DNA from: Bacteroidia bacterium
GTDB lineage: Bacteria; Bacteroidota; Ignavibacteria; SZUA-365
Direction: 5' to 3'
Assembly: GCA_027493955.1 (NCBI GenBank)
Contig: JAOSJT010000001.1
Span: 4,946,552 to 5,010,551 of the forward strand
DNA length: 64,000 nucleotides
Positions 1 through 64,000 of the stretch are shown in pieces. Within the stretch, counting starts at the first letter, position 1; each line of letters begins with the position of its first letter. The translations under genes and the position numbers were made by a program. The notes beneath the pieces were generated by a model. That model had not been told where the DNA came from, ran no database searches, and worked only from the letters and a program-made list of their open reading frames with translations.

Positions 1-2
1 GC

Positions 3-197
3 TACCTGCAACACGATATTCTGAGACGCGAGGAGCGAGGTGTGCATGGTCGCCTAGGATGGTGGGCATGTTTCCGGGAGAATGCTCGTGTATATTCTGA
101 GCGGGACGATTCACCCAGGAAACCAGCGAAGGTCAATAAAGCCAAGCAGCAGAAACGCAAGGCACAAAAACAGTCACGCAAGAAAAACAGACGTTAA
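3..197 (+). CDS. C-terminal fragment of a DUF1186-like protein (5' end outside window)
   Basis: The reading frame is open from base 3 to a TAA at 195-197 and continues upstream of the window. The 64 visible residues contain a VHGRLGWWACFREN motif and end in a strongly basic, lysine/arginine-rich tail (KQQKRKAQKQSRKKNRR). The same motif and tail recur in the broken copy at 1923-2435, so this is the 3' end of a paralogue. The upstream part of that copy resembles DUF1186 proteins, which often end in basic or SEC-C-type tails; this family call is from memory and tentative. A hairpin (TGGAGCG 201-207 with CGCTCCA 216-222) follows the stop. Confidence 0.6.
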   Translation, partial: YLQHDILRREERGVHGRLGWWACFRENARVYSERDDSPRKPAKVNKAKQQKRKAQKQSRKKNRR

Positions 198-200
198 AAA

Positions 201-222
201 TGGAGCGGCCTGGAACGCTCCA
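201..222 (+). terminator. Possible terminator hairpin after the first gene
   Basis: TGGAGCG (201-207) and CGCTCCA (216-222) form a 7-bp stem with an 8-nt loop, starting 3 nt after the stop at 197. No T-run follows on the plus strand; a run of five A precedes it. From here to about 580 (roughly 360 bases) I see no supportable gene. Confidence 0.35.
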
Positions 223-590
223 CCCGCGCATCGGGATGGTGTCAACATGCCCCGGCGAATGCAAATGGTTCGGAACAGTCGCATGCGACGCCTCGGTATG
301 GAAGCGGCGTGCGCATTAGCCCTGTTTTGCGATGTTGTCGGTGCGTCCGGTATGTGATAACGGCCGGATGGATTGTCACAATCAACCCTACCGGATCGAG
401 ACGTTTTTCGTCCGTACCCCCGTGTGCATGCAGCGCGCCGATCAGTGTCGTTCCGCGTTGACCCGTTCATGTATTTACAGTGGATGAGATTATCTTTGTA
501 CTGCCGGCACCTTGCGAATAATGCACAGGCGGCTTCAGGGCTGGCGTCGGCAATGGTCCGTTCTGTGCCCCAACACCGATGGAGGAATGT

Positions 591-1844
591 ATGCGTCGTC
601 ACTTGCAGCGTGTGTCTCAATCGTTATTCCGGCCAGCGCGTATCTCGGTACAAGGTGCGGGCGTGGTGTTCGCAGCGCTGCTCATGGCGTTGGCGGGGAG
701 CGAGAGTTTCGCGCAGTCGGTAGCGGGCTCGGCCGAGGACCTTCTGCGTGCCGCGGCGGCGAAGATTGGGGTTGCGAAGACAATGAAGGCCTCGGTGGAT
801 GTCCGTTTGACGACGGCTGGCTCGGTCGATACACTGGAGTCGCATTACTATCTTGTCGCCGAACGCTGCGATAGTCTCCGTCTCGGTTGTCGTCTGTATG
901 GCGTCACTTCCAGGGATGAATTTTTGCTCTACGATGGCGATCAGATGCTGGTTGGCTATCCGGACGTCGGGAGGATGACGAGGTATCGACGGGGCCGTAT
1001 ACCGGGGAGTTTGCTCTACAGCTCCTTCATCGGCTGGGAAACTCTTCCCTTGCCGCGAGCGGAGTCGTTCTGCCTCAAAGTTCTGAACGACTCGACAACG
1101 CGATACGACGCACCTCGATTTGGGGTCGATGGAAAGGATTCCGTGATTTTGATAGCAGTCCAACGAGGAGGCAACAGCGAAATCGCGGCGCTACATCATG
1201 TGATCAGCTTGCGTGCGGTGGATTTCGTGCCGATGCGCATCATCACGCTTGTGGATGTACGCGGTATGGGCCGGCAATACACCGATATCCGCGCCGATTA
1301 CCTGATGCTCGACAGTCCGGTGGAGCCGGGGCTGTTTTCCGGCGCAACATTGCCGAAGGATCTGGAAATCACGGACGCGGATACAACACTGCACCGGAGT
1401 TTGCCCACATTGCAACCTGGCGAGGAGGCGCCGGAGATAGCGGCGCGAACCTGGGATGGTGATTCCTTGCGGTTGTCCGATTTCCGGGGACAGGTGGTTT
1501 TTCTGGATTTTTTCTACGCCACCTGTGCTCCGTGCAGACGGGCCATACCGGACATCGTGGCTTTGCACGAAGAGTTCAGGGACAGGGATGTCGTTTTCTT
1601 GGGAGTGAATTCAACGGATTCCAGCGGGGACAAGGTGCTGGGCTGGCTGCTCGACACGAACCGAGTGCGCTATCCGATACTGTTGTCCGAAAGGGCGACG
1701 GACTATGCGTACAAAGTGACGGGTTTCCCGACGACGATGATCATCGGCAGGGATGGACGCATTGTTTCGGTGGATGTCGGTTACAGTTCCGAGGAGTCAA
1801 AGGCTGCCTGGCGCCGGGAGCTGTTGCACGCGCTTGAAGAGTGA
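591..1844 (+). CDS. Exported thioredoxin-fold (TlpA/ResA-like) protein with an N-terminal LolA/DUF2092-like domain
   Basis: A 417-residue protein. I chose the ATG at 591 because GGAGGA at 581-586 is ideally placed before it; an in-frame ATG at 579 overlaps that site. A hydrophobic signal sequence (GVVFAALLMALAGSESFAQ) is followed by about 230 residues resembling outer-membrane-lipoprotein-carrier-like domains that often precede TlpA domains. The C-terminal 140 residues are a thioredoxin fold: FLDFFYATCAPCRRAIP with the active-site pair Cys312/Cys315 and a cis-proline loop GFPTT. In this family the domain reduces or shuffles disulfides of exported proteins. The CAPC dipeptide is less usual than CGPC or CPPC. 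It lies between the two copies of a DUF1186-like gene. Confidence 0.85.
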   Translation: MRRHLQRVSQSLFRPARISVQGAGVVFAALLMALAGSESFAQSVAGSAEDLLRAAAAKIGVAKTMKASVDVRLTTAGSVDTLESHYYLVAERCDSLRLGCRLYGVTSRDEFLLYDGDQMLVGYPDVGRMTRYRRGRIPGSLLYSSFIGWETLPLPRAESFCLKVLNDSTTRYDAPRFGVDGKDSVILIAVQRGGNSEIAALHHVISLRAVDFVPMRIITLVDVRGMGRQYTDIRADYLMLDSPVEPGLFSGATLPKDLEITDADTTLHRSLPTLQPGEEAPEIAARTWDGDSLRLSDFRGQVVFLDFFYATCAPCRRAIPDIVALHEEFRDRDVVFLGVNSTDSSGDKVLGWLLDTNRVRYPILLSERATDYAYKVTGFPTTMIIGRDGRIVSVDVGYSSEESKAAWRRELLHALEE

Positions 1845-1922
1845 AATCGAGTTACGCCGCGCAGCACAAAGGCAACATCCGCGCGGACCATAGCTCCAAG
1901 TGTTGGTGTTCAGACGGACGGG

Positions 1923-2435
1923 GTGGATGAGTCGCGGCGCAAAGAACGCGATACAAGGCGAAGCGACGGCCCCGGCGGCGATGGAAAGCAGGAAGCGGAC
2001 GGCAGCGCCTCGCTCGAGCAGGTTTCGTCAGTCCTCGTCAGTGTGTTCGAAAAGTGGAGGGATGAAGAGGATTTCAGAGCCTGTTATAAATTCATTGCCA
2101 GCGCCATGCTCTCTCTGGATCCTGTCGCTGTTGTGGAAAAGGTTAGAGCAACGTATGCGTATGGCGCAATTGATCCACTTTTCCTCAATGACCGCTATCT
2201 CGATGAATGTGCACGCTTCCCGGCTGAACGACGTGCTTAGTTGCAACAAAATGTGGTTAGACGGGAAAAGAATGGTGTGCATGGCCGCCTAGGATGGTGG
2301 GCATGTTTCCGGGAGAATGCTCGTGTGCATCCACTGGAAGTCCAACTTCGTTCCGGCACCGCAAAGGTGAAAACGACGAAGCAGAACAAGCGCAAGGCCC
2401 AGAAAAAGGCGCGCCGCGGTAACAGACGGAAATAA
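1923..2435 (+). pseudogene. DUF1186-like gene interrupted by one in-frame TAG
   Basis: A GTG at 1923 opens a frame that runs to TAG at 2238-2240 and resumes without any frame change to a TAA at 2433-2435. The first part carries DPVAVVEKVRATYAYGAIDPLF, split here as DPVAVVEKVRATYAY plus GAIDPLF, a DUF1186-style helix. The second part matches the gene tail at 3-197 (LQQ..VRRE..GVHGRLGWWACFRENARV). Where the first copy has the codon TAC (Tyr) before the Leu-Gln, this copy has TAG, so a single base change explains the break. The basic C-terminal tail is kept. Either a recent pseudogene or a truncated protein of about 105 residues. No functional role known. Confidence 0.65.
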
Positions 2436-2654
2436 GGGAGAGCAGAGGGGCGCTACGCAACGTATATGGGCTGTTCGATGCGGGCTTGCATCCGTCGCCG
2501 CGCAGCCGCTCGGGCGACGCGACGTTGCGCGCTGCCAACGATCAATTTGCCCGTTTACTCAGAAAACTGTACATCTCCGACACAGTCGCCGAAGCGTTTC
2601 TGTATATTGCTGTGTGCCCGGGAAGGGCTTTGTGTCACATTGACTGAGGAATTA

Positions 2655-3215
2655 ATGAAGCTGTTTACCTCGAATGTCCGAATCGGGCTGTTCCTTGTCT
2701 GCCTGCTCTGCGCGCTTTCCTCGCCTCCGCTGCAAGCCCAGGTGCGCTCGCCGTTTCCCTGGCTTCCCAAGAATTTCGATACAACTGTCGCCAACAATTA
2801 TCGCGGTGCGCGTATCACCTCGTTTGCGCAACTGGACTCGATGCGACGCGTCTACGGAATCCGCACGATCATTAACCTGGCCAAGGACGCGCTTCCGAAG
2901 AAGGGACCGAGCGAAATCGATTGGTCCGGCAAACTGGGCATCGAATATGTATCCGTGTACCTCGGGGATGCACCACCATCTGCGGAAAACTGGGAAAAAA
3001 TACGCGACCTTCTCTCTCGCGGTGGAGTGTACCTCCATTGCGCTCACGGCGCCGACCGCACGGGCGCCGTCGTCGCGAAATACCGCGTGGAGGTGGAGGG
3101 TGTCAAGCCCTGTGACGCTTACGGCGAAGCGAAGCGTTTCGGCTTCAAGCCCTGGCTTGCAAAACTCCGCGCATGGATAGGGTGCGAAGATGGCGAGGAG
3201 ACTACTGAACGGTGA
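2655..3215 (+). CDS. Exported dual-specificity/tyrosine phosphatase-like protein
   Basis: A 186-residue protein. Start at ATG 2655 with GAGGA at 2646-2650; the frame extends upstream but the signal peptide (MKLFTSNVRIGLFLVCLLCA, cleaved near QAQ) begins here. The signature HCAHGADRTG places the nucleophile Cys129 and Arg135 in an HCx5R P-loop, as in DSP and PTP-like phosphatases that remove phosphate from tyrosine or inositides. An upstream Asp general acid (VYLGDAPPS) is also in the expected place. Export to the periplasm is inferred from the signal peptide. A second, dead copy lies at 5039-5450. Fragmented frames follow downstream, so it seems to be transcribed alone. Confidence 0.85.
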   Translation: MKLFTSNVRIGLFLVCLLCALSSPPLQAQVRSPFPWLPKNFDTTVANNYRGARITSFAQLDSMRRVYGIRTIINLAKDALPKKGPSEIDWSGKLGIEYVSVYLGDAPPSAENWEKIRDLLSRGGVYLHCAHGADRTGAVVAKYRVEVEGVKPCDAYGEAKRFGFKPWLAKLRAWIGCEDGEETTER

Positions 3216-3325
3216 ACAGGCTGCTGTCTCTATCGTGGAACAGGCTTCTGAATTGTGTCATAATGACCCTCGCCATGTTACTGTATCTATCGGTCTCGGG
3301 GTGCGCGCAAGGAGAAGCGTAAGGA
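3212..3325 (+). pseudogene. Truncated lipoprotein leader, probable gene remnant
   Basis: A GTG overlapping the phosphatase stop region begins a 36-codon frame whose end is a convincing lipoprotein signal sequence (MTLAMLLYLSVSGCAQGEA) and then a stop. The same frame stays open afterwards for another 110 codons and contains LTGAWPLMKQS, loosely like the start of lipocalin-type lipoproteins. The simplest reading is a former lipoprotein gene broken by a stop (and probably later frameshifts). The remaining stretch to 3912 (about 590 bases) contains no gene I can support. Confidence 0.35.
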
Positions 3326-3912
3326 AATGCGTATTGCAACGGAATCGGCCGTCGCCTGACAGGTGCGTGGCCGCTGATGAAGCAGTCGAATTCCATCCCG
3401 TCAGGCTGGGTACCCGCTGCTATCAATTTCCAAAGGATTCCATCGTTACCTCGGCTGCCGGCTTGCGGATTTTGGGGACTCCGCCTGGAGGGACGGGGGG
3501 ATGCCGTATTATCGCAGACAACACGCCCTGTTAAGCGATACATATCAATGAGAAACAGGGAAGCACGTGTACGTTCATGGCTTTCGCTTTGCGAAGTATT
3601 CTCTCAATCGGTGTGCTTCAATGGCTCGCAGAGATTTCCACCAACGAGTGGCCTTACGTGCTGACGGTGTAAAGGAATAGCGGCTTCACGTCCAGTGAAG
3701 CTGGCTTGCTCCACCAGGGCTTGACCTCGTGCAGTTGTGCGAGCCACGCAGTGTCGGGTTCCCCCTCCGCTCGAGTCGCCTGTCCGGGCCGCGTTCAGCA
3801 CCTGCCGGATGAGCGTCAGGTTACGATGTGAATGGTCCATGGATTGAAACATTGCGGCGAAATGATCGTCACAGATATGTTCACAGTAGTCAGTACAATA
3901 ATTGCGGATCCC

Positions 3913-4863
3913 ATGGAAAAGATGAAAGCGGTCGTGTATGACAAAAAAGGCCACCCTGAGAGACTGATACTTCGTGAGGTTGATACGCCGATACCAGGCG
4001 ATAATGAAGTCCTTGTAAAAATTGCAGCCGCATCAGTGAATGCGGGGGATTACCGCTCAATGAATATGGGGAGTATTCCAAAGCGAAGGATATTCGGAGC
4101 TGATATTGCAGGCACAGTAGAATCTATCGGAAAGGGTGTCCGGCACCTCAAACCCGGCGACGAGGTAGCGGGAGATCTGTCCGCCTGCGGCTTTGGCGGT
4201 TTCGCCGAATACACCACGGCCCCGGAGAACGCGCTGCTTCGAATACCGTCGGGGGTTGCCTTTGAAGCAGCAGCAGCGATACCGATGGCGGGCACCGCAG
4301 CTTTGCAGGCATTGCGGGATGAAGCCGGAATTCAAGAGGGGCAGTCGGTACTGATCGCGGGAAGCGGTGGGGGAGTAGGGACGTTTGCGGTACAGCTCGC
4401 AAAACATTTCGGCACAGAAGTGACGGCCGTCTGCGGTCCGCGGAATGTGGAACTGATGCACTCCCTCGGGGCGGATAATGTCATCGATTATACTGTGGAG
4501 GACTTTACGCGCGGCAGCCAGCGTTACGACTGCATTGTGGCTATCAACGGAAATCGTTCGCTCTCAGGCATCATGCACAGCCTGAAACCGAGGGGGATAC
4601 TTGTCGTGGCGGGTGGCGCCTTGTCGCAGATCATGAAATCCCTTGCTTTCGGATGGCTGCTGTCGCTGGGCTCGAAGAAATTGCGTACGCTGGTGTCGAA
4701 GCCAAAGCGGGAAGATCTTGCATTTCTGTTTGCGCTCCTGGAGAACGCCAGTATCACGCCGGTGATCGACAGGCGCTACACGCTCGACAACACCGCTGAT
4801 GCAGTGCGATATGTACGCGGAGGACACGCACGAGGAAAAGTGATACTGCATGTAAAAGGATAA
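3913..4863 (+). CDS. Medium-chain (zinc-independent) NAD(P)-dependent quinone oxidoreductase-like protein
   Basis: A 316-residue MDR-superfamily enzyme. GroES-like N-terminal half: KAVVYDKKG, EVLVKIAAASVNAGDY, FGADIAGTVESIG, LKPGDEVAGDLSACGFGGFAEY. Rossmann half: nucleotide loop IAGSGGGVGTFAVQLAKHFG and GADNVIDY. Structural and catalytic zinc ligands are absent, as in the quinone-reductase/reticulon-4-interacting-protein branch. The family reduces quinones or enones with NADPH; the substrate here is unknown. Start could be 3913 or the ATG at 3922; upstream codons back to 3832 lack family similarity. It sits between the live and dead copies of the phosphatase gene and is probably monocistronic. 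Confidence 0.88.
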   Translation: MEKMKAVVYDKKGHPERLILREVDTPIPGDNEVLVKIAAASVNAGDYRSMNMGSIPKRRIFGADIAGTVESIGKGVRHLKPGDEVAGDLSACGFGGFAEYTTAPENALLRIPSGVAFEAAAAIPMAGTAALQALRDEAGIQEGQSVLIAGSGGGVGTFAVQLAKHFGTEVTAVCGPRNVELMHSLGADNVIDYTVEDFTRGSQRYDCIVAINGNRSLSGIMHSLKPRGILVVAGGALSQIMKSLAFGWLLSLGSKKLRTLVSKPKREDLAFLFALLENASITPVIDRRYTLDNTADAVRYVRGGHARGKVILHVKG

Positions 4864-4958
4864 TGTGCGATCTCTGGATTCATAGAGCTTTCACGAGTCA
4901 TGCTGCGACGACGACTGCCTGGCAGAGCCTTCGTGTGCTTTTTCCTGCGTGAGAGATG

Positions 4959-4978
4959 AATCACTTCCGAAAGTGATT
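4959..4978 (+). terminator. Weak terminator candidate after the oxidoreductase
   Basis: AATCACTT (4959-4966) and AAGTGATT (4971-4978) form an 8-bp stem with a 4-nt loop, followed about 8 nt later by a short T-run (GTTTTT). It lies 95 nt downstream of the oxidoreductase stop. The distance and AT-rich stem make it only a candidate. Confidence 0.3.
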
Positions 4979-5038
4979 TCAGTCGTTTTTGTATTTGCGA
5001 ATATGAGATCACTGCGGCCAGGCAACGACATCCAGGAC

Positions 5039-5450
5039 AACAATTATCGCGGTGCGCGTATCACCTCATTTGCGTAACTCGACTCGATGCGGCGCGTCTA
5101 CGGAATCCGCACGATCATTAACCTGGCCAAGGACGCCCTTCCGAAGAAGGGACCGAGCGAAATCGATTGATCCGGCAAACCGGGCATCGAATATGTATCC
5201 GTGTATCTCGGCGACGCACCACCATCTGCGGCAAACCGGGAAAAAATACACGACCTTCTCTCTCGCGGTGGAGTGTACCTCCATTGCGCACGGCGCCGAC
5301 CGTAGGGGCGCCGTCGTTGTGAAATACCGCATGGAGGTGGAGGGTGTCATGCCCTGTGACGCTTAGGGCGAGGCCCGGCGTTTCGGCTTCAAGCCCTGGC
5401 TCAAAAAGCTCTACGCATGGATAGGGTGCGAGGAGGACGGGGAGCAGTAA
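5039..5450 (+). pseudogene. Decayed duplicate of the exported phosphatase gene
   Basis: Over 410 bases this region matches 2794-3215 at better than 90 percent by eye, beginning at AACAATTATCGCGG. It lacks the signal peptide and start. Relative to the intact gene it has GCGCAA to GCGTAA (stop), TGG to TGA (stop), TAC to TAG (stop) and a 2-nt deletion at the catalytic HC motif (GCGCTCACGG to GCGCACGG). It therefore cannot make an active phosphatase. Most third positions are still conserved, so the copy is fairly recent. Confidence 0.9.
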
Positions 5451-5712
5451 CCAGGGAAGCAGGTGCTCTTCACCTGCGCTGCACGATTCGTTCGCATCGG
5501 GAAGCATGGAGGTCACGACTTCTGTATATCCGGGAATCCGTCCGTTGGCCGCTGTCATGATGATGCCGGAGACATGCGACACAGGGAACCCGCTTTCCGG
5601 TCATTCTGCCTGCCGACATACGCGCGGAGCTTCGCCGCCGTTTGTGTCGCGCAACGCTATCGAAGCTGCGAAAGCGACGTACGTGAAGGACGAATACTCA
5701 CGCAAGTTCTTT

Positions 5713-6210
5713 TCAGCGATGAATATCGGCCAAATCCAGTTTATCAGGCACTCCTTGCGGGAACCTGGCGAACATCCGGTATTTCACGAAATCCATGTCC
5801 CTGTCGTGGTACACAAATGCGTGCCGGGCGTCGACGGACACTGCGATGGTCGTGATAAGGTGCATCGGCATGGTGAGAATGGAATACCAACCATTGATGA
5901 ACGGAAGGACAATGAAAAAGGGAATGGTCCACTCATACCCGGAGGAAGTCGCATACCAGATTTTGAAGCTATAAATATCCTCCATCGGTACTGACAGGCA
6001 GCGATTGGATGCATCATCCAGAATGATCATCCGGCTGCTGTCAAGCGCGATCAACTCGCCTTCCATACTCCGATTCGGCTTGTGATGAATCGCTATATGT
6101 GATCCATACGGATGGACGTCTACCATTTCCGGTGGAGGCAGATACGCAGGATACTGACACGCACTGAGGACGATCGCGAGCAATCCCGAAAGGAGAATGT
6201 TAGTTTTCAT
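5713..6210 (-). CDS. Small lipoprotein with hydrophobic segment, function unknown
   Basis: A 165-residue protein with a lipoprotein signal (MKTNILLSGLLAIVLSAC; lipobox LSAC, acylated Cys18). The middle has a beta-rich stretch (EGELIALDSSRMIILDD) like the small beta domains of envelope lipoproteins, followed by two hydrophobic segments (WTIPFFIVLPFING and LTMPMHLITTIAVSV). Its start overlaps the end of the gene at 6200-7801 by 11 nt, which suggests translational coupling and a shared role. I do not recognise the family. Confidence 0.75.
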   Translation of the reverse strand: MKTNILLSGLLAIVLSACQYPAYLPPPEMVDVHPYGSHIAIHHKPNRSMEGELIALDSSRMIILDDASNRCLSVPMEDIYSFKIWYATSSGYEWTIPFFIVLPFINGWYSILTMPMHLITTIAVSVDARHAFVYHDRDMDFVKYRMFARFPQGVPDKLDLADIHR

Positions 6211-7801
6211 GGTAGGTAAACGTTTTTGTGTCGACTCGTGAGTTCCAGAATTCCTGTTCCATGACGGCTTCGTAGCGCTTGAAATTCCGTGCTTCTCCCC
6301 GCAGGTAGTGCTTTGGGAATTCGATCATCTGTGCAAATTTCAGCAGGTCCTTGTCTTTTAACCACTCCCTGCGCATCCATTCGAGATAATAACCCTTCGA
6401 GCAAAGGAACAGCTCGTATTCCGCGGCGGGGTCAGGCAGAGTGAAATGGAATCTGAACTCGTCGCCGGGCATGGAGATAAGGTGTGTGTTGGGATCTCGG
6501 AGGTCGGCAAGCGCTTTACCGTCGACTCGGCCCTTGTTCTCGACGCTGACGGGAGCCAGATCCACGGGATGCACTTTTTTTCTGATGGTGGCAAGAGCAG
6601 CATAATCAATGCGCCAGAGTCCTTTGTTCAGGACGAGCTTCAGCCGGCAGGGAGAGCCCGCGGACAGATTTCGCAGGGGAACGAACTGCAGGTTTCGCGC
6701 TATCGGCCCTGTCTCCGAAAAAGCGTGCTGGAAGTCCCACGCACGCGTCCGCGGATTCCATGAGTATACATCGATGTTTCCCAGTTCCTTCTTTATTCCG
6801 CCGTGGAGTTTGTCCATCGTGTTCGCACCGGTTTCGATTTTCGCGAACACTTCCGAAACCGCGTCACCCATGTACCCCATGGCGCTATACATGAGATAGG
6901 TGGTCATCAGGGTCTGACGGAAACTCAGGAGCAGTCCCTCCTGCTTTTCGGAGTCGGGTGCATCGAAGGTCAGCTCAATCTCCTCCTTCGCGCTCAGATT
7001 GGTGCTGTCGGCGGGGCTGAAGCGTTCCCGCATATCGCAGTGCCGAAGCAGCGGAGTGAGGTCGCCTTCCTCTCCTGTCGCGCTTCGAATCGGCCGCGTA
7101 CGATCGCAGAGGTAGAATTCCTGTCCGGGCGACTGATACACGCGCTCTCCCGGGCCGAGTGGATACGCGAGGAGTTTCACTTCGCGGACACAGTGCGTTT
7201 CAAGCGCCTCGTTTTTCATGGTGATGGAGAAGGACGATTGGGTATGCACGGTGGTGTTCAGAGCGTCGATATCCGTGTATTCGAGTGACGGTGCTATGGC
7301 GTTGGTAAATCCCTCCGCGTCGGCGTAATGGAAATTGTCGTCAGCATTGAGATAAAATGTCGGACAGGAACCGAAGCACGCTTTGGGATTGGTCAGGCAG
7401 ATAATTCCCACGATGACTTCGACGCCTGTCATAATGGTCAGCGCCAGTACTCTCCCCGACTCGGACGTTTCCAGCTTACGGTTCGTTTCGAAAATCGCCA
7501 CGCTGTCCATCGGAATGATGAGAGCGCCTTCGAATTCAACAGCTCTGTTCGCATTGTACCGTATTCCCTCGCCATAGACCGTATGCGCGATTGTATCTGC
7601 GCGCCAGCCATATTGGAGGATGCAGAGCTCGCCATTTTTGAGATGGGCTTTCAGCGCGGGTTTCGTGAACGCACTGTCCGTGTGGTCCAGGAGGCTGTTC
7701 ACATCATGAAAGTTCGAGCGGAAATGATGCGTCGTGCAGGACAAGACCACCATCAGAGCAAACACAGCTGTCAGGAAGGCAAGGAGAATGTTTCTGGCCA
7801 T
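6200..7801 (-). CDS. Large lipoprotein with a CFGSCPTFY motif, function unknown
   Basis: A 533-residue lipoprotein. The frame is open further upstream (to 8050), but I chose ATG 7801 because it starts a clear lipoprotein signal (MARNILLAFLTAVFALMVVLSC, lipobox VLSC). An internal hydrophobic segment (LALTIMTGVEVIVGIICL) precedes the motif CFGSCPTFYLN and then FTNAIAPSLEYTDIDAL. I recall similar SCPT-Y motifs in unnamed Bacteroidota proteins, but cannot assign a function. It is followed by, and overlaps, the small lipoprotein gene at 5713-6210, so the two are probably an operon. Confidence 0.75.
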   Translation of the reverse strand: MARNILLAFLTAVFALMVVLSCTTHHFRSNFHDVNSLLDHTDSAFTKPALKAHLKNGELCILQYGWRADTIAHTVYGEGIRYNANRAVEFEGALIIPMDSVAIFETNRKLETSESGRVLALTIMTGVEVIVGIICLTNPKACFGSCPTFYLNADDNFHYADAEGFTNAIAPSLEYTDIDALNTTVHTQSSFSITMKNEALETHCVREVKLLAYPLGPGERVYQSPGQEFYLCDRTRPIRSATGEEGDLTPLLRHCDMRERFSPADSTNLSAKEEIELTFDAPDSEKQEGLLLSFRQTLMTTYLMYSAMGYMGDAVSEVFAKIETGANTMDKLHGGIKKELGNIDVYSWNPRTRAWDFQHAFSETGPIARNLQFVPLRNLSAGSPCRLKLVLNKGLWRIDYAALATIRKKVHPVDLAPVSVENKGRVDGKALADLRDPNTHLISMPGDEFRFHFTLPDPAAEYELFLCSKGYYLEWMRREWLKDKDLLKFAQMIEFPKHYLRGEARNFKRYEAVMEQEFWNSRVDTKTFTYHEN

Positions 7802-8093
7802 GGAGGTTCGGGAATGGAATTCGGTTTCAGGTGCCGTAACCGCCCGTCTGGCGCGTCCCCGGAAGCAACTGCACGGGGATGGATGCTCGTTGCGATGTTC
7901 CATCCTTCGGACGTGCTCGTCCCGTGGTTTGCCGCGAGTGCGGGCGACAGGCAAGTATATGCCGGAAACATACACCATTATCCCGTAAAGAGCAATGCCC
8001 CGGATTGCAGGGGGCATACCCGGCGGTTCGGTACCCGGAGGCATGCGCATGGAAGCGACATTCGGAAAAAATGTACGGAATCAGGAAAAAGCC

Positions 8094-8122
8094 TTGACTT
8101 CCTTTTTTTCTCCGAGTATATT
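8094..8122 (+). promoter_or_regulatory. Sigma-70-like promoter for the nidogen/HYR gene
   Basis: TTGACT at 8094-8099 and TATATT at 8117-8122 are separated by exactly 17 nt, a near-consensus sigma-70 arrangement. Transcription would start near 8130, leaving a leader of about 240 nt before the ATG at 8371. The 7802-8370 gap otherwise holds no gene; part of it is the open but probably untranslated extension of the minus-strand frame. Use of a proteobacterial-type consensus in this phylum is an assumption. Confidence 0.5.
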
Positions 8123-8370
8123 GTGTCAGTCAATTATCCTCATTCCTGCACGACGCAATAGAAGGATACACTGTATCCCGCGTCCGGCAGAAGTCCATCA
8201 TCGAAGCACACGCCGTACGTAATCATCTGAGGTCCGGGCACGCATGTCCGCACCCCTCCCGATTTCGGAGGCTGCTTGTACGCCTTCGACCCTACGGTCA
8301 TGCACGACACGTATCACACGCGGGATCTATCCGCCCGCACACTCGTTCATTTCATCAGAGGAAATCCATC

Positions 8371-10266
8371 ATGAAGCTATACAAGCAGACCGTTTTTGCC
8401 CTTGTGCTCCTCACGGCGCTGGCCCTGCCTGCTGCAGGCCAGAATTTGACGCAGCAGAGAGAGTACAAGTCCACCGACCTCGCCTATCCGGTGCTTTCGA
8501 CAAGCGGCGATGCGCAGCGAAATCAAGAGGTGTACGAGCAGGAACTCCGGAATTATGATGCCCGGAAGCGCGCGATCATGCAGGAAATGACTGCGGAGAA
8601 CGCGGGCGTGTTCAGCAGCGACGACGTGCAGCGGAGCAATTCGGTCGTCACACCGCAGGAGATTACCTTCACGAACTGTCTCATCCCGCGCGACGCTTCC
8701 TGGACGGCCGTTCCGCGCAATGACGACGGCTCCCTCGGTCCGATCGCTCTTCCCTTTACGTTCAATCTGTACGGCACGGGATATACCTCCGTCTGGATCA
8801 ACACCAACGGCAACCTGACCTTCACCGGACCGGTAGGCAGCTTCGTCCCTGCGAACATGCCGGTGGCGATTCCGATGGTCGCCGGTTTCTGGGCCGATAT
8901 CGATACGCGCAATACCGCCTGCGGACAAATCTGGTACAAGCTTGAAGCGACACGTCTCGTGGTGCTGTGGGAAAATGTCGGTCGTTTTTCGAATGACTGT
9001 AGCCTGCAGAATACGTTCCAGATCATGATCGGGACCTGCAGCGATCCCGTCATCGGCGCGGGGAAGAATGTGAAATTCGCCTACGGCGACATGCAATGGG
9101 GTTCCAGCAGCTCGGATGGATTCAGCGGTACGCCGGCGACAGTCGGCATGTGCAACGGTGCGTTTTTCGAGCAAATCGGCCGTTTCAATCCGAACAGCAA
9201 CGCATATGATGGACCGTTCGGTGCTGTCGATGGTATCAACTACCTTGACGATGCCTGCATCACCCTCGAGGGTTTTGGTCCGCTCACTCTCACGAGTTGT
9301 CCCACGGATATTGTTGTGTCCACCGATGCCGGCGTGTGCACCGCGGTCGTCGAATACGAGGTGCTCGCAACAAGCGCAAGTCCCGTGAGTTATTCTTACG
9401 AATTCTTTGGAGCGACGAACGGAGGCGGAGCGGGCACCGGCAGCGGCTCGACCTTCGAGAAAGGCACCACCAGCGTCGTCGTGATCGCATCGAACGGTTG
9501 CGGGGAAGTGCAGTGCAGCTTCACAGTCACCGTGAATGATGACGAAGCTCCGGTTGTGGTTCTGAATCCTGCTATCACGATGTGGCCTCCGAACCATTCG
9601 TACCGGACCATCACCGCCGCTGAAATGGTTGCGTCCATCTCGGATAATTGCTCCTCTCTTGACCTCTCCGACGTCGTGATTACCTCAGTGAGCAGCGATG
9701 AGCCCGAGGATGCTATTGGAAACGGCGATGGTGCGACACTGAGTGATATTCTGATCGTTCTAAATTGTAATTCTGTAAATCTGCGTAAAGAGCGCGCTGG
9801 CGGCTGGAATGGCCGCGTGTACACCGTCAATTTCACGGTGACCGATGACGACGGAAACGAAACGGCGTCTTCCTTCAAGGTCAACGTCCCTGTGGATATC
9901 GAATTCCCGGCCGTGGTTGACGATGGCGCCGGCAATGGATACACTGTGCTTTCTTCGTGTGTCGCAGCTCCGAAGGAAGATGGCGGCAGAACCGGCATCC
10001 CCGCGGGCTATGCGCTCGAGCAGAACTATCCCAATCCCTTCAATCCCTCCACAACAATCACCTTCTCGATACCGCAGGACGCTCCGGTCATGCTGACGGT
10101 GTTTGACATGTACGGACGCAGGATTGCAGTGCTGGTTGACGGACATCTGAGCGCCGGTTCGCACAGTGTTTCCTTCGATGCTTCCGGACTCGTCAGTGGT
10201 GTCTATATGTACACGCTCGAGTCAGGTGCTGTGAAGGTCAGCAAATCAATGCAGCTGATGAAGTAA
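8371..10266 (+). CDS. Secreted T9SS cargo protein with nidogen-like and HYR-like domains
   Basis: A 631-residue protein; GAGGAAAT precedes ATG 8371. Signal peptide (MKLYKQTVFALVLLTALALP, cleaved near AAGQ). Residues about 110-300 resemble a NIDO/nidogen-type domain (LPFTFNLYGTGYTSVWINTNGNLTF, split as FTFNLYGTGY and VWINTNGNLTF). Then an HYR-like beta-sandwich (LTSCPTDIVVSTDAGVCTAVVEY) and a second sandwich with WPPNHSY. The last 80 residues are a T9SS sorting/FlgD-like domain (LEQNYPNPFNPSTTITF ... SGVYMYTLESG ... KSMQLMK). It is expected to be secreted through type IX secretion and displayed on or released from the cell surface. Own promoter and terminator: monocistronic. Confidence 0.88.
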   Translation: MKLYKQTVFALVLLTALALPAAGQNLTQQREYKSTDLAYPVLSTSGDAQRNQEVYEQELRNYDARKRAIMQEMTAENAGVFSSDDVQRSNSVVTPQEITFTNCLIPRDASWTAVPRNDDGSLGPIALPFTFNLYGTGYTSVWINTNGNLTFTGPVGSFVPANMPVAIPMVAGFWADIDTRNTACGQIWYKLEATRLVVLWENVGRFSNDCSLQNTFQIMIGTCSDPVIGAGKNVKFAYGDMQWGSSSSDGFSGTPATVGMCNGAFFEQIGRFNPNSNAYDGPFGAVDGINYLDDACITLEGFGPLTLTSCPTDIVVSTDAGVCTAVVEYEVLATSASPVSYSYEFFGATNGGGAGTGSGSTFEKGTTSVVVIASNGCGEVQCSFTVTVNDDEAPVVVLNPAITMWPPNHSYRTITAAEMVASISDNCSSLDLSDVVITSVSSDEPEDAIGNGDGATLSDILIVLNCNSVNLRKERAGGWNGRVYTVNFTVTDDDGNETASSFKVNVPVDIEFPAVVDDGAGNGYTVLSSCVAAPKEDGGRTGIPAGYALEQNYPNPFNPSTTITFSIPQDAPVMLTVFDMYGRRIAVLVDGHLSAGSHSVSFDASGLVSGVYMYTLESGAVKVSKSMQLMK

Positions 10267-10284
10267 TCAGCTCAGCATTCTGAG

Positions 10285-10318
10285 AAAGCCGTCCGGATTG
10301 TCCGGACGGCTTTTTTTA
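10285..10318 (+). terminator. Strong rho-independent terminator
   Basis: A 13-bp perfect stem (10285-10297 with 10301-10313) and a 3-nt TTG loop, closed by AAAGCC/GGCTTT, runs into a stretch of seven T. It sits 19 nt after the stop at 10266 and just before the convergent gene ending at 10446. Confidence 0.92.
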
Positions 10319-10445
10319 TTTTGCTGAGCATCTGTGCTTGAAGGACTTCGTGTTAACTGTAACGGTTTGTGCGGATGCAGCAAGCAGCCGCGAATGAGAT
10401 CGCAGAGTGGATTTGATAGCGCAGCCGGCACGTCATTTCCCGCAG

Positions 10446-11669
10446 TTAGCGACGTTTATCCCTTATCTGCGCCTGTTTCTCCATGACTATTTGCGTTATC
10501 TCCCGAGCGGTGTCGAGGCTGATACCGGCTGCGGCCGCGGCCTGTCGTATATCGGTGACGCGGCCGGCATTTTCATTTTCCATGTAGATAGCCAGGAAAC
10601 GATTAATCGCATCGAGATCGTCCTGTTGAGCTTGCGACATTTTCGGGACGAAAAGCTCTGCGTAGGCAGTGGAGGCGTAGGTTGTATTGAAGTGCTCTTC
10701 CGCGATTCTTCTGCCGAACATCGAAAGACGCAGCACACCGCTGTCGTCCACGTGCGTACCATGCGCTGCAAGCGTTTCCGTCAGCTTCCGCCAGCCGCGA
10801 TCTGTGAGTGACTGCACGACGAGTAAGCGTTTTGTGGCGTCGTAGTACAGCTCACTGAAATGTGGGTGTCCATGCCAACGTTTCAGCCTCAGGTGAAAAA
10901 CATTGTCGATATGCTCGATATGAAAATGCTTGCGATGCTCCTCGACGGAAAACACCATGTCCGAGACTTCGTAATAATGCGATATGAATACGTCTTTCCC
11001 GTGGACAAGGATCGGAACATTGCCAAAACGCCAGAGCATGAGGTACGGAATGGGATCGGCGTCCATTGACGCAGGGACGTCCTCCATGGTGCGAACCTTC
11101 TTGTCAATCATCCGGGCGAGAGGCAGGATGTCACTGTACAGCATGCCACCGAAGGACAGCATCGGGCCGTAGGTTTGTAAGCAATCGCCGGAATGGAAGG
11201 TCAACAGTATTATCATGCTCGGTCGACGGTGTTCCCGGATAATCGTCGTCAGCGACGAGGATCGCACAAGGAACACCTCTTCGGAACATGCATCGACCAT
11301 GCGATAGAAGTGGTCGCCCACTCCTTCTATCAGGCGCATGAAGCGCCACCGCCAGGGGTGTTGGAGTTGATACTCAAAGAAGTCCAACTCGGTGCGGCTG
11401 CGTCCACGCACGGCGGCATGCGCGCGATATTTTCTCGCGAGAGCGTTTTCTCCGAACAACGTGTGCGCCATGAGTTGCGCGGTGAGATAATTCCCCCAGC
11501 CCTCGGGCATTTCTTCGAGGATATGACGGTATGGCCGCAATGCGTACGCGATGCCGCGGGAGAGGCGATCCCGCTCGTCGCTGTAGCGTAGCAAAAAATT
11601 GTCGAGCAGAGACTCAACTATCCTGCTGTCGCTCATGCAACGGAGTTCGAGGGTACGGAGGTCAATCAT
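10446..11669 (-). CDS. Cytoplasmic protein of unknown function (about 407 residues)
   Basis: No signal peptide, membrane segment or familiar motif. I prefer the ATG at 11669 (MIDLRTLELR) over the longer frame from 11804, whose extra 45 residues look non-homologous and low quality. The protein is rich in His, Arg and aromatic residues; notable stretches are LLTFHSGDCLQTYGPMLSFG and VFHLRLKRWHGHPHFSELYY. A C-terminal helical part (SQAQQDDLDAINRFLAIYME) ends in AAAAAGISLDTAREITQIV, which could be a small helix-turn-helix or a helical cap. It is transcribed towards the terminator at 10285-10318. Divergent from the gene at 12057; the 387-nt gap holds nothing I can name. Confidence 0.7.
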   Translation of the reverse strand: MIDLRTLELRCMSDSRIVESLLDNFLLRYSDERDRLSRGIAYALRPYRHILEEMPEGWGNYLTAQLMAHTLFGENALARKYRAHAAVRGRSRTELDFFEYQLQHPWRWRFMRLIEGVGDHFYRMVDACSEEVFLVRSSSLTTIIREHRRPSMIILLTFHSGDCLQTYGPMLSFGGMLYSDILPLARMIDKKVRTMEDVPASMDADPIPYLMLWRFGNVPILVHGKDVFISHYYEVSDMVFSVEEHRKHFHIEHIDNVFHLRLKRWHGHPHFSELYYDATKRLLVVQSLTDRGWRKLTETLAAHGTHVDDSGVLRLSMFGRRIAEEHFNTTYASTAYAELFVPKMSQAQQDDLDAINRFLAIYMENENAGRVTDIRQAAAAAGISLDTAREITQIVMEKQAQIRDKRR

Positions 11670-12056
11670 GCCGGCCTCGTGTATTGTGGAATGAATATGA
11701 TCCTGTATGGAGGTCACGATACCCAGGATATCGCAAATGTTGGTGCACGAAACAGAGGACACGTTCTCAGGAGCAGCGTTCGAAATATACCGCACGGATA
11801 ACATATAAAACCAACAGGAACATCTCCACGGAAGGAAATCACAAAATGTTGAAACCGCAGCGCGTTCGAGGACAATAGGTACTATGCACAGAGGACGATG
11901 GCATGCGTTTCCTGAACGCGTAGCATCGTCTACGTTCGGAATGTCGCACAGGTGATGCCTGTGGAGAATTGTTTATTCATCGTCGCATCGAACAGGAATT
12001 ACCGGATAGATATCGAAGCGCTGAAGTCGTACTTTCAAAGATAACGGTTTGAATAC

Positions 12057-13034
12057 ATGGCAGGAATACCAAATATTCGTCAGAGTGTGCTCTCCCGTAT
12101 CTGGGAGGAACTGAAGCACATCAATTATCAGCAGCTCAATGCGAAAACCGCTGCCGCGTTCAGCATCTGTCTGGCGGGGACGCGGGAGGAGCTGGCGACC
12201 ATACGGGAATGGCTGTCTTCGATGGACTACCCGCTGCTGAACACATGGTCGGGGGGAGACATTCTGAAAGCCCGTGCAGATCATCGACGCATGGACCGTC
12301 GTATCCGTGAGATCGTGTTGGCCGACGAAGGCGTCCTTGCCACGATGCCCGTTGGTGATGCGGCGATGCTCCGCGATGCGCTGTTGTGTATCACCACCGC
12401 GCGCAGGAAGCAATTGCTTGCCCCGCACTGCACGCGGATGTTTCTCTACTCTGATGGCGACGGTTCGGAAATTGCGCATGAAATACTCGAGACCCTGCCG
12501 GAACATCGTTTCGCATTGAGCTACACCTTCCCCGTGATGCGGCCCGGCCATGCGCGTATTGAGATCCGCGCGACCGCGATACAGAATGCCTCATGGGCGC
12601 TGTTCACGGCCGCGCCGAATCTTTTTCCGAATCCGGGCCAAGTGTTTACCGTGCCCGCGGAGGCCGTTTCAGATTTTTTTGTCATGACAGTCAATGAAAT
12701 CAAGATGATGTTTGAATTGGTGGCGCTGAACGGTCGCCGAGTGCAGCCGCTGCAATGCGTTCCGGAGCTCGGAATCATTCTCGGGCTTGCCAAGTTGGCG
12801 GAGATGACGGCCACGCAGCTCATCGGCAAGGCGCCTGTGGCGGGACCAGCCATAAAGGGCGGCGTGGCATTTGCCTTCACCAGTGCGATTGGCGAGGCAT
12901 TGCTCCTATACGAAATCGGTGGTGTGCAGGTGGGGAAGGATTTCATCGAGCAACGAGCGAAGGCCTGGTTCGAAGAGGGTAAGGCCGTCGCACGTTCGCT
13001 GCTCGAGAAGAAGGGGAAAAAGAAAGGCGGCTGA
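12057..13034 (+). CDS. DUF697-like protein without a GTPase domain
   Basis: A 325-residue protein. The C-terminal third (EIKMMFELVALNGRRVQPLQ, then VPELGIILGLAKLAEMTATQLIG and GPAIKGGVAFAFTSAIGEALLLYEIGG) has the layout of DUF697, a membrane-associated module often fused to Era-like GTPases or found in YcjF-type proteins. Here no P-loop precedes it; the N-terminal 200 residues instead show AAAFSICLAGTREELATIREWL, which could be a relic of a nucleotide-binding fold without a Walker A motif. A basic tail (LLEKKGKKKGG) ends the protein. Role unknown; membrane attachment inferred. The following 312 nt (13035-13346) hold no gene I can support. Confidence 0.7.
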   Translation: MAGIPNIRQSVLSRIWEELKHINYQQLNAKTAAAFSICLAGTREELATIREWLSSMDYPLLNTWSGGDILKARADHRRMDRRIREIVLADEGVLATMPVGDAAMLRDALLCITTARRKQLLAPHCTRMFLYSDGDGSEIAHEILETLPEHRFALSYTFPVMRPGHARIEIRATAIQNASWALFTAAPNLFPNPGQVFTVPAEAVSDFFVMTVNEIKMMFELVALNGRRVQPLQCVPELGIILGLAKLAEMTATQLIGKAPVAGPAIKGGVAFAFTSAIGEALLLYEIGGVQVGKDFIEQRAKAWFEEGKAVARSLLEKKGKKKGG

Positions 13035-13346
13035 AAAGGGAACGGCAAGGCAACGGCACGGCAATCGACGGCTTCGTTTTGTCGGCCCCCAGATTCCGGC
13101 GTTATATGCATTGCGTTTTACAGGGATTTCCTACCATTACGTGTACGACATGCGGATCGATGCAATCGGTTGCCAGCGAGAGGCAGGTGGTTTTTTGTAC
13201 AATTCAGCAGGAGGTCGGCGGGCAGCAGGGAGGACAGTGTCTGTTCCTACGCGGTGAAGGATTGAGTGACGAATTTCCGCCTTGAATCCGGACCGGGGGG
13301 CTGCATATCTTATCATTCGTGTTTTTCACCGCTTAGGGAGCATCAA

Positions 13347-14159
13347 GTGAAACGACTCAAAGAACTCAGTACCCGCCGCGTGCGGGAATACGACTATTCG
13401 AAGCTGTCGAAGCATCTCGTTGTGTTCAAGACCAGGAAGAATGCCGAGATTCTCGGAACGACGAAAGACGGAATCACCACGCTCAGCGACGCCGGACGCG
13501 CCTTTCTGGATGTGCTCGGTCAAGCGCTGCAGAATTTTCCGTGCATCCGTATTCACGGCATGACCGTTCGTCCCTCCGAAGTGGAACTATCGCTGGAGAT
13601 CACCGAAATCCGGATGCTCCGGGAAGCGCCTCCGGAAGGTAGTGATGAGTGGGTGTATTTTCGTCGCGTGATGACGCTTCCGATGTTCATGGGGTATTTG
13701 AAGATGAACAGCGGTCATCGCATAAACACACTGTTCGGCAAGAAAGGTGGCGAGGTATGGGCTCGGCGCTACGCATCGTGCGTTCTGGAGGACGAGGACG
13801 AATTGGCACGCGTGCACGCGGAGTTGCAGGAGGAGTGGAGCCGCGTGGTGGTGGACCCTCCGCAGCTGAAAACCAAGGAGAAACGGTTCTGCACCTTCAC
13901 CGAGGTTCTGGCATCGGAATTTGGCGGTGCGGGCGCGCTGTCCGTACATGGCCGCAAAGGGCGCGCGGTATCGGGTCAGCTCGCCGGGGCAATGCTTCTC
14001 GGGCGCGTGCTGTTGCTGACGGGCGCGCGGAAGGATGAGGCGGTACGCACTGCGTCGAAGAAGGGCGTCGCGCGAGGAGGAGGCGCCGGCGGGATGGCGG
14101 CCGGACAGGGATCGGTAGTCCGGAGTCTGGGTCCTGCCCGGATATTTCTTTCCGAATAG
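13347..14159 (+). CDS. RAYT-like (REP-associated tyrosine transposase fold) protein with degenerate HUH site
   Basis: A 270-residue protein, GTG start with AGGGAG at 13335-13340. Residues 14-85 align by eye with IS200/RAYT Y1 transposases (YDYS...; expected VVMPNHxHGI at 72-82). There the protein reads MTVRPSEVELSLEI: the HUH histidines are replaced at residues 77-80 (SEVE). Residues 115-165 keep the second conserved block (KMNSGHRINTLFG ... VWARRYASCVLEDEDEL), with Tyr142 where the family has the NYYEH tyrosine. Residues 183-245 (GRKGRAVSGQLAGAMLLGRVLL) resemble the DnaA-C-like helix-turn-helix that ends many RAYTs. Metal-dependent DNA cleavage should be lost; a DNA-binding role is possible. 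A palindrome array lies 220 nt downstream. Confidence 0.62.
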   Translation: MKRLKELSTRRVREYDYSKLSKHLVVFKTRKNAEILGTTKDGITTLSDAGRAFLDVLGQALQNFPCIRIHGMTVRPSEVELSLEITEIRMLREAPPEGSDEWVYFRRVMTLPMFMGYLKMNSGHRINTLFGKKGGEVWARRYASCVLEDEDELARVHAELQEEWSRVVVDPPQLKTKEKRFCTFTEVLASEFGGAGALSVHGRKGRAVSGQLAGAMLLGRVLLLTGARKDEAVRTASKKGVARGGGAGGMAAGQGSVVRSLGPARIFLSE

Positions 14160-14348
14160 TCCGGATCGAAGGAGCGGGTTTCCATTACGAAATTGGGCGG
14201 AGGACACTTCGGAGCGATAAACGTCACGCGAAGAGGGTAAGATATTCGTTTTTATCCGGAAATGGGGCTTCCTGGAGGAGCGTGGAGGGACGGATGGGTG
14301 TGGGGTTAACCGGTTTATGGTAAGCTAAATGGATTGGAGCGGTTCTGT

Positions 14349-14362
14349 AGGGGTGCTCCCCT
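14349..14362. repeat. Short palindrome upstream of the 45-nt-period array
   Basis: AGGGG TGCT CCCCT forms a 5-bp stem 18 nt before the first array unit. Similar GTAGGGG/CCCCTAC arms flank related palindromes in other environmental bacterial genomes as I remember them, so this may be part of the same REP-like element. Confidence 0.4.
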
Positions 14363-14379
14363 GGTTTTGGCGGGTGAGT

Positions 14380-14535
14380 GGGCGATACATGAATCGCCCA
14401 AATCCGCTTTCGGCCGCACCCTCGTGGCGATACATGAATCGCCCAATTATGGTCCCCGTCGCGCTACTGCGGCGATACATGAATCGCCCAGTTCGATCCC
14501 GGCCGAGCCAGTGTGGGTGATGCACGTATCCCCCA
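14380..14535. repeat. REP-like palindrome array, four units at exact 45-nt spacing
   Basis: Unit 1 (14380-14399) reads GGGCGATACATGAATCGCCC, a 7-bp stem with a 6-nt loop. Units 2 and 3 (14426-14445, 14471-14490) repeat the same 20-nt core GGCGATACATGAATCGCCCA. Unit 4 (14516-14535) is degenerate (GGTGATGCACGTATCCCCCA). Core starts are 14381, 14426, 14471 and 14516, so the period is exactly 45 nt with three unrelated 25-nt spacers. The palindrome gives short open frames with MNRP/IHESP repeats on both strands that I do not consider genes. Location just after a RAYT-like gene fits REP/BIME biology; no cas genes are present. Confidence 0.85.
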
Positions 14536-14676
14536 ATTCAGCCACAACCCCTCCCCCTGTGACACATACACGCTCTTGTCCTTTCCTAAAAACCCTGCCT
14601 GTGATTTGCGCACTTCCGGCTCTTGCACGATGGCAGCCGGACGTATATTTTTTCTCAGAACCATGTGGACAGCATC

Positions 14677-15180
14677 ATGCCGATATATGAATTTTTCTGC
14701 GCCGATTGCAATACCATTTTTAACTTTTTCTCGCGCCGCGTGAATACCTCAAGCACACCCACGTGCCCGCGATGTGATCGCGATACGCTGTCGCGGCGCG
14801 TGTCGCGTTTCGCCGTGGTCTCGGGCGGCACACAGGGGGGGGAAGAGGGCGCCGGGCTCGACGATCTTCCGCTCGACGAGAATCAACTGATGCGGGCCAT
14901 GTCCGCTCTGGAGGGCGATATGGGGCGCATCGATGAGTCCGATCCCCGGGCGCTCGCACAGCTCATGCGCAAATTCAGCTCGGCTGCAGGCATGGAATAT
15001 GGCGAGAAAATGGAAGACATGCTGCGCCGCCTGGAACAGGGCGAGGATCCGGATGCTCTCGAAGCTGAAATGGGTGAAATGGGCGAGGACGGTGACATCA
15101 TGGACTTTATTCGCGCAAAAAAGTCCGTCTCCGGGAATAAACCTCCTCCGAAAGTGGACGATACGCTGTATGAAATGTGA
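14677..15180 (+). CDS. FmdB-family zinc-ribbon protein
   Basis: A 167-residue protein starting MPIYEFFCADC. The N-terminal zinc ribbon has two CxxC knuckles (Cys8/Cys11 and Cys30/Cys33) in the typical FmdB order, with the aromatic pattern before Cys8. FmdB proteins are small putative regulators of unknown mechanism. The remaining 120 residues are acidic and helical (LMRAMSALEGDMGRIDES, GEDPDALEAEMGEMGEDG), longer than in minimal family members, and end in a lineage-specific tail. The in-frame ATG at 14623 is upstream of the ribbon and unlikely. No operon partner. Confidence 0.88.
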   Translation: MPIYEFFCADCNTIFNFFSRRVNTSSTPTCPRCDRDTLSRRVSRFAVVSGGTQGGEEGAGLDDLPLDENQLMRAMSALEGDMGRIDESDPRALAQLMRKFSSAAGMEYGEKMEDMLRRLEQGEDPDALEAEMGEMGEDGDIMDFIRAKKSVSGNKPPPKVDDTLYEM

Positions 15181-15298
15181 GTGCTCTCTTCGGAGAGTAG
15201 AAAGTCATTTCAGAGACTGCACATTCCGCTCATCCTCGGGGGGCCAGTGGCTGCGAAATGACGTAGGTGCACCGGGGCATGCGAGAGTGACAACTCGT

Positions 15299-15925
15299 TC
15301 AGCGGAAATCACCGAGAATCACTGTCAGATTCCCTGAAAGCGCGCCGCGATCCTTCGTTCTGGTGCCATGTAGCGAAACGCCAAGGCAACACCAGTGCCG
15401 CATGCGCATGGTAACGCCGAGATCGAGGGCTGCGCCAAAGCTTTTGTAGGATGCGACCTCATAGTAGTCCTCGCGGATCGATTTGCTTGAGGAATATCTC
15501 CACCACAGGAATTGGTGTGAGCTCGATTCCGTGCGCATGCTGCTGCGGATGAATTTCCCCAGCCGCTTCTCCAGGATGATCGCGGCGCCGGCGGCTGCGT
15601 GAAAATGAGTGTTTTCATCACCCAACCGGATACGGTACAGCAGGGCGAATTCCGTGTACGTTTCCTTTTCAAGGCTGACCTGATACGGAATTCCGGGCGC
15701 TTTTGCGAGATGGCGGTATTCCGCCATCGCAGCATGCATGCCTGAGCCGAGTGACAGTCCGAACGTCGGACCGGCTCCACGCGTGCTCGCGGCGATCCCT
15801 GCTGTGAGTTCCGCTGTGCCGGCACTCGTGGATGTTTCGGGAGCGCTGTCCATCTGTGCGAAACAAGGTGAACAGTACATCAAGCCTGCGACAAGCAGCG
15901 CGATAGAGATGAGTTTCGTTTTCAT
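15299..15925 (-). CDS. Small exported beta-barrel-like protein
   Basis: A 208-residue protein with a signal peptide (MKTKLISIALLVAGLMYCSP, cleaved near CFAQ) and AAGGAT before the ATG. The mature part alternates hydrophobic and polar residues in strands with turns (TAGIAASTRGAGPTFGLSLG, FAAALDLGVTMRMRHWC), as in 8-stranded outer-membrane barrels. It ends in an aromatic residue (ILGDFR), near the usual C-terminal Phe signal. No specific family recognised. Convergent with the FmdB gene. Confidence 0.65.
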   Translation of the reverse strand: MKTKLISIALLVAGLMYCSPCFAQMDSAPETSTSAGTAELTAGIAASTRGAGPTFGLSLGSGMHAAMAEYRHLAKAPGIPYQVSLEKETYTEFALLYRIRLGDENTHFHAAAGAAIILEKRLGKFIRSSMRTESSSHQFLWWRYSSSKSIREDYYEVASYKSFGAALDLGVTMRMRHWCCLGVSLHGTRTKDRGALSGNLTVILGDFR

Positions 15926-16513
15926 GATAACCTATCCTTTTCCATTTCGCTCTGCTACATGGTACACCGAAGCGTGCCCGCAATTGTCAGGACTATGTCA
16001 AAGATTCGTCGGGATACGACGGCAGGAGCGAGTTGTAGCAGTTGTTGCTGACTGGCTGTAACTATCAGAACTGATCAGGCCATGGGCTGCATGACGCCCT
16101 CCAAACGGATAGAAAGGGACGCGTATTGTCGCTGGATACATCCCTGAAGGTTTGGTTTATAATGGGTGAGCACGTCTGCTTCCTGTCGCTTCAGGACTTC
16201 GGCAACTGTCGGGTTCGGCAGATCACGGACTTATCCCCGGGGTGCCTTTTCAACCCTCCATTGTGGCGCGTAGTGATACGAGCCCTCGGGTTAGGATGAT
16301 GCGGCGATTCGCATCGCAGCGGCCTCGTCGCTGAACTGTCGAATCTCTCTGCATCCAGGAGGAGCGTTGTCGAGCCGCCGGATGTATGTCATGAAACAGT
16401 GTATTGTCACGAAAAGATTTATCCGCATATATTGTCTGTTGCTGTAACTTTTCCCCCGCTGATGTGTTCTTCTGAGTGGTACTTCGACTCACGCACCTTT
16501 CATCTCACCACCG

Positions 16514-19495
16514 ATGTCCATGCAAAATTGTCACAGGTCCCTCATCCTGATATTCTGTTGTATCGGGCTGTTTCTGCAGTGCCACGTCTGTGAGGCGCAG
16601 ATTTCCCTCGATTTCAAACGCATCAATCTCCTCTGGCCGACGGTGGAATTGTATTTCTCGCTTCGGTCCTCCGACGGGAAGGTTGTGCATCCTCTGCGGG
16701 AGCAGTTGCGTGTCACCGAAAACGACTTCGAGGTACCGGAGCTCACGTTGCATCCTCCGCATCCCACACCCTGTCCCATGTCCGTGGCTCTTGTGCTGGA
16801 TGCGAGTGGTTCGATGCAGGGCGCCGGAAACGAAGGCGCGAAGGCCGGCGCCAAGGCCTTTGTCCGTCGCATGGATGGTACTCGTGACGAGGCGGCCCTC
16901 GTAGAATTCTCGACCAATCCACGCTTGAAACTCGGAATGACAAGCGATACTGCGCAGCTCGTAGACTCGATCAACACCCTCCCGGCTTGGGGAGGCACAA
17001 CTATTTGGGATGGTATCTGGATGGGCATTGAGCAGGTCGTACAATCCGGAGTCAATGATTGTCGGGCGGTGGTGGCGTTGACCGACGGCGGGGATGGTTC
17101 GTCGTCGCATTATCCAGGCGATATCATTCCATTTGCCAATCGGGAACATATCAGAGTCTTTACGATCGGACTTGGAAGCAGCATCAATACCACCGAGCTT
17201 GAATTAATTGCAATGCTTACTGGTGGAAGGTTTTTTCATACTTCGCATCCATCGGCTCTTCCTGCGATATACGATAGCATTGCGACCATCATCAAAGACA
17301 AGGGTTTCGGTGAGAGGATGATCACCTACAACGCGAGCTGCATGGACGGGACGCTGCGGAGGGTGGATCTCACGATGATTGCTGAACGCGGCGACAGCCT
17401 GCGTAAAACGAAATCCTATCGCGCACCGCTGGATCCCTCCACTGCTCGTGTCATGCCGTTACACCTGCGCGCTGGTGACGTCCAAGGTGGACACAGCTTG
17501 CTGGTAAGCCTCAGGACTGATGGTCTGTTTGACCCGCTCATCCCGCTGCATCCAAGATTTGTACTCCCGACCGGTGAGCCGGGCCTGCGCTTCGATAGCG
17601 TGTGGGTGCCATCCGGTTCGCCCTTCGAGAGCGGCAGTCTCGTCAGTACTGTCTATCCCGATAGTGTGGTATTACACTTCGATGGGCCGTTGCGCGTTAT
17701 GGGTACGGGGCCGTTACTCCACGTACTGTATGAGACGACGGAAGCATCGGATACGGTGTCGGGTCGCTTGTATCTTCACGCAACGTCCTCCGGCAGCGGT
17801 TGTGCGCGTTTTACCTGCGACTCTGCGGCCTACAACATTCTGCCCGAAGGACCCTCGGTAGTGCTCAATGCGCGGGATGTTCCGGAATGTGTTTGGGATC
17901 AGAGTGCGCAGCGCTATGAACCACCGACCGTGGAACTGCGATACCTGGCAGAGAACCATGGACTCGCCGCTGCGGAGCAACCAGAGTACACGCTCTATGG
18001 CTACGAGACCGCTTTGCTCCTGCTCAATCCGGTATCGAGCATGCAGCCGGGTTCCGAGACGCGTATTGAGGCAGGGAGAGCGCAATCCGTCAGCTGGTTG
18101 GTGGAACCAGCACGCCGTGCACGCACGGACACGATACGCCTTGGTATGGTCGCGGCGTTTGCGAACCATGCCGTGGCGGTAGCAGAGTCGAAAATCATCA
18201 TCCATTCCTCACTTGCGAACCTTGAATGCTCGCTTGGAATTCCCGATGTGCTGATGGATTCCGTACGGAGGCGATTCGAAACGCTTCCGGTCACGCTCAC
18301 AGTGCACAACCACGGCGGCGCGGCAAGCGACAGCATCTATGCCGAGATCGAATTGTCGGGAGGGCTGCAACTGGAACGGGAAGATCCCGCTCAGACGTCA
18401 CGCAGATTGCTGACACCGGCCGTGCTTGCCCCGGGTGCCGAGGGACACGCCGCCTGGAGGTTACAATTGCCGGCTTCGAAGGAAGGGGAGGTTTCGTCTG
18501 TCGCCGTTCGTCTGCTCGACGCGGGGCAGGAGCCGGGTTATTGCAGTGCGAGTATCGCAGTTCCCCCGCTCGATACGAATCGGGTGATCGGCGTAGACAT
18601 ACAGGGCAGGACATTACTCTGCCCGGGAGACAGCGCGACGCTGGTGGCGGAACCCGGTTTTTCGGAGTATGTCTGGAGCAACAGTCGTACGGGGCCTATT
18701 TTAACCGTGTCGCAGGCGGGGCAGTACCACGTCGAGGCGGTGGATAATGCCGGCACGCGACGGAAAAGTGACGTCCTGTTCATCTCCGAGGCATATCTTC
18801 CAACGGTGAACGTCTATGCAACGAACTACACACCTTGTGTCGGAGACACCGTACGGCTGTACACTTCCTGGCCAATGACGTCCTATCTTTGGAGTACCGG
18901 CGACACGACGCAAAGCATATTTGTGACGGCTTCGGCCACGTATGATGTCATCATGCTCACCAGGGACGGATGCACTGCTACCGCTTCGCGCGCCATGACC
19001 TTCGCTCCCTATCCGGAACTTCCAATCATTTCCCGGAGCTTCGACACGCTGTACACAGAGGTGGTTGCGCTGAACCACGACTGGTACCGAAATGGTAACA
19101 AGATATCCTCGGGGAAGCCATTTCACGTAGCGCGTTCCGCGGGAAGATACTCCGTCGTTGCTTCGAATGGCGGAAAATGCACCGCTACTTCGAATGAATT
19201 CGATGTCTCCGTCCTCGCCACGGACAATGCGGCCTCTGCCCCAAGGCTTGAAATGAATCTGTACCCCGATCCCGTCGATGCGCAGCTGGAAGTGCACATC
19301 GTTGCAGAAATCGGCGATCATGTGTCGGTGTCCCTGGTTGATTTGCTCGGCCGCTCAACGGTACTTTCGGATGTCGTGATGTCGCAGGATCGCCACACCT
19401 TGTGTCTTCCCGTTGCACACGTGCCACCCGGGGTGTACATGCTGCTGCTGCGCGGTGAGGGTGGGCAGATTGTGCGCCGGTTCAGGAAGCTGTAA
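16514..19495 (+). CDS. Secreted VWA-domain T9SS cargo protein
   Basis: A 993-residue protein. Signal sequence (SLILIFCCIGLFLQCHVCEA), then a von Willebrand A domain at about 88-265 with the MIDAS motif DASGS (residues 96-100), a conserved TDGGDGS and a GLGS loop, so it should bind a metal ion and a protein ligand. Beta-sandwich modules follow: a CARDB-like part (LPVTLTVHNHGGAASDSIY), then PKD/gliding-motility style repeats (CPGDSATLVAEPGFSEYVWS; CVGDTVRLYTSWPMTSYLWS). The last 85 residues are a T9SS sorting domain (MNLYPDPVDAQLEV ... PPGVYMLLLRGEGG). Predicted cell-surface adhesin-like protein. The 588-nt gap before it (15926-16513) holds no supported gene. Confidence 0.87.
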   Translation: MSMQNCHRSLILIFCCIGLFLQCHVCEAQISLDFKRINLLWPTVELYFSLRSSDGKVVHPLREQLRVTENDFEVPELTLHPPHPTPCPMSVALVLDASGSMQGAGNEGAKAGAKAFVRRMDGTRDEAALVEFSTNPRLKLGMTSDTAQLVDSINTLPAWGGTTIWDGIWMGIEQVVQSGVNDCRAVVALTDGGDGSSSHYPGDIIPFANREHIRVFTIGLGSSINTTELELIAMLTGGRFFHTSHPSALPAIYDSIATIIKDKGFGERMITYNASCMDGTLRRVDLTMIAERGDSLRKTKSYRAPLDPSTARVMPLHLRAGDVQGGHSLLVSLRTDGLFDPLIPLHPRFVLPTGEPGLRFDSVWVPSGSPFESGSLVSTVYPDSVVLHFDGPLRVMGTGPLLHVLYETTEASDTVSGRLYLHATSSGSGCARFTCDSAAYNILPEGPSVVLNARDVPECVWDQSAQRYEPPTVELRYLAENHGLAAAEQPEYTLYGYETALLLLNPVSSMQPGSETRIEAGRAQSVSWLVEPARRARTDTIRLGMVAAFANHAVAVAESKIIIHSSLANLECSLGIPDVLMDSVRRRFETLPVTLTVHNHGGAASDSIYAEIELSGGLQLEREDPAQTSRRLLTPAVLAPGAEGHAAWRLQLPASKEGEVSSVAVRLLDAGQEPGYCSASIAVPPLDTNRVIGVDIQGRTLLCPGDSATLVAEPGFSEYVWSNSRTGPILTVSQAGQYHVEAVDNAGTRRKSDVLFISEAYLPTVNVYATNYTPCVGDTVRLYTSWPMTSYLWSTGDTTQSIFVTASATYDVIMLTRDGCTATASRAMTFAPYPELPIISRSFDTLYTEVVALNHDWYRNGNKISSGKPFHVARSAGRYSVVASNGGKCTATSNEFDVSVLATDNAASAPRLEMNLYPDPVDAQLEVHIVAEIGDHVSVSLVDLLGRSTVLSDVVMSQDRHTLCLPVAHVPPGVYMLLLRGEGGQIVRRFRKL

Positions 19496-19645
19496 TCCGC
19501 CACGCTCGGTCGTTCCTGCTGCGAAAGAGGCGACGACGGGTGGGTGATGCTGAATACGTTTCCGGGGAGGTTTGAAACCGTCATCCTTTGGGCGCCGTTC
19601 CCCGAACATGTATTTTATCCGAAGTACATTTTCCGGAGCAGCACC

Positions 19646-20599
19646 ATGCCACGTTATTTCACACATTTCTGGTCCGATGAACTCTGCGGCGCGCATTATC
19701 GCGAAGGCCTCAGCGGCGTCCCCGTCGAATTCACTGCCGGAAGCGGTTTCCTGCGAAAGGAAGTGACTACCGGTGACGAGATATACCTGATCAGCGTGTA
19801 TGACGGTCAGTTCCTCCTGCTCGGGAAAATGACCGTGGGGCGTGTCATCACTTCGCGGGAGGAGGCGATCCTGGATCTGGGGCCGGAGATCGAAGACGCG
19901 CGCGAGTATGTCATCGCCGCCGAAGCCTCGTCAACGCCGCTGCAGTTCACGAGACAGATTGCGTGGGAAACTGTCGGGGAATTGCGATTCATCGGCCTGG
20001 ACGGACGCACGAAACCGCTCAAACTTGCCGACCATGAAGAAGCGGACGCTTCCGCACTCACCGGTGTACGTGAGCTGACGCCGGCCTCCGCAGCGCTGTT
20101 GGATGAAGCGTTGGCGGAACCGTTCGAGGATCTTCCCGGCAATATTGGTGAAATGGAAAGCGAGGAAATAGATGACGACGATTTGAAAATACTCGAAGCC
20201 GGGCTGCCGGACGCCGCAAAGCGGGAAGAGCTTCACGCAGCCGCCGTCCGTGTAGCGGTGAAGCAGTTCGAAGCTTCCGGCTGGCAGGTACGGGTGAATG
20301 ATAGGCCGGGCCCACGTGTCTACGATTTGCACTGCTCCCAGGACGGGCATGATCTGTTTCTTGCGGTCATCGGTGTCGAGGGCAGCGAGATGGTGTTCAC
20401 GTTCCGTGAATTGCAGTACATCGCAGCCGAGGAAGAGAGCCATTACGCCATATGCGTCGTGACAAAGGCGCTGTCCAAACGTCCGGAACTCGTCACCTAC
20501 ACAGGGGACGATTTGGAGGACTTGTTCGACGCCCGTCCGCTGCTGTGGATGTTCCGACCCCGGAAGAACGGAGATTTCGGCCAGGAGGATTTTGATTGA
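19646..20599 (+). CDS. DUF3883 (NO VEIN C-terminal-like) protein
   Basis: A 317-residue cytoplasmic protein. Start at ATG 19646 (MPRYFTHFWSDELC). The N-terminal 150 residues include VTTGDEIYLISVYDGQFLLLGKM, which looks like an EVE/PUA-like beta domain. The C-terminal 110 residues (LHAAAVRVAVKQFEASGWQV, YDLHCSQDGHDLFLAVIGVEG, FTFRELQYIAAEEESHYAICVV) match the layout of DUF3883, a restriction-endonuclease-like fold: the D-(x)n-ExK core is seen as YDLHC ... LFLAVIG, with Ala-Val where Glu-x-Lys is expected, so the nuclease site may be lost. DUF3883 occurs in restriction and phage-defence proteins; no such genes are next to it. Confidence 0.6.
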   Translation: MPRYFTHFWSDELCGAHYREGLSGVPVEFTAGSGFLRKEVTTGDEIYLISVYDGQFLLLGKMTVGRVITSREEAILDLGPEIEDAREYVIAAEASSTPLQFTRQIAWETVGELRFIGLDGRTKPLKLADHEEADASALTGVRELTPASAALLDEALAEPFEDLPGNIGEMESEEIDDDDLKILEAGLPDAAKREELHAAAVRVAVKQFEASGWQVRVNDRPGPRVYDLHCSQDGHDLFLAVIGVEGSEMVFTFRELQYIAAEEESHYAICVVTKALSKRPELVTYTGDDLEDLFDARPLLWMFRPRKNGDFGQEDFD

Positions 20600-20710
20600 A
20601 TGGGGACATCAGGTGGAATAAAATAATTTTCGGGTTATTTTTTTATTGCATTTCATTCGCAAAACTCTGACATTAGTACATTCATTTACCATCCAAGTCC
20701 CGGAGGAACC

Positions 20711-22810
20711 ATGAATGTACGGCAATACATACTGCTGGCAGCCTTGCTTGTGTTGACTGCCTGTGGAGACGAGCCCTCGACACCCATTTCTGAAGCGGAA
20801 GCCCCATCTCAGAGGAGTGCTGTGCTCGACGACAACGAATCCACGATCGACGTGCGTGATCGCTACGTGGTTGTGTTCAAGGAATCCGTGCGCGACGTGG
20901 ATCGCGCTGTGGACGAAATGACGCGCGGAAACGGCGCTACGGTGCATTTCCGTTATCGTCATGCTCTGAAGGGTTTCAATGCGACCATCCCTCCGCAAGC
21001 CGTGGAGGCATTGAAGAAAAATCCGAATGTGGATTATATCGAGCCCGACGGTATTGCACGAAAGACGCAGCAGAGCAACCCCCCGAGCTGGGGTCTCGAC
21101 CGCATCGATCAGCGCAATCTCCCGCTCAATCAGACTTACAACTATCAGAACAACGGTAGCGGCGTCCGTGTGTACATCCTCGACACCGGTATCCGCTTCA
21201 ATCACCAGGAATACAACGGACGCGCGTTTTCCGGCTGGGATTTCATTCAGAACGATCCCGACGCGTCGGATTGCGACGGCCATGGCACACACGTCGCCGG
21301 CACCGTAGGTGGTACGTCCGTCGGAGTCGCGAAGGGTGTTACGCTGATCGCGGTGCGCGTGCTCGATTGCAATGGCTCCGGTAGCTGGGGACAAGTGATC
21401 GCCGGTATCGATTGGGTCACGGCAAATCATATCAAGCCCGCGGTGGCAAATATGTCGCTTGGTGGCGGTTATTACGCTCCCATCAACACCGCTGTGGCGA
21501 ATTCCATCGCCGCCGGCGTTGTGTACGCCGTCTCGGCAGGCAACAGCAATGCGAACGCCTGCAATTATTCACCCGCCAGCACCCCTGCGGCCCTCACGAT
21601 AGGTTCCACGACAAGCGGCGATGTGCGATCATCATTTTCGAATTACGGAAGCTGCGTGGACATTTTCGCCCCCGGCTCCTCGATTTATTCCTCCACTATG
21701 ACGAGCACGAGCAGTTATCAGTCCTCGAGCGGTACGTCCATGGCTTCGCCGCATGTGGCCGGAGTCGCCGCGCTGTATCTGAGTGCTCATCCGACCGCGA
21801 CACCGGCCCAGGTGGAAACGGCGATTAAATCCAACGCCACTACGGGCGTGCTCAGCAGCATCGGGTCGGGCTCGCCCAATTCACTGCTCTACAGTTTGAT
21901 CGCAGCTCCGGCCGGTCCCGTCCCCAACGCGCCGAGCAACCTGACAGTGGGTAGTCCAACGACCAGTTCACTCACACTCAACTGGTCGGACAACTCGTCC
22001 GACGAAACCGGCTTCCGCATCGAACGCGCTTCGAGCAGCAACGGGCCATGGAGCTTTGTCGCAAATGTTGGCCAGAATCAAACCAGCTATCAGAACACCG
22101 GCCTGGCATCCTCGACCACCTACTGGTATCGCGTGTTTGCGTTCAACGCCAATGGCAATTCGAGCGCCAGCAACACGGCGAGCGGCACCACCGCTTCCCC
22201 TCCGCCGCCACCCAACCCACCGTCAAACCTGGTGGTGGTCAGTCCGACGAGCAGTTCCCTGACACTTAATTGGTCTGACAATTCCGGCGATGAAAGCGGC
22301 TTCCGCATCGAACGCGCTTCGAGCAGCAACGGGCCATGGAGCTTCGTCGCCAATGTCGGTCAGAATGTGACGAATTATCAGAATACCGGTCTGGCATCCT
22401 CTACTACGTACTGGTATCGGGTATTCGCCTTCAACGCCAATGGCACGTCAGCCGCGAGCAATACCGCCAGCGGTACCACAGCTTCGGCGCCGACTGTCGC
22501 GGTGCATGTTGACGGGCTGAGTGGCTCAACATCAAGCAATAAAGGCGGATGGAACGCGTCTCTCACAGTGACGGTCAAGAATGCCAACGGCGTCCCCACG
22601 CAGGGCGTGACGGTGAGCGTGAGCTGGGGCAATGGCTCCGGCAGCGCGGTCACGAACAGCTCGGGTCAGGCGACCATCACCACCGGACGCAACAAAAATA
22701 ATGTCTCATCAGTCACGATGTCGGTGACCAATCTCTCAGGGACGGGCTTTACGTATGACAGCGCGGCGAACAATCCCAATCCGCCGTCGCTGATCATCAA
22801 TAAGCCGTAA
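20711..22810 (+). CDS. Subtilisin-like (S8, proteinase K type) lipoprotein with two FN3 domains
   Basis: A 699-residue protein; GGAGGA precedes ATG 20711. Lipoprotein signal ([18 protein letters not shown], Cys18). An I9 inhibitor propeptide at about 50-115 ([10 protein letters not shown] ... [11 protein letters not shown]). Catalytic domain at about 125-400 with Asp158 (YILDTG), His191 (DGHGTHVAG) and Ser343 ([12 protein letters not shown]), the proteinase K subgroup order. Two fibronectin-III domains follow and are almost identical in their middle part, a recent internal duplication. A C-terminal Ig-like module ([20 protein letters not shown]) completes it. Predicted surface or secreted protease. 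An AT-rich stretch at 20600-20700 probably holds the promoter. Confidence 0.92.
21939..22484 (+). repeat. Tandem duplication encoding two FN3 domains
   Basis: Inside the subtilase gene, two consecutive FN3-coding segments share nearly identical DNA around the codons for [20 protein letters not shown] and for [20 protein letters not shown]. The segment starts differ at scattered third positions, so the duplication is recent but not fresh. Confidence 0.75.
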
Positions 22811-22844
22811 GAGAGCTCGCGGAACACAAAACACGACTCTGCTT

Positions 22845-22882
22845 CAACCGCCCCGGGTATGCTTACATGCTCGGGGCGGTTG
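22845..22882. terminator. Bidirectional terminator-like hairpin between convergent genes
   Basis: CAACCGCCCCG (22845-22855) pairs perfectly with CGGGGCGGTTG (22872-22882), an 11-bp GC-rich stem with a 16-nt loop. It lies 35 nt after the subtilase stop and before the convergent peptidase gene ending at 23033. No T-run follows on the plus strand. Confidence 0.55.
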
Positions 22883-23032
22883 CCTGTATACGGGAAGACG
22901 CTGCGCCTATTATCCGAAAAACCTGTCACCGCGCTTTGGTGAATCCCGACGCCCGATCACATGAGACCAGCGAGGGACGAAGATCTGCTCTGCATCGCCT
23001 GCTCCGGAATAGTCCGCGCAGACCACCGTTGT

Positions 23033-24190
23033 CTATAGCTTCAGTTTCGCTCTGATATCGGCGGGAATAGCGTCTTTGTGCAGCATGATGGAGGTGGTTT
23101 TGTAACGCACATAGGCCTCGGATGCGTGGAAGTATCCACCATAGGGATTATTCTTTTCACCCCAGGAATTCTTCACATAGAAATACCGCCCGCCATTGAC
23201 ATCGCGGGACAAGCCGATGATGTGCATGCCGTGATCATCCTGCGTAGTGTAATTGTCGAAGCCCTCCTGACGGAACTGTTGCGTGATGACTTTTTCTTTC
23301 ACCGGCGCGATAAAGACGCTGTCGGTTTCGCCTTTGCTCATGTCTTCCCACGCTTTATCCGGTACAATCGCCATGCCTTTTTTGTGATTGAATCCTTTTT
23401 CGCTGACATCGCTCGCCCAGGCGATGGTGAAGCCGTGCTCGATGGCATGGGTCATGGTGCGCAGCATGTCGTCCAGCGGGATGTTGTACACCAGCCCATA
23501 CGACCAGTTGTCGGGGACCTCCAGCGCGAATTGCGTATAGAAGGGATGGTGAGTGAATGAGGAAAGCAGGATGTAATCCTCTGTTTTTATGCCCAACGCC
23601 TGATCGGCGTAGTTTCGCGGAGTCCAGCGCTTGCCCTGCCACTCGAATTCCTTCGGTTCGGGTCCCAGATAGCCGTCGAGTATGCCGGCGACAGATCGTT
23701 TCCATGCGGGTGTAAGTTTCCCGTTCGGGGCTTTGATCAAGGCATCCACGACGGCCCGCAGGACAGCATCCAATTCATTATGGACGTGCAGCGCTTCACC
23801 GTAGGAAAGTCCGGGGTAGACCTGGTCGGGGACTATGCCGATATCTCTGATGACATCCGCCACATCGTTGAACGCGCCGCCCGGTGCAAACGCCAGATTG
23901 CCGTGCATACGCACGAATTTTTCCGCTTTCCGCTGGTAGATATTGCGGACAATAAACATCTCCGACAGGTCGACCGGGCCTTTGCCCATGCGCAGCAGCT
24001 CCGATTCGAGCAGAGACAGTGCGGAAAAACTCCAGCACGTGGACGTGCGGTTCTGGTTTTTTACCGGGGTGGCGCCCAGTTCCTTCACCATGGTGAATTG
24101 ATAGCCGGAAGTCGTGGAATCGTTGTTTCGCGCCCAGGTAACGGACGTGAGCAACAGTATCGCGAGAATGGATATGCGCAGAGGATTCAT
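23033..24190 (-). CDS. Exported C1B cysteine peptidase (bleomycin hydrolase/PepC-like)
   Basis: A 385-residue protein. It has a signal peptide (MNPLRISILAILLLTSVTWA), unlike the cytoplasmic PepC of Firmicutes, so it should act in the periplasm. Catalytic Cys52 lies in KNQNRTSTCWSFSALSLLES (the Q-x6-C oxyanion pattern), His in DDHGMHIIG and Asn in VKNSWGEKN. The order and spacing match papain-fold family C1B. The length is about 50 residues shorter than bleomycin hydrolases. Similar exported forms are common in Bacteroidota. It is downstream of, and on the same strand as, the dGTPase but separated by 296 nt with no recognisable content. Confidence 0.9.
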   Translation of the reverse strand: MNPLRISILAILLLTSVTWARNNDSTTSGYQFTMVKELGATPVKNQNRTSTCWSFSALSLLESELLRMGKGPVDLSEMFIVRNIYQRKAEKFVRMHGNLAFAPGGAFNDVADVIRDIGIVPDQVYPGLSYGEALHVHNELDAVLRAVVDALIKAPNGKLTPAWKRSVAGILDGYLGPEPKEFEWQGKRWTPRNYADQALGIKTEDYILLSSFTHHPFYTQFALEVPDNWSYGLVYNIPLDDMLRTMTHAIEHGFTIAWASDVSEKGFNHKKGMAIVPDKAWEDMSKGETDSVFIAPVKEKVITQQFRQEGFDNYTTQDDHGMHIIGLSRDVNGGRYFYVKNSWGEKNNPYGGYFHASEAYVRYKTTSIMLHKDAIPADIRAKLKL

Positions 24191-24486
24191 ACGTCGGTTA
24201 TACTTTTGGATGATGAAAAAATGGCCCGGTGTGTTGCGCGGGCAGTCCGCGTAAACAATCTACATTCGGACGTCTATATCAGACAAATACCGAACGCAGC
24301 CGCGGCGGGTGATGCAGCGGGAGCGGTATTCCATCGAGGTTGGAGTGACTTTTACACCGGCTGTCAATGCGTCATGAACACACGTTTCACATCACCTGAA
24401 CGATCAATTCGCGGAGACGGGCCGTCGAATGCTTCAGCACGCGCTTCCCGCTCTGGATGATCAGAAGCTTCGGGGAAACAACAGCG

Positions 24487-25887
24487 TCACAGTCTGTCGA
24501 ACACCGATCCGCTGCCGGGCTGGAAAAGACGGTTGTACATTCGCTCCGCATAATTGTCGGTCATCCCGGAAATGAAGTCCGCCAATACACGGACGCGCTG
24601 CGCTTCCGTGTCCGCTTCGCGTAAAAGATACCCATGCTTGCCGGAGAGCAACTCGGGTGAATCAATAAAGGCATCGAACATTTTCCGGATGATGATGCCG
24701 CCGCGATACTCAAGACTCTGGACCGCGGGTCCGTTGATGACAAGATCATAGACCGAGCGCTTGAGGGCTTCGAGAGCGAGGCGATGGTCGTGCGGCAGGG
24801 TCGCCCTCCACCGCAGGCGGGGATGTTCGAAGCGCGTATCGTGGGTCAACTCTGCCGCACCGATGAGCCGGCCGATCAGTGCCGATGCCGCCTGCTTTTT
24901 CTCATGCACTGCGTCTCGTCGGGATGCGCCGCCGCCACGTCCCATCGCAATGATGAGCGAGGCGTAGGATTTCTGCATCTCGGGATCCTGAAACTTCTCT
25001 TTCGGCAAGTAGGAAAGAATCGCTTCCGGTTCGATCAGGCGGGAAAAGAAAGCGTCCTCCACGTCGTGTGTGCCATAGGCGATATCATCGGCGAGTTCGA
25101 CGACACTTGCTTCGAGCGTACTGTTGCGTGTGCGGGCGTGACGTGCTTCGCGATACTCTATTTCGGAAAGGCGCTCACGGTCACCTGATGAAAACGGAGA
25201 CAGTATCCAATCCAGCAACTCCTGTTCCTCGTTATGAATACATTTTGGCGGTGCCCAGGGCTTGAATGGCGGACAGGCCGCATTGTCCGGATAGGCGAGG
25301 GGATTGACGAGATCGGCATAGATGCGCGGATACTTCAGAATGGCCTGAAGAACCGTTCGGGTGAGGTTCAAACCATGGTGTTCGCCATGGACTTCAAGGT
25401 CATCGCTGTTGAGTAAGCGAAGCGTTTGTCCGTTTCCTTCGAAGCCATTATCCCCGAGCCGTGTCCACACACAATAATTCAGAGCTTCTTCACCGCGGTG
25501 ACCGAAGGGTGGGTGACCGAGATCGTGCGCGAGGCATGCGGCTTCTATGAGACTGGTGTCAATAACGCCGCCAAGTTCCTCAAACTCCGGCTTCACACTT
25601 GCCAGCGGGAAACCCGGCCATATCTGTCGATTGAGCACAGCGGTGAGCCCGCGCCCGATATTTGCGACCTCGAGCGAGTGCGTGAGACGCGTGCGGAGAA
25701 AAGCGGATTCATTGAGCGAAAAGATCTGCGTCTTCGATTGCAGGCGACGGAAGGAGAAACTGTGGATGATGCGGGCTCGGTCGCGTTCAAACGGATCGCG
25801 ATGGTCGCCGGCTTTATGATGGTCGCCACCCGGACGTTCCGTGTCCGCTGCGGTGTACAATGGCGAGATATGGTAGAGTGGATGCAT
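24487..25887 (-). CDS. dgt: Deoxyguanosinetriphosphate triphosphohydrolase-like HD protein
   Basis: A 466-residue HD-domain enzyme. The family signature is intact: RRLQSKTQIFSLNESAFLRT, then the metal ligands RLTHSLEV, AHDLGHPPFGHRGE and a later Asp in VVELADDIAYGTHDVEDA. dGTPases hydrolyse dGTP (often other dNTPs too) to the nucleoside and tripolyphosphate, shaping dNTP pools; some members limit phage replication. Start at ATG 25887 (MHPLYHIS). It is divergent from lptD with a 286-nt gap (25888-26173) in which I see no gene. Gene symbol by family; substrate not provable here. Confidence 0.92.
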   Translation of the reverse strand: MHPLYHISPLYTAADTERPGGDHHKAGDHRDPFERDRARIIHSFSFRRLQSKTQIFSLNESAFLRTRLTHSLEVANIGRGLTAVLNRQIWPGFPLASVKPEFEELGGVIDTSLIEAACLAHDLGHPPFGHRGEEALNYCVWTRLGDNGFEGNGQTLRLLNSDDLEVHGEHHGLNLTRTVLQAILKYPRIYADLVNPLAYPDNAACPPFKPWAPPKCIHNEEQELLDWILSPFSSGDRERLSEIEYREARHARTRNSTLEASVVELADDIAYGTHDVEDAFFSRLIEPEAILSYLPKEKFQDPEMQKSYASLIIAMGRGGGASRRDAVHEKKQAASALIGRLIGAAELTHDTRFEHPRLRWRATLPHDHRLALEALKRSVYDLVINGPAVQSLEYRGGIIIRKMFDAFIDSPELLSGKHGYLLREADTEAQRVRVLADFISGMTDNYAERMYNRLFQPGSGSVFDRL

Positions 25888-26173
25888 GATAGGTTTGGGT
25901 CGATGATATTCAACAAAGTACGAAAATTCATGTGCATGCGCGCGCGGCGGGCGGATTAGCGGTACGCAGAGGGAAGGCCGGCGTCAATCCGGGAAATCGA
26001 GAGAAATGATTGTACCTTCACGGTTGCACGTGTACGGCCCATCGGTACTGCTCGTGCGCTTCAAGGCACTTCCTGACCCATTTTCCCGCGCAGCGCATTT
26101 TCGTACTTTGCTTCATTGCCGTATACCGGACCGGCGGATACACCGCGCACCTCCGTACGATTCTCATGCTGCT

Positions 26174-28777
26174 GTGAAACAACGACTCCACCTTATCTTT
26201 GCGCTCCTCCTGCTCCTGTCCGCAGCCTCACGGATGAACGCGCAAACGGATGAACCCGCACCGCCGGCAGACTCCACTGTCGTACCCGCCGCAGCTCCAG
26301 TCGACTCGCTTTTCCGCACCGACGATTCGGTGTACGTTTTTCCCACAAAGGACGCGGCGGATACCATCGTCTCCTACAAGGCGCGCGATTCGGTGGTGTA
26401 CATACTCGATGACAAACTCATGGATATGTACGCGGAGGCCGACATCAACTACGGCAGTACCGCAATCTCCGCCGCGCGTATCCGCATCAGTTGGGACAAG
26501 TCCACCATTCATGCTACCGGAATCAGCGACAGCGCAACGCAGGAAATCAAGGGTGCTCCGATACTGAAGGAAGGGGGAGAAACGTACAACGGCGAGGAAA
26601 TGACCTACAATTTCCGCTCGAAACAGGGGTTGATTCTGAAGGGCGAAACCGCGATCGAGGACGGATTCTATCTCGGTGAGCGCATCAAACGCTCACCGGA
26701 CAACGAGTACTTCGTAGGCATGGGGCGTTACACAACCTGTGATAATCCCTCCCATCGCCATTATTATTTCGGCTCGCAGCAGATGAAAGTCATCCCGGAC
26801 GATGTCGTGGTCGCGCGTCCCATCACGCTGTTTATCGAAGATATTCCCCTGTTCTGGTTCCCCTTCGCTGTCATCCCCAACACCAAAGGCCGTACTTCCG
26901 GTATTCTCGTGCCCGCCTTCGGAGAGGACGGACGGCGTGGGCGCTATCTGACGAAAGGCGGCTATTATCTCTCCATCAGCGATTACTGGGATCTCGCGCT
27001 TACCGGAGACTGGTATTCCAAGGGCGGGTATTTGCTCAAGGCGGATGTGCGCTACGCTTTGCGCTATAATTTCACGGGGTCGGTGAGCGCGAGCTATGGT
27101 CGGCAGACCTTCAACATCGGCAATGTGTTCGTCCCCGACGACGAACCCGGTACGGACTGGAGTCTTCTGCTCAATCATAATCAGGACATTTCGCCGCTCT
27201 CGCGCCTTTCGATGAATCTCAATCTCCGAACCCAGGGATATTTCGATCGATACAGCAACGATCTCAACGAACTTCTGACGCAATCGGTGTATTCTTCCGC
27301 GCAGTATTCCACCTCCTGGGAGGGAACGAATCGCAGCCTGTCCATAGGCATGCAGCGCGACCAGAATACCACTACCGGAACGTCCACCATGACGCTTCCG
27401 GACATCACCTTTAATCAGTCCCAGGTATATCCGTTCCGTTCGGAGGAGGGAAGCGGCCAGGAGTGGTATGAACTCATAGGCTTTAATTACACAGGCCGGG
27501 CGGTGAATCGCATCGAGATCAAGGACTACACGGTGGATAGAGATACGATTCGCGGCAGGTTCGATCGCCGTGGCGTGGATCATAGCGTCTCTCTGATCGC
27601 GTCACCGAAGTTCGGGTATGTGACGCTCTCACCGAATTTTCGCTATCAGGAACGATGGTACGACCACCGCACCGAACGAAGTTACACACCCGGTGATTCA
27701 TTGGTCCGCGGCCGCGATGTGGAGGGTTTCTTTGCGTTGCGCACGTTCTCGGCCAGTGTGTCGGCCAGTACCAAATTGTACGGGATGTTCGAGCCGAATA
27801 TGTTCGGCATCCTCGGTATACGGCATACGTTGCAGCCCTCGGTGAGCTATCAGTACAATCCGGATTTCTCCAGCAGTTGGTGGGGATATCATCAGGTGTA
27901 CAGGGACAGCACGGGACGTGAAGTGTTTTACGATCCCTACTCCGGCTATGATTACCGGCCCGGCGAGGTCTTCGGCGGAGTCGGCGGGGGAGAATCGCAG
28001 TCCGTCGGCATGAGTCTGAGCAATATTTTCGAGATGAAACTGCAACCGCGCGCCGACGATACCACGCAGACCCCCCGGAAATTCCAGCTCTTCACACTGA
28101 ATGCCGATACGCGGTACAATTGGGTGGCGGACAGTCTCAAACTTTCGGACATCAACTTGTCGTTCAGAACCAGCATTCAGAATGTGCTCGATCTGTACGG
28201 AGGCGCGACACTTTCACCCTATGTCTTTGAGCGCAGACGGACGGAATTCGATGGCGAAGGAAGGGAGACCATCATTCCGGGCAGGAAAGTGAATCGCTTT
28301 CTCATCGATGAGGATGGAGGACTCGTACGGCTTACGAATTTTTCGCTGAATTTGTCCACGACGCTGTCCAACGAAATGTTCAAAGATGCCAATGCGGCCG
28401 CGGAGGATTCGACGAGAAAAAAGGATGATGATGTCTACAGCTTCAGCATACCCTGGAATCTCTCCCTTGGTGTGGATTATAACATCGACATGTTCGATCC
28501 CGACAATGTTTTTCGGAGAGCGGGACTTCGCGCGGGATTGTCCTTCAGCTTTACACCGAGCTGGCATGTGTCCATGAATACGTTCTACGATGTGGTGAAC
28601 AAGGAACTCGGGACGCCGGAAATCAATGTGCGTAAGGATTTGCATTGCTGGGAAATGAGCTTCAATTGGCGTCCGGCCGGGTACTACAGAAGTTTCTATT
28701 TCGTCCTGCGCCTGAAAGCCCCTATGCTGCAGGATATCAAGCTCGAAAAACGCGGCAGCGATCGCGGCGTATTTTAG
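26174..28777 (+). CDS. lptD: LptD-like LPS-assembly outer-membrane protein
   Basis: An 867-residue protein. I chose GTG 26174 because it begins a clean signal peptide (VKQRLHLIFALLLLLSAASR, cleaved near NAQ); the frame is open back to 26006 but that part has no such feature. Residues about 70-200 are an OstA/LptA-like jellyroll (DTIVSYKARDSVVYILDDKL, AEADINYGSTAISAARIRIS). Then a segment with FEDIPLFWFPF style motif (IEDIPLFWFPFAVIPNTKGR) typical of LptD, and a C-terminal barrel of many amphipathic strands. In the family it inserts LPS into the outer leaflet with LptE. No lptE or other lpt genes adjoin. Confidence 0.88.
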   Translation: MKQRLHLIFALLLLLSAASRMNAQTDEPAPPADSTVVPAAAPVDSLFRTDDSVYVFPTKDAADTIVSYKARDSVVYILDDKLMDMYAEADINYGSTAISAARIRISWDKSTIHATGISDSATQEIKGAPILKEGGETYNGEEMTYNFRSKQGLILKGETAIEDGFYLGERIKRSPDNEYFVGMGRYTTCDNPSHRHYYFGSQQMKVIPDDVVVARPITLFIEDIPLFWFPFAVIPNTKGRTSGILVPAFGEDGRRGRYLTKGGYYLSISDYWDLALTGDWYSKGGYLLKADVRYALRYNFTGSVSASYGRQTFNIGNVFVPDDEPGTDWSLLLNHNQDISPLSRLSMNLNLRTQGYFDRYSNDLNELLTQSVYSSAQYSTSWEGTNRSLSIGMQRDQNTTTGTSTMTLPDITFNQSQVYPFRSEEGSGQEWYELIGFNYTGRAVNRIEIKDYTVDRDTIRGRFDRRGVDHSVSLIASPKFGYVTLSPNFRYQERWYDHRTERSYTPGDSLVRGRDVEGFFALRTFSASVSASTKLYGMFEPNMFGILGIRHTLQPSVSYQYNPDFSSSWWGYHQVYRDSTGREVFYDPYSGYDYRPGEVFGGVGGGESQSVGMSLSNIFEMKLQPRADDTTQTPRKFQLFTLNADTRYNWVADSLKLSDINLSFRTSIQNVLDLYGGATLSPYVFERRRTEFDGEGRETIIPGRKVNRFLIDEDGGLVRLTNFSLNLSTTLSNEMFKDANAAAEDSTRKKDDDVYSFSIPWNLSLGVDYNIDMFDPDNVFRRAGLRAGLSFSFTPSWHVSMNTFYDVVNKELGTPEINVRKDLHCWEMSFNWRPAGYYRSFYFVLRLKAPMLQDIKLEKRGSDRGVF

Positions 28778-28778
28778 A

Positions 28779-28832
28779 ACACAGAACGCAGAATACGCAG
28801 AAAAGACAGAACACGCAGAAAGAAGGCGCAAA
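28779..28832 (+). repeat. Low-complexity ACGCAGAA-rich stretch
   Basis: Just after the lptD stop the sequence repeats AACACAGAA, ACGCAGAA and ACGCAGAAAG five or so times in about 50 bases. No coding meaning. The rest of the gap to 29008 holds the short motif described at 28865-28884 and a possible -10 box TATACT at 28953-28958. Confidence 0.5.
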
Positions 28833-28864
28833 CCTTTCATATTCCATCTGCGTCTCTACCGCCT

Positions 28865-28884
28865 CCTGAGCATAGTCGAAGGGG
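28865..28884 (+). repeat. Short intergenic repeat, empty form (CCTGAG-CATAG-TCGAAGGG)
   Basis: CCTGAG (28865-28870), CATAG (28871-28875) and TCGAAGGGG (28876-28884) are contiguous here. At 33041-33111 and, inverted, at 33593-33662 the same flanks are separated by a 45-46-bp insert with the middle 5-mer duplicated on both sides. This copy thus looks like the empty version of that element. Confidence 0.6.
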
Positions 28885-29008
28885 CCTCTCCGCGTTACTT
28901 TCTTGCGTTCATTGCGTTAATTTCCCCTCCCCTGAATTTCCGGCAAAATTCGTATACTATAAGATGGGCCTATTAGACCACGCAATGACACAGCACGATG
29001 GTACCTGT

Positions 29009-31081
29009 ATGACACATTGTTTCAGAATCGCACTCTTTATTTTGCTCGCGCTGCTGCTTCCCGGGATGCTTGCGGCACAGAATGATCCGAACAAAGACCG
29101 CCTCCGCGCCTCTGAAGGGGACTGGTACGGAAAGGCCGATATGCTTGTCGTGTACGACAGCATGTCGGTGGACGTACAGGAAAGCGGTTTGAGCTACGTT
29201 ACCATGCACAAACTCGTGCGTGTGCTCACAGCCAAAGGAGCGCTCTCGCTGCGCAACGTGATCTATGATTATGATCCGCTCTCGGCCGATGTGGAGGTGC
29301 GTCTGGTGAGAATCTACCGTGCGGATGGCAGCGTCGAAACCGTCGGGAAAGATCGTGTGCACGACTACCCCGCGCCGGCACGCGCCATTTACTGGGGTGC
29401 CCGGCAGAAATTGGTGGATGTCGGACGGCTCGAACCCGGTGACGCGGTGGAGACCGTCGCGTTTCGCAAGGGATTCACCTACGCGCTTCTGGGTGATGGC
29501 TCCGACGATGACAGCCGTTTCATCCCGCCGATGAAAGGTCATTACTATGACATCGTGGAGTTTTGGTCATCAGTGCCAGTGACGGAAAAAGTGTATCGCA
29601 TTTTCACTCCTGCGGACAAACCGTTGCAGTATGAAGTGTATAACGGCGAACTCACTTCGTATGTGCATTTTCATCCGCAGCATACGCATCGCGTCAAAGT
29701 GGCGGTGAATCCCGCCGGGAAGCAAGCGGCGACGACGGAAGATGCGTTGCATCCGACTGCCGGAATGGTCACGAAACCGGGGAAAATCACCTATGGCTGG
29801 TACAAGCGGCATATCCTGCCGCTGAAAACCGAGCCCGACATGGTTGCGGCGTCGGATGTCGCTCCCAAACTGTTGCTCTCCACGTCGCCGGACTGGTACG
29901 CCAAAGCCGTCTGGTTCCACGGGGTGAACGAGGATTTCGGCAGTTTTGCTGTCACCCCCGAGGTGCAGAAAATGACGGATAATTTGCTAAAGGGCGTGAC
30001 CAACGAGCATGAAAAGATCTCCATTCTGAATCATTGGGTTGCAGAGGAAATCCGTTACTCCGGCATCTCCATGGGCGAAGGGGAGGGCTACACGCTGCAC
30101 ACCGGCGAAATGACCTTTTCCGACCGCTGCGGCGTGTGCAAGGACAAGGCCGGAATGCTCGTGACCATGTTGCGTGCAGCCGGCTTCGAATCCTATCCGG
30201 CAATGACCATGGCGGGCTCGCGCATCGACCGCATACCCGCCGATCAGTTCAATCACAGCGTCACGACGGTGAAACTCAGTACCGGCGAATGGATGCTGCT
30301 CGATCCGACCTGGATCCCGGGCGCGCGCGAGATGTGGTCCAGCGCCGAACAACAGCAGGAATATCTGCTCGGCATACCCGGCGGTGCGGACGTCATGTCC
30401 ACACCGGTCTCACCGGCGGACAATCACTACTGGAACGCTACCAATACGGCCACCTTGCTCGCCGATGGCACGCTCGAAGGCACCATCGTCATCGAAGCGG
30501 AAGGGCAGAGCGACGCCATGCTGCGTCGGGCGTTCAGCCGCAGCTATCGCTCATCCTGGGAAGATAATTTCGTCTCGCAGTTCCTGAAAAAATTTCCGAC
30601 CGCCGAGGCGAAGGTCACCGAAATGACCACTGTGGAGGATTTGTCCAAACCCTTCGCTATCCGCATGAACTACCGCATTCCCGGCTACGCAATTGTTGAT
30701 GGCAAACGCCTTCTGCTCACGCCGCTCCTCGCCGACAGCCCTTTCGACGACGGCTTCAACGCCGGCGAGCTGTCCATCAACACCTCCCTGGAGACGCGTA
30801 AGTACGGTTTCCGCGCGCGTTGTTCGAAGCTCGTGCAGCTGCACGAAGTGATAACGCTGCCATCGGGGTACAGTACAGAAACGCTGCCCCAGACGGTGGA
30901 GAAGGGTGGAGCACCGGCGTCGTTCTCCTCGGTGTTTTCCAAGGAAGGCAATTCCATTCGAATGAAGGCGACGCATCGTCTTGAAAAACGCGTCTACGAA
31001 GCCGCCGACTGGCCCGATTTCCGCGCCGCGCTGCTCGCGCGCAAGGATCTCGCGAATACATCCATCACCCTTACGCGATAG
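29009..31081 (+). CDS. Exported DUF3857/transglutaminase-like protein
   Basis: A protein of about 690 residues. ATG 29009 starts the signal peptide (MTHCFRIALFILLALLLPGM, cleaved near LAAQ); in-frame ATGs at 28964 and 28985 add up to 15 residues, but a possible -10 box at 28953-28958 argues against the first. The N-terminal part matches DUF3857 (LVRVYRADGS-type: VRIYRADGSVETVG). A transglutaminase-core follows with Cys377 (CGVCKDKAGML), His in FNHSVTTVKL and Asp in MLLDPTWIPG: a full Cys-His-Asp triad. Such exported proteins are common in Bacteroidota; substrate unknown. The paralogue at 31093 follows 11 nt later, so both are one operon. Confidence 0.87.
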   Translation: MTHCFRIALFILLALLLPGMLAAQNDPNKDRLRASEGDWYGKADMLVVYDSMSVDVQESGLSYVTMHKLVRVLTAKGALSLRNVIYDYDPLSADVEVRLVRIYRADGSVETVGKDRVHDYPAPARAIYWGARQKLVDVGRLEPGDAVETVAFRKGFTYALLGDGSDDDSRFIPPMKGHYYDIVEFWSSVPVTEKVYRIFTPADKPLQYEVYNGELTSYVHFHPQHTHRVKVAVNPAGKQAATTEDALHPTAGMVTKPGKITYGWYKRHILPLKTEPDMVAASDVAPKLLLSTSPDWYAKAVWFHGVNEDFGSFAVTPEVQKMTDNLLKGVTNEHEKISILNHWVAEEIRYSGISMGEGEGYTLHTGEMTFSDRCGVCKDKAGMLVTMLRAAGFESYPAMTMAGSRIDRIPADQFNHSVTTVKLSTGEWMLLDPTWIPGAREMWSSAEQQQEYLLGIPGGADVMSTPVSPADNHYWNATNTATLLADGTLEGTIVIEAEGQSDAMLRRAFSRSYRSSWEDNFVSQFLKKFPTAEAKVTEMTTVEDLSKPFAIRMNYRIPGYAIVDGKRLLLTPLLADSPFDDGFNAGELSINTSLETRKYGFRARCSKLVQLHEVITLPSGYSTETLPQTVEKGGAPASFSSVFSKEGNSIRMKATHRLEKRVYEAADWPDFRAALLARKDLANTSITLTR

Positions 31082-31092
31082 GAGGAGCGACC

Positions 31093-32934
31093 ATGAAACA
31101 GACAAGCATCACCATCGCCGCTCTGACCGCATTCGCACTCATCGTGTATGTGCGTCCTGTGCTCGCGCAGGACAATGCCGACGCCGAGTATCTCTCCATG
31201 GAGCACAGCTATGAATTGCTCGAGGACGGAAGCACGGTATACAGCTACAGCCATTCCCAGAAGTATCATACCAATTACGCCTTTACCCGCGCGTACGGTG
31301 AGTCCTTCATCATCTATGATCCCGCATGGCAGAAACTTACGGTCACCAAATCCGAGACCACCATGCGCGACGGCAAGAAGGTGTCCTCACCCTTCAACGC
31401 CTACAACGAAGTTCTTCCTGCGTACGCCGCCAACGCCGCGCCGTATCTGCATTTGCGGGAGATGGTGGTGACTCATGCCGGACTCGAGGCGGGCTGTACG
31501 GTGGATTTCAGCTATACCCTTGCCACGAAGAAGGGTTTCATACCCGGACTGTCCGGCAAGGTGCTTTTCGGAGCCCGTAGTCCGATACGTTCCCTCACCG
31601 TCAATGTGATTGTTCCCTCCGGCACGCAGCTCAGGCACGCGATGCTCCGTACCGATATCGCGCCGGAAAAGAAAAGCGAGGCGGGGAAGGACGTGTACAC
31701 ATGGAAAACATCAAATCTCCCGCTCTTCGATGTAGAAGCGTCTCAGCCTCCCATGGATGAGGTGCTGCCCCTTCTTCATTTCTCGTCGGCATCGTTCAAC
31801 GACCTGACCAACCACATCGTATCGGATGGCAAGATGCTGCACGCATCCGTCGCAATGAACGCTCTCGTGGTGAAGCAGACGGAAAAGTCCTCTACACCGA
31901 GCGAAAAAGCACTGGCGCTGCGCAGTTGGGTTGCGGACCATGTCGCCCGCATGGCCGCTCCGCTGGCCGACATCGGCGCGCGTCCGCTGAGCGCCGCGAC
32001 GACCTTCGACAAGCGCGTCGGTTCCGATCTCGATCGCGCCGTACTCCTCGCCGCGCTGTGCCGCGCGGCGAAACTCGATGCGGATGTTGTTCTGGGTTCG
32101 ACCGATGCGTTCGTCGCCGTGCCTTCGGCGTACGCATTACCGCGCGCCCTGGTCATCATCCGGGATGCGTCGCTGGTTCAGGGTATCATGTTACTCGATC
32201 CGTCCAGAGCTCCGTCGGGACCAGCCGCGACCATGGCGGGTTTGGCCGCGTATCTGCCGGTATCCGCAAAGGGTGGTGAGCCGGTGCTGATGTCCCGCGC
32301 CGCCATAGCAACGCGGGTCAGCGTTACATCGGACTGGACGCTGGACAAGGACATGAAGGTACAAGGCAGAAGTCTGGTGGAAGCGGCTGGGCTGCGAAGC
32401 CATGTCTTCGACCCCACAGGAATGCAGAATGCGGTGAAAAAGGCACTGGCCTCCGCCGCGCAAGGCCTTACCGTAACCCCCTCCGAAGCGAAATCCGGCT
32501 CCGATTTCACGACATCCTGTGATGCGGAGGTCAGCGGAGAAACCGCCCTGAGCGCCGTGAACGGCATCGTTCGCTTCGCTGTACCGGTGGCACCGGGCGG
32601 CATCACGGATTTCGCATACATTCCTGCGGATCCGAAGCGGTCTACCCCTGTGCAGCTTCCCGCCGCGATGACGGAGGAATGTCGCATGACCCTGCATCTG
32701 CCAAAGGGCGTGACCTTGCTCGGCGGCGGCGGCAAGATCGAACTTCAGAACACCGTCGGCACTGTCTCGAGCGTCATCAAAGGCGATAGCCACGACATCG
32801 AAATCGCCCGTCGCATCACCTTCAACACCGATCGCGTCGCTCCCGCACAATTCGAAGATCTCAAAGCGTTGCTCAGCGCCTGGCGCGATCCGAAGCACAC
32901 GACGCTGCTGCTGCGGGTGGGGGGGGAGAAGTGA
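31093..32934 (+). CDS. DUF3857 paralogue with an inactivated transglutaminase-like domain
   Basis: A 613-residue protein, GGAGGAG just before ATG 31093. Signal peptide (TIAALTAFALIVYVRPVLAQ). The N-terminal DUF3857 part has YSYSHSQKYHTNYAFTRAYG and a long beta-rich region. The transglutaminase-like core is recognisable as VGSDLDRAVLLAALCRAAKL, but where the upstream paralogue has G-V-Cys-K-D this one has G-S-Asp-L-D; the His block is LPRALVIIRD and only the Asp (MLLDPS) remains. It is thus expected to be catalytically dead, perhaps a partner of the upstream enzyme. Probably an operon with it. Confidence 0.85.
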   Translation: MKQTSITIAALTAFALIVYVRPVLAQDNADAEYLSMEHSYELLEDGSTVYSYSHSQKYHTNYAFTRAYGESFIIYDPAWQKLTVTKSETTMRDGKKVSSPFNAYNEVLPAYAANAAPYLHLREMVVTHAGLEAGCTVDFSYTLATKKGFIPGLSGKVLFGARSPIRSLTVNVIVPSGTQLRHAMLRTDIAPEKKSEAGKDVYTWKTSNLPLFDVEASQPPMDEVLPLLHFSSASFNDLTNHIVSDGKMLHASVAMNALVVKQTEKSSTPSEKALALRSWVADHVARMAAPLADIGARPLSAATTFDKRVGSDLDRAVLLAALCRAAKLDADVVLGSTDAFVAVPSAYALPRALVIIRDASLVQGIMLLDPSRAPSGPAATMAGLAAYLPVSAKGGEPVLMSRAAIATRVSVTSDWTLDKDMKVQGRSLVEAAGLRSHVFDPTGMQNAVKKALASAAQGLTVTPSEAKSGSDFTTSCDAEVSGETALSAVNGIVRFAVPVAPGGITDFAYIPADPKRSTPVQLPAAMTEECRMTLHLPKGVTLLGGGGKIELQNTVGTVSSVIKGDSHDIEIARRITFNTDRVAPAQFEDLKALLSAWRDPKHTTLLLRVGGEK

Positions 32935-32935
32935 G

Positions 32936-33002
32936 GAGTGAAGAGTGAAGAGTGAAGGGGTCGTGAAAAGGTGAAAAGGAGAAAAGGTGAAAAGGTGAAG
33001 AG
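32936..33002 (+). repeat. GTGAARAG-type low-complexity tandem repeats
   Basis: GAGTGAAGAGTGAAGAGTGAAG followed (in two runs) by GTGAAAAGGTGAAAAGG units fills about 65 bases right after the second DUF3857 gene. The unit length is 7-8 nt and imperfect. No coding meaning. Confidence 0.7.
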
Positions 33003-33036
33003 TGCAATGCGGAGAATAGAGATGCCAACAGACACC

Positions 33037-33111
33037 GTCACCCTGAGCGCAGCACCCGCAGCAGAGTGTGGGGTGTGAGGTATGCACTTCCACGGGTGCG
33101 CAGTCGAAGGG
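33037..33111 (+). repeat. Compound short repeat, filled form
   Basis: GTCACCCTGAG (33037-33047), CGCAG (33048-33052), a 46-bp core (33053-33098) with inverted ends CACCCG/CGGGTG, a second CGCAG (33099-33103), then TCGAAGGG (33104-33111). The 5-mer is a perfect direct repeat around the core, like a target duplication. See 33593-33662 for a second, inverted copy and 28865-28884 for an empty one. Confidence 0.8.
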
Positions 33112-33368
33112 CGGTGTTCGTCCCACTCCGTGGTCGTTGGTCGGGAACACACCATGTCATGAGCGGCGCAACGGCGCAGGAAAGGCTCGGATCAAAGGGC
33201 AAATGCGCTACTCGGCATTCCGCTGTCTCGGAATAGGGCTATGCCGTTCCCTAAGCGAAATCGAAGGCGCACCGATCCATTGCATGGATGGTATGATTCA
33301 GGTTTCATGCAACTTGACGTGCCTGAATCATCATGTTTGAAAAAGATACTGAATAAAACCTCCTCCTC

Positions 33369-33397
33369 CCCCCTCTCTTCCAAAAGAGGGGGCGAGG
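33369..33397. repeat. C-rich/G-rich imperfect hairpin
   Basis: CCCCCTCTCTT (33369-33379) and AAGAGGGGG (33384-33392) pair with one small bulge, followed by GCGAGGGG. This kind of palindrome is a frequent intergenic element in environmental bacteria; its role is unknown. Confidence 0.5.
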
Positions 33398-33418
33398 GGT
33401 CGCAGATCGTAGGTCGTA

Positions 33419-33436
33419 GACTCGCCGCGGCGAGGT
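33419..33436. repeat. Palindrome GACTCGCCGCGGCGAGGT, copy 1
   Basis: CTCGCCGCGGCGAG is a perfect 14-bp palindrome. The same 18-nt string recurs at 36432-36449, 3 kb away and next to another repeat array, in a similar G-rich setting (CGTAGACTCG, CGGAGACTCG). Confidence 0.7.
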
Positions 33437-33592
33437 GCGTTGATCGAGACCGCGCTATGGCTACGGCAAACTGGTGGGTTTATGAAACACGTCGGACTCA
33501 AGCCGATACTAAAAGATGTCGTGATCGTCGCGCGGCGATACTCATGAAATGTGATGCTCCGAAGCTATGAACACCGAGAAATCCGAACGCCG

Positions 33593-33666
33593 CCCTTCGA
33601 CTCCGTGCCCGTCCAGGTACGTGCATGAAGCGCACATTCTGCGGCGGGCACTCCGCTCAGGGTGAC
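33593..33666 (-). repeat. Compound short repeat, filled form, inverted copy
   Basis: On the plus strand: CCCTTCGA (33593-33600), CTCCG (33601-33605), a 45-bp core (33606-33650) with inverted ends TGCCCG/CGGGCA, CTCCG again (33651-33655), then CTCAGGGTGAC (33656-33666). On the minus strand this is CCCTGAG-CGGAG-core-CGGAG-TCGAAGGG. The core resembles that at 33053-33098 but its terminal base pairs are exchanged together (CA...TG against TG...CA). Confidence 0.8.
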
Positions 33667-33747
33667 GGCGTTGATAATCATCAAGCCACAAGCCACAATC
33701 GTACTTCCCTAAATCGTAATTCGCAAATTAAAAATCGTAAACCCATA

Positions 33748-34182
33748 ATGCCCCGTATCAACATCGACATCCCCGCGCATCTTCCGTTTTTCACCACGAT
33801 GGCGGTGCGCATCGGAGACGTCAACTATGGTGGCCACCTTGGCAATGACGCGGTGCTGTCCATCGCACACGAAGCGAGGGTGCGTTTTCTTGCCTCGATG
33901 GGATACACGGAGCATGACATCGAAGGCGTTTCCATCATCATGAGCGATGCGGCGGTCGTGTATCGCGGCGAGGCGCATTATGGCGACGAGCTGGAAATCG
34001 GCGTGGGAGCCGGAAACTTTTCGGGCAGCGGCTTCGACCTGCTGTACCGCGTCACAAGGGAGGCCGACGGCAAGGAAATAGCGCTGGTAAAAACCGGCAT
34101 CGTGTTTTTCGATTACGTGAAAAAGAAGCCGCAACGAGTGCCCGCGCGTTTTCGCGAGCGCTTCGAGGCGGGAAAGGAATGA
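33748..34182 (+). CDS. Thioesterase of the 4HBT hotdog family
   Basis: A 144-residue protein starting MPRINIDIPAHLPF. The hotdog-fold signature is VRIGDVNYGGHLGNDAVLSIAHEARVRFL (read as IGDVNYGGHLGND and HEARVRFL), with the Asp/Asn-Gly-Gly-His active site typical of 4-hydroxybenzoyl-CoA thioesterase-like enzymes. It should hydrolyse an acyl-CoA; the substrate is unknown. The next gene starts 1 nt after its stop, so it leads a three-gene operon (thioesterase, transporter, glycosyltransferase). The 813-nt gap before it (32935-33747) is filled with short repeats, not genes. Confidence 0.88.
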   Translation: MPRINIDIPAHLPFFTTMAVRIGDVNYGGHLGNDAVLSIAHEARVRFLASMGYTEHDIEGVSIIMSDAAVVYRGEAHYGDELEIGVGAGNFSGSGFDLLYRVTREADGKEIALVKTGIVFFDYVKKKPQRVPARFRERFEAGKE

Positions 34183-34183
34183 C

Positions 34184-35026
34184 ATGGAGTATCTCGCTCT
34201 TGCCGTACTGTGTTCCGTAGGCATCGCGACCATCATCAAGTATGCGGGTATCAAGGGCTATCCGTCCTTCGTGCTTTTTGCGACGAATTACCTCGTCGCG
34301 ACCATCGGTGCGCTGATCGGATCGGGAGGGAAGGTGGCGCCGTTCAGCGATCCGCCGCTGCTGCTGCTGACGGTATTTCTCGGCGGACTGTTCATCTGGT
34401 GTTTCTGGATATTGATGATGGCAGTGAAAAAGCTCGGCATGGTTCTGCCCGTCACGCTGATGCGCATTTCGGCCGTCATTCCCACGCTGGCTTCCATCGT
34501 GCTGTTCGGCGAGGCGCCGATGCTCATGCAAATCATCGGCATTGCATTGGCCTTTATCGCGCTGCCTCTCGCGGCGAGAGGCCCGGTGACGAAGGACGAT
34601 ATACAGACCCTGTTCGGCAGTGGTTTTGGTTGGGGACTGGTGCTGTTCTTTTCCTACGGGTTGACGGATTTCATGTTCAAGTTGCAAAAGGAGCATTTCC
34701 CGGTCGGCAATCTCTACGAAGTTCTTGTCGTCATTTTCGGTACGGCCTTCGTCATCGGAACCGTCACGATGCTCGTCCGGAAAGAGAAAATCTCCGCGCC
34801 GGTGCTGCTCAGCGGCGTGCTCCTGGGAATTCTGAACATGTTCGCGGCGTATTTCTTCATGAGCGCCATCGCGGTACTCCCGGGTGTTGTGGTGTTTCCT
34901 GCAAACGGTATAGGCGTTATCTTATTGTCAACGGTGGTCGGCGTGCTTTTGTGGAAAGAGAAACTCGCCGTACGAAACTACATTGCACTCGCCCTCGCCG
35001 TCACCGCGTTGCTGTTCCTCTCATAA
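34184..35026 (+). CDS. DMT-superfamily (EamA-like) transporter
   Basis: A 280-residue membrane protein with about ten hydrophobic helices (e.g. ALAVLCSVGIATIIKYAGI, LLLTVFLGGLFIWCFWILMM, LLSGVLLGILNMFAAYFFMS) in the two-times-five arrangement of drug/metabolite transporters. The first half has the motif AVKKLGMVLPVTLMRISAVIPTL and the second LPGVVVFPANGIGVIL, the paired inverted repeats usual in EamA proteins. Translation is closely coupled to the thioesterase (1-nt gap) and the glycosyltransferase follows after 11 nt. Substrate unknown; a flippase-like role for a glycan precursor is only a guess from the context. Confidence 0.82.
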   Translation: MEYLALAVLCSVGIATIIKYAGIKGYPSFVLFATNYLVATIGALIGSGGKVAPFSDPPLLLLTVFLGGLFIWCFWILMMAVKKLGMVLPVTLMRISAVIPTLASIVLFGEAPMLMQIIGIALAFIALPLAARGPVTKDDIQTLFGSGFGWGLVLFFSYGLTDFMFKLQKEHFPVGNLYEVLVVIFGTAFVIGTVTMLVRKEKISAPVLLSGVLLGILNMFAAYFFMSAIAVLPGVVVFPANGIGVILLSTVVGVLLWKEKLAVRNYIALALAVTALLFLS

Positions 35027-35037
35027 TTCCGTGTGTC

Positions 35038-36060
35038 GTGCATGATACGATAGACATAACTGTCGTTCTCCCGGTATTCAATGCCGAAGCCACAGTGCTT
35101 TCGGCCGTTGACAGTCTGGACGTACGCCCGGGCGACAGCACCGAGGTGCTCGTCGTTGACGATGGGTCCACGGATGGGACTGCGGAGCTGCTGGATGAAG
35201 CGGCTGCCGCGCGGCCGTGGATGCGGGTAGAGCACACATCGCATCAGGGACTGGTGCATGCGCTGCATGTCGGGCTCGGGGCCGCGCGTGGTTCTTACAT
35301 CGCGCGCATGGATGCCGACGACGTAAGTCTGCCCGGCCGACTGTTGTGGCAGAAGGATTACCTCGATGCGCATCCCGAGATCGGCGTTGTCAGCGGGCAG
35401 GTCCGTTTCGGTGGCGATACCGAGGCCTCGCGTGGATATGCACTGCATGTGGATTGGCTCAACGCCTTACACACACCGGAAGATATTTCACTCTCACGTT
35501 TCATCGAGGCACCGGTGGCGCATCCCTCTGTCATGTTTCGTCGCAGGTTGGTGGAAACGCATGGTGGTTACACGAAGGGCGAATACCCGGAAGACTACGA
35601 ACTGTGGTTGAGCTGGATGGATGCCGGAGTGCGCTTCGGCAAGGTGGATGCACCGGTCTTATTGTGGAATGACTCCCCGACTCGGTTATCCCGCACGGAC
35701 AGCCGCTACTCCTCGGAGGCGTTTTACGCCATCAAAGCGCGCTATCTCGCCCGCTGGCTGGAGCGGCATGCGCGCACCTGGCCCGAGGTGATTGTATGGG
35801 GCGCCGGTCGTGCCACACGCAAGCGCGCGGCCCTGCTCGAGCAATACGGCGCGCGCATCACCGCGTGGGTGGACATCGACACGCATAAAACAGGGCAGAC
35901 CATACAAGGCGTACCGGTGATCCTGCCCACGCAGCTTCCGTCGCCGGACAGATGCTTCGTGCTCCCCTACGTGGGCAGCCGCGACGCGAGGGAGTTGATT
36001 ACGGCATGGCTTGAGGAGAACGGGTACATGCTGGGGGGCTCGTATATACCTGCGGCGTAG
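35038..36060 (+). CDS. Family 2 glycosyltransferase with an extra C-terminal Rossmann-like domain
   Basis: A 340-residue protein; GTG 35038 is the first start after the transporter stop (11-nt gap). Residues 1-220 are a GT-A domain: ITVVLPVFNAEATVLSAVDS, VLVVDDGSTDGTAELL, the metal-binding ARMDADDVSLPGRL, HPSVMFRRRL and EDYELWLSW. It should transfer a sugar from a nucleotide donor. The C-terminal 100 residues (EVIVWGAGRATRKRAALLEQ, WVDIDTHKTGQTIQGVPVIL) form an unusual appended nucleotide-binding-like module of the kind seen in sugar-acetyltransferase PglD-type and NeuD-type proteins. Last gene of the operon. Confidence 0.87.
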   Translation: MHDTIDITVVLPVFNAEATVLSAVDSLDVRPGDSTEVLVVDDGSTDGTAELLDEAAAARPWMRVEHTSHQGLVHALHVGLGAARGSYIARMDADDVSLPGRLLWQKDYLDAHPEIGVVSGQVRFGGDTEASRGYALHVDWLNALHTPEDISLSRFIEAPVAHPSVMFRRRLVETHGGYTKGEYPEDYELWLSWMDAGVRFGKVDAPVLLWNDSPTRLSRTDSRYSSEAFYAIKARYLARWLERHARTWPEVIVWGAGRATRKRAALLEQYGARITAWVDIDTHKTGQTIQGVPVILPTQLPSPDRCFVLPYVGSRDARELITAWLEENGYMLGGSYIPAA

Positions 36061-36525
36061 CGAGAAGGGGATTGGACTTGCCGACGTGTCGTGAAATGCT
36101 CAACATCGCAACGCCGTTGAGGTCGATTTTGTGCCTGTGTAGCAGAACCTGGTATTGAGAAATTGGGGTGATCTCTCCCTTACATCGGGGAATTCTTTCT
36201 TGTTGCGATGAATCGCGGTTTGCGATGATGTTTGGAGTCTTTCACTACAGGCAGCGTTATCGCCTTTCCGGTGGTGCTCCGCAATGCATTATATAGTAAA
36301 GGGTTAGGGCTGTCCGACTGCGTATTCGCAAAGCGGCAGGATGTGCGTTCCCACACTCATGTCGGGGATGGAGGAGGAGTCGCCCTGTAGAAGCCCCCCA
36401 CTTACGTATGGGTCGGAGGCCGCAGGCCGGAGACTCGCCGCGGCGAGGTTTGAAGAAGTGTCGTCCTGCGGACTGAGGAGTTTGTGCGGGCGTGCGTGTC
36501 CCCACACTTACGTATGGGGATGGAG
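36061..36525. other. Non-coding stretch with repeat fragments before the tandem array
   Basis: No supportable gene. It contains the palindrome GACTCGCCGCGGCGAGGT at 36432-36449 and two diverged copies of a G-rich motif (TGCGTTCCCACACTCATGTC at 36340-36362 and a relative near 36499-36520) that resemble the array units that follow. Confidence 0.5.
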
Positions 36526-37250
36526 GAAGTGTCGCCCTTCGGGCTGGCGTCTCTCTGGCGAGCGCGTTCGACCTCTGGCTGAAGCCCGGGGATAGAGGAA
36601 GTGGCGCCCTTCGGGCTGGCGTCTCTCTGGCGAGCGCGTTCGACCTCTGGCTGAAGCCCGGGGATAGAGGAGGTGTCGCCCTTCGGGCTGGCGTCTCTCT
36701 GGCGAGCGCGTTCGACCCCGGGCTGAAGCCCGGGGATAGAGTAGGTGGCGCCCTGCGGGCTGGCGTCTCTCTGGCGAGCGCGTTCGACCTCTGGCTGAAG
36801 CCCGGGGATAGAGGAGGTGGCGCCCTTCGGGCTGGCGTCTCTCTGGCGAGCGCGTTCGACCTCTGGCTGAAGCCCGGGGATAGAGGAGGTGGCGCCCTTC
36901 GGGCTGGCGTCTCTCTGGCGAGCGCGTTCGGCCCCGGGCTGAAGCCCGGGGACAGAGGAGGTGTCGCCCTTCGGGCTGGCGTCTCTCTGGCGAGCGCGTT
37001 CGGCCCCGGGCTGAAGCCCGGGGATAGAGGAAGTGGCGCCCTTCGGGCTGGCGTCTCTCTGGCGAGCGCGTTCGGCCCCGGGCTGAAGCCCCGGGGATAG
37101 AGCAAGTGGCGCCCTTCGGGCTGGCGTCTCTCTGGCGAGCGCGTTCGACCCCGGGCTGAAGCCCGGGGATAGCGGAAGTGGCGCCCTTCGGGCTGGCGTC
37201 TCTCTGGCGAGCGCGTTCGGCCCCGGGCTGAAGCCCGGGGATAGAGGAGG
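36526..37250. repeat. 72-bp tandem repeat array, ten units
   Basis: The core CTGGCGTCTCTCTGGCGAGC starts at 36544, 36616, 36688, 36760, 36832, 36904, 36976, 37048, 37121 and 37193: a period of 72 nt, once 73. Each unit contains CCCGGGCTGAAGCCCGGGG, a hairpin (CTTCAGCCC-type arms), and some have CTCTGGCTGAAGCCC instead of CCCCGGGCTGAAGCCC. Because 72 is a multiple of three, long open frames appear on both strands; these are artefacts. One partial unit remains beyond the IS at 38708-38728. Confidence 0.9.
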
Positions 37251-37443
37251 TGGAGTGTACCGCAAAAAATGGACAGTGAGTTCCCCCCGGATTGAAATGA
37301 CAGTGTGCTTGTAGTGGTCGCGTTCGCAGTCGCGCAGAGGAACCGCGGGGTGGCGCCGGGGCGGCCCTGAGCTCTCTTGGGGGCTCCAGTCGCCCCGACT
37401 GCCAGCGCGGTTCGCTGCGCGCCTTGCTCTCGCTCATATCGTT

Positions 37444-38325
37444 TCATGCCGCCTGCTCCATGTCATTGCCGAGACGTTTCTTCGACCAATACAGATTCTC
37501 GTGTTCCTGCGGCGTATGATAGCCCAGCGTGCTGTGCAGACGCTGATTATTGTATTCAAGTTCAATGTACTCGAAGAGGTATCGCCGGGCATCCGTCACC
37601 GACGCGAAGAGAAGTCCTTCCGGCATTTCCTTCTTCAACGTGGCAAAAAATGACTCGGCGACGGCGTTATCCCAGCAATCACCCTTCCTGCTCATGCTCT
37701 GAATGCTGCCGTAAGGGCGCAGGGCACTGCGGAATCCCTCGCAGCAGTATTGCACACCGCGATCAGAATGCACGATAAGCCCCGCACGTATGCTTCGCGT
37801 CCAAGCCGCGCGTTTGAACGCGGTCACAACCATTGTATGGCGCAACGATGTGCTGACCTCCCAGCCGACGATCTTCCGGGAAAACAGGTCGATAAACACG
37901 CACAAGTACAACCATCCGGAGGTGCTGCGCAAATACGTGATATCACTCACCCACACCGTATCAGGTGCATCGACCGAAAACTGGCGTTCGAGCATATTTG
38001 GCGAGACAGTATACGAATGCTTCGAATCTGTCGTGGTAATGAAACGGCGACGATGCTTGACCTTCAATCCCTGCCGACGCATGCTGGCCGCCACGCGGCT
38101 CCGCCCGCACGCGAAACCGCGCTTGCGTAATGCTTTGACGAGACGACGTACGCCGTAGCTGGATTTCCTGCGCAGGAATTCCTCCCGGACCGCCATATCG
38201 AAGGCTGCGGTGCGCTCGGCGCGTGCATGCTCGCCACGACGACGCCATGCATAATAGCCTGAGCACGATACGTTGAGCACGCTGGCCATCCTTTCGATGC
38301 TAAACTCGTTCCGATATGCGTTCAT
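37444..38325 (-). CDS. IS3 transposase OrfB (DDE integrase catalytic part)
   Basis: A 293-residue frame from ATG 38325. It contains an HTH_21-like start (MASVLNVSCSGYYAWRRRGE) and the rve core with the DDE triad: Asp in VWVSDITYLRS, Asp in LIVHSDRGVQY and Glu in NAVAESFFATLKKE. The C-terminal LEYNNQRLHSTLGYHTPQEH is the standard IS3 ending. The frame reads upstream of the ATG to a TAA near 38369, so OrfB can be made by frameshifting or by its own start. Catalytic residues are intact. Confidence 0.93.
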   Translation of the reverse strand: MNAYRNEFSIERMASVLNVSCSGYYAWRRRGEHARAERTAAFDMAVREEFLRRKSSYGVRRLVKALRKRGFACGRSRVAASMRRQGLKVKHRRRFITTTDSKHSYTVSPNMLERQFSVDAPDTVWVSDITYLRSTSGWLYLCVFIDLFSRKIVGWEVSTSLRHTMVVTAFKRAAWTRSIRAGLIVHSDRGVQYCCEGFRSALRPYGSIQSMSRKGDCWDNAVAESFFATLKKEMPEGLLFASVTDARRYLFEYIELEYNNQRLHSTLGYHTPQEHENLYWSKKRLGNDMEQAA

Positions 38326-38635
38326 AAACCGGAACCGGGCTTCGTGGGTAGCGAGAAGATGGCCACTGCTTTTTTAATATTTCGCGCTCCTGACGGAGAA
38401 TCTCGTTCTCTCGACGAAGACGATGCAGTTCAGAATCACTGGCGGGAAGATTTCCGTTGCCGGGAAAGGCCTCTGACTTCTGTGTCAGAAGCTGACGGCG
38501 CCAGGTGCGTATCGCACCATCATAGAGGTCGAACTCCTCCTCAAGCGCGGAGTCGGGTCGATCGGTGCTGTCAGCCAACTCGATCACGGATCGTTTGAAT
38601 GCAGCATCATATTTCTTGTGGGTTCGTTTTACCAT
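38300..38635 (-). CDS. IS3 transposase OrfA (HTH/leucine zipper part), probably frameshifted
   Basis: A 111-residue frame from ATG 38635: VKRTHKKYDAAFKRSVIELA then a leucine-zipper-like part (ELHRLRRENEILRQEREILKK). After the run of six A (reverse complement of 38370-38375) it reads QWPSSRYPRSPV... to a stop at 38300. The alternative frame there, KKAVAIFSLPTKPGSGL and a TGA overlapping the OrfB ATG as ATGA, looks like the normal IS3 OrfA end. One A too few in the run (six instead of seven) explains this; the element may be broken or rely on slippage. Confidence 0.8.
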   Translation of the reverse strand: MVKRTHKKYDAAFKRSVIELADSTDRPDSALEEEFDLYDGAIRTWRRQLLTQKSEAFPGNGNLPASDSELHRLRRENEILRQEREILKKQWPSSRYPRSPVPVYERISERV

Positions 38636-38707
38636 GACAGAGTCTCCGGTGATTTTTGAAAAGGTAACCGGGGGGAACTCTCTGTGCAATTTCTTCGGGA
38701 CACTCCA

Positions 38708-38740
38708 CGGTGGCGCCCTTCGGGCTGGCATAGTAAGTCG
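38708..38740. repeat. Partial 72-bp unit on the far side of the IS
   Basis: GGTGGCGCCCTTCGGGCTGG (38709-38728) is the start of an array unit, but it then diverges (CATAGTAAGTCG). It shows that the IS split the array or inserted at its last unit. Confidence 0.7.
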
Positions 38741-38744
38741 TCAA

Positions 38745-38868
38745 CAGGCCCGCCTTCGCCCTCATCCAACAATATCCGTGCTGCAGAGTTACAATGCTTC
38801 GGCGGGCAGGCCCGCCTTCGCCCTCATCCAACAATATCCGTGCTGCAGAGTTAGAATGCTTCGGCGGG
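38745..38868 (+). repeat. Two direct repeats of 62 bp
   Basis: Copies 38745-38806 and 38807-38868 start CAGGCCCGCCTTCGCCC and differ by one base (GAGTTACAATG against GAGTTAGAATG) by my reading. Each begins with GCCCGCC and ends with GGCGGGC, so each can fold as a long hairpin. A third start (CAGGC) follows at 38869. Located just after the barrel-protein stop on the minus strand. Confidence 0.85.
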
Positions 38869-38883
38869 CAGGCAACTCGTAAA

Positions 38884-41316
38884 TTAAAACTCTTCCATTC
38901 CGTTGTCGTCGCGTTGGCGGTTTTCGCGTTTGCGTTCTTTGCCGTTGGAGCCGATGACGTAGCGGAGTGTGAGCATAGCGACGGGCGCTTCTTCGAGTTC
39001 ATAGGAGTAGGCGGTGAAATCGGGTCCCGACGCGCTGCTCTCGCGTTCGGCGGTGCGGAGCACGTCGCTCACGTCCAGAGTCGCGAACAGGCGCCCTCCT
39101 AAAAATTCCTGCCGCAGAGCGATGTTGGTCACGACATATCCCTCGGTGCGACCCTGCGCGGACACGGAAGGACTGTTGTAGCTGACGTTGGCCTGGAGGA
39201 GTGTACCCGGCGCGAGCGTGAAGGTGTTGTTGAGCCGCGTGTTCCAGGTGAAGCGTTCACGCGAGAAGTCTTCGCCGTTTAACGCACCCTCGATACGGTT
39301 GTTGTACAGGTTCCCGAGCAGATACACGTCCCAGAATGTGAATACATCCACGTTGAGCATGAGTTCGAGGCCGGTGGCAATCTCCTGTCCGATGTTTTGC
39401 ACCGTGCGCAGGGTGATGTTGTCGCGGTACACGCTGCGCACAAATTCTATTTTGTCATGGGTGACACGGTGGTACAGCTCTGCGGAAAGGAGGCTCGTTC
39501 CGATATGCGTCTGCACACCCAACTCGTAGGAGTCGATGTATTCCGGGGTGATTTCCGGGTTGCCGCGCCGGACATTGAACGCATCCGTCCAACTTTCGAA
39601 GGGCTCGAGATACCAGCCGCGCGGACGCTCGATGCGCCTGGTGTAGCTGGCCATCAATTGCTGTAATGGTGTTATGCTATACGACGCGTGCAGGGTGGGG
39701 AAAAGGTCGAACAGTTGGTACTCGTATTGGGCACCACCGGTGAGCCCGACGCTCTGATCCGTGTGCTCTCCCCGCAAACCCGCCTGGAAGCCAAGCGGAC
39801 CGAGAGAACCGGCATACATCGCGTACAGCGCGTGTACACCGCGCTTATACTCGGTTGTACGGCTGTATTCCGGAAGAAGGACGTATCGTCCGAGGGCGGT
39901 GTCGTAGTCCGACAACGACGTTTCGTCTTCCATGTCGAAGAGGTAATATTGATAGCCGCTTTCCAGCTTCGACAGGGAATTCAGAGGCAGCGTATAGTCC
40001 AGCTTTGCCTGCATGCGCTGCATAGGCCCGTCCTCGGTGGTGATGCGTCCGCTGGTGATGGCCCGCGCCTGATCGAACAACTCGTCACGCGAGCTTTCTT
40101 CGCCACGACGTTGCATGAAAGAAAGTTGGGCTGTCAGTTCATGCCCCTTGCCCTCGAAGCTGTGGCGATAGTCGAGATCGGAGGAAAAGAATCGTCCACT
40201 CCTGCCCGAGCTCGTCCTGATGAATTGCCGTAGCGGCTCAGGCGCATTGTCCGACCATTCCAGAAAATCGGCGTCGGAACCGGCGTCGCCACTGCGCCGC
40301 CCGAGGCGCAGGTTCAGGCCCAGATTATCTTTGTCGCTGAAGGCGAGCGAACCCCCTCCGCGAAGGCCCCAGGAATCACGCTGCCGGTAGGTATCCCCAA
40401 TCGTACTGTTGAACAGCGTATTTCCCGCTTCCAGGAAGCTGCGCCGCTCGCGTTCTTCTCCGGTCGAATGTCGTTTGCCGTAATCGCCCCCAAGGTAGAA
40501 GGACCATCCCGGTTCGGTGACAGTAAACAACGCGTCGGTGCCGTACTTGTCTCCGAGGCCGGCGTTCAGATTCATGATGCCGCTGTAACCGGAGCGTCCT
40601 TCCTTTTTCATAATCACGTTGATGATGCCGGACATCCCTTCCGGATCGTAGCGCGCGGAGGGGTTGGTGATGATTTCGATATTCTCAATGGAACTTGCCG
40701 GAATCTGCGCCAGGGCGTCCGACGGATCCAGCGGTGTGGGCTTGCCGTCGATGAGCACGGTGAAGCTGCCGCTGCCGCGCAGTTTTACCGTACCGTCGAG
40801 CTCGACGGTGACCGAGGGCACATTCTGCAGCGCGTCCACGGCGGTCCCGGAAGCCGCCGTCAGTTGGCGGTCCACATTGATCACCTTTTTGTCGATCGCG
40901 TATTCCACGGGAGCGCGTTCAGCGGCGACTTCCACTTCGTCCAGTTCAATGGCCACGGGACGCAGGCGCAGCTCACCGATGTCCAGACGTTCGTTGAACT
41001 CCCATGTGCGGATGTCGTCCACGGTGAGCTCTTCATAGCCCATGAAATGCACTTTCATGTAATACCGACCGGCATCGAGTCCGCCAAGCTGCAGGCGTCC
41101 GTCGCGATTGGTGATGGTACCCTGTGCCATCGAACTGTCCAGCGAGCGATACAGGACGACACTGGCGTACTCCACAGGCACGCCGGTTTCCGCGTCGAGT
41201 ATACGGGCGGTAAGACCTCCTCCGGACCGGGCTGCGGGGCCTTGTGCCAATGCCGAAAACGATGAAAAGAACAACAGGGTGACGAAAGACAGCGAAACAG
41301 CGGGGATATATTTCAT
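38884..41316 (-). CDS. TonB-dependent-receptor-like outer-membrane barrel protein
   Basis: An 810-residue protein. Signal peptide (LSFVTLLFFSSFSALAQ), a carboxypeptidase-regulatory-like (CarboxypepD_reg) domain at about 33-115 (TARILDAETGVPVEYASVVL ... GRYYMKVHFMGYEEL), a plug at about 140-225 (ALQNVPSVTVELDGTVKLRG, SFTVLIDGKPTPL, IENIEIITNPSARYDPEGMS, GIINVIMKK) and a C-terminal barrel of the OMP_b-brl family. This type of Bacteroidota barrel lacks clear TonB-box evidence, so TonB use is inferred. Substrate unknown. It is preceded by a 347-nt gap (41317-41663) without a gene. Confidence 0.88.
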   Translation of the reverse strand: MKYIPAVSLSFVTLLFFSSFSALAQGPAARSGGGLTARILDAETGVPVEYASVVLYRSLDSSMAQGTITNRDGRLQLGGLDAGRYYMKVHFMGYEELTVDDIRTWEFNERLDIGELRLRPVAIELDEVEVAAERAPVEYAIDKKVINVDRQLTAASGTAVDALQNVPSVTVELDGTVKLRGSGSFTVLIDGKPTPLDPSDALAQIPASSIENIEIITNPSARYDPEGMSGIINVIMKKEGRSGYSGIMNLNAGLGDKYGTDALFTVTEPGWSFYLGGDYGKRHSTGEERERRSFLEAGNTLFNSTIGDTYRQRDSWGLRGGGSLAFSDKDNLGLNLRLGRRSGDAGSDADFLEWSDNAPEPLRQFIRTSSGRSGRFFSSDLDYRHSFEGKGHELTAQLSFMQRRGEESSRDELFDQARAITSGRITTEDGPMQRMQAKLDYTLPLNSLSKLESGYQYYLFDMEDETSLSDYDTALGRYVLLPEYSRTTEYKRGVHALYAMYAGSLGPLGFQAGLRGEHTDQSVGLTGGAQYEYQLFDLFPTLHASYSITPLQQLMASYTRRIERPRGWYLEPFESWTDAFNVRRGNPEITPEYIDSYELGVQTHIGTSLLSAELYHRVTHDKIEFVRSVYRDNITLRTVQNIGQEIATGLELMLNVDVFTFWDVYLLGNLYNNRIEGALNGEDFSRERFTWNTRLNNTFTLAPGTLLQANVSYNSPSVSAQGRTEGYVVTNIALRQEFLGGRLFATLDVSDVLRTAERESSASGPDFTAYSYELEEAPVAMLTLRYVIGSNGKERKRENRQRDDNGMEEF

Positions 41317-41663
41317 GGAAACGAAGAAGCGTGAAACAAAAGGGACTATCAGGGAAACACGAATCGGGTCAGGGTGGTTTCATGCACCCGGTACTGTACT
41401 AATGTAACACATTTCGGGAAGATGCATGTTGAGATGCGGCATGTCGCGTCACCACAAGCATGCTGGGGCCAAATTCATAGAATTTCATCCGCGATCTTGG
41501 ATATTGTTGTCGTGCTGTGTAAATTGCATCTATGAAATAGGACTGAATGGTCTGTTAACACCGGATTCCCCCGGTTGTTGCCTTTTCCCGCTCCGGTGGG
41601 ATTCCCGGGCGGCAGACGAAGTCCGTGAACCTATTCCTTCGCCTGATCATCGAGGAGGATGAT

Positions 41664-44600
41664 ATGAAGGTCTTGTTCCTGCCGTTGCTTGTCGTGTTCT
41701 GTGCATTCACCGCCAATGGACAGACGCCTTCCCGGTCTGCATCAACCATATCCACCATTGATGTTCCACGCCTTTTCGTGATGAACGAAGGGCAGTGGGA
41801 TGAGCGTGTTCTGGCCTCCACAATGGGACCCGGCCCCACAGTTTCTTTCGGCAGCGATGGGTATAGCGTTGGCATAGAAACCGTCGGTCCCATGCGCGCG
41901 ACCGAAGGGGCTGTCCGCAACTGGCCGGGGATGCTGCTCGCGCATCCTTCGCCGGACTGTCGAGTGGAGCCCGCGCATGCCGATGGCAGCGAGGCGACGG
42001 TGTACGCGGCGGCCGACAGCGGCTTTCATCCGTACACGGTGCCGCAGTACAAGGCGATAGTGTATCGTCAGGCGTGGCCGGGAGTGGATATTACCGTGCG
42101 ACGTGTCGCAGCTGGGCTGGAACACGATATTGATGTGAAGGCCGGGGCGGATCTGTCGCGATTGCGTCTGCATTTCGGGAATATTGCCGCCGGACAGCTC
42201 GTCTTGCACGCTGCTGACGGACAAGACGCGGCGACACCTCGTCTGAGCGAAACAGCGCAGGGAACGGATTTCTCCGTCGGCGCTTCCCGGGCGCTGCGGG
42301 ATTTCCGCGTCACGTTGCGATACAACTTTTACTGGGGCGGCTCTCATCTGGAATGGGGCGCGACGTGCGCGGTGGACAGAAAGGGCGACGTAACGCTGCT
42401 CGGGCACTCCTTAAGCGGGGATTTCCCTATACACCCCGCCGGAAGTCCGGGAGGCGGGTCGGGTCCCTTTGCCATGTACCTTGTGAAAATCCCCGAATCG
42501 GGTATACCGGTCCGGTACAGCGTATCGTACAATGTCGGCCAATGGGCTTCTTACGGCATTCAGGCCGAAATCGGAAAGCACGACCGTCTTATCGTGACGT
42601 TTTATACCAGCACGCTGGATAAAATTGTCACACCGGACGCCGAGTTCCCGACCACCCGAACACAAGGGGAATGCCTCGCGGTGTTCGACAGCAGCGGCGG
42701 CATCGTGTATGCGACCGCGATACCGGACAGCGCCGGGGGCTTCACCACCTTCACGACCGACGCGGATGGGGTCATTTACCTGGCTACCCACACCAATGGT
42801 ACCCCGCGCTACATTACCCCTGACGCCTTCATGCCGGTGAATCAGGGAGGGTGGGACGGCGTCATCATGAAATTCCATCCCGATACATATAAACTGACGT
42901 ACGCGACCTGCATCGGTGGCAGCGCCGATGAATTTATAAGCGCGATTGCCGTGGACGGCTGCGGGTCCGTTGCCATTTCGGGATGGACCTGGAGCGCGGA
43001 CTACCCATTGCGGAACGCTGTGCAGAACAGTATGAACGGCAGGGCGGATTACGTGTTTACACGATTCACCGCCGATGGCAAAAGACTGGTCTTCTCCACA
43101 TATCTCGGCGGCAGTGCAGAGGAGGCGTGGACCTGGTCCGGAATGTACGGGAACCGCAGTTTACGCTACGCACCGAACAGCGATTTGTACTTCTATCTCG
43201 GAGCGTACGGGTCTGATTTTCCCCTCCGCAACCCGCTTCCTCTGCCACCGCAGACCCACGGGTATAATGCCGTGATAGGGAAATTTTCACCGATGGGCGA
43301 GTTGCGGTTTTCGTCCTGGATCTATGGCTGGCATGCGTATTGGCATGCATCCATCGATGTGGATTCTTGCGGCAACCTGATCGTTTCGGGGAGCAGTTTC
43401 CAGGACATTCCTCTTGTCAAGCCTGTATACACCATCGGGAACGCCTTTTGCGCCGTTGTTGATACACATATTCCCGAAATTCTGTTCTGTACGAAATTGG
43501 GTTGGAGTGTCGGTCATGGGAGTTCTGTCACCTGGTATTCTACCACCGGCGTGTTGAATGGTACATCCGTCTATCTCACGAAATCGGGTATCCATGACCC
43601 GGAGGTGCCCGCCACTCCCGGCTATCCTGCGGCCCATACGACGGATTCCACGGATATTCAGATCACACGGATAGATTTGCCCGATTTGTGCAGTCGTCCG
43701 GTGTTTCACGACAAGGCGACCGACAATGCGTACGTCTCGCTCGAGTTCTTCCACGATGACTCATTGCGGATTGACGAGCGCCGCGGGACTCATGCGCCGA
43801 CGACATTGCGGGTGCACGCCCGCCTGCGGAATAGCTCTTCCTGGTACAGTTCCGACTCTCTCGTGCTCTTGCTGCGTCTGCCCGGTCGTACGACGCTTGC
43901 ACCGGGCTCTCCGCCGCTGCGTCTGGTGTTGCCGCCGCTGTTGCCCGGGGACAGCACGGAGGTCACCTGGCTGCTGCTTCCGGAGGTGGACAGCATTCGC
44001 GCGTCCGTCACGCTGATGGGTGAGCTGCTGTATTCCTCCGGTGGCGAATGCCCCTCTCTCGATGCGCGCGAAATCCCTCTGCACGTCGAGTTTACCGAGT
44101 TGATAGAGGTTCCTGTTCGCTGTGCTGTATTCGTCCATCCACCCTTTGCGCTGAAACTCGACCGGACGCGTCTGACACAGGACACGGCGTACATACACGT
44201 ACGGATAGACAATCCGTCGAATATTCCGGCACAGCTCAGCCGCGTGCGGCTGGAGTTTCCCCCGGACGCGGGCGTCGTGTTGCTCGAGCCGGGCAGCCCC
44301 GAGGCGCAGCCGCCGGAGATACCGCCGAACAGCTCCATACAGCTGACCTGGAAGGTCCTCGTCCTGTCCTGGCCTTTCGCACGTCCGCTGCCGCTTCGGG
44401 CGGTGTTGTTCGACAGGTTCCAGCTGGAGGTGGCGTCATGCGAGGTACGGGAATCCATTCCGGGATCCGCCGGATCCAATTGCGGAATGTTGGCGAATGA
44501 TCCTGTCGTGGTAAATACCAACGACGCCAGCTATGAGCCGAAACCCATTCTTGCGGAACTCCGCATATACAACGAATCCGACACGAATCGCTATTATCAC

Positions 44601-46502
44601 GACCTCCACCTGGACCTTGGCGCCGCACCGTGGTTGAAAATCGAGGGGGATGAGCAGCTGCGCCGCCCGGATTTTATGATAGAGGAAGACTCCGTCGCAT
44701 ACTTCATGTGGCGGTTGCGACTCTGGCCGCTTCCGACGCAGGAAATGACGCAAACGGTGTTCGCCCGCTACCACGTGGAAGCGGACACGAGCGAGCGCGT
44801 GTGCAGTGTGCCGATTCGCATACGGGTTTCCGGTCCGCGTCCGAGCTGCGCGTTGCGGGGGCAGGATTCCCTGCATCTGCATCCATCAGGAGACCGCTTT
44901 GTAGAAGACAGCGTCGAGATCGTCGCGGAATTCCATAACAGCGGCACTCAGCAGCAGAAATTTTCATCCGCACGTCTCAGTTCAGGCGCGTGGCCGACGG
45001 AGATACGCAACGGAGAGGAGCAAGCGCTGAGCAATCTGGATGTGGGCGTGTCGTCCACGCTACGATGGAGCGTGCGCGTGCCGCGCTACACCTTCGATCG
45101 TACCATCACCTTGACAGTCACGGCCTATGATTCCGCCGGAAGGGCTGTCACGAATTGCAAGACGACCTTGTTTGTGCCGGCCATCAGATTGCAGTGCGGT
45201 ATCTCGACCGTGGATTCGGTGCACTACGATGTGTCACGAGACCGCTACACCCCGGAGCGCTTCGAGGTTTCGGCAACGTTTCACAACGCGTCCGACACTA
45301 CTCTTGCGAATCTTCGGGCAATTCTCGACAGCACGCAGCTTCGCCGCGTGCGTTTGACGGACGGTCAACACGCGGTGCAGAGCATCGCGGAACTTCTCCC
45401 CGGCGAAACCTGGACACCACGTTGGGAGCTCGAACCCGTGTGGGTTGATCGCGATGCGGTGCAGCTCTTCCGCGTCCGCTTCGAATACACACCGTCCAAC
45501 GCCTCCACCTTCTGTGAAGCAAGCAGCATCATCGGTGGTGCGCCGCGGGTCGCCGCCATGGCCTGCGCGACGGCGGGGCATGATACGGTGTGGACCGACA
45601 GCTTCTACGAATCGCTTATTCCCGATCCCGTGCAGGTACAGTACACGCTGCGCAACACGGGGAATATTCCGACACCGGCCTGCGAACTGGCGATACTGCC
45701 GCCGCCCGCGTTGCTGCTCGAAGCGGGGGAGGACAGCATCCGCAGCGTGCCGGTATTGCAGCCCGGCGACGCCTTTTCCGCGGAATGGCTGCTGCGCATC
45801 GCCATGGACAAGATCACCCCCGGTTCCTGGCCCATTCGCTGGGTAACGCGATGCGCGGATGGCGTACAGCCGCCGCAGTGCGAGCACAGTGTTTTCCTGC
45901 AGGAACGCGCACCCGAGGGCGTCGTGCTTACACCCTGGCTGCTGCGTTTCGAGGCCGAGCGGAATGGTCCGTTGCCTGCCTCACGGCAGGTACAGGTCTG
46001 GACGGGAGGTGGACTTGCTCCGTCGTGGAGCGTGACTTCGGTCCCCGCGTGGCTGGACGTATCGCCGCTGTTCGGCGCGGGTCACAGCGTTCTGACGGTG
46101 GGTCCCAACACCACGGCGTTGCCCCTTGGCGAGCACGCCGACCGCATCGTGCTGTCCGAAACACCGGTCAGTACCGGTGATGTGCAGGTGGTGTACAGCA
46201 TCCGCACGCCGCTAAGCGTCGACGAAACAGCGCGGCCGTTGTCTCTTCACATCGGATCAGTGTATCCGAATCCCGTGAGCTCCGGAGCGACGCTGGTCGT
46301 GGAGTACCGCAACGCAGCCCCCAGCGAAATCGCGTTGTCTCTCCATGACATGCTGGGCCGCGAGCGCCTCGCCGTCACGCAACGCGGTTTTGCGGACGGA
46401 CTCCTGAGTGTGCCGACGCAGGGATTGCCGGCCGGCGCGTATGTGTTGCGGCTGCGGGTGGGGGCGAAAGTTGCGGAGAAACTGGTGATGGTGCTGCCGT
46501 GA
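41664..46502 (+). CDS. Giant SBBP-repeat T9SS cargo protein, paralogue 1
   Basis: A 1612-residue protein; GAGGAGG (41652-41658) fixes ATG 41664. Signal peptide (MKVLFLPLLVVFCAFTANGQ). The N-terminal domain (FVMNEGQWDERVLASTMGPG, ... DFRVTLRYNFYWGGS) is followed by SBBP-like beta-propeller repeats with the pattern TYLGGS (STYLGGSAEEAW, YATCIGGSADEFISAIAVDG). Then many Ig-like/CARDB-like sandwiches, each with the LRNTGN/NNS-type pattern, and a T9SS sorting end (HIGSVYPNPVSSGATLVV ... LPAGAYVLRLRVG). Predicted large surface protein. Paralogue 2 follows 85 nt later. Confidence 0.87.
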   Translation: MKVLFLPLLVVFCAFTANGQTPSRSASTISTIDVPRLFVMNEGQWDERVLASTMGPGPTVSFGSDGYSVGIETVGPMRATEGAVRNWPGMLLAHPSPDCRVEPAHADGSEATVYAAADSGFHPYTVPQYKAIVYRQAWPGVDITVRRVAAGLEHDIDVKAGADLSRLRLHFGNIAAGQLVLHAADGQDAATPRLSETAQGTDFSVGASRALRDFRVTLRYNFYWGGSHLEWGATCAVDRKGDVTLLGHSLSGDFPIHPAGSPGGGSGPFAMYLVKIPESGIPVRYSVSYNVGQWASYGIQAEIGKHDRLIVTFYTSTLDKIVTPDAEFPTTRTQGECLAVFDSSGGIVYATAIPDSAGGFTTFTTDADGVIYLATHTNGTPRYITPDAFMPVNQGGWDGVIMKFHPDTYKLTYATCIGGSADEFISAIAVDGCGSVAISGWTWSADYPLRNAVQNSMNGRADYVFTRFTADGKRLVFSTYLGGSAEEAWTWSGMYGNRSLRYAPNSDLYFYLGAYGSDFPLRNPLPLPPQTHGYNAVIGKFSPMGELRFSSWIYGWHAYWHASIDVDSCGNLIVSGSSFQDIPLVKPVYTIGNAFCAVVDTHIPEILFCTKLGWSVGHGSSVTWYSTTGVLNGTSVYLTKSGIHDPEVPATPGYPAAHTTDSTDIQITRIDLPDLCSRPVFHDKATDNAYVSLEFFHDDSLRIDERRGTHAPTTLRVHARLRNSSSWYSSDSLVLLLRLPGRTTLAPGSPPLRLVLPPLLPGDSTEVTWLLLPEVDSIRASVTLMGELLYSSGGECPSLDAREIPLHVEFTELIEVPVRCAVFVHPPFALKLDRTRLTQDTAYIHVRIDNPSNIPAQLSRVRLEFPPDAGVVLLEPGSPEAQPPEIPPNSSIQLTWKVLVLSWPFARPLPLRAVLFDRFQLEVASCEVRESIPGSAGSNCGMLANDPVVVNTNDASYEPKPILAELRIYNESDTNRYYHDLHLDLGAAPWLKIEGDEQLRRPDFMIEEDSVAYFMWRLRLWPLPTQEMTQTVFARYHVEADTSERVCSVPIRIRVSGPRPSCALRGQDSLHLHPSGDRFVEDSVEIVAEFHNSGTQQQKFSSARLSSGAWPTEIRNGEEQALSNLDVGVSSTLRWSVRVPRYTFDRTITLTVTAYDSAGRAVTNCKTTLFVPAIRLQCGISTVDSVHYDVSRDRYTPERFEVSATFHNASDTTLANLRAILDSTQLRRVRLTDGQHAVQSIAELLPGETWTPRWELEPVWVDRDAVQLFRVRFEYTPSNASTFCEASSIIGGAPRVAAMACATAGHDTVWTDSFYESLIPDPVQVQYTLRNTGNIPTPACELAILPPPALLLEAGEDSIRSVPVLQPGDAFSAEWLLRIAMDKITPGSWPIRWVTRCADGVQPPQCEHSVFLQERAPEGVVLTPWLLRFEAERNGPLPASRQVQVWTGGGLAPSWSVTSVPAWLDVSPLFGAGHSVLTVGPNTTALPLGEHADRIVLSETPVSTGDVQVVYSIRTPLSVDETARPLSLHIGSVYPNPVSSGATLVVEYRNAAPSEIALSLHDMLGRERLAVTQRGFADGLLSVPTQGLPAGAYVLRLRVGAKVAEKLVMVLP
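45462..45880 (+). repeat. Near-identical tract shared with paralogue 2 (copy A)
   Basis: From CAGCTCTTCCGCGTCCGCTT onward, this stretch matches 50413-50831 at a constant offset of 4951 nt with three base differences by my reading. Immediately upstream (e.g. 45425-45461 against 50376-50412) the two genes differ at about half of all positions. Confidence 0.9.
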
Positions 46503-46587
46503 TACGGCGCGTTACGAATTGACGGCGAAAGCTTGCGCAATGCCGTGCGTAATGCGAGTGAATGAAGGTTGAAAAGGAGATCGGGTC

Positions 46588-49500
46588 ATGAAAGCTGTAA
46601 TCCTGTGCATGTGTCTCGCGCTGTATTTCAACGGCGCGGCGGGACAGACGCTTCCCGCCAGCACCGCGAAAATCTCCACCATCGACATACCGCGTCTGTT
46701 CGTGATGAACGAAGGGCAATGGGATGAACGCATCACCGCGTCAAGCATGGGGTTGGGACCGACGGTGTCGTTCGGGAGGGAAGGGTACAGCGTGGGAATC
46801 GAGCGGGGTGCTTCGCTGCACAGCGGCGACGTGGCTGCGTCCTCCTGGCCGGGAATGCGCTTGATCGCTCCTTCGCCGCGTTGCGCGGTTGTGCCAAAGG
46901 ACGAATCCGGGCCGAAAGCGAAATATCACAAGGAGGTTGAAGAGCGTTTCGTGCCATACGAACTGACGCAATACCGCAGCATCGCTTTCGAGCATGCGTG
47001 GTCCGGGATCGATGTGCATGTCAGCCGCGACGCGTCGGGCATGCGGCACGACTTCGACGTGAAGGCCGGCGCGGATTTGTCGGCTGTCCGTTTGCGCTTC
47101 GACAATGCCGAAGCGGCGCATTTGTCACTTTCCGGCGCTGACGGAGTTCTCGGTCTGAAGCCGAAGCTGGAAGAGGTGGATGATGGAGTGGAGGTAACGC
47201 TGGGTGATGTGAAGGTGCTCAGGGATTTCCGGGTGACGCTGGTGTATAATTATTATTGGGGGGGAAGCCATGAAGATTTACTCCACGATTATCTGGTTGA
47301 TCGTGCCGGGAATCTGATCGCGTATGGCAGCACGTACAGTTGGGATTTCCCCCTTCTCCCAAAACTGGATCCCAAGGAGCCGGTGAAATTGAGAAGTTTC
47401 CTTCAGAAATTCGATCCAACCGACGGATCGCTCATTTACTCACTGGTATACGACCAGTTGACGAATTCTTCCTCATGGTCTGACCTTGCAGTGATCGGGA
47501 AGAATGACAATCTCATACTCGGAATCAGTCGATCAACAATCAGTGCGTTCCTGACACCCGACGCGGAGTTTCAGCCAAGCGGGAGGCATACGCTCGTCAA
47601 CGGCACTCTGGTGTTCGACAGTTCCGGTGTGCTGCGGTATGGCACAGCGACACCGGACAGCGGACGAATATCTCTGATTGATATGACATGCGACGCCACG
47701 GGCACACTGTACGCACTGACTCATACGACACGGACGCCGGATTTCATTACCCCGGACGCGGTGATGCGAACACATCAAGGCGGGCTGGACGCTCTCATCA
47801 TGAAATTTGACGCTGATACGTACCATTTATCGTATGCCAGCTGCCTGGGCGGATCGAGCAATGACTGGATATCCGCTATCACCGTGGATGGCTGTGGCGC
47901 GGTGGCTGTGGCCGGCTACTCCTATTCGGATGATTATCCGGCTGTATCCGCAGTTCAGCCACAGAAGGTATGGGGTAGCGACCTGGTTTTTACCGTGATC
48001 TCGCCGGACGGAAGGACATTGATATACTCGACCTATCTCGGCGGTTCCGGTTACGATGGCTGGCTTTCATCTGTTGACGACGATGCGATATCTATCCGTT
48101 TCGATCCCGACGGGAATCTCTACTTTCAAGCAGCGACTACGTCCCCGGATTTCCCGCTCGTGAATGCGCTCATGAGTCGCGCATGGGTCAGTGCCATCGG
48201 GAAATTCAATCAAGCGGGACAGCTGGTATTCTCGTCGTATCTCTCGATATTCAACCATCATAACGGGGGGAATTTCTATGGATCGGATCGCGAGCTCGAA
48301 GTCGATGCCTGCGGTAATATGATACTGACAGGTATCGACAGCGTCGAACCGATTCCGCTGCTTCATCCCGTGCATGATAAAGGGCGGTCGACGCTTGTGG
48401 TGATTGATCCACAAATACCAGAAGTCCTGTTCTGTACAAAACTCGGTAATAGCGACTGGGGAGGGATTCACGGGGATGACGACGATCAACACGTACGTCT
48501 GCACGGGACGACGCTGTACTACGGTTCGTCGAGTGTTCTCACTGATGAATCTCTGCCGGCGACAGCGGGTTTCCCCGCCGGAGATGTGTCGCGTTGGTCG
48601 GAAATTCAATTCACAAAAATCGAATTGCCGGATCTCTGCAGCAGGCCGGTGTATTACGATCTGATCCCGCGGTATGGGAGTGTTACAGCAGAAATGTTCC
48701 CTCTCGATACCGTGCGTGTTGATCCGCGTCGTCGCATCTGTACGCCGGATTCCCTGATCGCGCGTTGCCGGATTAAGAATACCTCGAGTGTGTATCCAAC
48801 GGATTCCGTTGCTGTGGAGCTCCGGTTGCCGCCGGGTATGCGACTCTCCGCCTTTTCTCCACCGCTGCGACAGGTCCATGCGCCCTTGGCGCCGCTCGAC
48901 AGTATTGATATCCTGTGGTTCCTGTTGCCGCTTTCCGACACGCTTGTGAATCTCTCCTCTATCGAGGCCGTGCTGCACTATTCAAGCAATGGCGATTGCC
49001 CGGAACCTCGAAGCATGCAGTCCGTTGCGAACGTGCTCGTTCAGGATATAAGCGATGTAGAAGTCTCATGCGGAATTACGCTGAATCCCCGTCCAACGCT
49101 CACACCGGATCGTACACGTCTTCAGGATGACACACTCACGATCCGTGTCACGATCAGCAACAACTCTACGAAGCCACTCCAGTTGAAGAAGGTGGTACTG
49201 CATATCCCCTCTGACGCCGGCGTCAGTCTGCTCGAGCCGCACGACCCAGTCGCGTATCCACCGGTCATACCACCCGGAGCGTCCTTCGAACTCCAGTGGA
49301 AGATCTACGTGCAGTCCTGGCCGTTCTCGCGATCACTGCCGATACGTGCGGTATTATTCGATGTGTTCGACATTGTCGTGGCGCAGTGTGCCATAGGAGA
49401 AACCATTCCCGGCACTGCGGGTTCGATCTGCGGGATGTCCGCGACAGAACCAGTCTGGTACGACGCGAATGAAGCGACACATACTCCCAGCCCCATTCTG

Positions 49501-51450
49501 ATAGATCTGTCCATCCGCAACGTATCCGATTCATCACGCTGGTATCGCGATCTGCGTCTCGATCTGTCGCGGGCGCACTATCTCAAACCCGAGGTCGGTG
49601 AAACGCTCACGCGACCGGACTTCATTCTCGGACCGGATTCGATCGGGACCTTTCGCTGGAGATTGCTGGTGTCGCCTGCTCCCGTGCGCGATGAGATTCT
49701 GACGGTGCGTGCGTTGTACCGTGCGAATGGTGCGGAGCTTGAAACCGCATGTGAGGTGAAGGTGCGCATCTTTGTTGCACGTCCCGAGCTAGATTGCGTC
49801 CTCGCAATGCAGGATTCCCTGCATCTGAATCACTCCGGAGACGGCTTTGCCGAAGACAGTGTTGAGATTACGGCACTTTTCTCCAACACGGGCAGCTTGT
49901 CGCAACAGTTGGATCGCGCTCAGATCTTCATTGAGCCCGGCGGAGAGATCGAGTATCTCAACGGTGTCTCGCAACCGCTTGGCAATATCCCGGGCGGTGG
50001 ATCCGCAATAGTGCGCTGGTACATCCGAATCCCGGCACACCGTTTGAGCCGGAACTTTCGTTGTACAGCCGTTGCATACAACGCAGCGGGCACTCCGATC
50101 ACGGATTGTACGAGTCTTCTGTTCGCGCCTGCGCTGGAACTCCGGTGTAGTCTGTTGATCCCGGACAGTGTGCACTACGACGCTGAGAAGGATGTTTTCA
50201 CACCGGAACAGTTCAAACTTCAGGCGGTTTTCCATAATGCAACAGACACAACACTCACAAATCTGACTGCTGTACTCGACAGCACGCAACTGTACCGCGT
50301 GAGGTTGTCTGACCCGGCCTCCGCCATAAAGCATCTCCCATCGTTGTCGCCTGGATTTACCTGGCGGCCGGACTGGGAATTCGAAGCACTATGGGGACCA
50401 CGGGCCGAACGTCAGCTCTTCCGCGTCCGCTTCGAATACACACCGTCCAACGCCTCCACCTTCTGTGAAGCAAGCAGCATCATCGGTGGTGCGCCGCGGG
50501 TCGCCGCCATGGCCTGCGCGACGGCGGGGCATGATACGGTGTGGACCGACAGCTTCTACGAATCGCTTATTCCCGATCCCGTGCAGGTACAGTACACGCT
50601 GCGCAACACGGGGAATATTCCGACACCGGCCTGCGAACTGGCGATACTGCCGCCGCCCGCGTTGCTGCTCGAAGCGAGGGAGGACAGCATTCGCAGCGTG
50701 CCGGTATTGCAGCCCGGCGACGCCTTTTCCGCGGAATGGCTGCTGCGCATCGCCATGGACAAGATCACCCCCGGTTCCTGGCCCATTCGCTGGGTAACGC
50801 AATGCGCGGATGGCGTACAGCCGCCGCAGTGTGAGCACAGCGTATTCCTGCGGGAACGCGCACCCGAGGGCGTCGTACTCACGCCCTGGCTGCTGCGCTT
50901 TGAAGCCGAGCGGGACGGACCGCTGCCCGCTTTGCGTCACGTGCAGGTGTGGACGGGCGGTGGACTCACTCCGTCGTGGACCGCGACCTCCGTGCCGCTG
51001 TGGCTGGACGTATCGCCGCTGTTCGGCGCGGGTCATACCGTGATGACGGCGGTGCCCAACACCACGGCGCTGCCTCTCGGCGAGCACGCCGACCGCATCG
51101 TGCTGTCCGAGACCCCAATCAGCACCGGCGATGTGCAAGTGATCTACAGCATACGCACACCGCTGGGTGTCGATGCCGGAGCGCTCCCCACATCGCTTCT
51201 CATAGGAGCGGTGTATCCGAATCCCGCGACCGTCGGCGCGATGCTCGCAGTGGAGTACCGCAACACATCGGCCGTGGAGGTCACCTTGTCGCTGCACGAT
51301 CTTCTCGGCCGCGAGCGCTATGCGGCGAATCATCGCGCTACGGACGGCGGACTGCTGCATGTCTCCACGCGGGATCTCCCGCCGGGTGCGTATGTGCTGC
51401 GGGTGAGGAGTGGCTTCATGTCCGCTGAGAGGCTGGTGGTTGTGCGGTAG
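46588..51450 (+). CDS. Giant SBBP-repeat T9SS cargo protein, paralogue 2
   Basis: A 1620-residue protein; AAGGAG (46573-46578) precedes ATG 46588. Same architecture as the upstream gene: signal peptide (VILCMCLALYFNGAAGQ), SBBP-like propeller repeats (SYASCLGGSSNDWISAITVD, YSTYLGGSGYDGWLS), a long series of Ig-like modules, T9SS end (GAVYPNPATVGAMLAVEY ... LPPGAYVLRVRSG). The overall protein identity with paralogue 1 is moderate, apart from one almost identical tract (50413-50831). The two genes are tandem and probably co-expressed; both are predicted to be exported to the surface. Confidence 0.87.
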   Translation: MKAVILCMCLALYFNGAAGQTLPASTAKISTIDIPRLFVMNEGQWDERITASSMGLGPTVSFGREGYSVGIERGASLHSGDVAASSWPGMRLIAPSPRCAVVPKDESGPKAKYHKEVEERFVPYELTQYRSIAFEHAWSGIDVHVSRDASGMRHDFDVKAGADLSAVRLRFDNAEAAHLSLSGADGVLGLKPKLEEVDDGVEVTLGDVKVLRDFRVTLVYNYYWGGSHEDLLHDYLVDRAGNLIAYGSTYSWDFPLLPKLDPKEPVKLRSFLQKFDPTDGSLIYSLVYDQLTNSSSWSDLAVIGKNDNLILGISRSTISAFLTPDAEFQPSGRHTLVNGTLVFDSSGVLRYGTATPDSGRISLIDMTCDATGTLYALTHTTRTPDFITPDAVMRTHQGGLDALIMKFDADTYHLSYASCLGGSSNDWISAITVDGCGAVAVAGYSYSDDYPAVSAVQPQKVWGSDLVFTVISPDGRTLIYSTYLGGSGYDGWLSSVDDDAISIRFDPDGNLYFQAATTSPDFPLVNALMSRAWVSAIGKFNQAGQLVFSSYLSIFNHHNGGNFYGSDRELEVDACGNMILTGIDSVEPIPLLHPVHDKGRSTLVVIDPQIPEVLFCTKLGNSDWGGIHGDDDDQHVRLHGTTLYYGSSSVLTDESLPATAGFPAGDVSRWSEIQFTKIELPDLCSRPVYYDLIPRYGSVTAEMFPLDTVRVDPRRRICTPDSLIARCRIKNTSSVYPTDSVAVELRLPPGMRLSAFSPPLRQVHAPLAPLDSIDILWFLLPLSDTLVNLSSIEAVLHYSSNGDCPEPRSMQSVANVLVQDISDVEVSCGITLNPRPTLTPDRTRLQDDTLTIRVTISNNSTKPLQLKKVVLHIPSDAGVSLLEPHDPVAYPPVIPPGASFELQWKIYVQSWPFSRSLPIRAVLFDVFDIVVAQCAIGETIPGTAGSICGMSATEPVWYDANEATHTPSPILIDLSIRNVSDSSRWYRDLRLDLSRAHYLKPEVGETLTRPDFILGPDSIGTFRWRLLVSPAPVRDEILTVRALYRANGAELETACEVKVRIFVARPELDCVLAMQDSLHLNHSGDGFAEDSVEITALFSNTGSLSQQLDRAQIFIEPGGEIEYLNGVSQPLGNIPGGGSAIVRWYIRIPAHRLSRNFRCTAVAYNAAGTPITDCTSLLFAPALELRCSLLIPDSVHYDAEKDVFTPEQFKLQAVFHNATDTTLTNLTAVLDSTQLYRVRLSDPASAIKHLPSLSPGFTWRPDWEFEALWGPRAERQLFRVRFEYTPSNASTFCEASSIIGGAPRVAAMACATAGHDTVWTDSFYESLIPDPVQVQYTLRNTGNIPTPACELAILPPPALLLEAREDSIRSVPVLQPGDAFSAEWLLRIAMDKITPGSWPIRWVTQCADGVQPPQCEHSVFLRERAPEGVVLTPWLLRFEAERDGPLPALRHVQVWTGGGLTPSWTATSVPLWLDVSPLFGAGHTVMTAVPNTTALPLGEHADRIVLSETPISTGDVQVIYSIRTPLGVDAGALPTSLLIGAVYPNPATVGAMLAVEYRNTSAVEVTLSLHDLLGRERYAANHRATDGGLLHVSTRDLPPGAYVLRVRSGFMSAERLVVVR
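50413..50831 (+). repeat. Near-identical tract shared with paralogue 1 (copy B)
   Basis: Partner of 45462-45880. The three differences (GCGGGGG/GCGAGGG, ATCCGC/ATTCGC, ACGCGA/ACGCAA) change Gly to Arg and Arg to Gln and leave one silent. Downstream, similarity falls gradually; upstream, abruptly. Confidence 0.9.
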
Positions 51451-51550
51451 GGTTGAGAGCAGTCGAAGAACGAATGACAACGAAGCCGGAGTCCACGTAA
51501 CAACACTCATAGTACCCGGATAACACGTTGAGCAAGAGATTCATATCATC

Positions 51551-52303
51551 ATGTTTTCACAGTTGAGAGATTTCATGAATGTCATGGCTGTCGTATCCAG
51601 CTTACGGAAATTCGCACACATCGCGCTGCTTTCTCTTCTCCTCCCGCTCACCCATGCAGGAGCGCTGTACGCACAACGGGGAATGTCGGCCGGTCTCTTT
51701 GTCGGCCGCGCCGAGCCGGAGCGGCATGTGATCTGGCATGGTCTCAAGGATTCGACGGTACGCGGAACGGGGATCTGCCTCGGCGCGGTCTTTACCATGG
51801 ATCTCTTGCCGCATCTCACTCTCGCCGTCACACCGCAATACAGCGAAATCTACAGTGGTTACGCACATGTTATGTCGGGCTTACCCAAACCGCGACAAGG
51901 GTACATCGAGGCTTCCACTCCGCCGCTGCATGCGATGGAGCTGCCGGTGAGCATCCGTGCCGGCACGGAGTATCTGGGTTTCCGGCCCTATGTCGCCGTC
52001 GGAGTCACCCTAGGCTATGCGTTCAGGGACGACGCCCACTTCATCCAACAAGACTATTCCTCAGGCCCGGACCGCCAACTGGACGTTGTGTACACCGAGC
52101 CGGTGCGGCAATTCCATACCGCCGTGCAGGCAGGATTGGGTATCAGTGCGGATGTGTGGCGGGGGTACTCGCTGTGGTTTGACTGGTCGCTGACGAAGCA
52201 TCTCAATGATCCGATACAGAGCGAGCTCGTCACCTGGGAGGCGCCGCTGCGTGGAATATGGCGGTTCGGCTTCACCATGCCTCTGGCCGGAGATATGCGA
52301 TGA
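51551..52303 (+). CDS. Exported outer-membrane beta-barrel-like protein
   Basis: A 250-residue protein. The start could be 51551, or ATG 51578 or 51587 in the same frame; the signal-like hydrophobic stretch (HIALLSLLLPLTHAGALYAQ) fits any of them. The mature part consists of amphipathic strands with aromatic girdles (LLPHLTLAVTPQYSEIYSGY, FRPYVAVGVTLGYAF) and ends with IWRFGFTMPLAGDMR, as in PorT/OmpW-like barrels. No exact family. Its stop overlaps the start of the next gene (ATGA at 52300-52303), so the pair is translationally coupled. It lies 100 nt after the second giant cargo gene and could be co-transcribed. Confidence 0.7.
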   Translation: MFSQLRDFMNVMAVVSSLRKFAHIALLSLLLPLTHAGALYAQRGMSAGLFVGRAEPERHVIWHGLKDSTVRGTGICLGAVFTMDLLPHLTLAVTPQYSEIYSGYAHVMSGLPKPRQGYIEASTPPLHAMELPVSIRAGTEYLGFRPYVAVGVTLGYAFRDDAHFIQQDYSSGPDRQLDVVYTEPVRQFHTAVQAGLGISADVWRGYSLWFDWSLTKHLNDPIQSELVTWEAPLRGIWRFGFTMPLAGDMR

Positions 52304-53010
52304 AACGGTTCGCACTCAGTATTCTCACAATCCTGACGATGCTGTCGTACAATCATACCCTCGCGCAGAGCCTTCGATTGGGCGTCGGCGCCATGCCTGT
52401 GCCCTACGTACTCCGGGTTCAGGGACTCGGATCCGGAATGGCAGTCTCGACTGCTGATGATTTTACGATAACGCTGCTGGCGGAAGCGGACATCACTCCC
52501 GTTCTCACCCTGGGCATGGGCATACAGCCGCGTGCGGGACGCTCGTTCACGTTGCAGTTCGATACGGACGGCAGGCATATCGGCTGGTGGAATACGCAAC
52601 ATGCACAAGCACCGCACTATCAGACAGCGTTTGCGATTTCGGAGGGCGTGGAGATACCGTTGTCCCTTCGTTACCGTCTGTCGGGTAATGCGCTCACTCC
52701 GTTCATTCGCGCGGAATACTGCCTCGCGATGCTGGATGGCGATGGCTACGCTGTCAGATACCTCACAAAAGGCGGGGATATATCCGTCATCTCGGACGTC
52801 GAGGCCGCGCGGACGAGCAGCACCGTACACGCAATGTCTGTGACCATCGGACTTGAAACACGAGCGAATCCCTGGTTTAGCTTCGTAGTGGACCTTGGCT
52901 GGAGACACACCTTTACCGACTACGTGAATGAGGATTTCATGCGCGTTCGCGAGCTCGACACCATCACCGGTCGCCTGACGCTCATGGCAACGGTGGTGGA
53001 AGGGTGGTGA
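52300..53010 (+). CDS. Exported beta-barrel-like protein coupled to its upstream neighbour
   Basis: A 236-residue protein starting MKRFALSILTILTMLSYNHT, with cleavage near TLAQ. ATG 52300 overlaps the previous stop (ATGA). The mature protein has alternating strands (SLRLGVGAMPVPYVLRVQGL, FTITLLAEADITPVLTLGMG, SVTIGLETRANPWFSFVVDL) of an 8- to 10-stranded outer-membrane barrel. It is related in style to the upstream barrel but not clearly a paralogue. Both could assist the giant T9SS cargo upstream, but this is only suggested by position. Confidence 0.7.
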   Translation: MKRFALSILTILTMLSYNHTLAQSLRLGVGAMPVPYVLRVQGLGSGMAVSTADDFTITLLAEADITPVLTLGMGIQPRAGRSFTLQFDTDGRHIGWWNTQHAQAPHYQTAFAISEGVEIPLSLRYRLSGNALTPFIRAEYCLAMLDGDGYAVRYLTKGGDISVISDVEAARTSSTVHAMSVTIGLETRANPWFSFVVDLGWRHTFTDYVNEDFMRVRELDTITGRLTLMATVVEGW

Positions 53011-53241
53011 CTCAGCTGCGCTGCGTGCGCATGCGGACATGAGGTTCAGCAAAACGACCAGCGCCAGCGGCGAGGTCGACGGTCCTTCCTGGAGGGGCTT
53101 GCTCACGGAGCTGTCTCAGTTTTTCACTACTCGGAATCAATGCCGGCAGAACGGAATGGACGCGAGGGAAAGATGCTGGAGCACATGGAGCGGAGATAAA
53201 CCAGGCCACAATATCCATCGAATATCGTACATGCGATTGTC

Positions 53242-54165
53242 ATGAGCATCAGGAGCACACTGTTCAATTTCGTAATACGAAACGGACACTTTTTTCGGGG
53301 GAAACTTCGGAAGGAGATCTTTGATTTCAACACATCCATCCCTGCCTTTCGGGATCGGTGCGAGAAAGGGGCAAAACGATTCGGTGGCCCCGCAAAGGGC
53401 GTGATAATACAGGCGCGAACCATTCAGGAGATACGTGCCGAATGGCTTATTCCACAACATTCCCCGGCTGAAAAGGTTATTCTCTATTTTCACGGGGGAG
53501 GGTACGTTTCCGGTTCATGTGCTGACCACAGAGGAATAGTATCGAAATTTGCGAAGTACTGCGGAGTACCGGTGCTGCTGTTTGATTACAGACTGGCCCC
53601 CGAGAATCCCTATCCGGCGGCGATGGAAGACGCACTATCGCTGTATGCATGGCTTCTGTCGAATGGATACCCGGCAGGCAACATACTGTTCGCAGGCGAA
53701 TCCGCGGGCGGCGGACTGTGCCTGGCAACCTTGCTGGCGCTGAAGCAGAACAATCAGCCTTTACCCGTTGCGGCTGTAGCAATCTCGCCATGGACGGACC
53801 TCACCTGCTCCAGTGATTCCTATAAAACGAAGGGAAGGGTCTCTCCGGCACCGACGGAGTCCTGGACGGTATTCAGCAGCCACTACATCGGTGAAAATGA
53901 TGCCCGCAATCCCTTCATATCACCCTTGTTCGGTGATTTACACGGTTTGCCACCCATCCTGATTAATGCAGCCGTTGATGACGAGTTGTTCGAGGACGCC
54001 GAGAAATTTTCCAGAAAGGCGAAGGATGCAGGGGTTGATGTACAGTTTACCGCGGGCGAAGGCATGATCCATTGCTATCCACTCCTGGCGCCGATGTTTC
54101 CTGAAGCTACTGAGGCGATGTCCGAAATCGTTGCATACATACGAACACAATTGCAATTGAAATGA
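53242..54165 (+). CDS. Alpha/beta-hydrolase of the hormone-sensitive lipase (HSL) family
   Basis: A 307-residue cytoplasmic esterase. Oxyanion motif HGGG (residues 84-87), nucleophile Ser154 in AGESAGGGL, a DYRLAPENPYPAA block, an acid in AAVDDELFEDAEKF and a His in GEGMIHCYPLLAPMF: the complete HSL/family IV triad. Such enzymes hydrolyse short-chain acyl esters. It is slightly more AT-rich than its neighbours, with relaxed codon use, which might mean later acquisition. Convergent with the barrel gene ending at 54401. The 231-nt gap before it (53011-53241) holds nothing I can name. Confidence 0.93.
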   Translation: MSIRSTLFNFVIRNGHFFRGKLRKEIFDFNTSIPAFRDRCEKGAKRFGGPAKGVIIQARTIQEIRAEWLIPQHSPAEKVILYFHGGGYVSGSCADHRGIVSKFAKYCGVPVLLFDYRLAPENPYPAAMEDALSLYAWLLSNGYPAGNILFAGESAGGGLCLATLLALKQNNQPLPVAAVAISPWTDLTCSSDSYKTKGRVSPAPTESWTVFSSHYIGENDARNPFISPLFGDLHGLPPILINAAVDDELFEDAEKFSRKAKDAGVDVQFTAGEGMIHCYPLLAPMFPEATEAMSEIVAYIRTQLQLK

Positions 54166-54292
54166 AGTAGCGCACGTCAGGGAGGTCCTTCGCGCTATCG
54201 CGACGCTGTCACCGGAACACGAGTTGTTGTGCGCTGCAGTTACGAAGCATACCGTTGAACACCCGTGTCCATCCGCATAGGCATGCCAAAAC

Positions 54293-54324
54293 GCAACATG
54301 CAAACCGTGAGGTTTGCATGTGCG
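54293..54324. terminator. Strong bidirectional hairpin between convergent genes
   Basis: ACATGCAAACC (54296-54306) pairs perfectly with GGTTTGCATGT (54311-54321) around a 4-nt loop (GTGA); a further CGC/GCG pair extends it past a one-base bulge. It lies midway between the esterase stop (54165) and the convergent barrel stop (54401). No long T-run on either side, so a termination role is inferred from position. Confidence 0.65.
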
Positions 54325-54400
54325 TCCCGAAACATGTAGCGGTCATGCTCCGGAAGTCGAGGAAGGGAAGGAGGTTGATATTCCGCGGGACGCGGAATTC

Positions 54401-55804
54401 CTATATGTCCCAGTGGGAACTGATGCCCACTGCGGCCGCCGAAAACCGTTCCGTCAAATGCGGAGTAATGTCCAACGTTCCGATATCCAGTTTGAAATTG
54501 TCGGCGATGAAACCGACACCGGCACCGAAGGTGAAGGGACGGATGCCGCCCGCGTTGACACCGAAACGGAATGCGACGTTGTAGAGAAGTTCGATCTCCG
54601 TACCGAGACCGAATTGCGGGCTGGTGGAGTTGCCCGCGACATCATTGAAGCCCTGCCTGTACGCGAAGGTGAAGTGCCAATCGCTGTTCTTCTTCGGTAC
54701 ATTGGGGATGGTGACAACACCGGCGAGAATCATGGCCGCCGGGAGAGGGGATGAAAAAGCTGAAATCTCTTTTTCCGTTCCATTGAGACGTTGCTTGATT
54801 TCCTCGATTTGCTCATTCGTGCTCAGATCGGAGATCGCGAAATCTTCGCTGGCCACGATTTCTTTCGCTCCGCTGTTCCAGCTCACGGACCCAAGATCCG
54901 TCAGACTCAGCGATGCGCGGAAGAGGCGGTTGAGCTTCAGATGCGCGCCGATGTCTATACCGAAGCCGCTACCGACAGGGGTCGGCATGAGCTCGTAATG
55001 GAAACCGTTGTTCTGGGTGAACCAGTCCTTGCTGCCGGTGTATCGCGCCACCATGTCCGCATGACCGCGCACTTCGTAATTGTCCGGATCGGTGGTGAAA
55101 TGCGAATTGAAGCGCTCCACTTCGAAGTACGCGAGGCCTTGCACCATTTTCACGCTCACTCCGCCCAGAAGCTGCATTCCGCGAATGTTCAGCAGTTCCC
55201 GACCGACGGTCAGACTGTAATCGCGCGTCCACGCCGACGATACCCGGGTTTCGCCGAAATCGAAGGTCTTACCGGGAGGATTGCCGAAGAACATGAATTC
55301 CGCGTAATCCTTCGGGAGTGCGACATTGCTGCCTGTGCGCTCGGTCACACCGAACGCGACGGTGAACAGCGGCGTCGAGACCATGGCGTTGAAGATGGTA
55401 TAACGGATGTCATGGGTGAAATTCCCCACGTCCCCCTGAAAGGAGGAAAGGATGGTGTTTTTATCCTCTGTGGTGAGATACGTCGGCGTTCGCTTCCGGT
55501 AACCGATTTCCGTGCCGGTGAAGTACTTGTTGTACAGTTCATACGACATGAAATCCATGCTCGCTTGTGCCGCGAAGGGCAGCACACCGAAGGAGACGGT
55601 GACGCCATCGCTCGGGACGATCTGCGCGGGATTGACGTTCAGGGCATCGAGGCCACGAACCAAGGCCGCGCTGCTGTTGCCCATACCCGTGATGCGCGCA
55701 CTTGTGCCGATGGTCTGCCCCACGCTGGTCCAGGCCAGCATCAGCAGCAGCGCAGTGCCGAGAATGCAGAAAAAGATGTGTCGTGTTGCTGTCATGCGTT
55801 CCAT
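54401..55804 (-). CDS. FadL/PorV-like outer-membrane protein (DUF5723-like)
   Basis: A 467-residue protein with a signal peptide (HIFFCILGTALLLMLAWTSV, cleaved near SVGQ). The start of the mature protein, TIGTSARITGMGNSSAALVR followed by GLDALNVNPAQI, is the hatch-like motif seen in PorV and DUF5723 barrels (GMGNAxxA ... NPA). Many amphipathic strands follow. PorV acts in T9SS as a shuttle for cargo, but closely related barrels have other roles, so a T9SS link is a guess. Start at 55804 or the Met at 55795. Third gene of a minus-strand operon (12-nt gap from the lipoprotein). Confidence 0.78.
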   Translation of the reverse strand: MERMTATRHIFFCILGTALLLMLAWTSVGQTIGTSARITGMGNSSAALVRGLDALNVNPAQIVPSDGVTVSFGVLPFAAQASMDFMSYELYNKYFTGTEIGYRKRTPTYLTTEDKNTILSSFQGDVGNFTHDIRYTIFNAMVSTPLFTVAFGVTERTGSNVALPKDYAEFMFFGNPPGKTFDFGETRVSSAWTRDYSLTVGRELLNIRGMQLLGGVSVKMVQGLAYFEVERFNSHFTTDPDNYEVRGHADMVARYTGSKDWFTQNNGFHYELMPTPVGSGFGIDIGAHLKLNRLFRASLSLTDLGSVSWNSGAKEIVASEDFAISDLSTNEQIEEIKQRLNGTEKEISAFSSPLPAAMILAGVVTIPNVPKKNSDWHFTFAYRQGFNDVAGNSTSPQFGLGTEIELLYNVAFRFGVNAGGIRPFTFGAGVGFIADNFKLDIGTLDITPHLTERFSAAAVGISSHWDI

Positions 55805-55816
55805 CCGTGTCTGATT

Positions 55817-57874
55817 CTACTTGCCGGTGATTGCGGTGCTGATATTCAGACGCGCATATCCCCGCACACGTACATAGTCGCTGCTGCGGAATGCGGAGGC
55901 GCCGCTCTGATCGGCGTTGAAGGATATTTTGAAACGGATGAATGCCGCCTTCGCGATGGTCGTGAAATCCTCTCCCGTAAAACGCATTTGTACCTTCTCG
56001 ACCACGGCTTTCGAGGCGAAACCGTCCGCGCCGATAACTGCGGCTTTCGCCATGAGCGCGGAGCCGTCGGTGCTCACCGGAGCGAGCAACAGTTTGTAGC
56101 GGCTGTCCAGAAATTCGGGCTCGATGGTGACGCTGGTCGGGAGGTGATTCTCGACGTCGAACATCAAGAGCCCCTCGTTCACCTCTGCGAGTTTTTTCCG
56201 ACTGTCCTCGTCGATGAACATTTCCACTGTGTCGGTGACGCTTCCGCTCACCTGCGTGAAACGCAGTGGAAACTCAACGAACAAATCACCGGTGACGGAG
56301 TCCGCAGCGGAGGCGCTACCGTACTGTCCGTCGGGATTGAGGGTGAACGTTCCCTCCAAGCCGAGGCTGTCGGGGAGTTCAGGTGAGAAGGAATTCAGGA
56401 ACGTAACCACCTGACCATCGTCGAATCGTACGAGTGTCTGCGAGTGCGGCGCAATGCCGACGGCGTTCACCTCGAGGAGCGAGCTCTTGCCGCCGATGCG
56501 TTTCCCGAGCACATTGGCCCTGTCGATACCAACAGGGAGTTGCGCCTGGTTCTGCAGCGTCGCCCACATGCGTGCTTCGGACAGGGTTATCGCCCCGGCG
56601 ATGCTCTTGTCCACACCGAAATCGGAGCGCTGCATTTTCCGTATATGCAGCGTTTTCGGTGAGAGGCGGCCGGTCATTTCGGCGAAGGTCACATTTTTCA
56701 CCGCTGCGGTGACGGATACGCTGTCGTTCCGTTTCACCAGCACCGCTTTTGCGCTGGCATCCTCGGTGAGCACACGCGCGTCATAGGTCAATGTGGTTTC
56801 GTTGAGCGGTGTCAACAGAGCGTCGGTGAGATCAATTGTGATCGTCGCGCTGCCCTTGGCGGCGACGGAGGACGTTGCGCTGAGCGGCCGACCGTCTTTG
56901 CTCGCACCCTGCAGCGTCACCGCGATGTCCGCGGCAAGATTGAAGTGATTACTGATGGTAAAACTTACGGCTCCACCACGCACCGTCCCGCTTTTGACAC
57001 GCATGCCGGTACTACCCGCGATATCGATCTGCTCCGAGAGCAGCACTTCCTGCGAGGGCACATAGCCCTTGACGGAAAGGATGTCGGAGTCGGTGATCGC
57101 ACCTTTGATTCCGAGATATTGGGAACTGTTCACATCCACTTGAGCGCCGCCGCTGCCGGGTGTGGACACATCGAAACCGAGCCGCATGCGGCTCGTGAGC
57201 GTCAGTCCGGCCAGGGAAATGGCGGGGAGACTGACCGTGGCGCCAGGCTGAACAAGTCCGCTGTAGGAACTGCTTGCGATACTGCCGCCCTGTGCGTTAA
57301 GCAAGCGGATTTGTTCGAGACGCAGAGGAACCGGGGACTTGTTTGCGAAAACAAGCGCCAGATTACCTTTCGAGAACGTCATCTCCTCAAAGTAACTTCG
57401 CGCGTCTATGTCCACGCCGAGGCCGAGTTCGTTACGCATGGAAGGAACGCTCTGCATACCCCGCGGCAGATTCGGGAACAATGTGAATATGTCCAGCGCC
57501 TGATCCATATAGTCCGGAATGTCGAAGCGAAGCACATCGAGGTGCTCGGCCCTGCGGAACTGCCTGTCGTCGATGCGCAGATGATCTGCGAGACTGAACG
57601 CGCGCAGAGGATGCCGCTGCGTCACCACAAGCACGTTATCGCCGTTCTGGGTGATGCGCAGCATCTCGTCATCGCTGAGCAAATCGGACATGGTGTAGGT
57701 CTGATTGATCAGTGGCAGATTGGCGTCAACATCCCACTCGGGAAGCATGGGCGCAAGGGGTTCGGAGCATCCACCGATCAGGACAGCCGCAAGAACAAGC
57801 GCGGTAAACGCGAGCGCGAGCGCCACGGGCGGCCTCCCTCCGCGGCTGTGCTGATGTATCGCATGATGTATCAT
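55817..57874 (-). CDS. Large beta-sandwich-rich lipoprotein, function unknown
   Basis: A 685-residue protein with a lipoprotein signal (ALAFTALVLAAVLIGGCSEP, lipobox IGGC). The mature part is a series of Ig-like modules (NLAADIAVTLQGASKDGRPL, LFVEFPLRFTQVSGSV) with no catalytic motif I recognise. Second gene of an operon: 42 nt after the heparinase-like gene and 12 nt before the barrel gene. It probably sits in the outer membrane beside that barrel. The N-terminal tail before the signal is basic and histidine-rich (IHHAIHQHSRGGR). Confidence 0.8.
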   Translation of the reverse strand: MIHHAIHQHSRGGRPPVALALAFTALVLAAVLIGGCSEPLAPMLPEWDVDANLPLINQTYTMSDLLSDDEMLRITQNGDNVLVVTQRHPLRAFSLADHLRIDDRQFRRAEHLDVLRFDIPDYMDQALDIFTLFPNLPRGMQSVPSMRNELGLGVDIDARSYFEEMTFSKGNLALVFANKSPVPLRLEQIRLLNAQGGSIASSSYSGLVQPGATVSLPAISLAGLTLTSRMRLGFDVSTPGSGGAQVDVNSSQYLGIKGAITDSDILSVKGYVPSQEVLLSEQIDIAGSTGMRVKSGTVRGGAVSFTISNHFNLAADIAVTLQGASKDGRPLSATSSVAAKGSATITIDLTDALLTPLNETTLTYDARVLTEDASAKAVLVKRNDSVSVTAAVKNVTFAEMTGRLSPKTLHIRKMQRSDFGVDKSIAGAITLSEARMWATLQNQAQLPVGIDRANVLGKRIGGKSSLLEVNAVGIAPHSQTLVRFDDGQVVTFLNSFSPELPDSLGLEGTFTLNPDGQYGSASAADSVTGDLFVEFPLRFTQVSGSVTDTVEMFIDEDSRKKLAEVNEGLLMFDVENHLPTSVTIEPEFLDSRYKLLLAPVSTDGSALMAKAAVIGADGFASKAVVEKVQMRFTGEDFTTIAKAAFIRFKISFNADQSGASAFRSSDYVRVRGYARLNISTAITGK

Positions 57875-57916
57875 AGGGCCTCCATTCTGCGTAGCCTCGA
57901 CATCGCAGATCTGATC

Positions 57917-60544
57917 TTATTGCACAAGTAATCGTTGATGAAATACACCGACGGACGTTTCCAGTCGGAGGAAATACAGACCGGCGCTCATGCCGGCAAT
58001 CTCAATGCGCACATCCTGTAAAGCGGGGCCCGAATTGTCCACGGGGATACTTCGTACCGTCCGCCCGAGTCGGTCAACAAGTGTAAGGAGTGCTTGTCCG
58101 CTCGCGGCAAGGCCGAGCTGTACCGTGACGGCGCCGCCCTTCCGTGCATTCGCAGGATTCGGCCAGGGTGCAGACAAGCACGGAAGCACGGAAGACGATG
58201 CTGCCTCGACGGCGGTGGGGCTGCTGCTGAATGCAATGCGCACATCGCTGTCATCGTCGTTGAGATAGAGGTGGAGAAGCGGTCCGTTCACACTCCAGGA
58301 CGCCACACCGCTGCCCTCGACACTCCGTGGCACGAAAGGGACGCGGACACGAAGTTCACGCGCGGTGACATTCCGCACCGAAAGTGCCATGTGATCGTCC
58401 GCTGTCGCAATACATGCGGAAAGCGGCATGGGCGAGGACAGCATGATCCGCCCGCTTGCGAGCTGGATCACACTGCCCTCGTCAAGCATCCAAAACGCCG
58501 GCCTGCCAGCGGGGTCGAGGATGCACTGCCATGCACGTCCGTTGCCATACACAGGTCCGAGCGTCGGATGCGCCACACGCGACATCTGCGCGGTCGAAGC
58601 GACGACACTCAGTAATTCCCATCCGTCCACCGATGCGGTAAGCACACTGGCATGGCGATCCGCCTTGATCTCGGTGGTGCGTACATCCTGGCTTACGGGA
58701 TGGGGCAGGAGAATGGTGTGAAATACCGCCTGATCTGCGCCGACCGAACTGCGCAGCACCGAGTGTCGCGCAAAGGATTTATAGCCGGGCGCATGAAGCT
58801 CGGAAGCGTCCTGCTGTACCGGCAGCGCATTCACGGCTTCGACTCGTGCGCTGAGGCGCATGGCACCGCTTGTCCATTGTGCCGTGCGCGTCGTCGCGTC
58901 GTAGGTGTACCGTCCGTCCTCACGCAGACCGTTGCCATGCAGTTGATGCGTGTACGTGCGCTGCAATGGAGACGCTGCCGCATCACGCAGCACCACGAAA
59001 CGTCCGTCAAGCATGTACGCACTGCGCTCGATCGAGGCATTCTGATACGCTGTCGAAATGCGAAGCATTCCGCCGCTCGGACAGCTCAGGGTGTCGGTGA
59101 TGTACGCATCGCTGCCGAACAGGAAACTTCCGTAGGAAACGCTGTCCGCACCCCTGCCATCCACCAGTATCACGTTGTGGTTTTTCGCATAGACGAGACT
59201 GTCGCGCATGGCGCTGCTGTGATAGGCAGGCTCGATGGCAAGATGCTCGCCGTTGGCGCTGAGCAGAAAGGCGGTTTCATTTGCGTGCTTGTGTCCGCTG
59301 CCCATGGGCGAACGATGGGTGCGCGCGCGACCGTGTTTGCCGATCAGGCCAAAGTACACGTCGCGGGCTTCCCAGCCGCTGCGAAATGCGGCATATCCCG
59401 CATCAGGCAGGATCACCGAAGGCAGCCCGGTGGCGGACCGCGTTTTCGCCATGCTGATATTCAGCAGATATTCAGGCCTGAAATCAAATGTCCGGGTCAA
59501 TTCCGCCGCAAGCGATGAAGGTTGCAAAGGCCTCCCCGTGCGATCGAACTCTGACCAGCCGGCAAGCGCGCTTCCCGCGCGCAAATCAGGCAGGATATGC
59601 AACTCCGGAAACCAGGTCCCCGCATAGGTGTCTTCGAACACGGGGAGCGTCCCGTCGGGCATACGTATGGCCGCTATCCACTCGAACAGACGCTGCCAAC
59701 GCTCGAGCCGCAGCAGACTGGGGTATATCCTCTCTCCAAGGCGCAGGTCCTGTTCGCCGGCTGCTGCGTCGAGGGCGAGAAGAAAGGGCAGCGCGCTCAT
59801 CATGGCATAGCGGAAGTAGTAGGGACCTTCGCTGTAGCCATACATGCCGGTGCTGTCGCTCTGATACCCCCACATCGTTTCTTCAATGCAATTGAACGCG
59901 AGACCAAAGTGAGTCTCGACAATCGGATCCGGTACTTCATCGGTACCGTGCAACACGAGCGCCGCGTATCCGAGTGCGGCAGCGAGTTTGATGGAGAGGT
60001 TATTTCTGACGATAATCGGTTGATCGAGGCGGGTATACGCATTGCCGGCAAAATCTGCGATCCGCGCCTCGATCAGGCGGTCGGGACCGTGAATGCTCCG
60101 GTAGTAGTCGTATGCCGCGCTGTATTGCATGAGCTCGACAGCACGCCATTGGAAATCCTCCACGACCGGCGTGACCTCCGTATTGATGGCAAGCAGGAGA
60201 TCACGCAGGCGCGTGGATAACAAGGATTGTTGCGTCGCTGTCAGCGGAGAGAGAGTCGTGTCAAGTCCGGTCAGAAGCACGAAACCGCAGGCCTTGGCCA
60301 CGCGGGATGCTTCAGTAGGGGAGGTGGGCTCAGATCCGGCAGTGGTAAACAGAGTACGATACAGGGTGCGCGCAAGTTCGTCGGTCGAAATGTAGTCGAT
60401 CGCGGTTGTCACCTGCTGAGGTCTGCCGGACCTGAGCGATGCGGGTGTCTCGAACGAGGATGCGGAGCCGTCCTGCGAAAGGGCAGGCCTTGTGAGGCAG
60501 ACGAGACTTGCGACGAGGCAGAATATGCCGTAGAAATTCTTCAT
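57917..60544 (-). CDS. Heparinase II/III-like T9SS cargo protein
   Basis: An 875-residue protein; AAGGAACA precedes ATG 60544. Signal peptide (NFYGIFCLVASLVCLTRPAL). An (alpha/alpha) toroid part (FQWRAVELMQYSAAYDYYRS, MYGYSEGPYYFRYAMMSALP) is followed by a heparinase II/III-like beta-sandwich (GKHGRARTHRSPMGSGHKHA, NHNVILVDGRGADSVSYGSF) with the conserved His/Tyr setting. The family cleaves acidic polysaccharides such as heparin or alginate by beta-elimination; the substrate here is unknown. The end is a T9SS sorting domain (APWPNPANARKGGAVTVQLG ... SAGLYFLRLETS). First gene of the operon. Confidence 0.85.
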   Translation of the reverse strand: MKNFYGIFCLVASLVCLTRPALSQDGSASSFETPASLRSGRPQQVTTAIDYISTDELARTLYRTLFTTAGSEPTSPTEASRVAKACGFVLLTGLDTTLSPLTATQQSLLSTRLRDLLLAINTEVTPVVEDFQWRAVELMQYSAAYDYYRSIHGPDRLIEARIADFAGNAYTRLDQPIIVRNNLSIKLAAALGYAALVLHGTDEVPDPIVETHFGLAFNCIEETMWGYQSDSTGMYGYSEGPYYFRYAMMSALPFLLALDAAAGEQDLRLGERIYPSLLRLERWQRLFEWIAAIRMPDGTLPVFEDTYAGTWFPELHILPDLRAGSALAGWSEFDRTGRPLQPSSLAAELTRTFDFRPEYLLNISMAKTRSATGLPSVILPDAGYAAFRSGWEARDVYFGLIGKHGRARTHRSPMGSGHKHANETAFLLSANGEHLAIEPAYHSSAMRDSLVYAKNHNVILVDGRGADSVSYGSFLFGSDAYITDTLSCPSGGMLRISTAYQNASIERSAYMLDGRFVVLRDAAASPLQRTYTHQLHGNGLREDGRYTYDATTRTAQWTSGAMRLSARVEAVNALPVQQDASELHAPGYKSFARHSVLRSSVGADQAVFHTILLPHPVSQDVRTTEIKADRHASVLTASVDGWELLSVVASTAQMSRVAHPTLGPVYGNGRAWQCILDPAGRPAFWMLDEGSVIQLASGRIMLSSPMPLSACIATADDHMALSVRNVTARELRVRVPFVPRSVEGSGVASWSVNGPLLHLYLNDDDSDVRIAFSSSPTAVEAASSSVLPCLSAPWPNPANARKGGAVTVQLGLAASGQALLTLVDRLGRTVRSIPVDNSGPALQDVRIEIAGMSAGLYFLRLETSVGVFHQRLLVQ

Positions 60545-60852
60545 TGTTCCTTAAAGCGTACCACACTCTGTTGATCAGCCTGGTGTCCGATTGGATTCCC
60601 AGGATGCACAATGCAAGTTATCCCACCATTCTTACAGCAGACTTAATCGCCGCTTACAATTTTGTCAGGGAAAACCGGTGCGGTGGGGACTCAAAGCGAG
60701 CCCCGGGGAGGGGTGGTGCAGGAAAATCGGAATACGGTGGGCAGAAAACCACCTCGGGCGAAAGGTGCTGCGTCGTGCTACGGCGCAGCTTCTTTTCGGA
60801 ACAGCCGGGATCCCAGGTCACCGGATCGGTAACGGAATCCGGGACGTGGCGA
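60545..60852. other. Intergenic stretch without recognisable content
   Basis: About 300 bases between the heparinase-like gene start and the end of the next minus-strand gene. No gene, repeat or clear promoter that I can support. Confidence 0.4.
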
Positions 60853-61818
60853 CTACCGCCCGGAAATTACCACAAAAGGCACTGTTTTCGCGCCCGCGGC
60901 TGTGCGCACCGTGCAGAAATACATCCCGCTGTTGAAAGAACGCAGGTTGAAGGTGACATCCGGCGCCATAATCTCGTGCATGCTGTCATGGAATGTTGCC
61001 AGCGCTCGTCCATGAATATCGTGCAGCAGCACGGTAAACGGACCTCCCTGGTCGGCCGCGATGCGAATCGTAAGATGCTCCCGGGCGGGATTCGGATGTA
61101 CAGTGAGCGTTATCGAAGACGGGTGCTGAGGCGCATCCTCCACACGTGGCGTTACGGTGCGTCTCCATCGTTCTTCGCTGCTCCAGTCGAAAAAATTGAA
61201 TTCGGAGCGGAGAATTTCCGCCAATCCATGAGTCTCGATGCGGAACTCCAGTTGTTGCGCGTAATCCAGACAATCTGTCCGTAGCGACCGCAGGCGCAGC
61301 ACGCCATTCACAATATCGAGAGAATCACTCGGCCCCGGGGTGTAGCTGCGATAGTACCGTCCGTACGGATACAGCCGGAGCGTGTCGGGCAAATTGGGAC
61401 AGGGTGGCGAATTCCAGGTGGTGTCCGGAAACAGCCAGCCGCGCAGAGGGCGCGACCCGCAACCTTCGCTTCCGTCCAGGAATTCGTACAGCGTGTCGGC
61501 TTCGATGACGGTCACGGATTGCTGCGAAACGATGCGCCTCGATGTTCGCACTGTTTCGAGGCCGCGCCTTGTGATCGTCAGAGCATGCACAATCGCCTTT
61601 CCGTCGGGCGCCTCCCGTGCGTCGCCGTTTATCGTGATAAGGCCGTCGAATTCCGTGAATTGTGAGCTGGTGTCGCCACCCATGAAGGTCGAGGGTATGC
61701 CCGTCCTGGTATAGAGGAACGTATTATCGCTGCTGAAACTGTCAAGCAGGTCGAAGGTCTGGGCGTGCGAAATCGTTCCGAGGAGGATGAAGGCGAGAAG
61801 TACTGCTGCTGAGCGCAT
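60853..61818 (-). CDS. Secreted T9SS cargo protein of unknown function
   Basis: A 321-residue protein. I chose ATG 61818 because the signal peptide begins there (MRSAAVLLAFILLGTISHAQ); the frame is open to 61875. The middle part is rich in beta strands and carries several Cys (GCGSRPLRGW, SPPCPNLPDTL, RTDCLDYAQ) that could form disulfides. The last 80 residues are a T9SS sorting domain (LTVHPNPAREHLTIRIAADQ ... FNSGMYFCTVRTAAG). No catalytic motif seen. Monocistronic. Confidence 0.82.
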   Translation of the reverse strand: MRSAAVLLAFILLGTISHAQTFDLLDSFSSDNTFLYTRTGIPSTFMGGDTSSQFTEFDGLITINGDAREAPDGKAIVHALTITRRGLETVRTSRRIVSQQSVTVIEADTLYEFLDGSEGCGSRPLRGWLFPDTTWNSPPCPNLPDTLRLYPYGRYYRSYTPGPSDSLDIVNGVLRLRSLRTDCLDYAQQLEFRIETHGLAEILRSEFNFFDWSSEERWRRTVTPRVEDAPQHPSSITLTVHPNPAREHLTIRIAADQGGPFTVLLHDIHGRALATFHDSMHEIMAPDVTFNLRSFNSGMYFCTVRTAAGAKTVPFVVISGR

Positions 61819-62244
61819 GATTGGTCCTTCAGTGCTGCAAGTGCGAAGTGAAACGGACGCAGGCGATGGAATCACGGCGTACTATCGCGCTGATGAGCGG
61901 AGAGAGCATCCGGAGATCCGCGGCATCCGCGTTACACAGGGATGACACTTCAAACTGCAAAAAATTCCTTCATTCGAAAAAAAAATCATTTTCTCCTGGT
62001 GCGTGTTGATGGATCTCACTCGTCCGCTCCTTGCGTTTCTGAAATGTGCACCATCATCTTATCCCGATGTATCGCGTCTCACCGGATTGCGTCGAAATTC
62101 CGTGCGGGATACGGGGACGCGGAACTGCCGTGCGAAAGAGATTGGAAAGCGCCATATTATTATGATGAAACGGATTCCGCGTTTCCGGCATTGCGGCCGA
62201 GCCCTGTGCCTCCACCGAAGTGATTTCACCAGTTTGATCGAAGC
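61819..62244. other. Intergenic stretch without recognisable content
   Basis: About 426 bases between divergent genes. It contains a run of nine A near 61977-61985 and some AT-rich sequence, likely promoter regions, but no element I can define. Confidence 0.4.
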
Positions 62245-62745
62245 ATGCGCAATTTCCGAATACTGCTCCTCATGACGGTACTGATTCTGTGCACCCTCCC
62301 GCAGCAGTCTTTCAGTCAGAAAACGCTGCTTGCGGGTGACACCGTACGAATGATCGCTATAGGCTCCTGGGTGCAGGATTCTCTCGCGGGGGAAAAGCCG
62401 TTCGAGGGCAAAACGGTCATTCTCGAGTTCTGGTCCACCTGGTGCGGTCCCTGCATCAAAGCCATCCCGCATCTGAACGCGCTCGCCGAGGAATTCGCGA
62501 ATGAGAAGGTGGTTTTCGCCGCGGTGTCCAACGAGAGAGCGATAACGGCAAAACGCTTCCTCGAGAAGACGCCGATGAAGGCATCGGTGTTTGTGGACAC
62601 GGAGAATTCGCTCACTCACATCCACTTCGGGGTTCGCGTCATCCCACGAACCTTCATTATCGGTCCTGATGGCGTGATACGCTGGACAGGCCACCCCGAC
62701 AGATTGACGCGGGAATTGCTCCGTCAGCATATCGCCGCTTCCTGA
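62245..62745 (+). CDS. TlpA-like exported thioredoxin
   Basis: A 166-residue protein with a signal peptide (FRILLLMTVLILCTLPQQSF). The thioredoxin fold carries FWSTWCGPCIKAIPHLNALA with Cys67/Cys70 and a cis-Pro loop in VRVIPRTFIIGPDG. Standard TlpA/ResA redox protein of the periplasm, one-domain form, unlike the two-domain protein at 591-1844. The next gene (FMN reductase) starts 79 nt later on the same strand, so the pair may be co-transcribed. Confidence 0.92.
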   Translation: MRNFRILLLMTVLILCTLPQQSFSQKTLLAGDTVRMIAIGSWVQDSLAGEKPFEGKTVILEFWSTWCGPCIKAIPHLNALAEEFANEKVVFAAVSNERAITAKRFLEKTPMKASVFVDTENSLTHIHFGVRVIPRTFIIGPDGVIRWTGHPDRLTRELLRQHIAAS

Positions 62746-62824
62746 CGAAACTCTCGTCGGCTGGTGAAACCCTGCGCTTCGCGTACTTGTTCTTTCTTGC
62801 AGCACAACAAGGAAGAATGACCGT

Positions 62825-63418
62825 ATGAAAAGCATTGTCTGTATTTCCGGATCAAGCAGACCCGACAATTACACCGCACGCGCTTTGGCCGTAACCGCCG
62901 ACGAACTCCGCGCGCTCGGTGCAGAGACCATCGACATCGACGCACGCAAGCTCACGCTGCCTTTCCCGGGACAGCCCGACACCGCCGATGCGCGCCATCT
63001 GCGTGAACGCGTCGCCGAAGCCGGCGCGGTTGTACTCGCGAGTCCCGAGTATCACGGCAGCTTCAGCGCCATGACCAAACTGATCATCGAGAACCTCGGC
63101 TACCCCTCGGTTATGGCGGGGAAGCCTGTCGCATTGCTCGGCGTGGCCGCCGGACGCATCGGCGCCATAAAAACCATCGAGCAACTCCGTGGCGTGTGCG
63201 CCCATACCGGTGCCATCGTGATACCCGGCGCCGTGTCCGTCGCCGGAGTCCGCGGCGCTTTCGATGTGGAAGGACGCATCACCGACGCGGCTACGGAGAA
63301 AGCGCTGCGGGGACTTGCGGCCGCACTGATTGGCTTCATGCAGGATTATGTGTGCCCGAAGTATGCGCTTGAGGCGCTGGTACGTCAGGAAGCCGCGCCA
63401 TGGGCGGCGGAGTTGTGA
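62825..63418 (+). CDS. NADPH-dependent FMN reductase (flavodoxin-like)
   Basis: A 197-residue protein; AAGGA precedes ATG 62825. The flavin-phosphate loop SGSSRPDNYTARAL and the ASPEYHGSFSAMTKLIIENL motif identify the NADPH_dep FMN/quinone reductase family (SsuE, ArsH, azoreductase-like). It reduces flavin, quinone or a related acceptor with NAD(P)H in the cytoplasm. Normal family length. Convergent, with a 41-nt gap, with the barrel gene at the window end. Confidence 0.92.
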   Translation: MKSIVCISGSSRPDNYTARALAVTADELRALGAETIDIDARKLTLPFPGQPDTADARHLRERVAEAGAVVLASPEYHGSFSAMTKLIIENLGYPSVMAGKPVALLGVAAGRIGAIKTIEQLRGVCAHTGAIVIPGAVSVAGVRGAFDVEGRITDAATEKALRGLAAALIGFMQDYVCPKYALEALVRQEAAPWAAEL

Positions 63419-63459
63419 CAAAGCCGCGGCGTTAGAACAAGAGACTTGAAGGGAATGGT

Positions 63460-64000
63460 CTAGAAAAACGCCTTCACCTCTGCCCGCGCAGAGTGGATAG
63501 CGTCGCGCTCGGCCTCACTGCGACCGATGTAGGACATCGTCGCCTGCATGAAACTGGTGATGCGATAATCGAAATTCACGCGCAGAACCCAACTCTCACC
63601 CTCCGCCCGTCCGTCGGTCAGTTCGTACGGGAAGCGATCCACCTCCGTTGAAAACTCCACGCTGTTGCGTTCGAGCTCGACGCGCAGACGGCCTGGTCCC
63701 TCGAAGGCGACTATCCCGCGCAGCGTTTGCGAAAGAATGGATGCGTCAACCGGCACGACAGGGAGCTTGTCTGCCGCGTTGCGTGTACTGAGCACGAAGC
63801 CGATTTCCACATCCGCCCAGGGGCGATAACTGAAGTCCGCACTCAGTTCGGAAGAGGTGATATCCCTCGCGCGGCTGCCGCCTTCCGAAGCAAGCACCGC
63901 GTCGTTGAGCAAGGTCATGTCCGCTTGCAGGCCGATTTCCCGCAGCGGCTGCGTTTTCACGCGCAGGGCCCGTTCCCGCCGGTAACTCCGCTCGTTCGCG
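63460..64000 (-). CDS. C-terminal part of an outer-membrane barrel-like protein (5' end outside window)
   Basis: The frame is open through the window edge: a GTG at 63960 is preceded by RSYRRERALRV in frame, so the start lies outside. The visible 180 residues show strand-turn-strand patterns (ELSADFSYRPWADVEIGFVL, WVLRVNFDYRITSFMQATMS) and end in VKAFF, the C-terminal aromatic typical of outer-membrane proteins. No specific family. Confidence 0.7.
   Translation of the reverse strand, partial: ANERSYRRERALRVKTQPLREIGLQADMTLLNDAVLASEGGSRARDITSSELSADFSYRPWADVEIGFVLSTRNAADKLPVVPVDASILSQTLRGIVAFEGPGRLRVELERNSVEFSTEVDRFPYELTDGRAEGESWVLRVNFDYRITSFMQATMSYIGRSEAERDAIHSARAEVKAFF

Follow-up and report, generated by a model that had tools for sequence, protein, structure and literature searches.

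A multi-copy family of RAYT-derived proteins lacking the catalytic residues, associated with palindrome arrays

The analysed window, a 64,000-nucleotide stretch of a Bacteroidia bacterium genome, carries a gene whose product resembles the TnpA_REP/RAYT (HuH-Y1) proteins but has lost the residues needed for cleavage, and which is followed by an array of palindromes. The locus raises the question of what such a protein does, and how gene and array are propagated. The reading we prefer, to which we assign a probability of about 0.62, is that the protein binds palindromes without cleaving them, and that gene and array are copied together by means other than its own nuclease; we infer both the binding and the copying route. 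Features of the locus are as follows.

13282–13340, + strand: putative promoter (TTGAAT-18-TATCTT) and Shine-Dalgarno sequence AGGGAG (13335–13340), read from the sequence; the block is conserved in the A copies described below
13347–14159, + strand: HUH-dead RAYT-derived protein, 270 amino acids, GTG start
13575–13586, + strand: codons 77–80 (SEVE), aligned with the HuH metal-binding motif of intact relatives
13821–13823, + strand: codon 159 (Glu), aligned with the catalytic Tyr of intact relatives
14160–14379, + strand: G-rich 3' segment
14202–14241, + strand: conserved 40-nucleotide hairpin with 5-bp and 4-bp stems, which has a counterpart at the equivalent site of several B copies
14381–14535, no strand assigned: four-palindrome array with a 45-bp period (copies at 14381, 14426, 14471 and 14516)

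The window protein and its fold

Aligned with intact relatives, which have [ND]-H-x-H at this site, the window protein reads S-E-V-E at residues 77–80, bearing out the replacement of His-x-His that had been proposed from the sequence; the HxH column itself is occupied by E78-V79-E80. The nucleophile column (R-x-Y-I-x-x-N) holds Glu159, and in the "WQ" motif Ala139 takes the place of Gln. The original prediction took Tyr142 for a retained catalytic residue. This residue is instead the conserved tyrosine of W-x-x-x-Y, which is distinct from the nucleophile column.

Curated RAYT/TnpA_REP profiles (PF01797, NF047646) do not recognize the protein. At E ≤ 10 the sole Pfam match is to Y1_Tnp (PF01797) and is sub-threshold (E 0.14, 12.7 bits versus a cut-off of 23), NCBIfam yields zero matches at the same limit, and NF047646, when the genome was searched, scores 11.2 bits where the cut-off is 80. 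A further RAYT-like gene, at 3471489 of the same genome, scores 51.6 bits with NF047646.

The predicted model nevertheless has the Y1 HUH fold of RAYT/TnpA_REP proteins, with a mean pLDDT of 69.5 and values above 90 in the core, the alignment behind it having used intact homologues. Searches with Foldseek and VIA-align, which bear on the protein ahead of its C-terminal third, gave 4er8 as the best solved-structure match (Z 11.7 over 132 residues), with the TnpA proteins of IS608 and ISDra2 next (Z about 10–11). A prediction devoid of the HUH fold would have counted against the original proposal, and this outcome did not arise; descent from RAYTs is supported. A DnaA-C-like C-terminal region had also been proposed. 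We rejected it, as Pfam at E ≤ 10 gave no support and residues 195–270 (pLDDT about 30–40) have no confident model.

Copies, cassettes and palindromes

In the genome, a single contig of 5.24 Mb, 16 places match the window protein, at odds with the low copy number of RAYT/TnpA_REP genes. They fall into three subfamilies: A, with about 10 (the window gene, L024–L031 and the fragment L038), B, with 5 (L032–L036), and C, with 1 (L037). The gene-plus-array unit is therefore multi-copy, which the original prediction overlooked, and the losses are likewise family-wide rather than confined to one lone gene. HuH and Tyr are missing from 13 of the 13 own-genome copies aligned, with one His retained in C; the HuH column reads E-V-E in all A copies, C-V-E or S-I-E in B and S-A-H in C, and the catalytic Tyr (YxxNP) column holds Glu, Ala, Arg or Leu in copies other than the window's.

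Most copies share one order. The gene comes first, followed by a G-rich 3' segment of about 205–275 bp that contains the conserved hairpin, and each subfamily then has palindromes of its own (A, TGGGCGATACATGAATCGCCCA; B, AATTTCGATTCATGAATCGAAATT; C, GTGGGAGCTTCATGGAACGCCCAC). In 9/9 A and 5/5 B genes palindromes lie 204–274 nucleotides past the stop codon, the first lying 225–228 nucleotides past it in all nine A copies. In C, 37-bp units flank the gene on both sides. GC skew is 0.40 to 0.59 before the array and −0.13 to −0.59 after it in each of the 14 copies measured.

The hairpin block of 40 nucleotides has 95% pairing cells in A and 93% in B, versus 32–71% when slid, a comparison that is not blind since the structure was drawn after viewing both sets. 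B shows clearer covariation than A, where it is modest. A model built from A alone finds the matching place in L035 at E 0.005 and, weakly, in L032 (0.077) and L033 (0.75). Rfam gave no match at E ≤ 1 for region 13000–14700. One R1 match, at 2152168, sits in a coding region and was taken as chance.

The REP-like array expected 3' of the window gene is real: four palindromes spaced at exactly 45 bp, three of them identical and the last (14516) 75% identical. Across the 5.24-Mb genome there are 55 occurrences of GGCGATN6ATCGCC, more than chance would give, and 0 of a reversed-pattern control. Because the 45-bp units equal 15 codons, the window array is open in one frame, which reads as repeated AIHESP over 14334–14690. 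Allowing up to one mismatch, the B palindrome occurs at 10 distinct places, all behind the five B genes. The A pattern has 16 of its 55 occurrences, in six places, at loci without a copy by protein search. Palindromes of A type without a protein match (L039–L044) stand singly or in tandem units of 118–151 bp, and some are extended to AAAATGGG...CCCATTTT and resemble bidirectional terminators.

Cognate palindromic repeats thus adjoin these genes as they do those of RAYT/TnpA_REP, and this linkage, together with the subfamily-specific palindromes, makes it likely that the dead protein binds them. The core GATTCATGAATC is common to the dead-family palindromes and to the double-foot repeats of intact relatives. 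The latter, such as GTAGGGGCGATTCATGAATCGCCCCTAC, are found in several phyla, often within the gene, where they encode AIHELP- or AIHESP-like peptides. Since the usual repeat of homologues elsewhere is GTAGGGGCRATTCATGAATYGCCCCTAC, the dead family has inherited its palindrome core. The GT[AG]G guide survives in eroded form in A and can still be read in C, but B has none. By a permissive count, used for the dead family because a stricter distance-based count misses the shorter C feet, 24 of 52 A palindromes have a 5' GT[AG]G and 6 of 52 have both feet, none of the 10 printed B palindromes has a foot, and GTGG/CCAC is kept in 20/20 C palindromes. Intact relatives have symmetric GT[AG]G feet in at least 41 of 67 repeats.

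These feet bear on the possibility that the cassettes are non-autonomous mobile elements, the dead protein being a hitch-hiker or regulator while an intact Y1/RAYT nuclease mobilises the arrays in trans. Potential sources of such a nuclease are present in the same genome: RAYTs with HuH and Tyr intact lie at 888157 and 1003958, and position 4215650 has an IS200-like transposase. However, the palindromes beside the intact genes differ (GAGACGCCCGGCCGGGCGTCTC, GAGACAAGGCATGCCTTGTCTC, CCCCACACTTACGTATGGGG), the foot that cleavage requires is degraded in A and missing in B, and selection on the protein would require a separate cause. We consider this explanation unlikely. The transposase at 4215650, with HuH and Tyr, has a long array around CCCCACACTTACGTATGGGG, which is unrelated to the TTCATGAA palindromes.

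Selection, exchange and a single early loss

Purifying selection acts on the A genes: dN/dS between copies is 0.11–0.30, one near-identical pair apart, and by region is 0.13–0.20 in the core and 0.19–0.64 in the C-terminal part (A pairs split). Random decay alone, the other outcome that would have counted against the original proposal, was not what we found. Some copies are damaged, L024 by an early TGA, L036 by truncation and L038 by reduction to a fragment, as might be expected if the genes were functionless decaying relics. Yet the low core dN/dS, and the intact A and B ORFs at about 33% identity, make this very improbable.

Identity between the window gene and L024–L028 is 90–98% over the first 180 nucleotides and 75–92% beyond, a mosaic that suggests exchange between copies, and L030 and L031 are nearly identical genes with different promoters. 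Both patterns, as well as the low dN/dS and the conserved 3' hairpin, would suit regulators domesticated by the host, binding DNA or RNA at nearby arrays, selected for by the host and copied through rare duplication and gene conversion. On the other hand, neighbouring genes are unrelated at the family loci listed, copies are missing from the 11 same-family genomes searched, and the lesions in L024, L036 and L038 are those of an expendable element. Such domestication seems to us doubtful, if somewhat less so than mobilisation in trans. What stands of the original proposal of a domesticated, non-cleaving protein is its second half, given the lost cleavage residues, the retained HUH fold and selection; a domesticated single-copy host gene is not supported, given a cassette family with 16 matching loci that expanded after catalysis was lost, and there is likewise no support for a retained catalytic Tyr or a DnaA-C-like tail.

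The history of the loss was traced through roughly 50 homologues in other genomes, reached by searching across the class and the phylum and by one GTDB scan. HuH and Tyr are kept in all except one, L115 (3001–3726 of a Methanosaeta-labelled contig), and no HuH-less copy was found in the 11 same-family genomes. The HuH-dead family is seen in one genome and one MAG contig, the former supplying nearly all of the evidence. The L115 ORF contains the palindrome GCGGATTCATGTATCCGC internally and adjoins MsrA/MsrB-like ORFs; it is possibly a binning contaminant. Neither the protein nor its alignment matched anything in plasmids, phages or viral contigs, and the palindrome had no exact match in viral contigs. 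The dead clade has support of 98/95, and of 96/90 once the HuH, Tyr and WQ columns are removed, when it groups at 98/98 with the intact same-family RAYTs L111 and L058. L115 and L037 are on long branches, which leaves their exact places unsure. With or without the motif columns, loss of HuH and Tyr is one state change, and the trees show a single catalytic loss that preceded the multiplication of A and B.

On the reading that we favour, a protein of TnpA_REP/RAYT descent once lost both metal-binding histidines, its nucleophile Tyr and the WQ Gln, kept its fold, and now most likely is a specific, non-cleaving binder of the array behind its own gene. Gene, G-rich 3' segment with hairpin, and array make up a cassette whose spread to about 16 loci came after the loss, and the protein's own HuH nuclease therefore cannot be what multiplies it. 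Copying is likely to go through host replication or recombination at the hairpin arrays together with gene conversion among the copies, or through a nuclease acting in trans. More tentatively, the dead protein, the only one of the cassette, may act with the structured G-rich segment and the array to have the whole copied by the host's replication or repair, a self-propagating cassette that we think possible but improbable; if true, it would be a mode of spread without a cleavage enzyme of its own. Tests for LE/RE ends of the IS200/IS605 type, inserted next to a target tetranucleotide, found no sharp boundary in the 5' flank alignment, and flanking gene order is not conserved in relatives. At L030, where an empty site was sought via hemH/dnaE, the N-terminal part of dnaE was not found near hemH in the five relatives, of which two have short contigs there; the copies may therefore reflect recent movement or gene conversion between older ones.

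Relation to known systems

The family bears on how REP sequences spread and on what RAYTs do. A lineage without HuH and Tyr has remained under selection, re-diversified its palindromes and multiplied, so this natural separation-of-function family, whose sisters are catalytically intact, allows binding and cleavage to be studied separately. Its multiplication with selection-kept genes and matching hairpins indicates that losing the enzyme did not halt spread. HuH-dead RAYTs may have been published earlier; the literature consulted (PMC6006769, PMC8266576) was searched by term.

The closest described group is TnpA_REP/RAYT subclass 2.4 of Quentin et al. 2018 (PMC6006769), characterized by double-foot REPs that are often in the gene and encode AIHELP- or AIHESP-like peptides. 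Class 2 is there low copy, and the main classification sets aside proteins without HuH and Tyr as probably non-functional. On that description the window family shares with subclass 2.4 the fold, the DYSxPG and RRxMxxP...GYxKM...IN blocks, the palindrome core GATTCATGAATC and repeats adjoining the gene. In contrast to it, the window family lacks HuH, Tyr and WQ, has 16 matching loci per genome rather than a low copy number, has eroded (A) or absent (B) guide feet, carries regular arrays of 45 bp (A) and 37 bp (C), and adds the G-rich 3' segment with its hairpin and an extra C-terminal region.

The TnpA proteins of IS200/IS605 elements (IS608, ISDra2) are similar in their Y1 HUH fold (Z about 10–11) and belong to hairpin-linked, multi-copy elements; however, the window family has no catalytic residues, and has an array where the insertion sequences have single end hairpins. 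E. coli TnpA_REP (4er8) and the REPtron offer the best solved-structure match and the same pairing of protein with hairpin, but the E. coli protein is catalytically intact and its REPs are GTAG-footed.

Follow-up and report, generated by a model that had tools for sequence, protein, structure and literature searches.

In Helicobacter pylori, the 5′ segment of homA and homB groups by orthologue and the 3′ segment (segment 3) groups by strain, a pattern that the available part of PMC2795765 ascribes to concerted evolution via gene conversion. Segment 3 of babA and babB in the same species is also described there as evolving in concert by intragenomic recombination (Pride and Blaser 2002, cited in PMC2795765). 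In Mycobacterium tuberculosis, PE_PGRS17 and PE_PGRS18 are tandem duplicates between which a conversion tract has moved, according to the accessible part of PMC1762029. A different outcome of exchange is given for hagA-kgp of Porphyromonas gingivalis in the portion of PMC9328147 that was available, namely the in-frame loss of DNA between neighbours, probably by homologous recombination.

The window considered here (the whole stretch of DNA that was analysed, 64,000 nucleotides) contains two giant tandem genes, A and B, that share features with these systems. Like PE_PGRS17 and PE_PGRS18, they are tandem copies with a conversion tract, and like homA and homB, as the latter appear in the available part of PMC2795765, they belong to a family of paralogous surface-protein genes whose heads and tails group in conflict with each other.

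Results

The features of the two genes on which the analysis turns are the following.

41664..46502, plus strand: gene A, 1612 aa, with a hydrophobic, signal-peptide-like N-terminus; likely start Met at 41664
46588..51450, plus strand: gene B, 1620 aa, in tandem with its paralogue A (overall identity 54%; from the ORF and protein comparison)
41775..42188, plus strand: DUF7948 (PF25778) in A, E 8.8e-12
46699..47127, plus strand: DUF7948 (PF25778) in B, E 5.3e-12
45462..45880, plus strand: recent conversion tract, copy in A (identity at a constant offset, four-fold sites)
50413..50831, plus strand: recent conversion tract, copy in B (identity at a constant offset, four-fold sites)
45881..46502, plus strand: older homogenised block of A, the remainder of the C-terminal module as far as the stop (four-fold sites alike 65/103 versus 99/298 upstream)
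50832..51450, plus strand: older homogenised block of B (four-fold sites)
46260..46487, plus strand: putative sorting domain of A, Por_Secre_tail PF18962, E 7.3e-5, 23.4 bits, below the gathering score of 27
51211..51417, plus strand: putative sorting domain of B, Por_Secre_tail, E 0.002, 18.8 bits, below the gathering score; E 3e-4 in the module-row search

The mechanical ORF of gene A opens at a GTG at 41625, and the sequence points to the Met at 41664 as the start; the signal peptides of A and B were judged by eye. Hints of beta-propeller repeats in B were sub-threshold only. Both proteins end in a C-terminal module of ∼345–350 residues, composed of Ig-like, BACON-like, and sorting domains, that could be aligned in 24 family members, and the Ig-like domain that opens the module has several further copies upstream in relatives. 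Por_Secre_tail was detected at E <= 1 in 17 of the 24 module rows and BACON_2 (BACON PF19190/PF13004) at the same threshold in 13 of the 24 (best E 1.9e-4), module B being without the latter. A structural reading of the module was set aside because the AlphaFold model of module B (12 rows) had a mean pLDDT of 58, being good only at about residues 55–140 and 260–345 and of low confidence in the BACON-like part, and because the 50 matches listed by Foldseek against the PDB were generic beta-sandwich proteins (query-normalised TM <= 0.32). The window's genome encodes type IX machinery, with a PorU-type sortase (994 bits) and SprA_N (188 bits) each scoring above its cut-off, and the combination of a sorting domain, a signal-like start, and this machinery predicts that A and B are giant cargo of the type IX secretion system.

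Before the pair, positions 36516–37253 are taken up by about ten tandem copies of a G+C-rich, 72-base unit (95% alike, open in several frames) that has 67 matches in the genome; because many of these form arrays elsewhere, the unit is probably a dispersed non-coding repeat and not a gene. A transposase with HTH_21 and rve domains, which we take to be IS3-like, adjoins this array at 37444–38325, ∼3.3 kb before gene A. Just downstream of a minus-strand TonB-dependent receptor-like gene, a 62-base unit occurs twice, 98% alike, at 38745–38873.

A first-pass annotation of this DNA had reported 419 bp with three differences at a constant offset of 4951 nt, and the comparison of 45462–45880 with 50413–50831 reproduced exactly these coordinates and differences (45726 G/A, 45740 C/T, and 45850 G/A, A before B). 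The change at 45740 is synonymous and those at 45726 and 45850 are nonsynonymous; since the column of 45726 has Gly in gene A and in the nearest relatives of A, gene B is probably the copy that changed there. The two longest exact-match runs are 264 and 109 nt. Directly 5′ of the tract, identity is only ∼55%, which confirms the abrupt upstream edge noted earlier, and on the 3′ side there is no sharp loss, identity running at 81–85% over ∼300 nt and then at ∼70% towards the stop; similarity between A and B 3′ of their stop codons was not detectable. The best fragment score in the whole gene pair was 401, as compared to at most 30 when sites were shuffled 2000 times, and as compared to 137 in 5000 codon shuffles when restricted to the last 1035 nt. 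Exactly two copies of the tract are present in the genome (a single closed contig of 5,237,942 bases), both in intact genes. G+C content is 0.65 and 0.64 in the tract copies of A and B versus 0.60 and 0.58 in the respective genes, and third-position GC gives a weak contrast as to the donor, the tract (0.79 and 0.78) being closer to the head of A (0.69) than to that of B (0.62). The tract had been called an Ig-like segment, which is correct insofar as it contains the whole of the last Ig-like repeat, but it also contains the last strands of the preceding repeat and the start of the BACON-like domain (borders by eye).

Four-fold degenerate sites, counted on the codon alignment of A and B, were alike at 99 of 298 positions upstream of the tract, 78 of 78 inside it, and 65 of 103 from the tract end to the stop. 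The upstream value is near the chance level of 0.30 expected from base composition. The stretch after the tract differs both from the upstream part (Fisher p 2.2e-7) and from the tract itself (1e-11). Because the silent sites agree throughout the tract and only near chance upstream of it, we conclude that DNA was copied between A and B; a delimited segment whose silent sites are nearly all the same, within paralogues that have otherwise diverged, is the mark of ectopic gene conversion. The recent conversion suggested by the first-pass annotation is thus sustained by these counts and by the fragment score, whereas its alternative, selection that keeps the segment uniform, is contradicted: selection at the protein level alone fails to account for the tract. 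What that annotation overlooked is that the tract is a young conversion layer, the youngest, over an older homogenised block that continues to the stop. Most simply, there were at least two transfers, the older extending in the direction of the stop and the younger covering the 5′ end of the block, and the sharp 5′ edge would then correspond to the start of the older block and hence of usable homology. By arithmetic only, the predicted 4951-nt deletion between A and B would be in frame and would give a fused product of 1611 residues.

Elsewhere in the same genome, the module profile matched at E <= 1e-6 in at least 142 places (150 of 394 candidates scored), mostly through the sorting domain alone. 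Among the 150 scored candidates, four had a full module, each in a long open gene: A, B, one gene at 1.95 Mb, and one at 4.25 Mb. We then compared, all against all, the 3′ ends of 140 genes with a sorting domain (136 pieces, L095–L230, plus the four full-module genes); the other two of the 142 matches were excluded, as the sorting domain was not reached, and weak patches of 66–117 nt at 75–81% were left out of the counts. Apart from the two full-module pairs, similarity limited to the 3′ end was seen at two loci. A tandem pair at 4.045 Mb has last 105 residues that are 93% and 80% identical, with 50 of 58 four-fold sites alike versus 69 of 177 before them, and a tandem group at 1.71 Mb is 83% alike over 284 nt at the 3′ end, the jump being clear in one pair and weak in the others. 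At 3.00–3.02 Mb (L231), two long blocks of genes Y1 and Y2 agree at 97% on either side of a middle that differs between the copies, and the last 50 residues of Y1 and its downstream DNA resemble those of its neighbour, gene X (94% of residues and 26 of 28 four-fold sites alike). The locus is a 4.4 kb tandem duplication of a cargo gene of 1414 residues, and the junction falls inside a sorting domain. Judged by its sequence, such a junction would be the footprint expected of unequal crossing-over in sorting-domain DNA that duplicates a 4.4 kb unit; an event of this type is the reciprocal counterpart of the A/B deletion predicted in the first-pass annotation.

One candidate, the pair L122/L127 (L234/L235, at 0.98 and 3.48 Mb), was rejected as a sorting-domain copy (90% over 196 nt) because 2.2 kb more are alike at 95%; we class it as an ordinary dispersed duplicate of a cargo gene and did not count it. 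There is nothing alike in the middle of its two copies, and the second is split into two ORFs. At 4.352–4.369 Mb (L238), a 2.8 kb stretch that includes the ends of two cargo genes is repeated 9.5 kb away with 99.8% identity.

A check of relatives, also proposed in the first-pass annotation, showed that tail homogenisation recurs in dispersed paralogues and in other genomes. A scan of the named genomes with gene B alone as query found no relative, and the module alignment, used as query instead, picked up 10 loci in draft genomes. Our sample consisted of all 55 within-genome pairs of members with at least 500 residues before the module, from seven genomes; the window's genome (G000) is closed, and the others are draft assemblies, from outside its genus, in which several modules end at contig ends. 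A strong jump from head to tail was seen in 14 of the 55 pairs, in four of the seven genomes (G000, G002, G005, and G006). In these pairs the heads are 26–45% identical (four-fold identity 0.26–0.44) and the modules 69–98% identical (four-fold identity 0.54–0.97), the weakest being the G005C126 pair (69%, four-fold 0.54). There were no jump pairs among the near-full-length members of G001, G009, and G010. The break lies 323–385 residues from the C-terminus in 12 of the 14 pairs and 458 residues from it in the pair at 1.95 and 4.25 Mb; in the G002 pair, which is truncated at contig ends, it lies ∼85 residues before the module start. Forty of the 55 pairs lack a strong jump, which counts against recurrent conversion of the tails: ten of these, between C16-type and C17-type genes of G006, are intermediate (module 0.57–0.66, silent sites 0.35–0.48), and the remaining thirty show a mild rise at most. 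In one pair of the 55, G006C3/C16_3, similarity is high over almost the whole length.

Homology extends into non-coding DNA past the stop in four pairs (C17_1/C17_2, +247; C16_2/C1, +135/+121; C16_1/C1, +168/+205; and the 1.95/4.25 Mb pair, +71/+69), and the remaining pairs lose it close to the stop codon or ahead of it, except for a shifted 59-nt patch in C16_1/C16_2. G006C16_3 is a chimaera with C17-type sequence in its last ∼50 residues, and in G010 four tail modules cluster with one G009 module nested inside. When ten cross-genome head neighbours were chosen, head and module identity were about equal in six; identity went from 0.49 in the head to 0.58 in the module in G006C16_1/G009C314 and from 0.44 to 0.69 in G006C17_2/G008C285, where only a fragment of the module was compared. 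Against G005C95, A and B each have 36% head identity and 50% module identity (module four-fold identity 0.52 and 0.46), and this rise indicates that the module is inherently better conserved, so that part of the contrast between heads and tails is baseline.

Several other features were seen at these loci. L061 and L063 (G006 contigs 16 and 3) are alike over 509 nt close to the 5′ end (98.4%) and over 2971 nt at the 3′ end (90.7%), with a diverged middle; the identity at the 5′ end indicates that homogenisation in close pairs is not confined to tails. Short tandem repeats directly follow both stop codons at L052 and L053, with a step of ∼14 bases after the 1.95 Mb gene. In G003, for which the family search listed no full copy, L092 and L093 (contigs 11 and 9) are lone C-terminal module fragments within long contigs and look like relics; the match of one is interrupted by a stop.

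The module tree (34 rows) and the head tree (28 rows) have unequal row sets because fragments have no head. The module tree groups by genome, with 16 label changes versus 23.2 in shuffles (0 of 200 as low), and the head tree hardly does, with 16 versus 18.1 (18 of 200 as low). Five G006 genes (C16_1, C16_2, C16_3, C1, and C3) form a single clade by module (100/100); by head, G006C1 joins G005C126p, G006C3 and C16_3 join G009C178, and C16_1 joins G009C314, with 99–100% support. Similarly, the 1.95 and 4.25 Mb genes pair as sisters in the module tree and are separated in the head tree, and G005C41 pairs with G005C95 in the head tree but falls in a different half of the module tree. G005C181 has a long branch in both trees. 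AU tests on groups chosen after inspection of the trees gave nine rejections out of nine, the tail data rejecting all five head groupings (p 0.003 to 1.4e-6) and the head data all four tail groupings (p 4.3e-4 to 2e-60). Across the family, therefore, one segment groups by genome and the other by orthologue, as in homA/homB. A and B themselves are sisters by head and by module, so the evidence for this pair comes from branch lengths and silent sites and not from topology: they are 1.30 changes per site apart by head and 0.21 by module, and their distances to G005C95 are 1.90 and 2.06 by head and 1.39 and 1.43 by module.

Discussion

Relatives and other loci show that, within genomes, the heads of this family are old paralogues and the tail modules coalesce recently. 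Both the A/B pair and the family are very probably explained by repeated ectopic gene conversion, together with unequal crossing-over, for which the conserved 3′ module acts as the seed. A and B would be old tandem paralogues whose last ∼345 codons form a conserved module, presumably the sole long part with enough DNA similarity left for homologous recombination. RecA-dependent ectopic gene conversion, in which a break in one copy is repaired from the other, would begin in this module and stop where homology ends, producing the sharp 5′ edge, and occasional unequal crossing-over in the module would produce tandem copies or deletions. The heads would be free to diversify, and the export and anchoring tail is likely kept matched to one secretion machinery.

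The same conflict between head and tail trees would be expected if young whole-gene duplicates had acquired old heads from elsewhere, and the young duplicate at 3.00 Mb does carry the tail of another gene. However, the heads are old, full-length, alignable lineages common to several genera, and the gene upstream of G006C1 finds its best match, among the flanks compared, in the neighbour of G005C126p (48.5%, 715 aa), which suggests, modestly since related cargo genes adjoin other copies too, that the gene stayed in place. Head replacement is thus unlikely. We consider it far less likely still that an assembler placed one repeat twice: although several modules of the draft relatives do lie at contig ends, the window's genome is a single closed contig, the tract has three differences and is followed by an older diverged block, and in G005 and G006 the pattern is found at 69–93% identity, unlike a collapsed repeat.

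Purifying selection that acts on the protein, or on a signal overlapping it, with no transfer of DNA, would be consistent with a module that is best conserved between genomes too (0.36 to 0.50 for A or B with G005C95), but the uniform silent sites of the tract as compared to those upstream, the near-chance silent sites in modules of cross-genome orthologues (e.g., 32/87 for G006C1/G005C126p), and the homology of four other pairs into non-coding DNA make it extremely improbable as the explanation. Hardly any weight can be given, either, to a dedicated variation system with silent cassettes, a site-specific recombinase, or a diversity-generating retroelement. Large surface proteins do combine variable and constant parts, but a genome-wide match search for silent donor cassettes of the A/B tract found none, the tract occurring twice only and in intact genes and the four full modules all in long open genes; moreover, the edges vary among pairs from 323 to 458 residues from the C-terminus, and the rve/HTH_21 transposase is the sole recombination-type gene in the ten ORFs around A and B.

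Conversion and crossing-over seeded by the module give a testable account of how giant secreted families keep a common export tail as their heads drift beyond recognition. A tree built from whole proteins of this sort combines two separate histories, and the tails are places where a draft assembly can break. We also raise, tentatively and with more doubt than confidence, the idea that sorting-tail DNA is a genome-wide recombination hub for conversion, tail swaps, and tandem duplication, in which tails would belong to the genome and heads would diverge; if so, the sorting tail would be both an export signal and a birthplace of new cargo genes.

The process is segmental concerted evolution, which is of a known kind, and as far as we have searched its setting is new, i.e., tails of type IX cargo at dispersed loci in several genera; a full-text search of the open-licence literature found no report of segmental concerted evolution of type IX cargo tails. 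In the available part of PMC2795765, homA and homB occupy two loci among strains and are ∼90% alike overall, whereas the family of A and B consists of many dispersed paralogues, with heads 26–45% identical, a distribution across genera, and a type IX tail. The outer-membrane proteins babA and babB belong to an unrelated family, and the accessible portion of PMC3444412 links their recombination to antigenic variation. PE_PGRS17 and PE_PGRS18, as far as the accessible part of PMC1762029 describes them, differ from A and B in that the copies are far more alike overall and conversion has been repeated among strains of one species. The hagA-kgp and gingipain genes resemble A and B in being type IX cargo genes with common modules, but in the portions of PMC9328147 and PMC5266723 that were available the common parts are adhesin repeats, and those portions contain no silent-site or tree test of tail homogenisation. 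The in-frame loss between hagA and kgp (PMC9328147, same portion) is nevertheless the kind of event that the first-pass annotation predicts for A and B.
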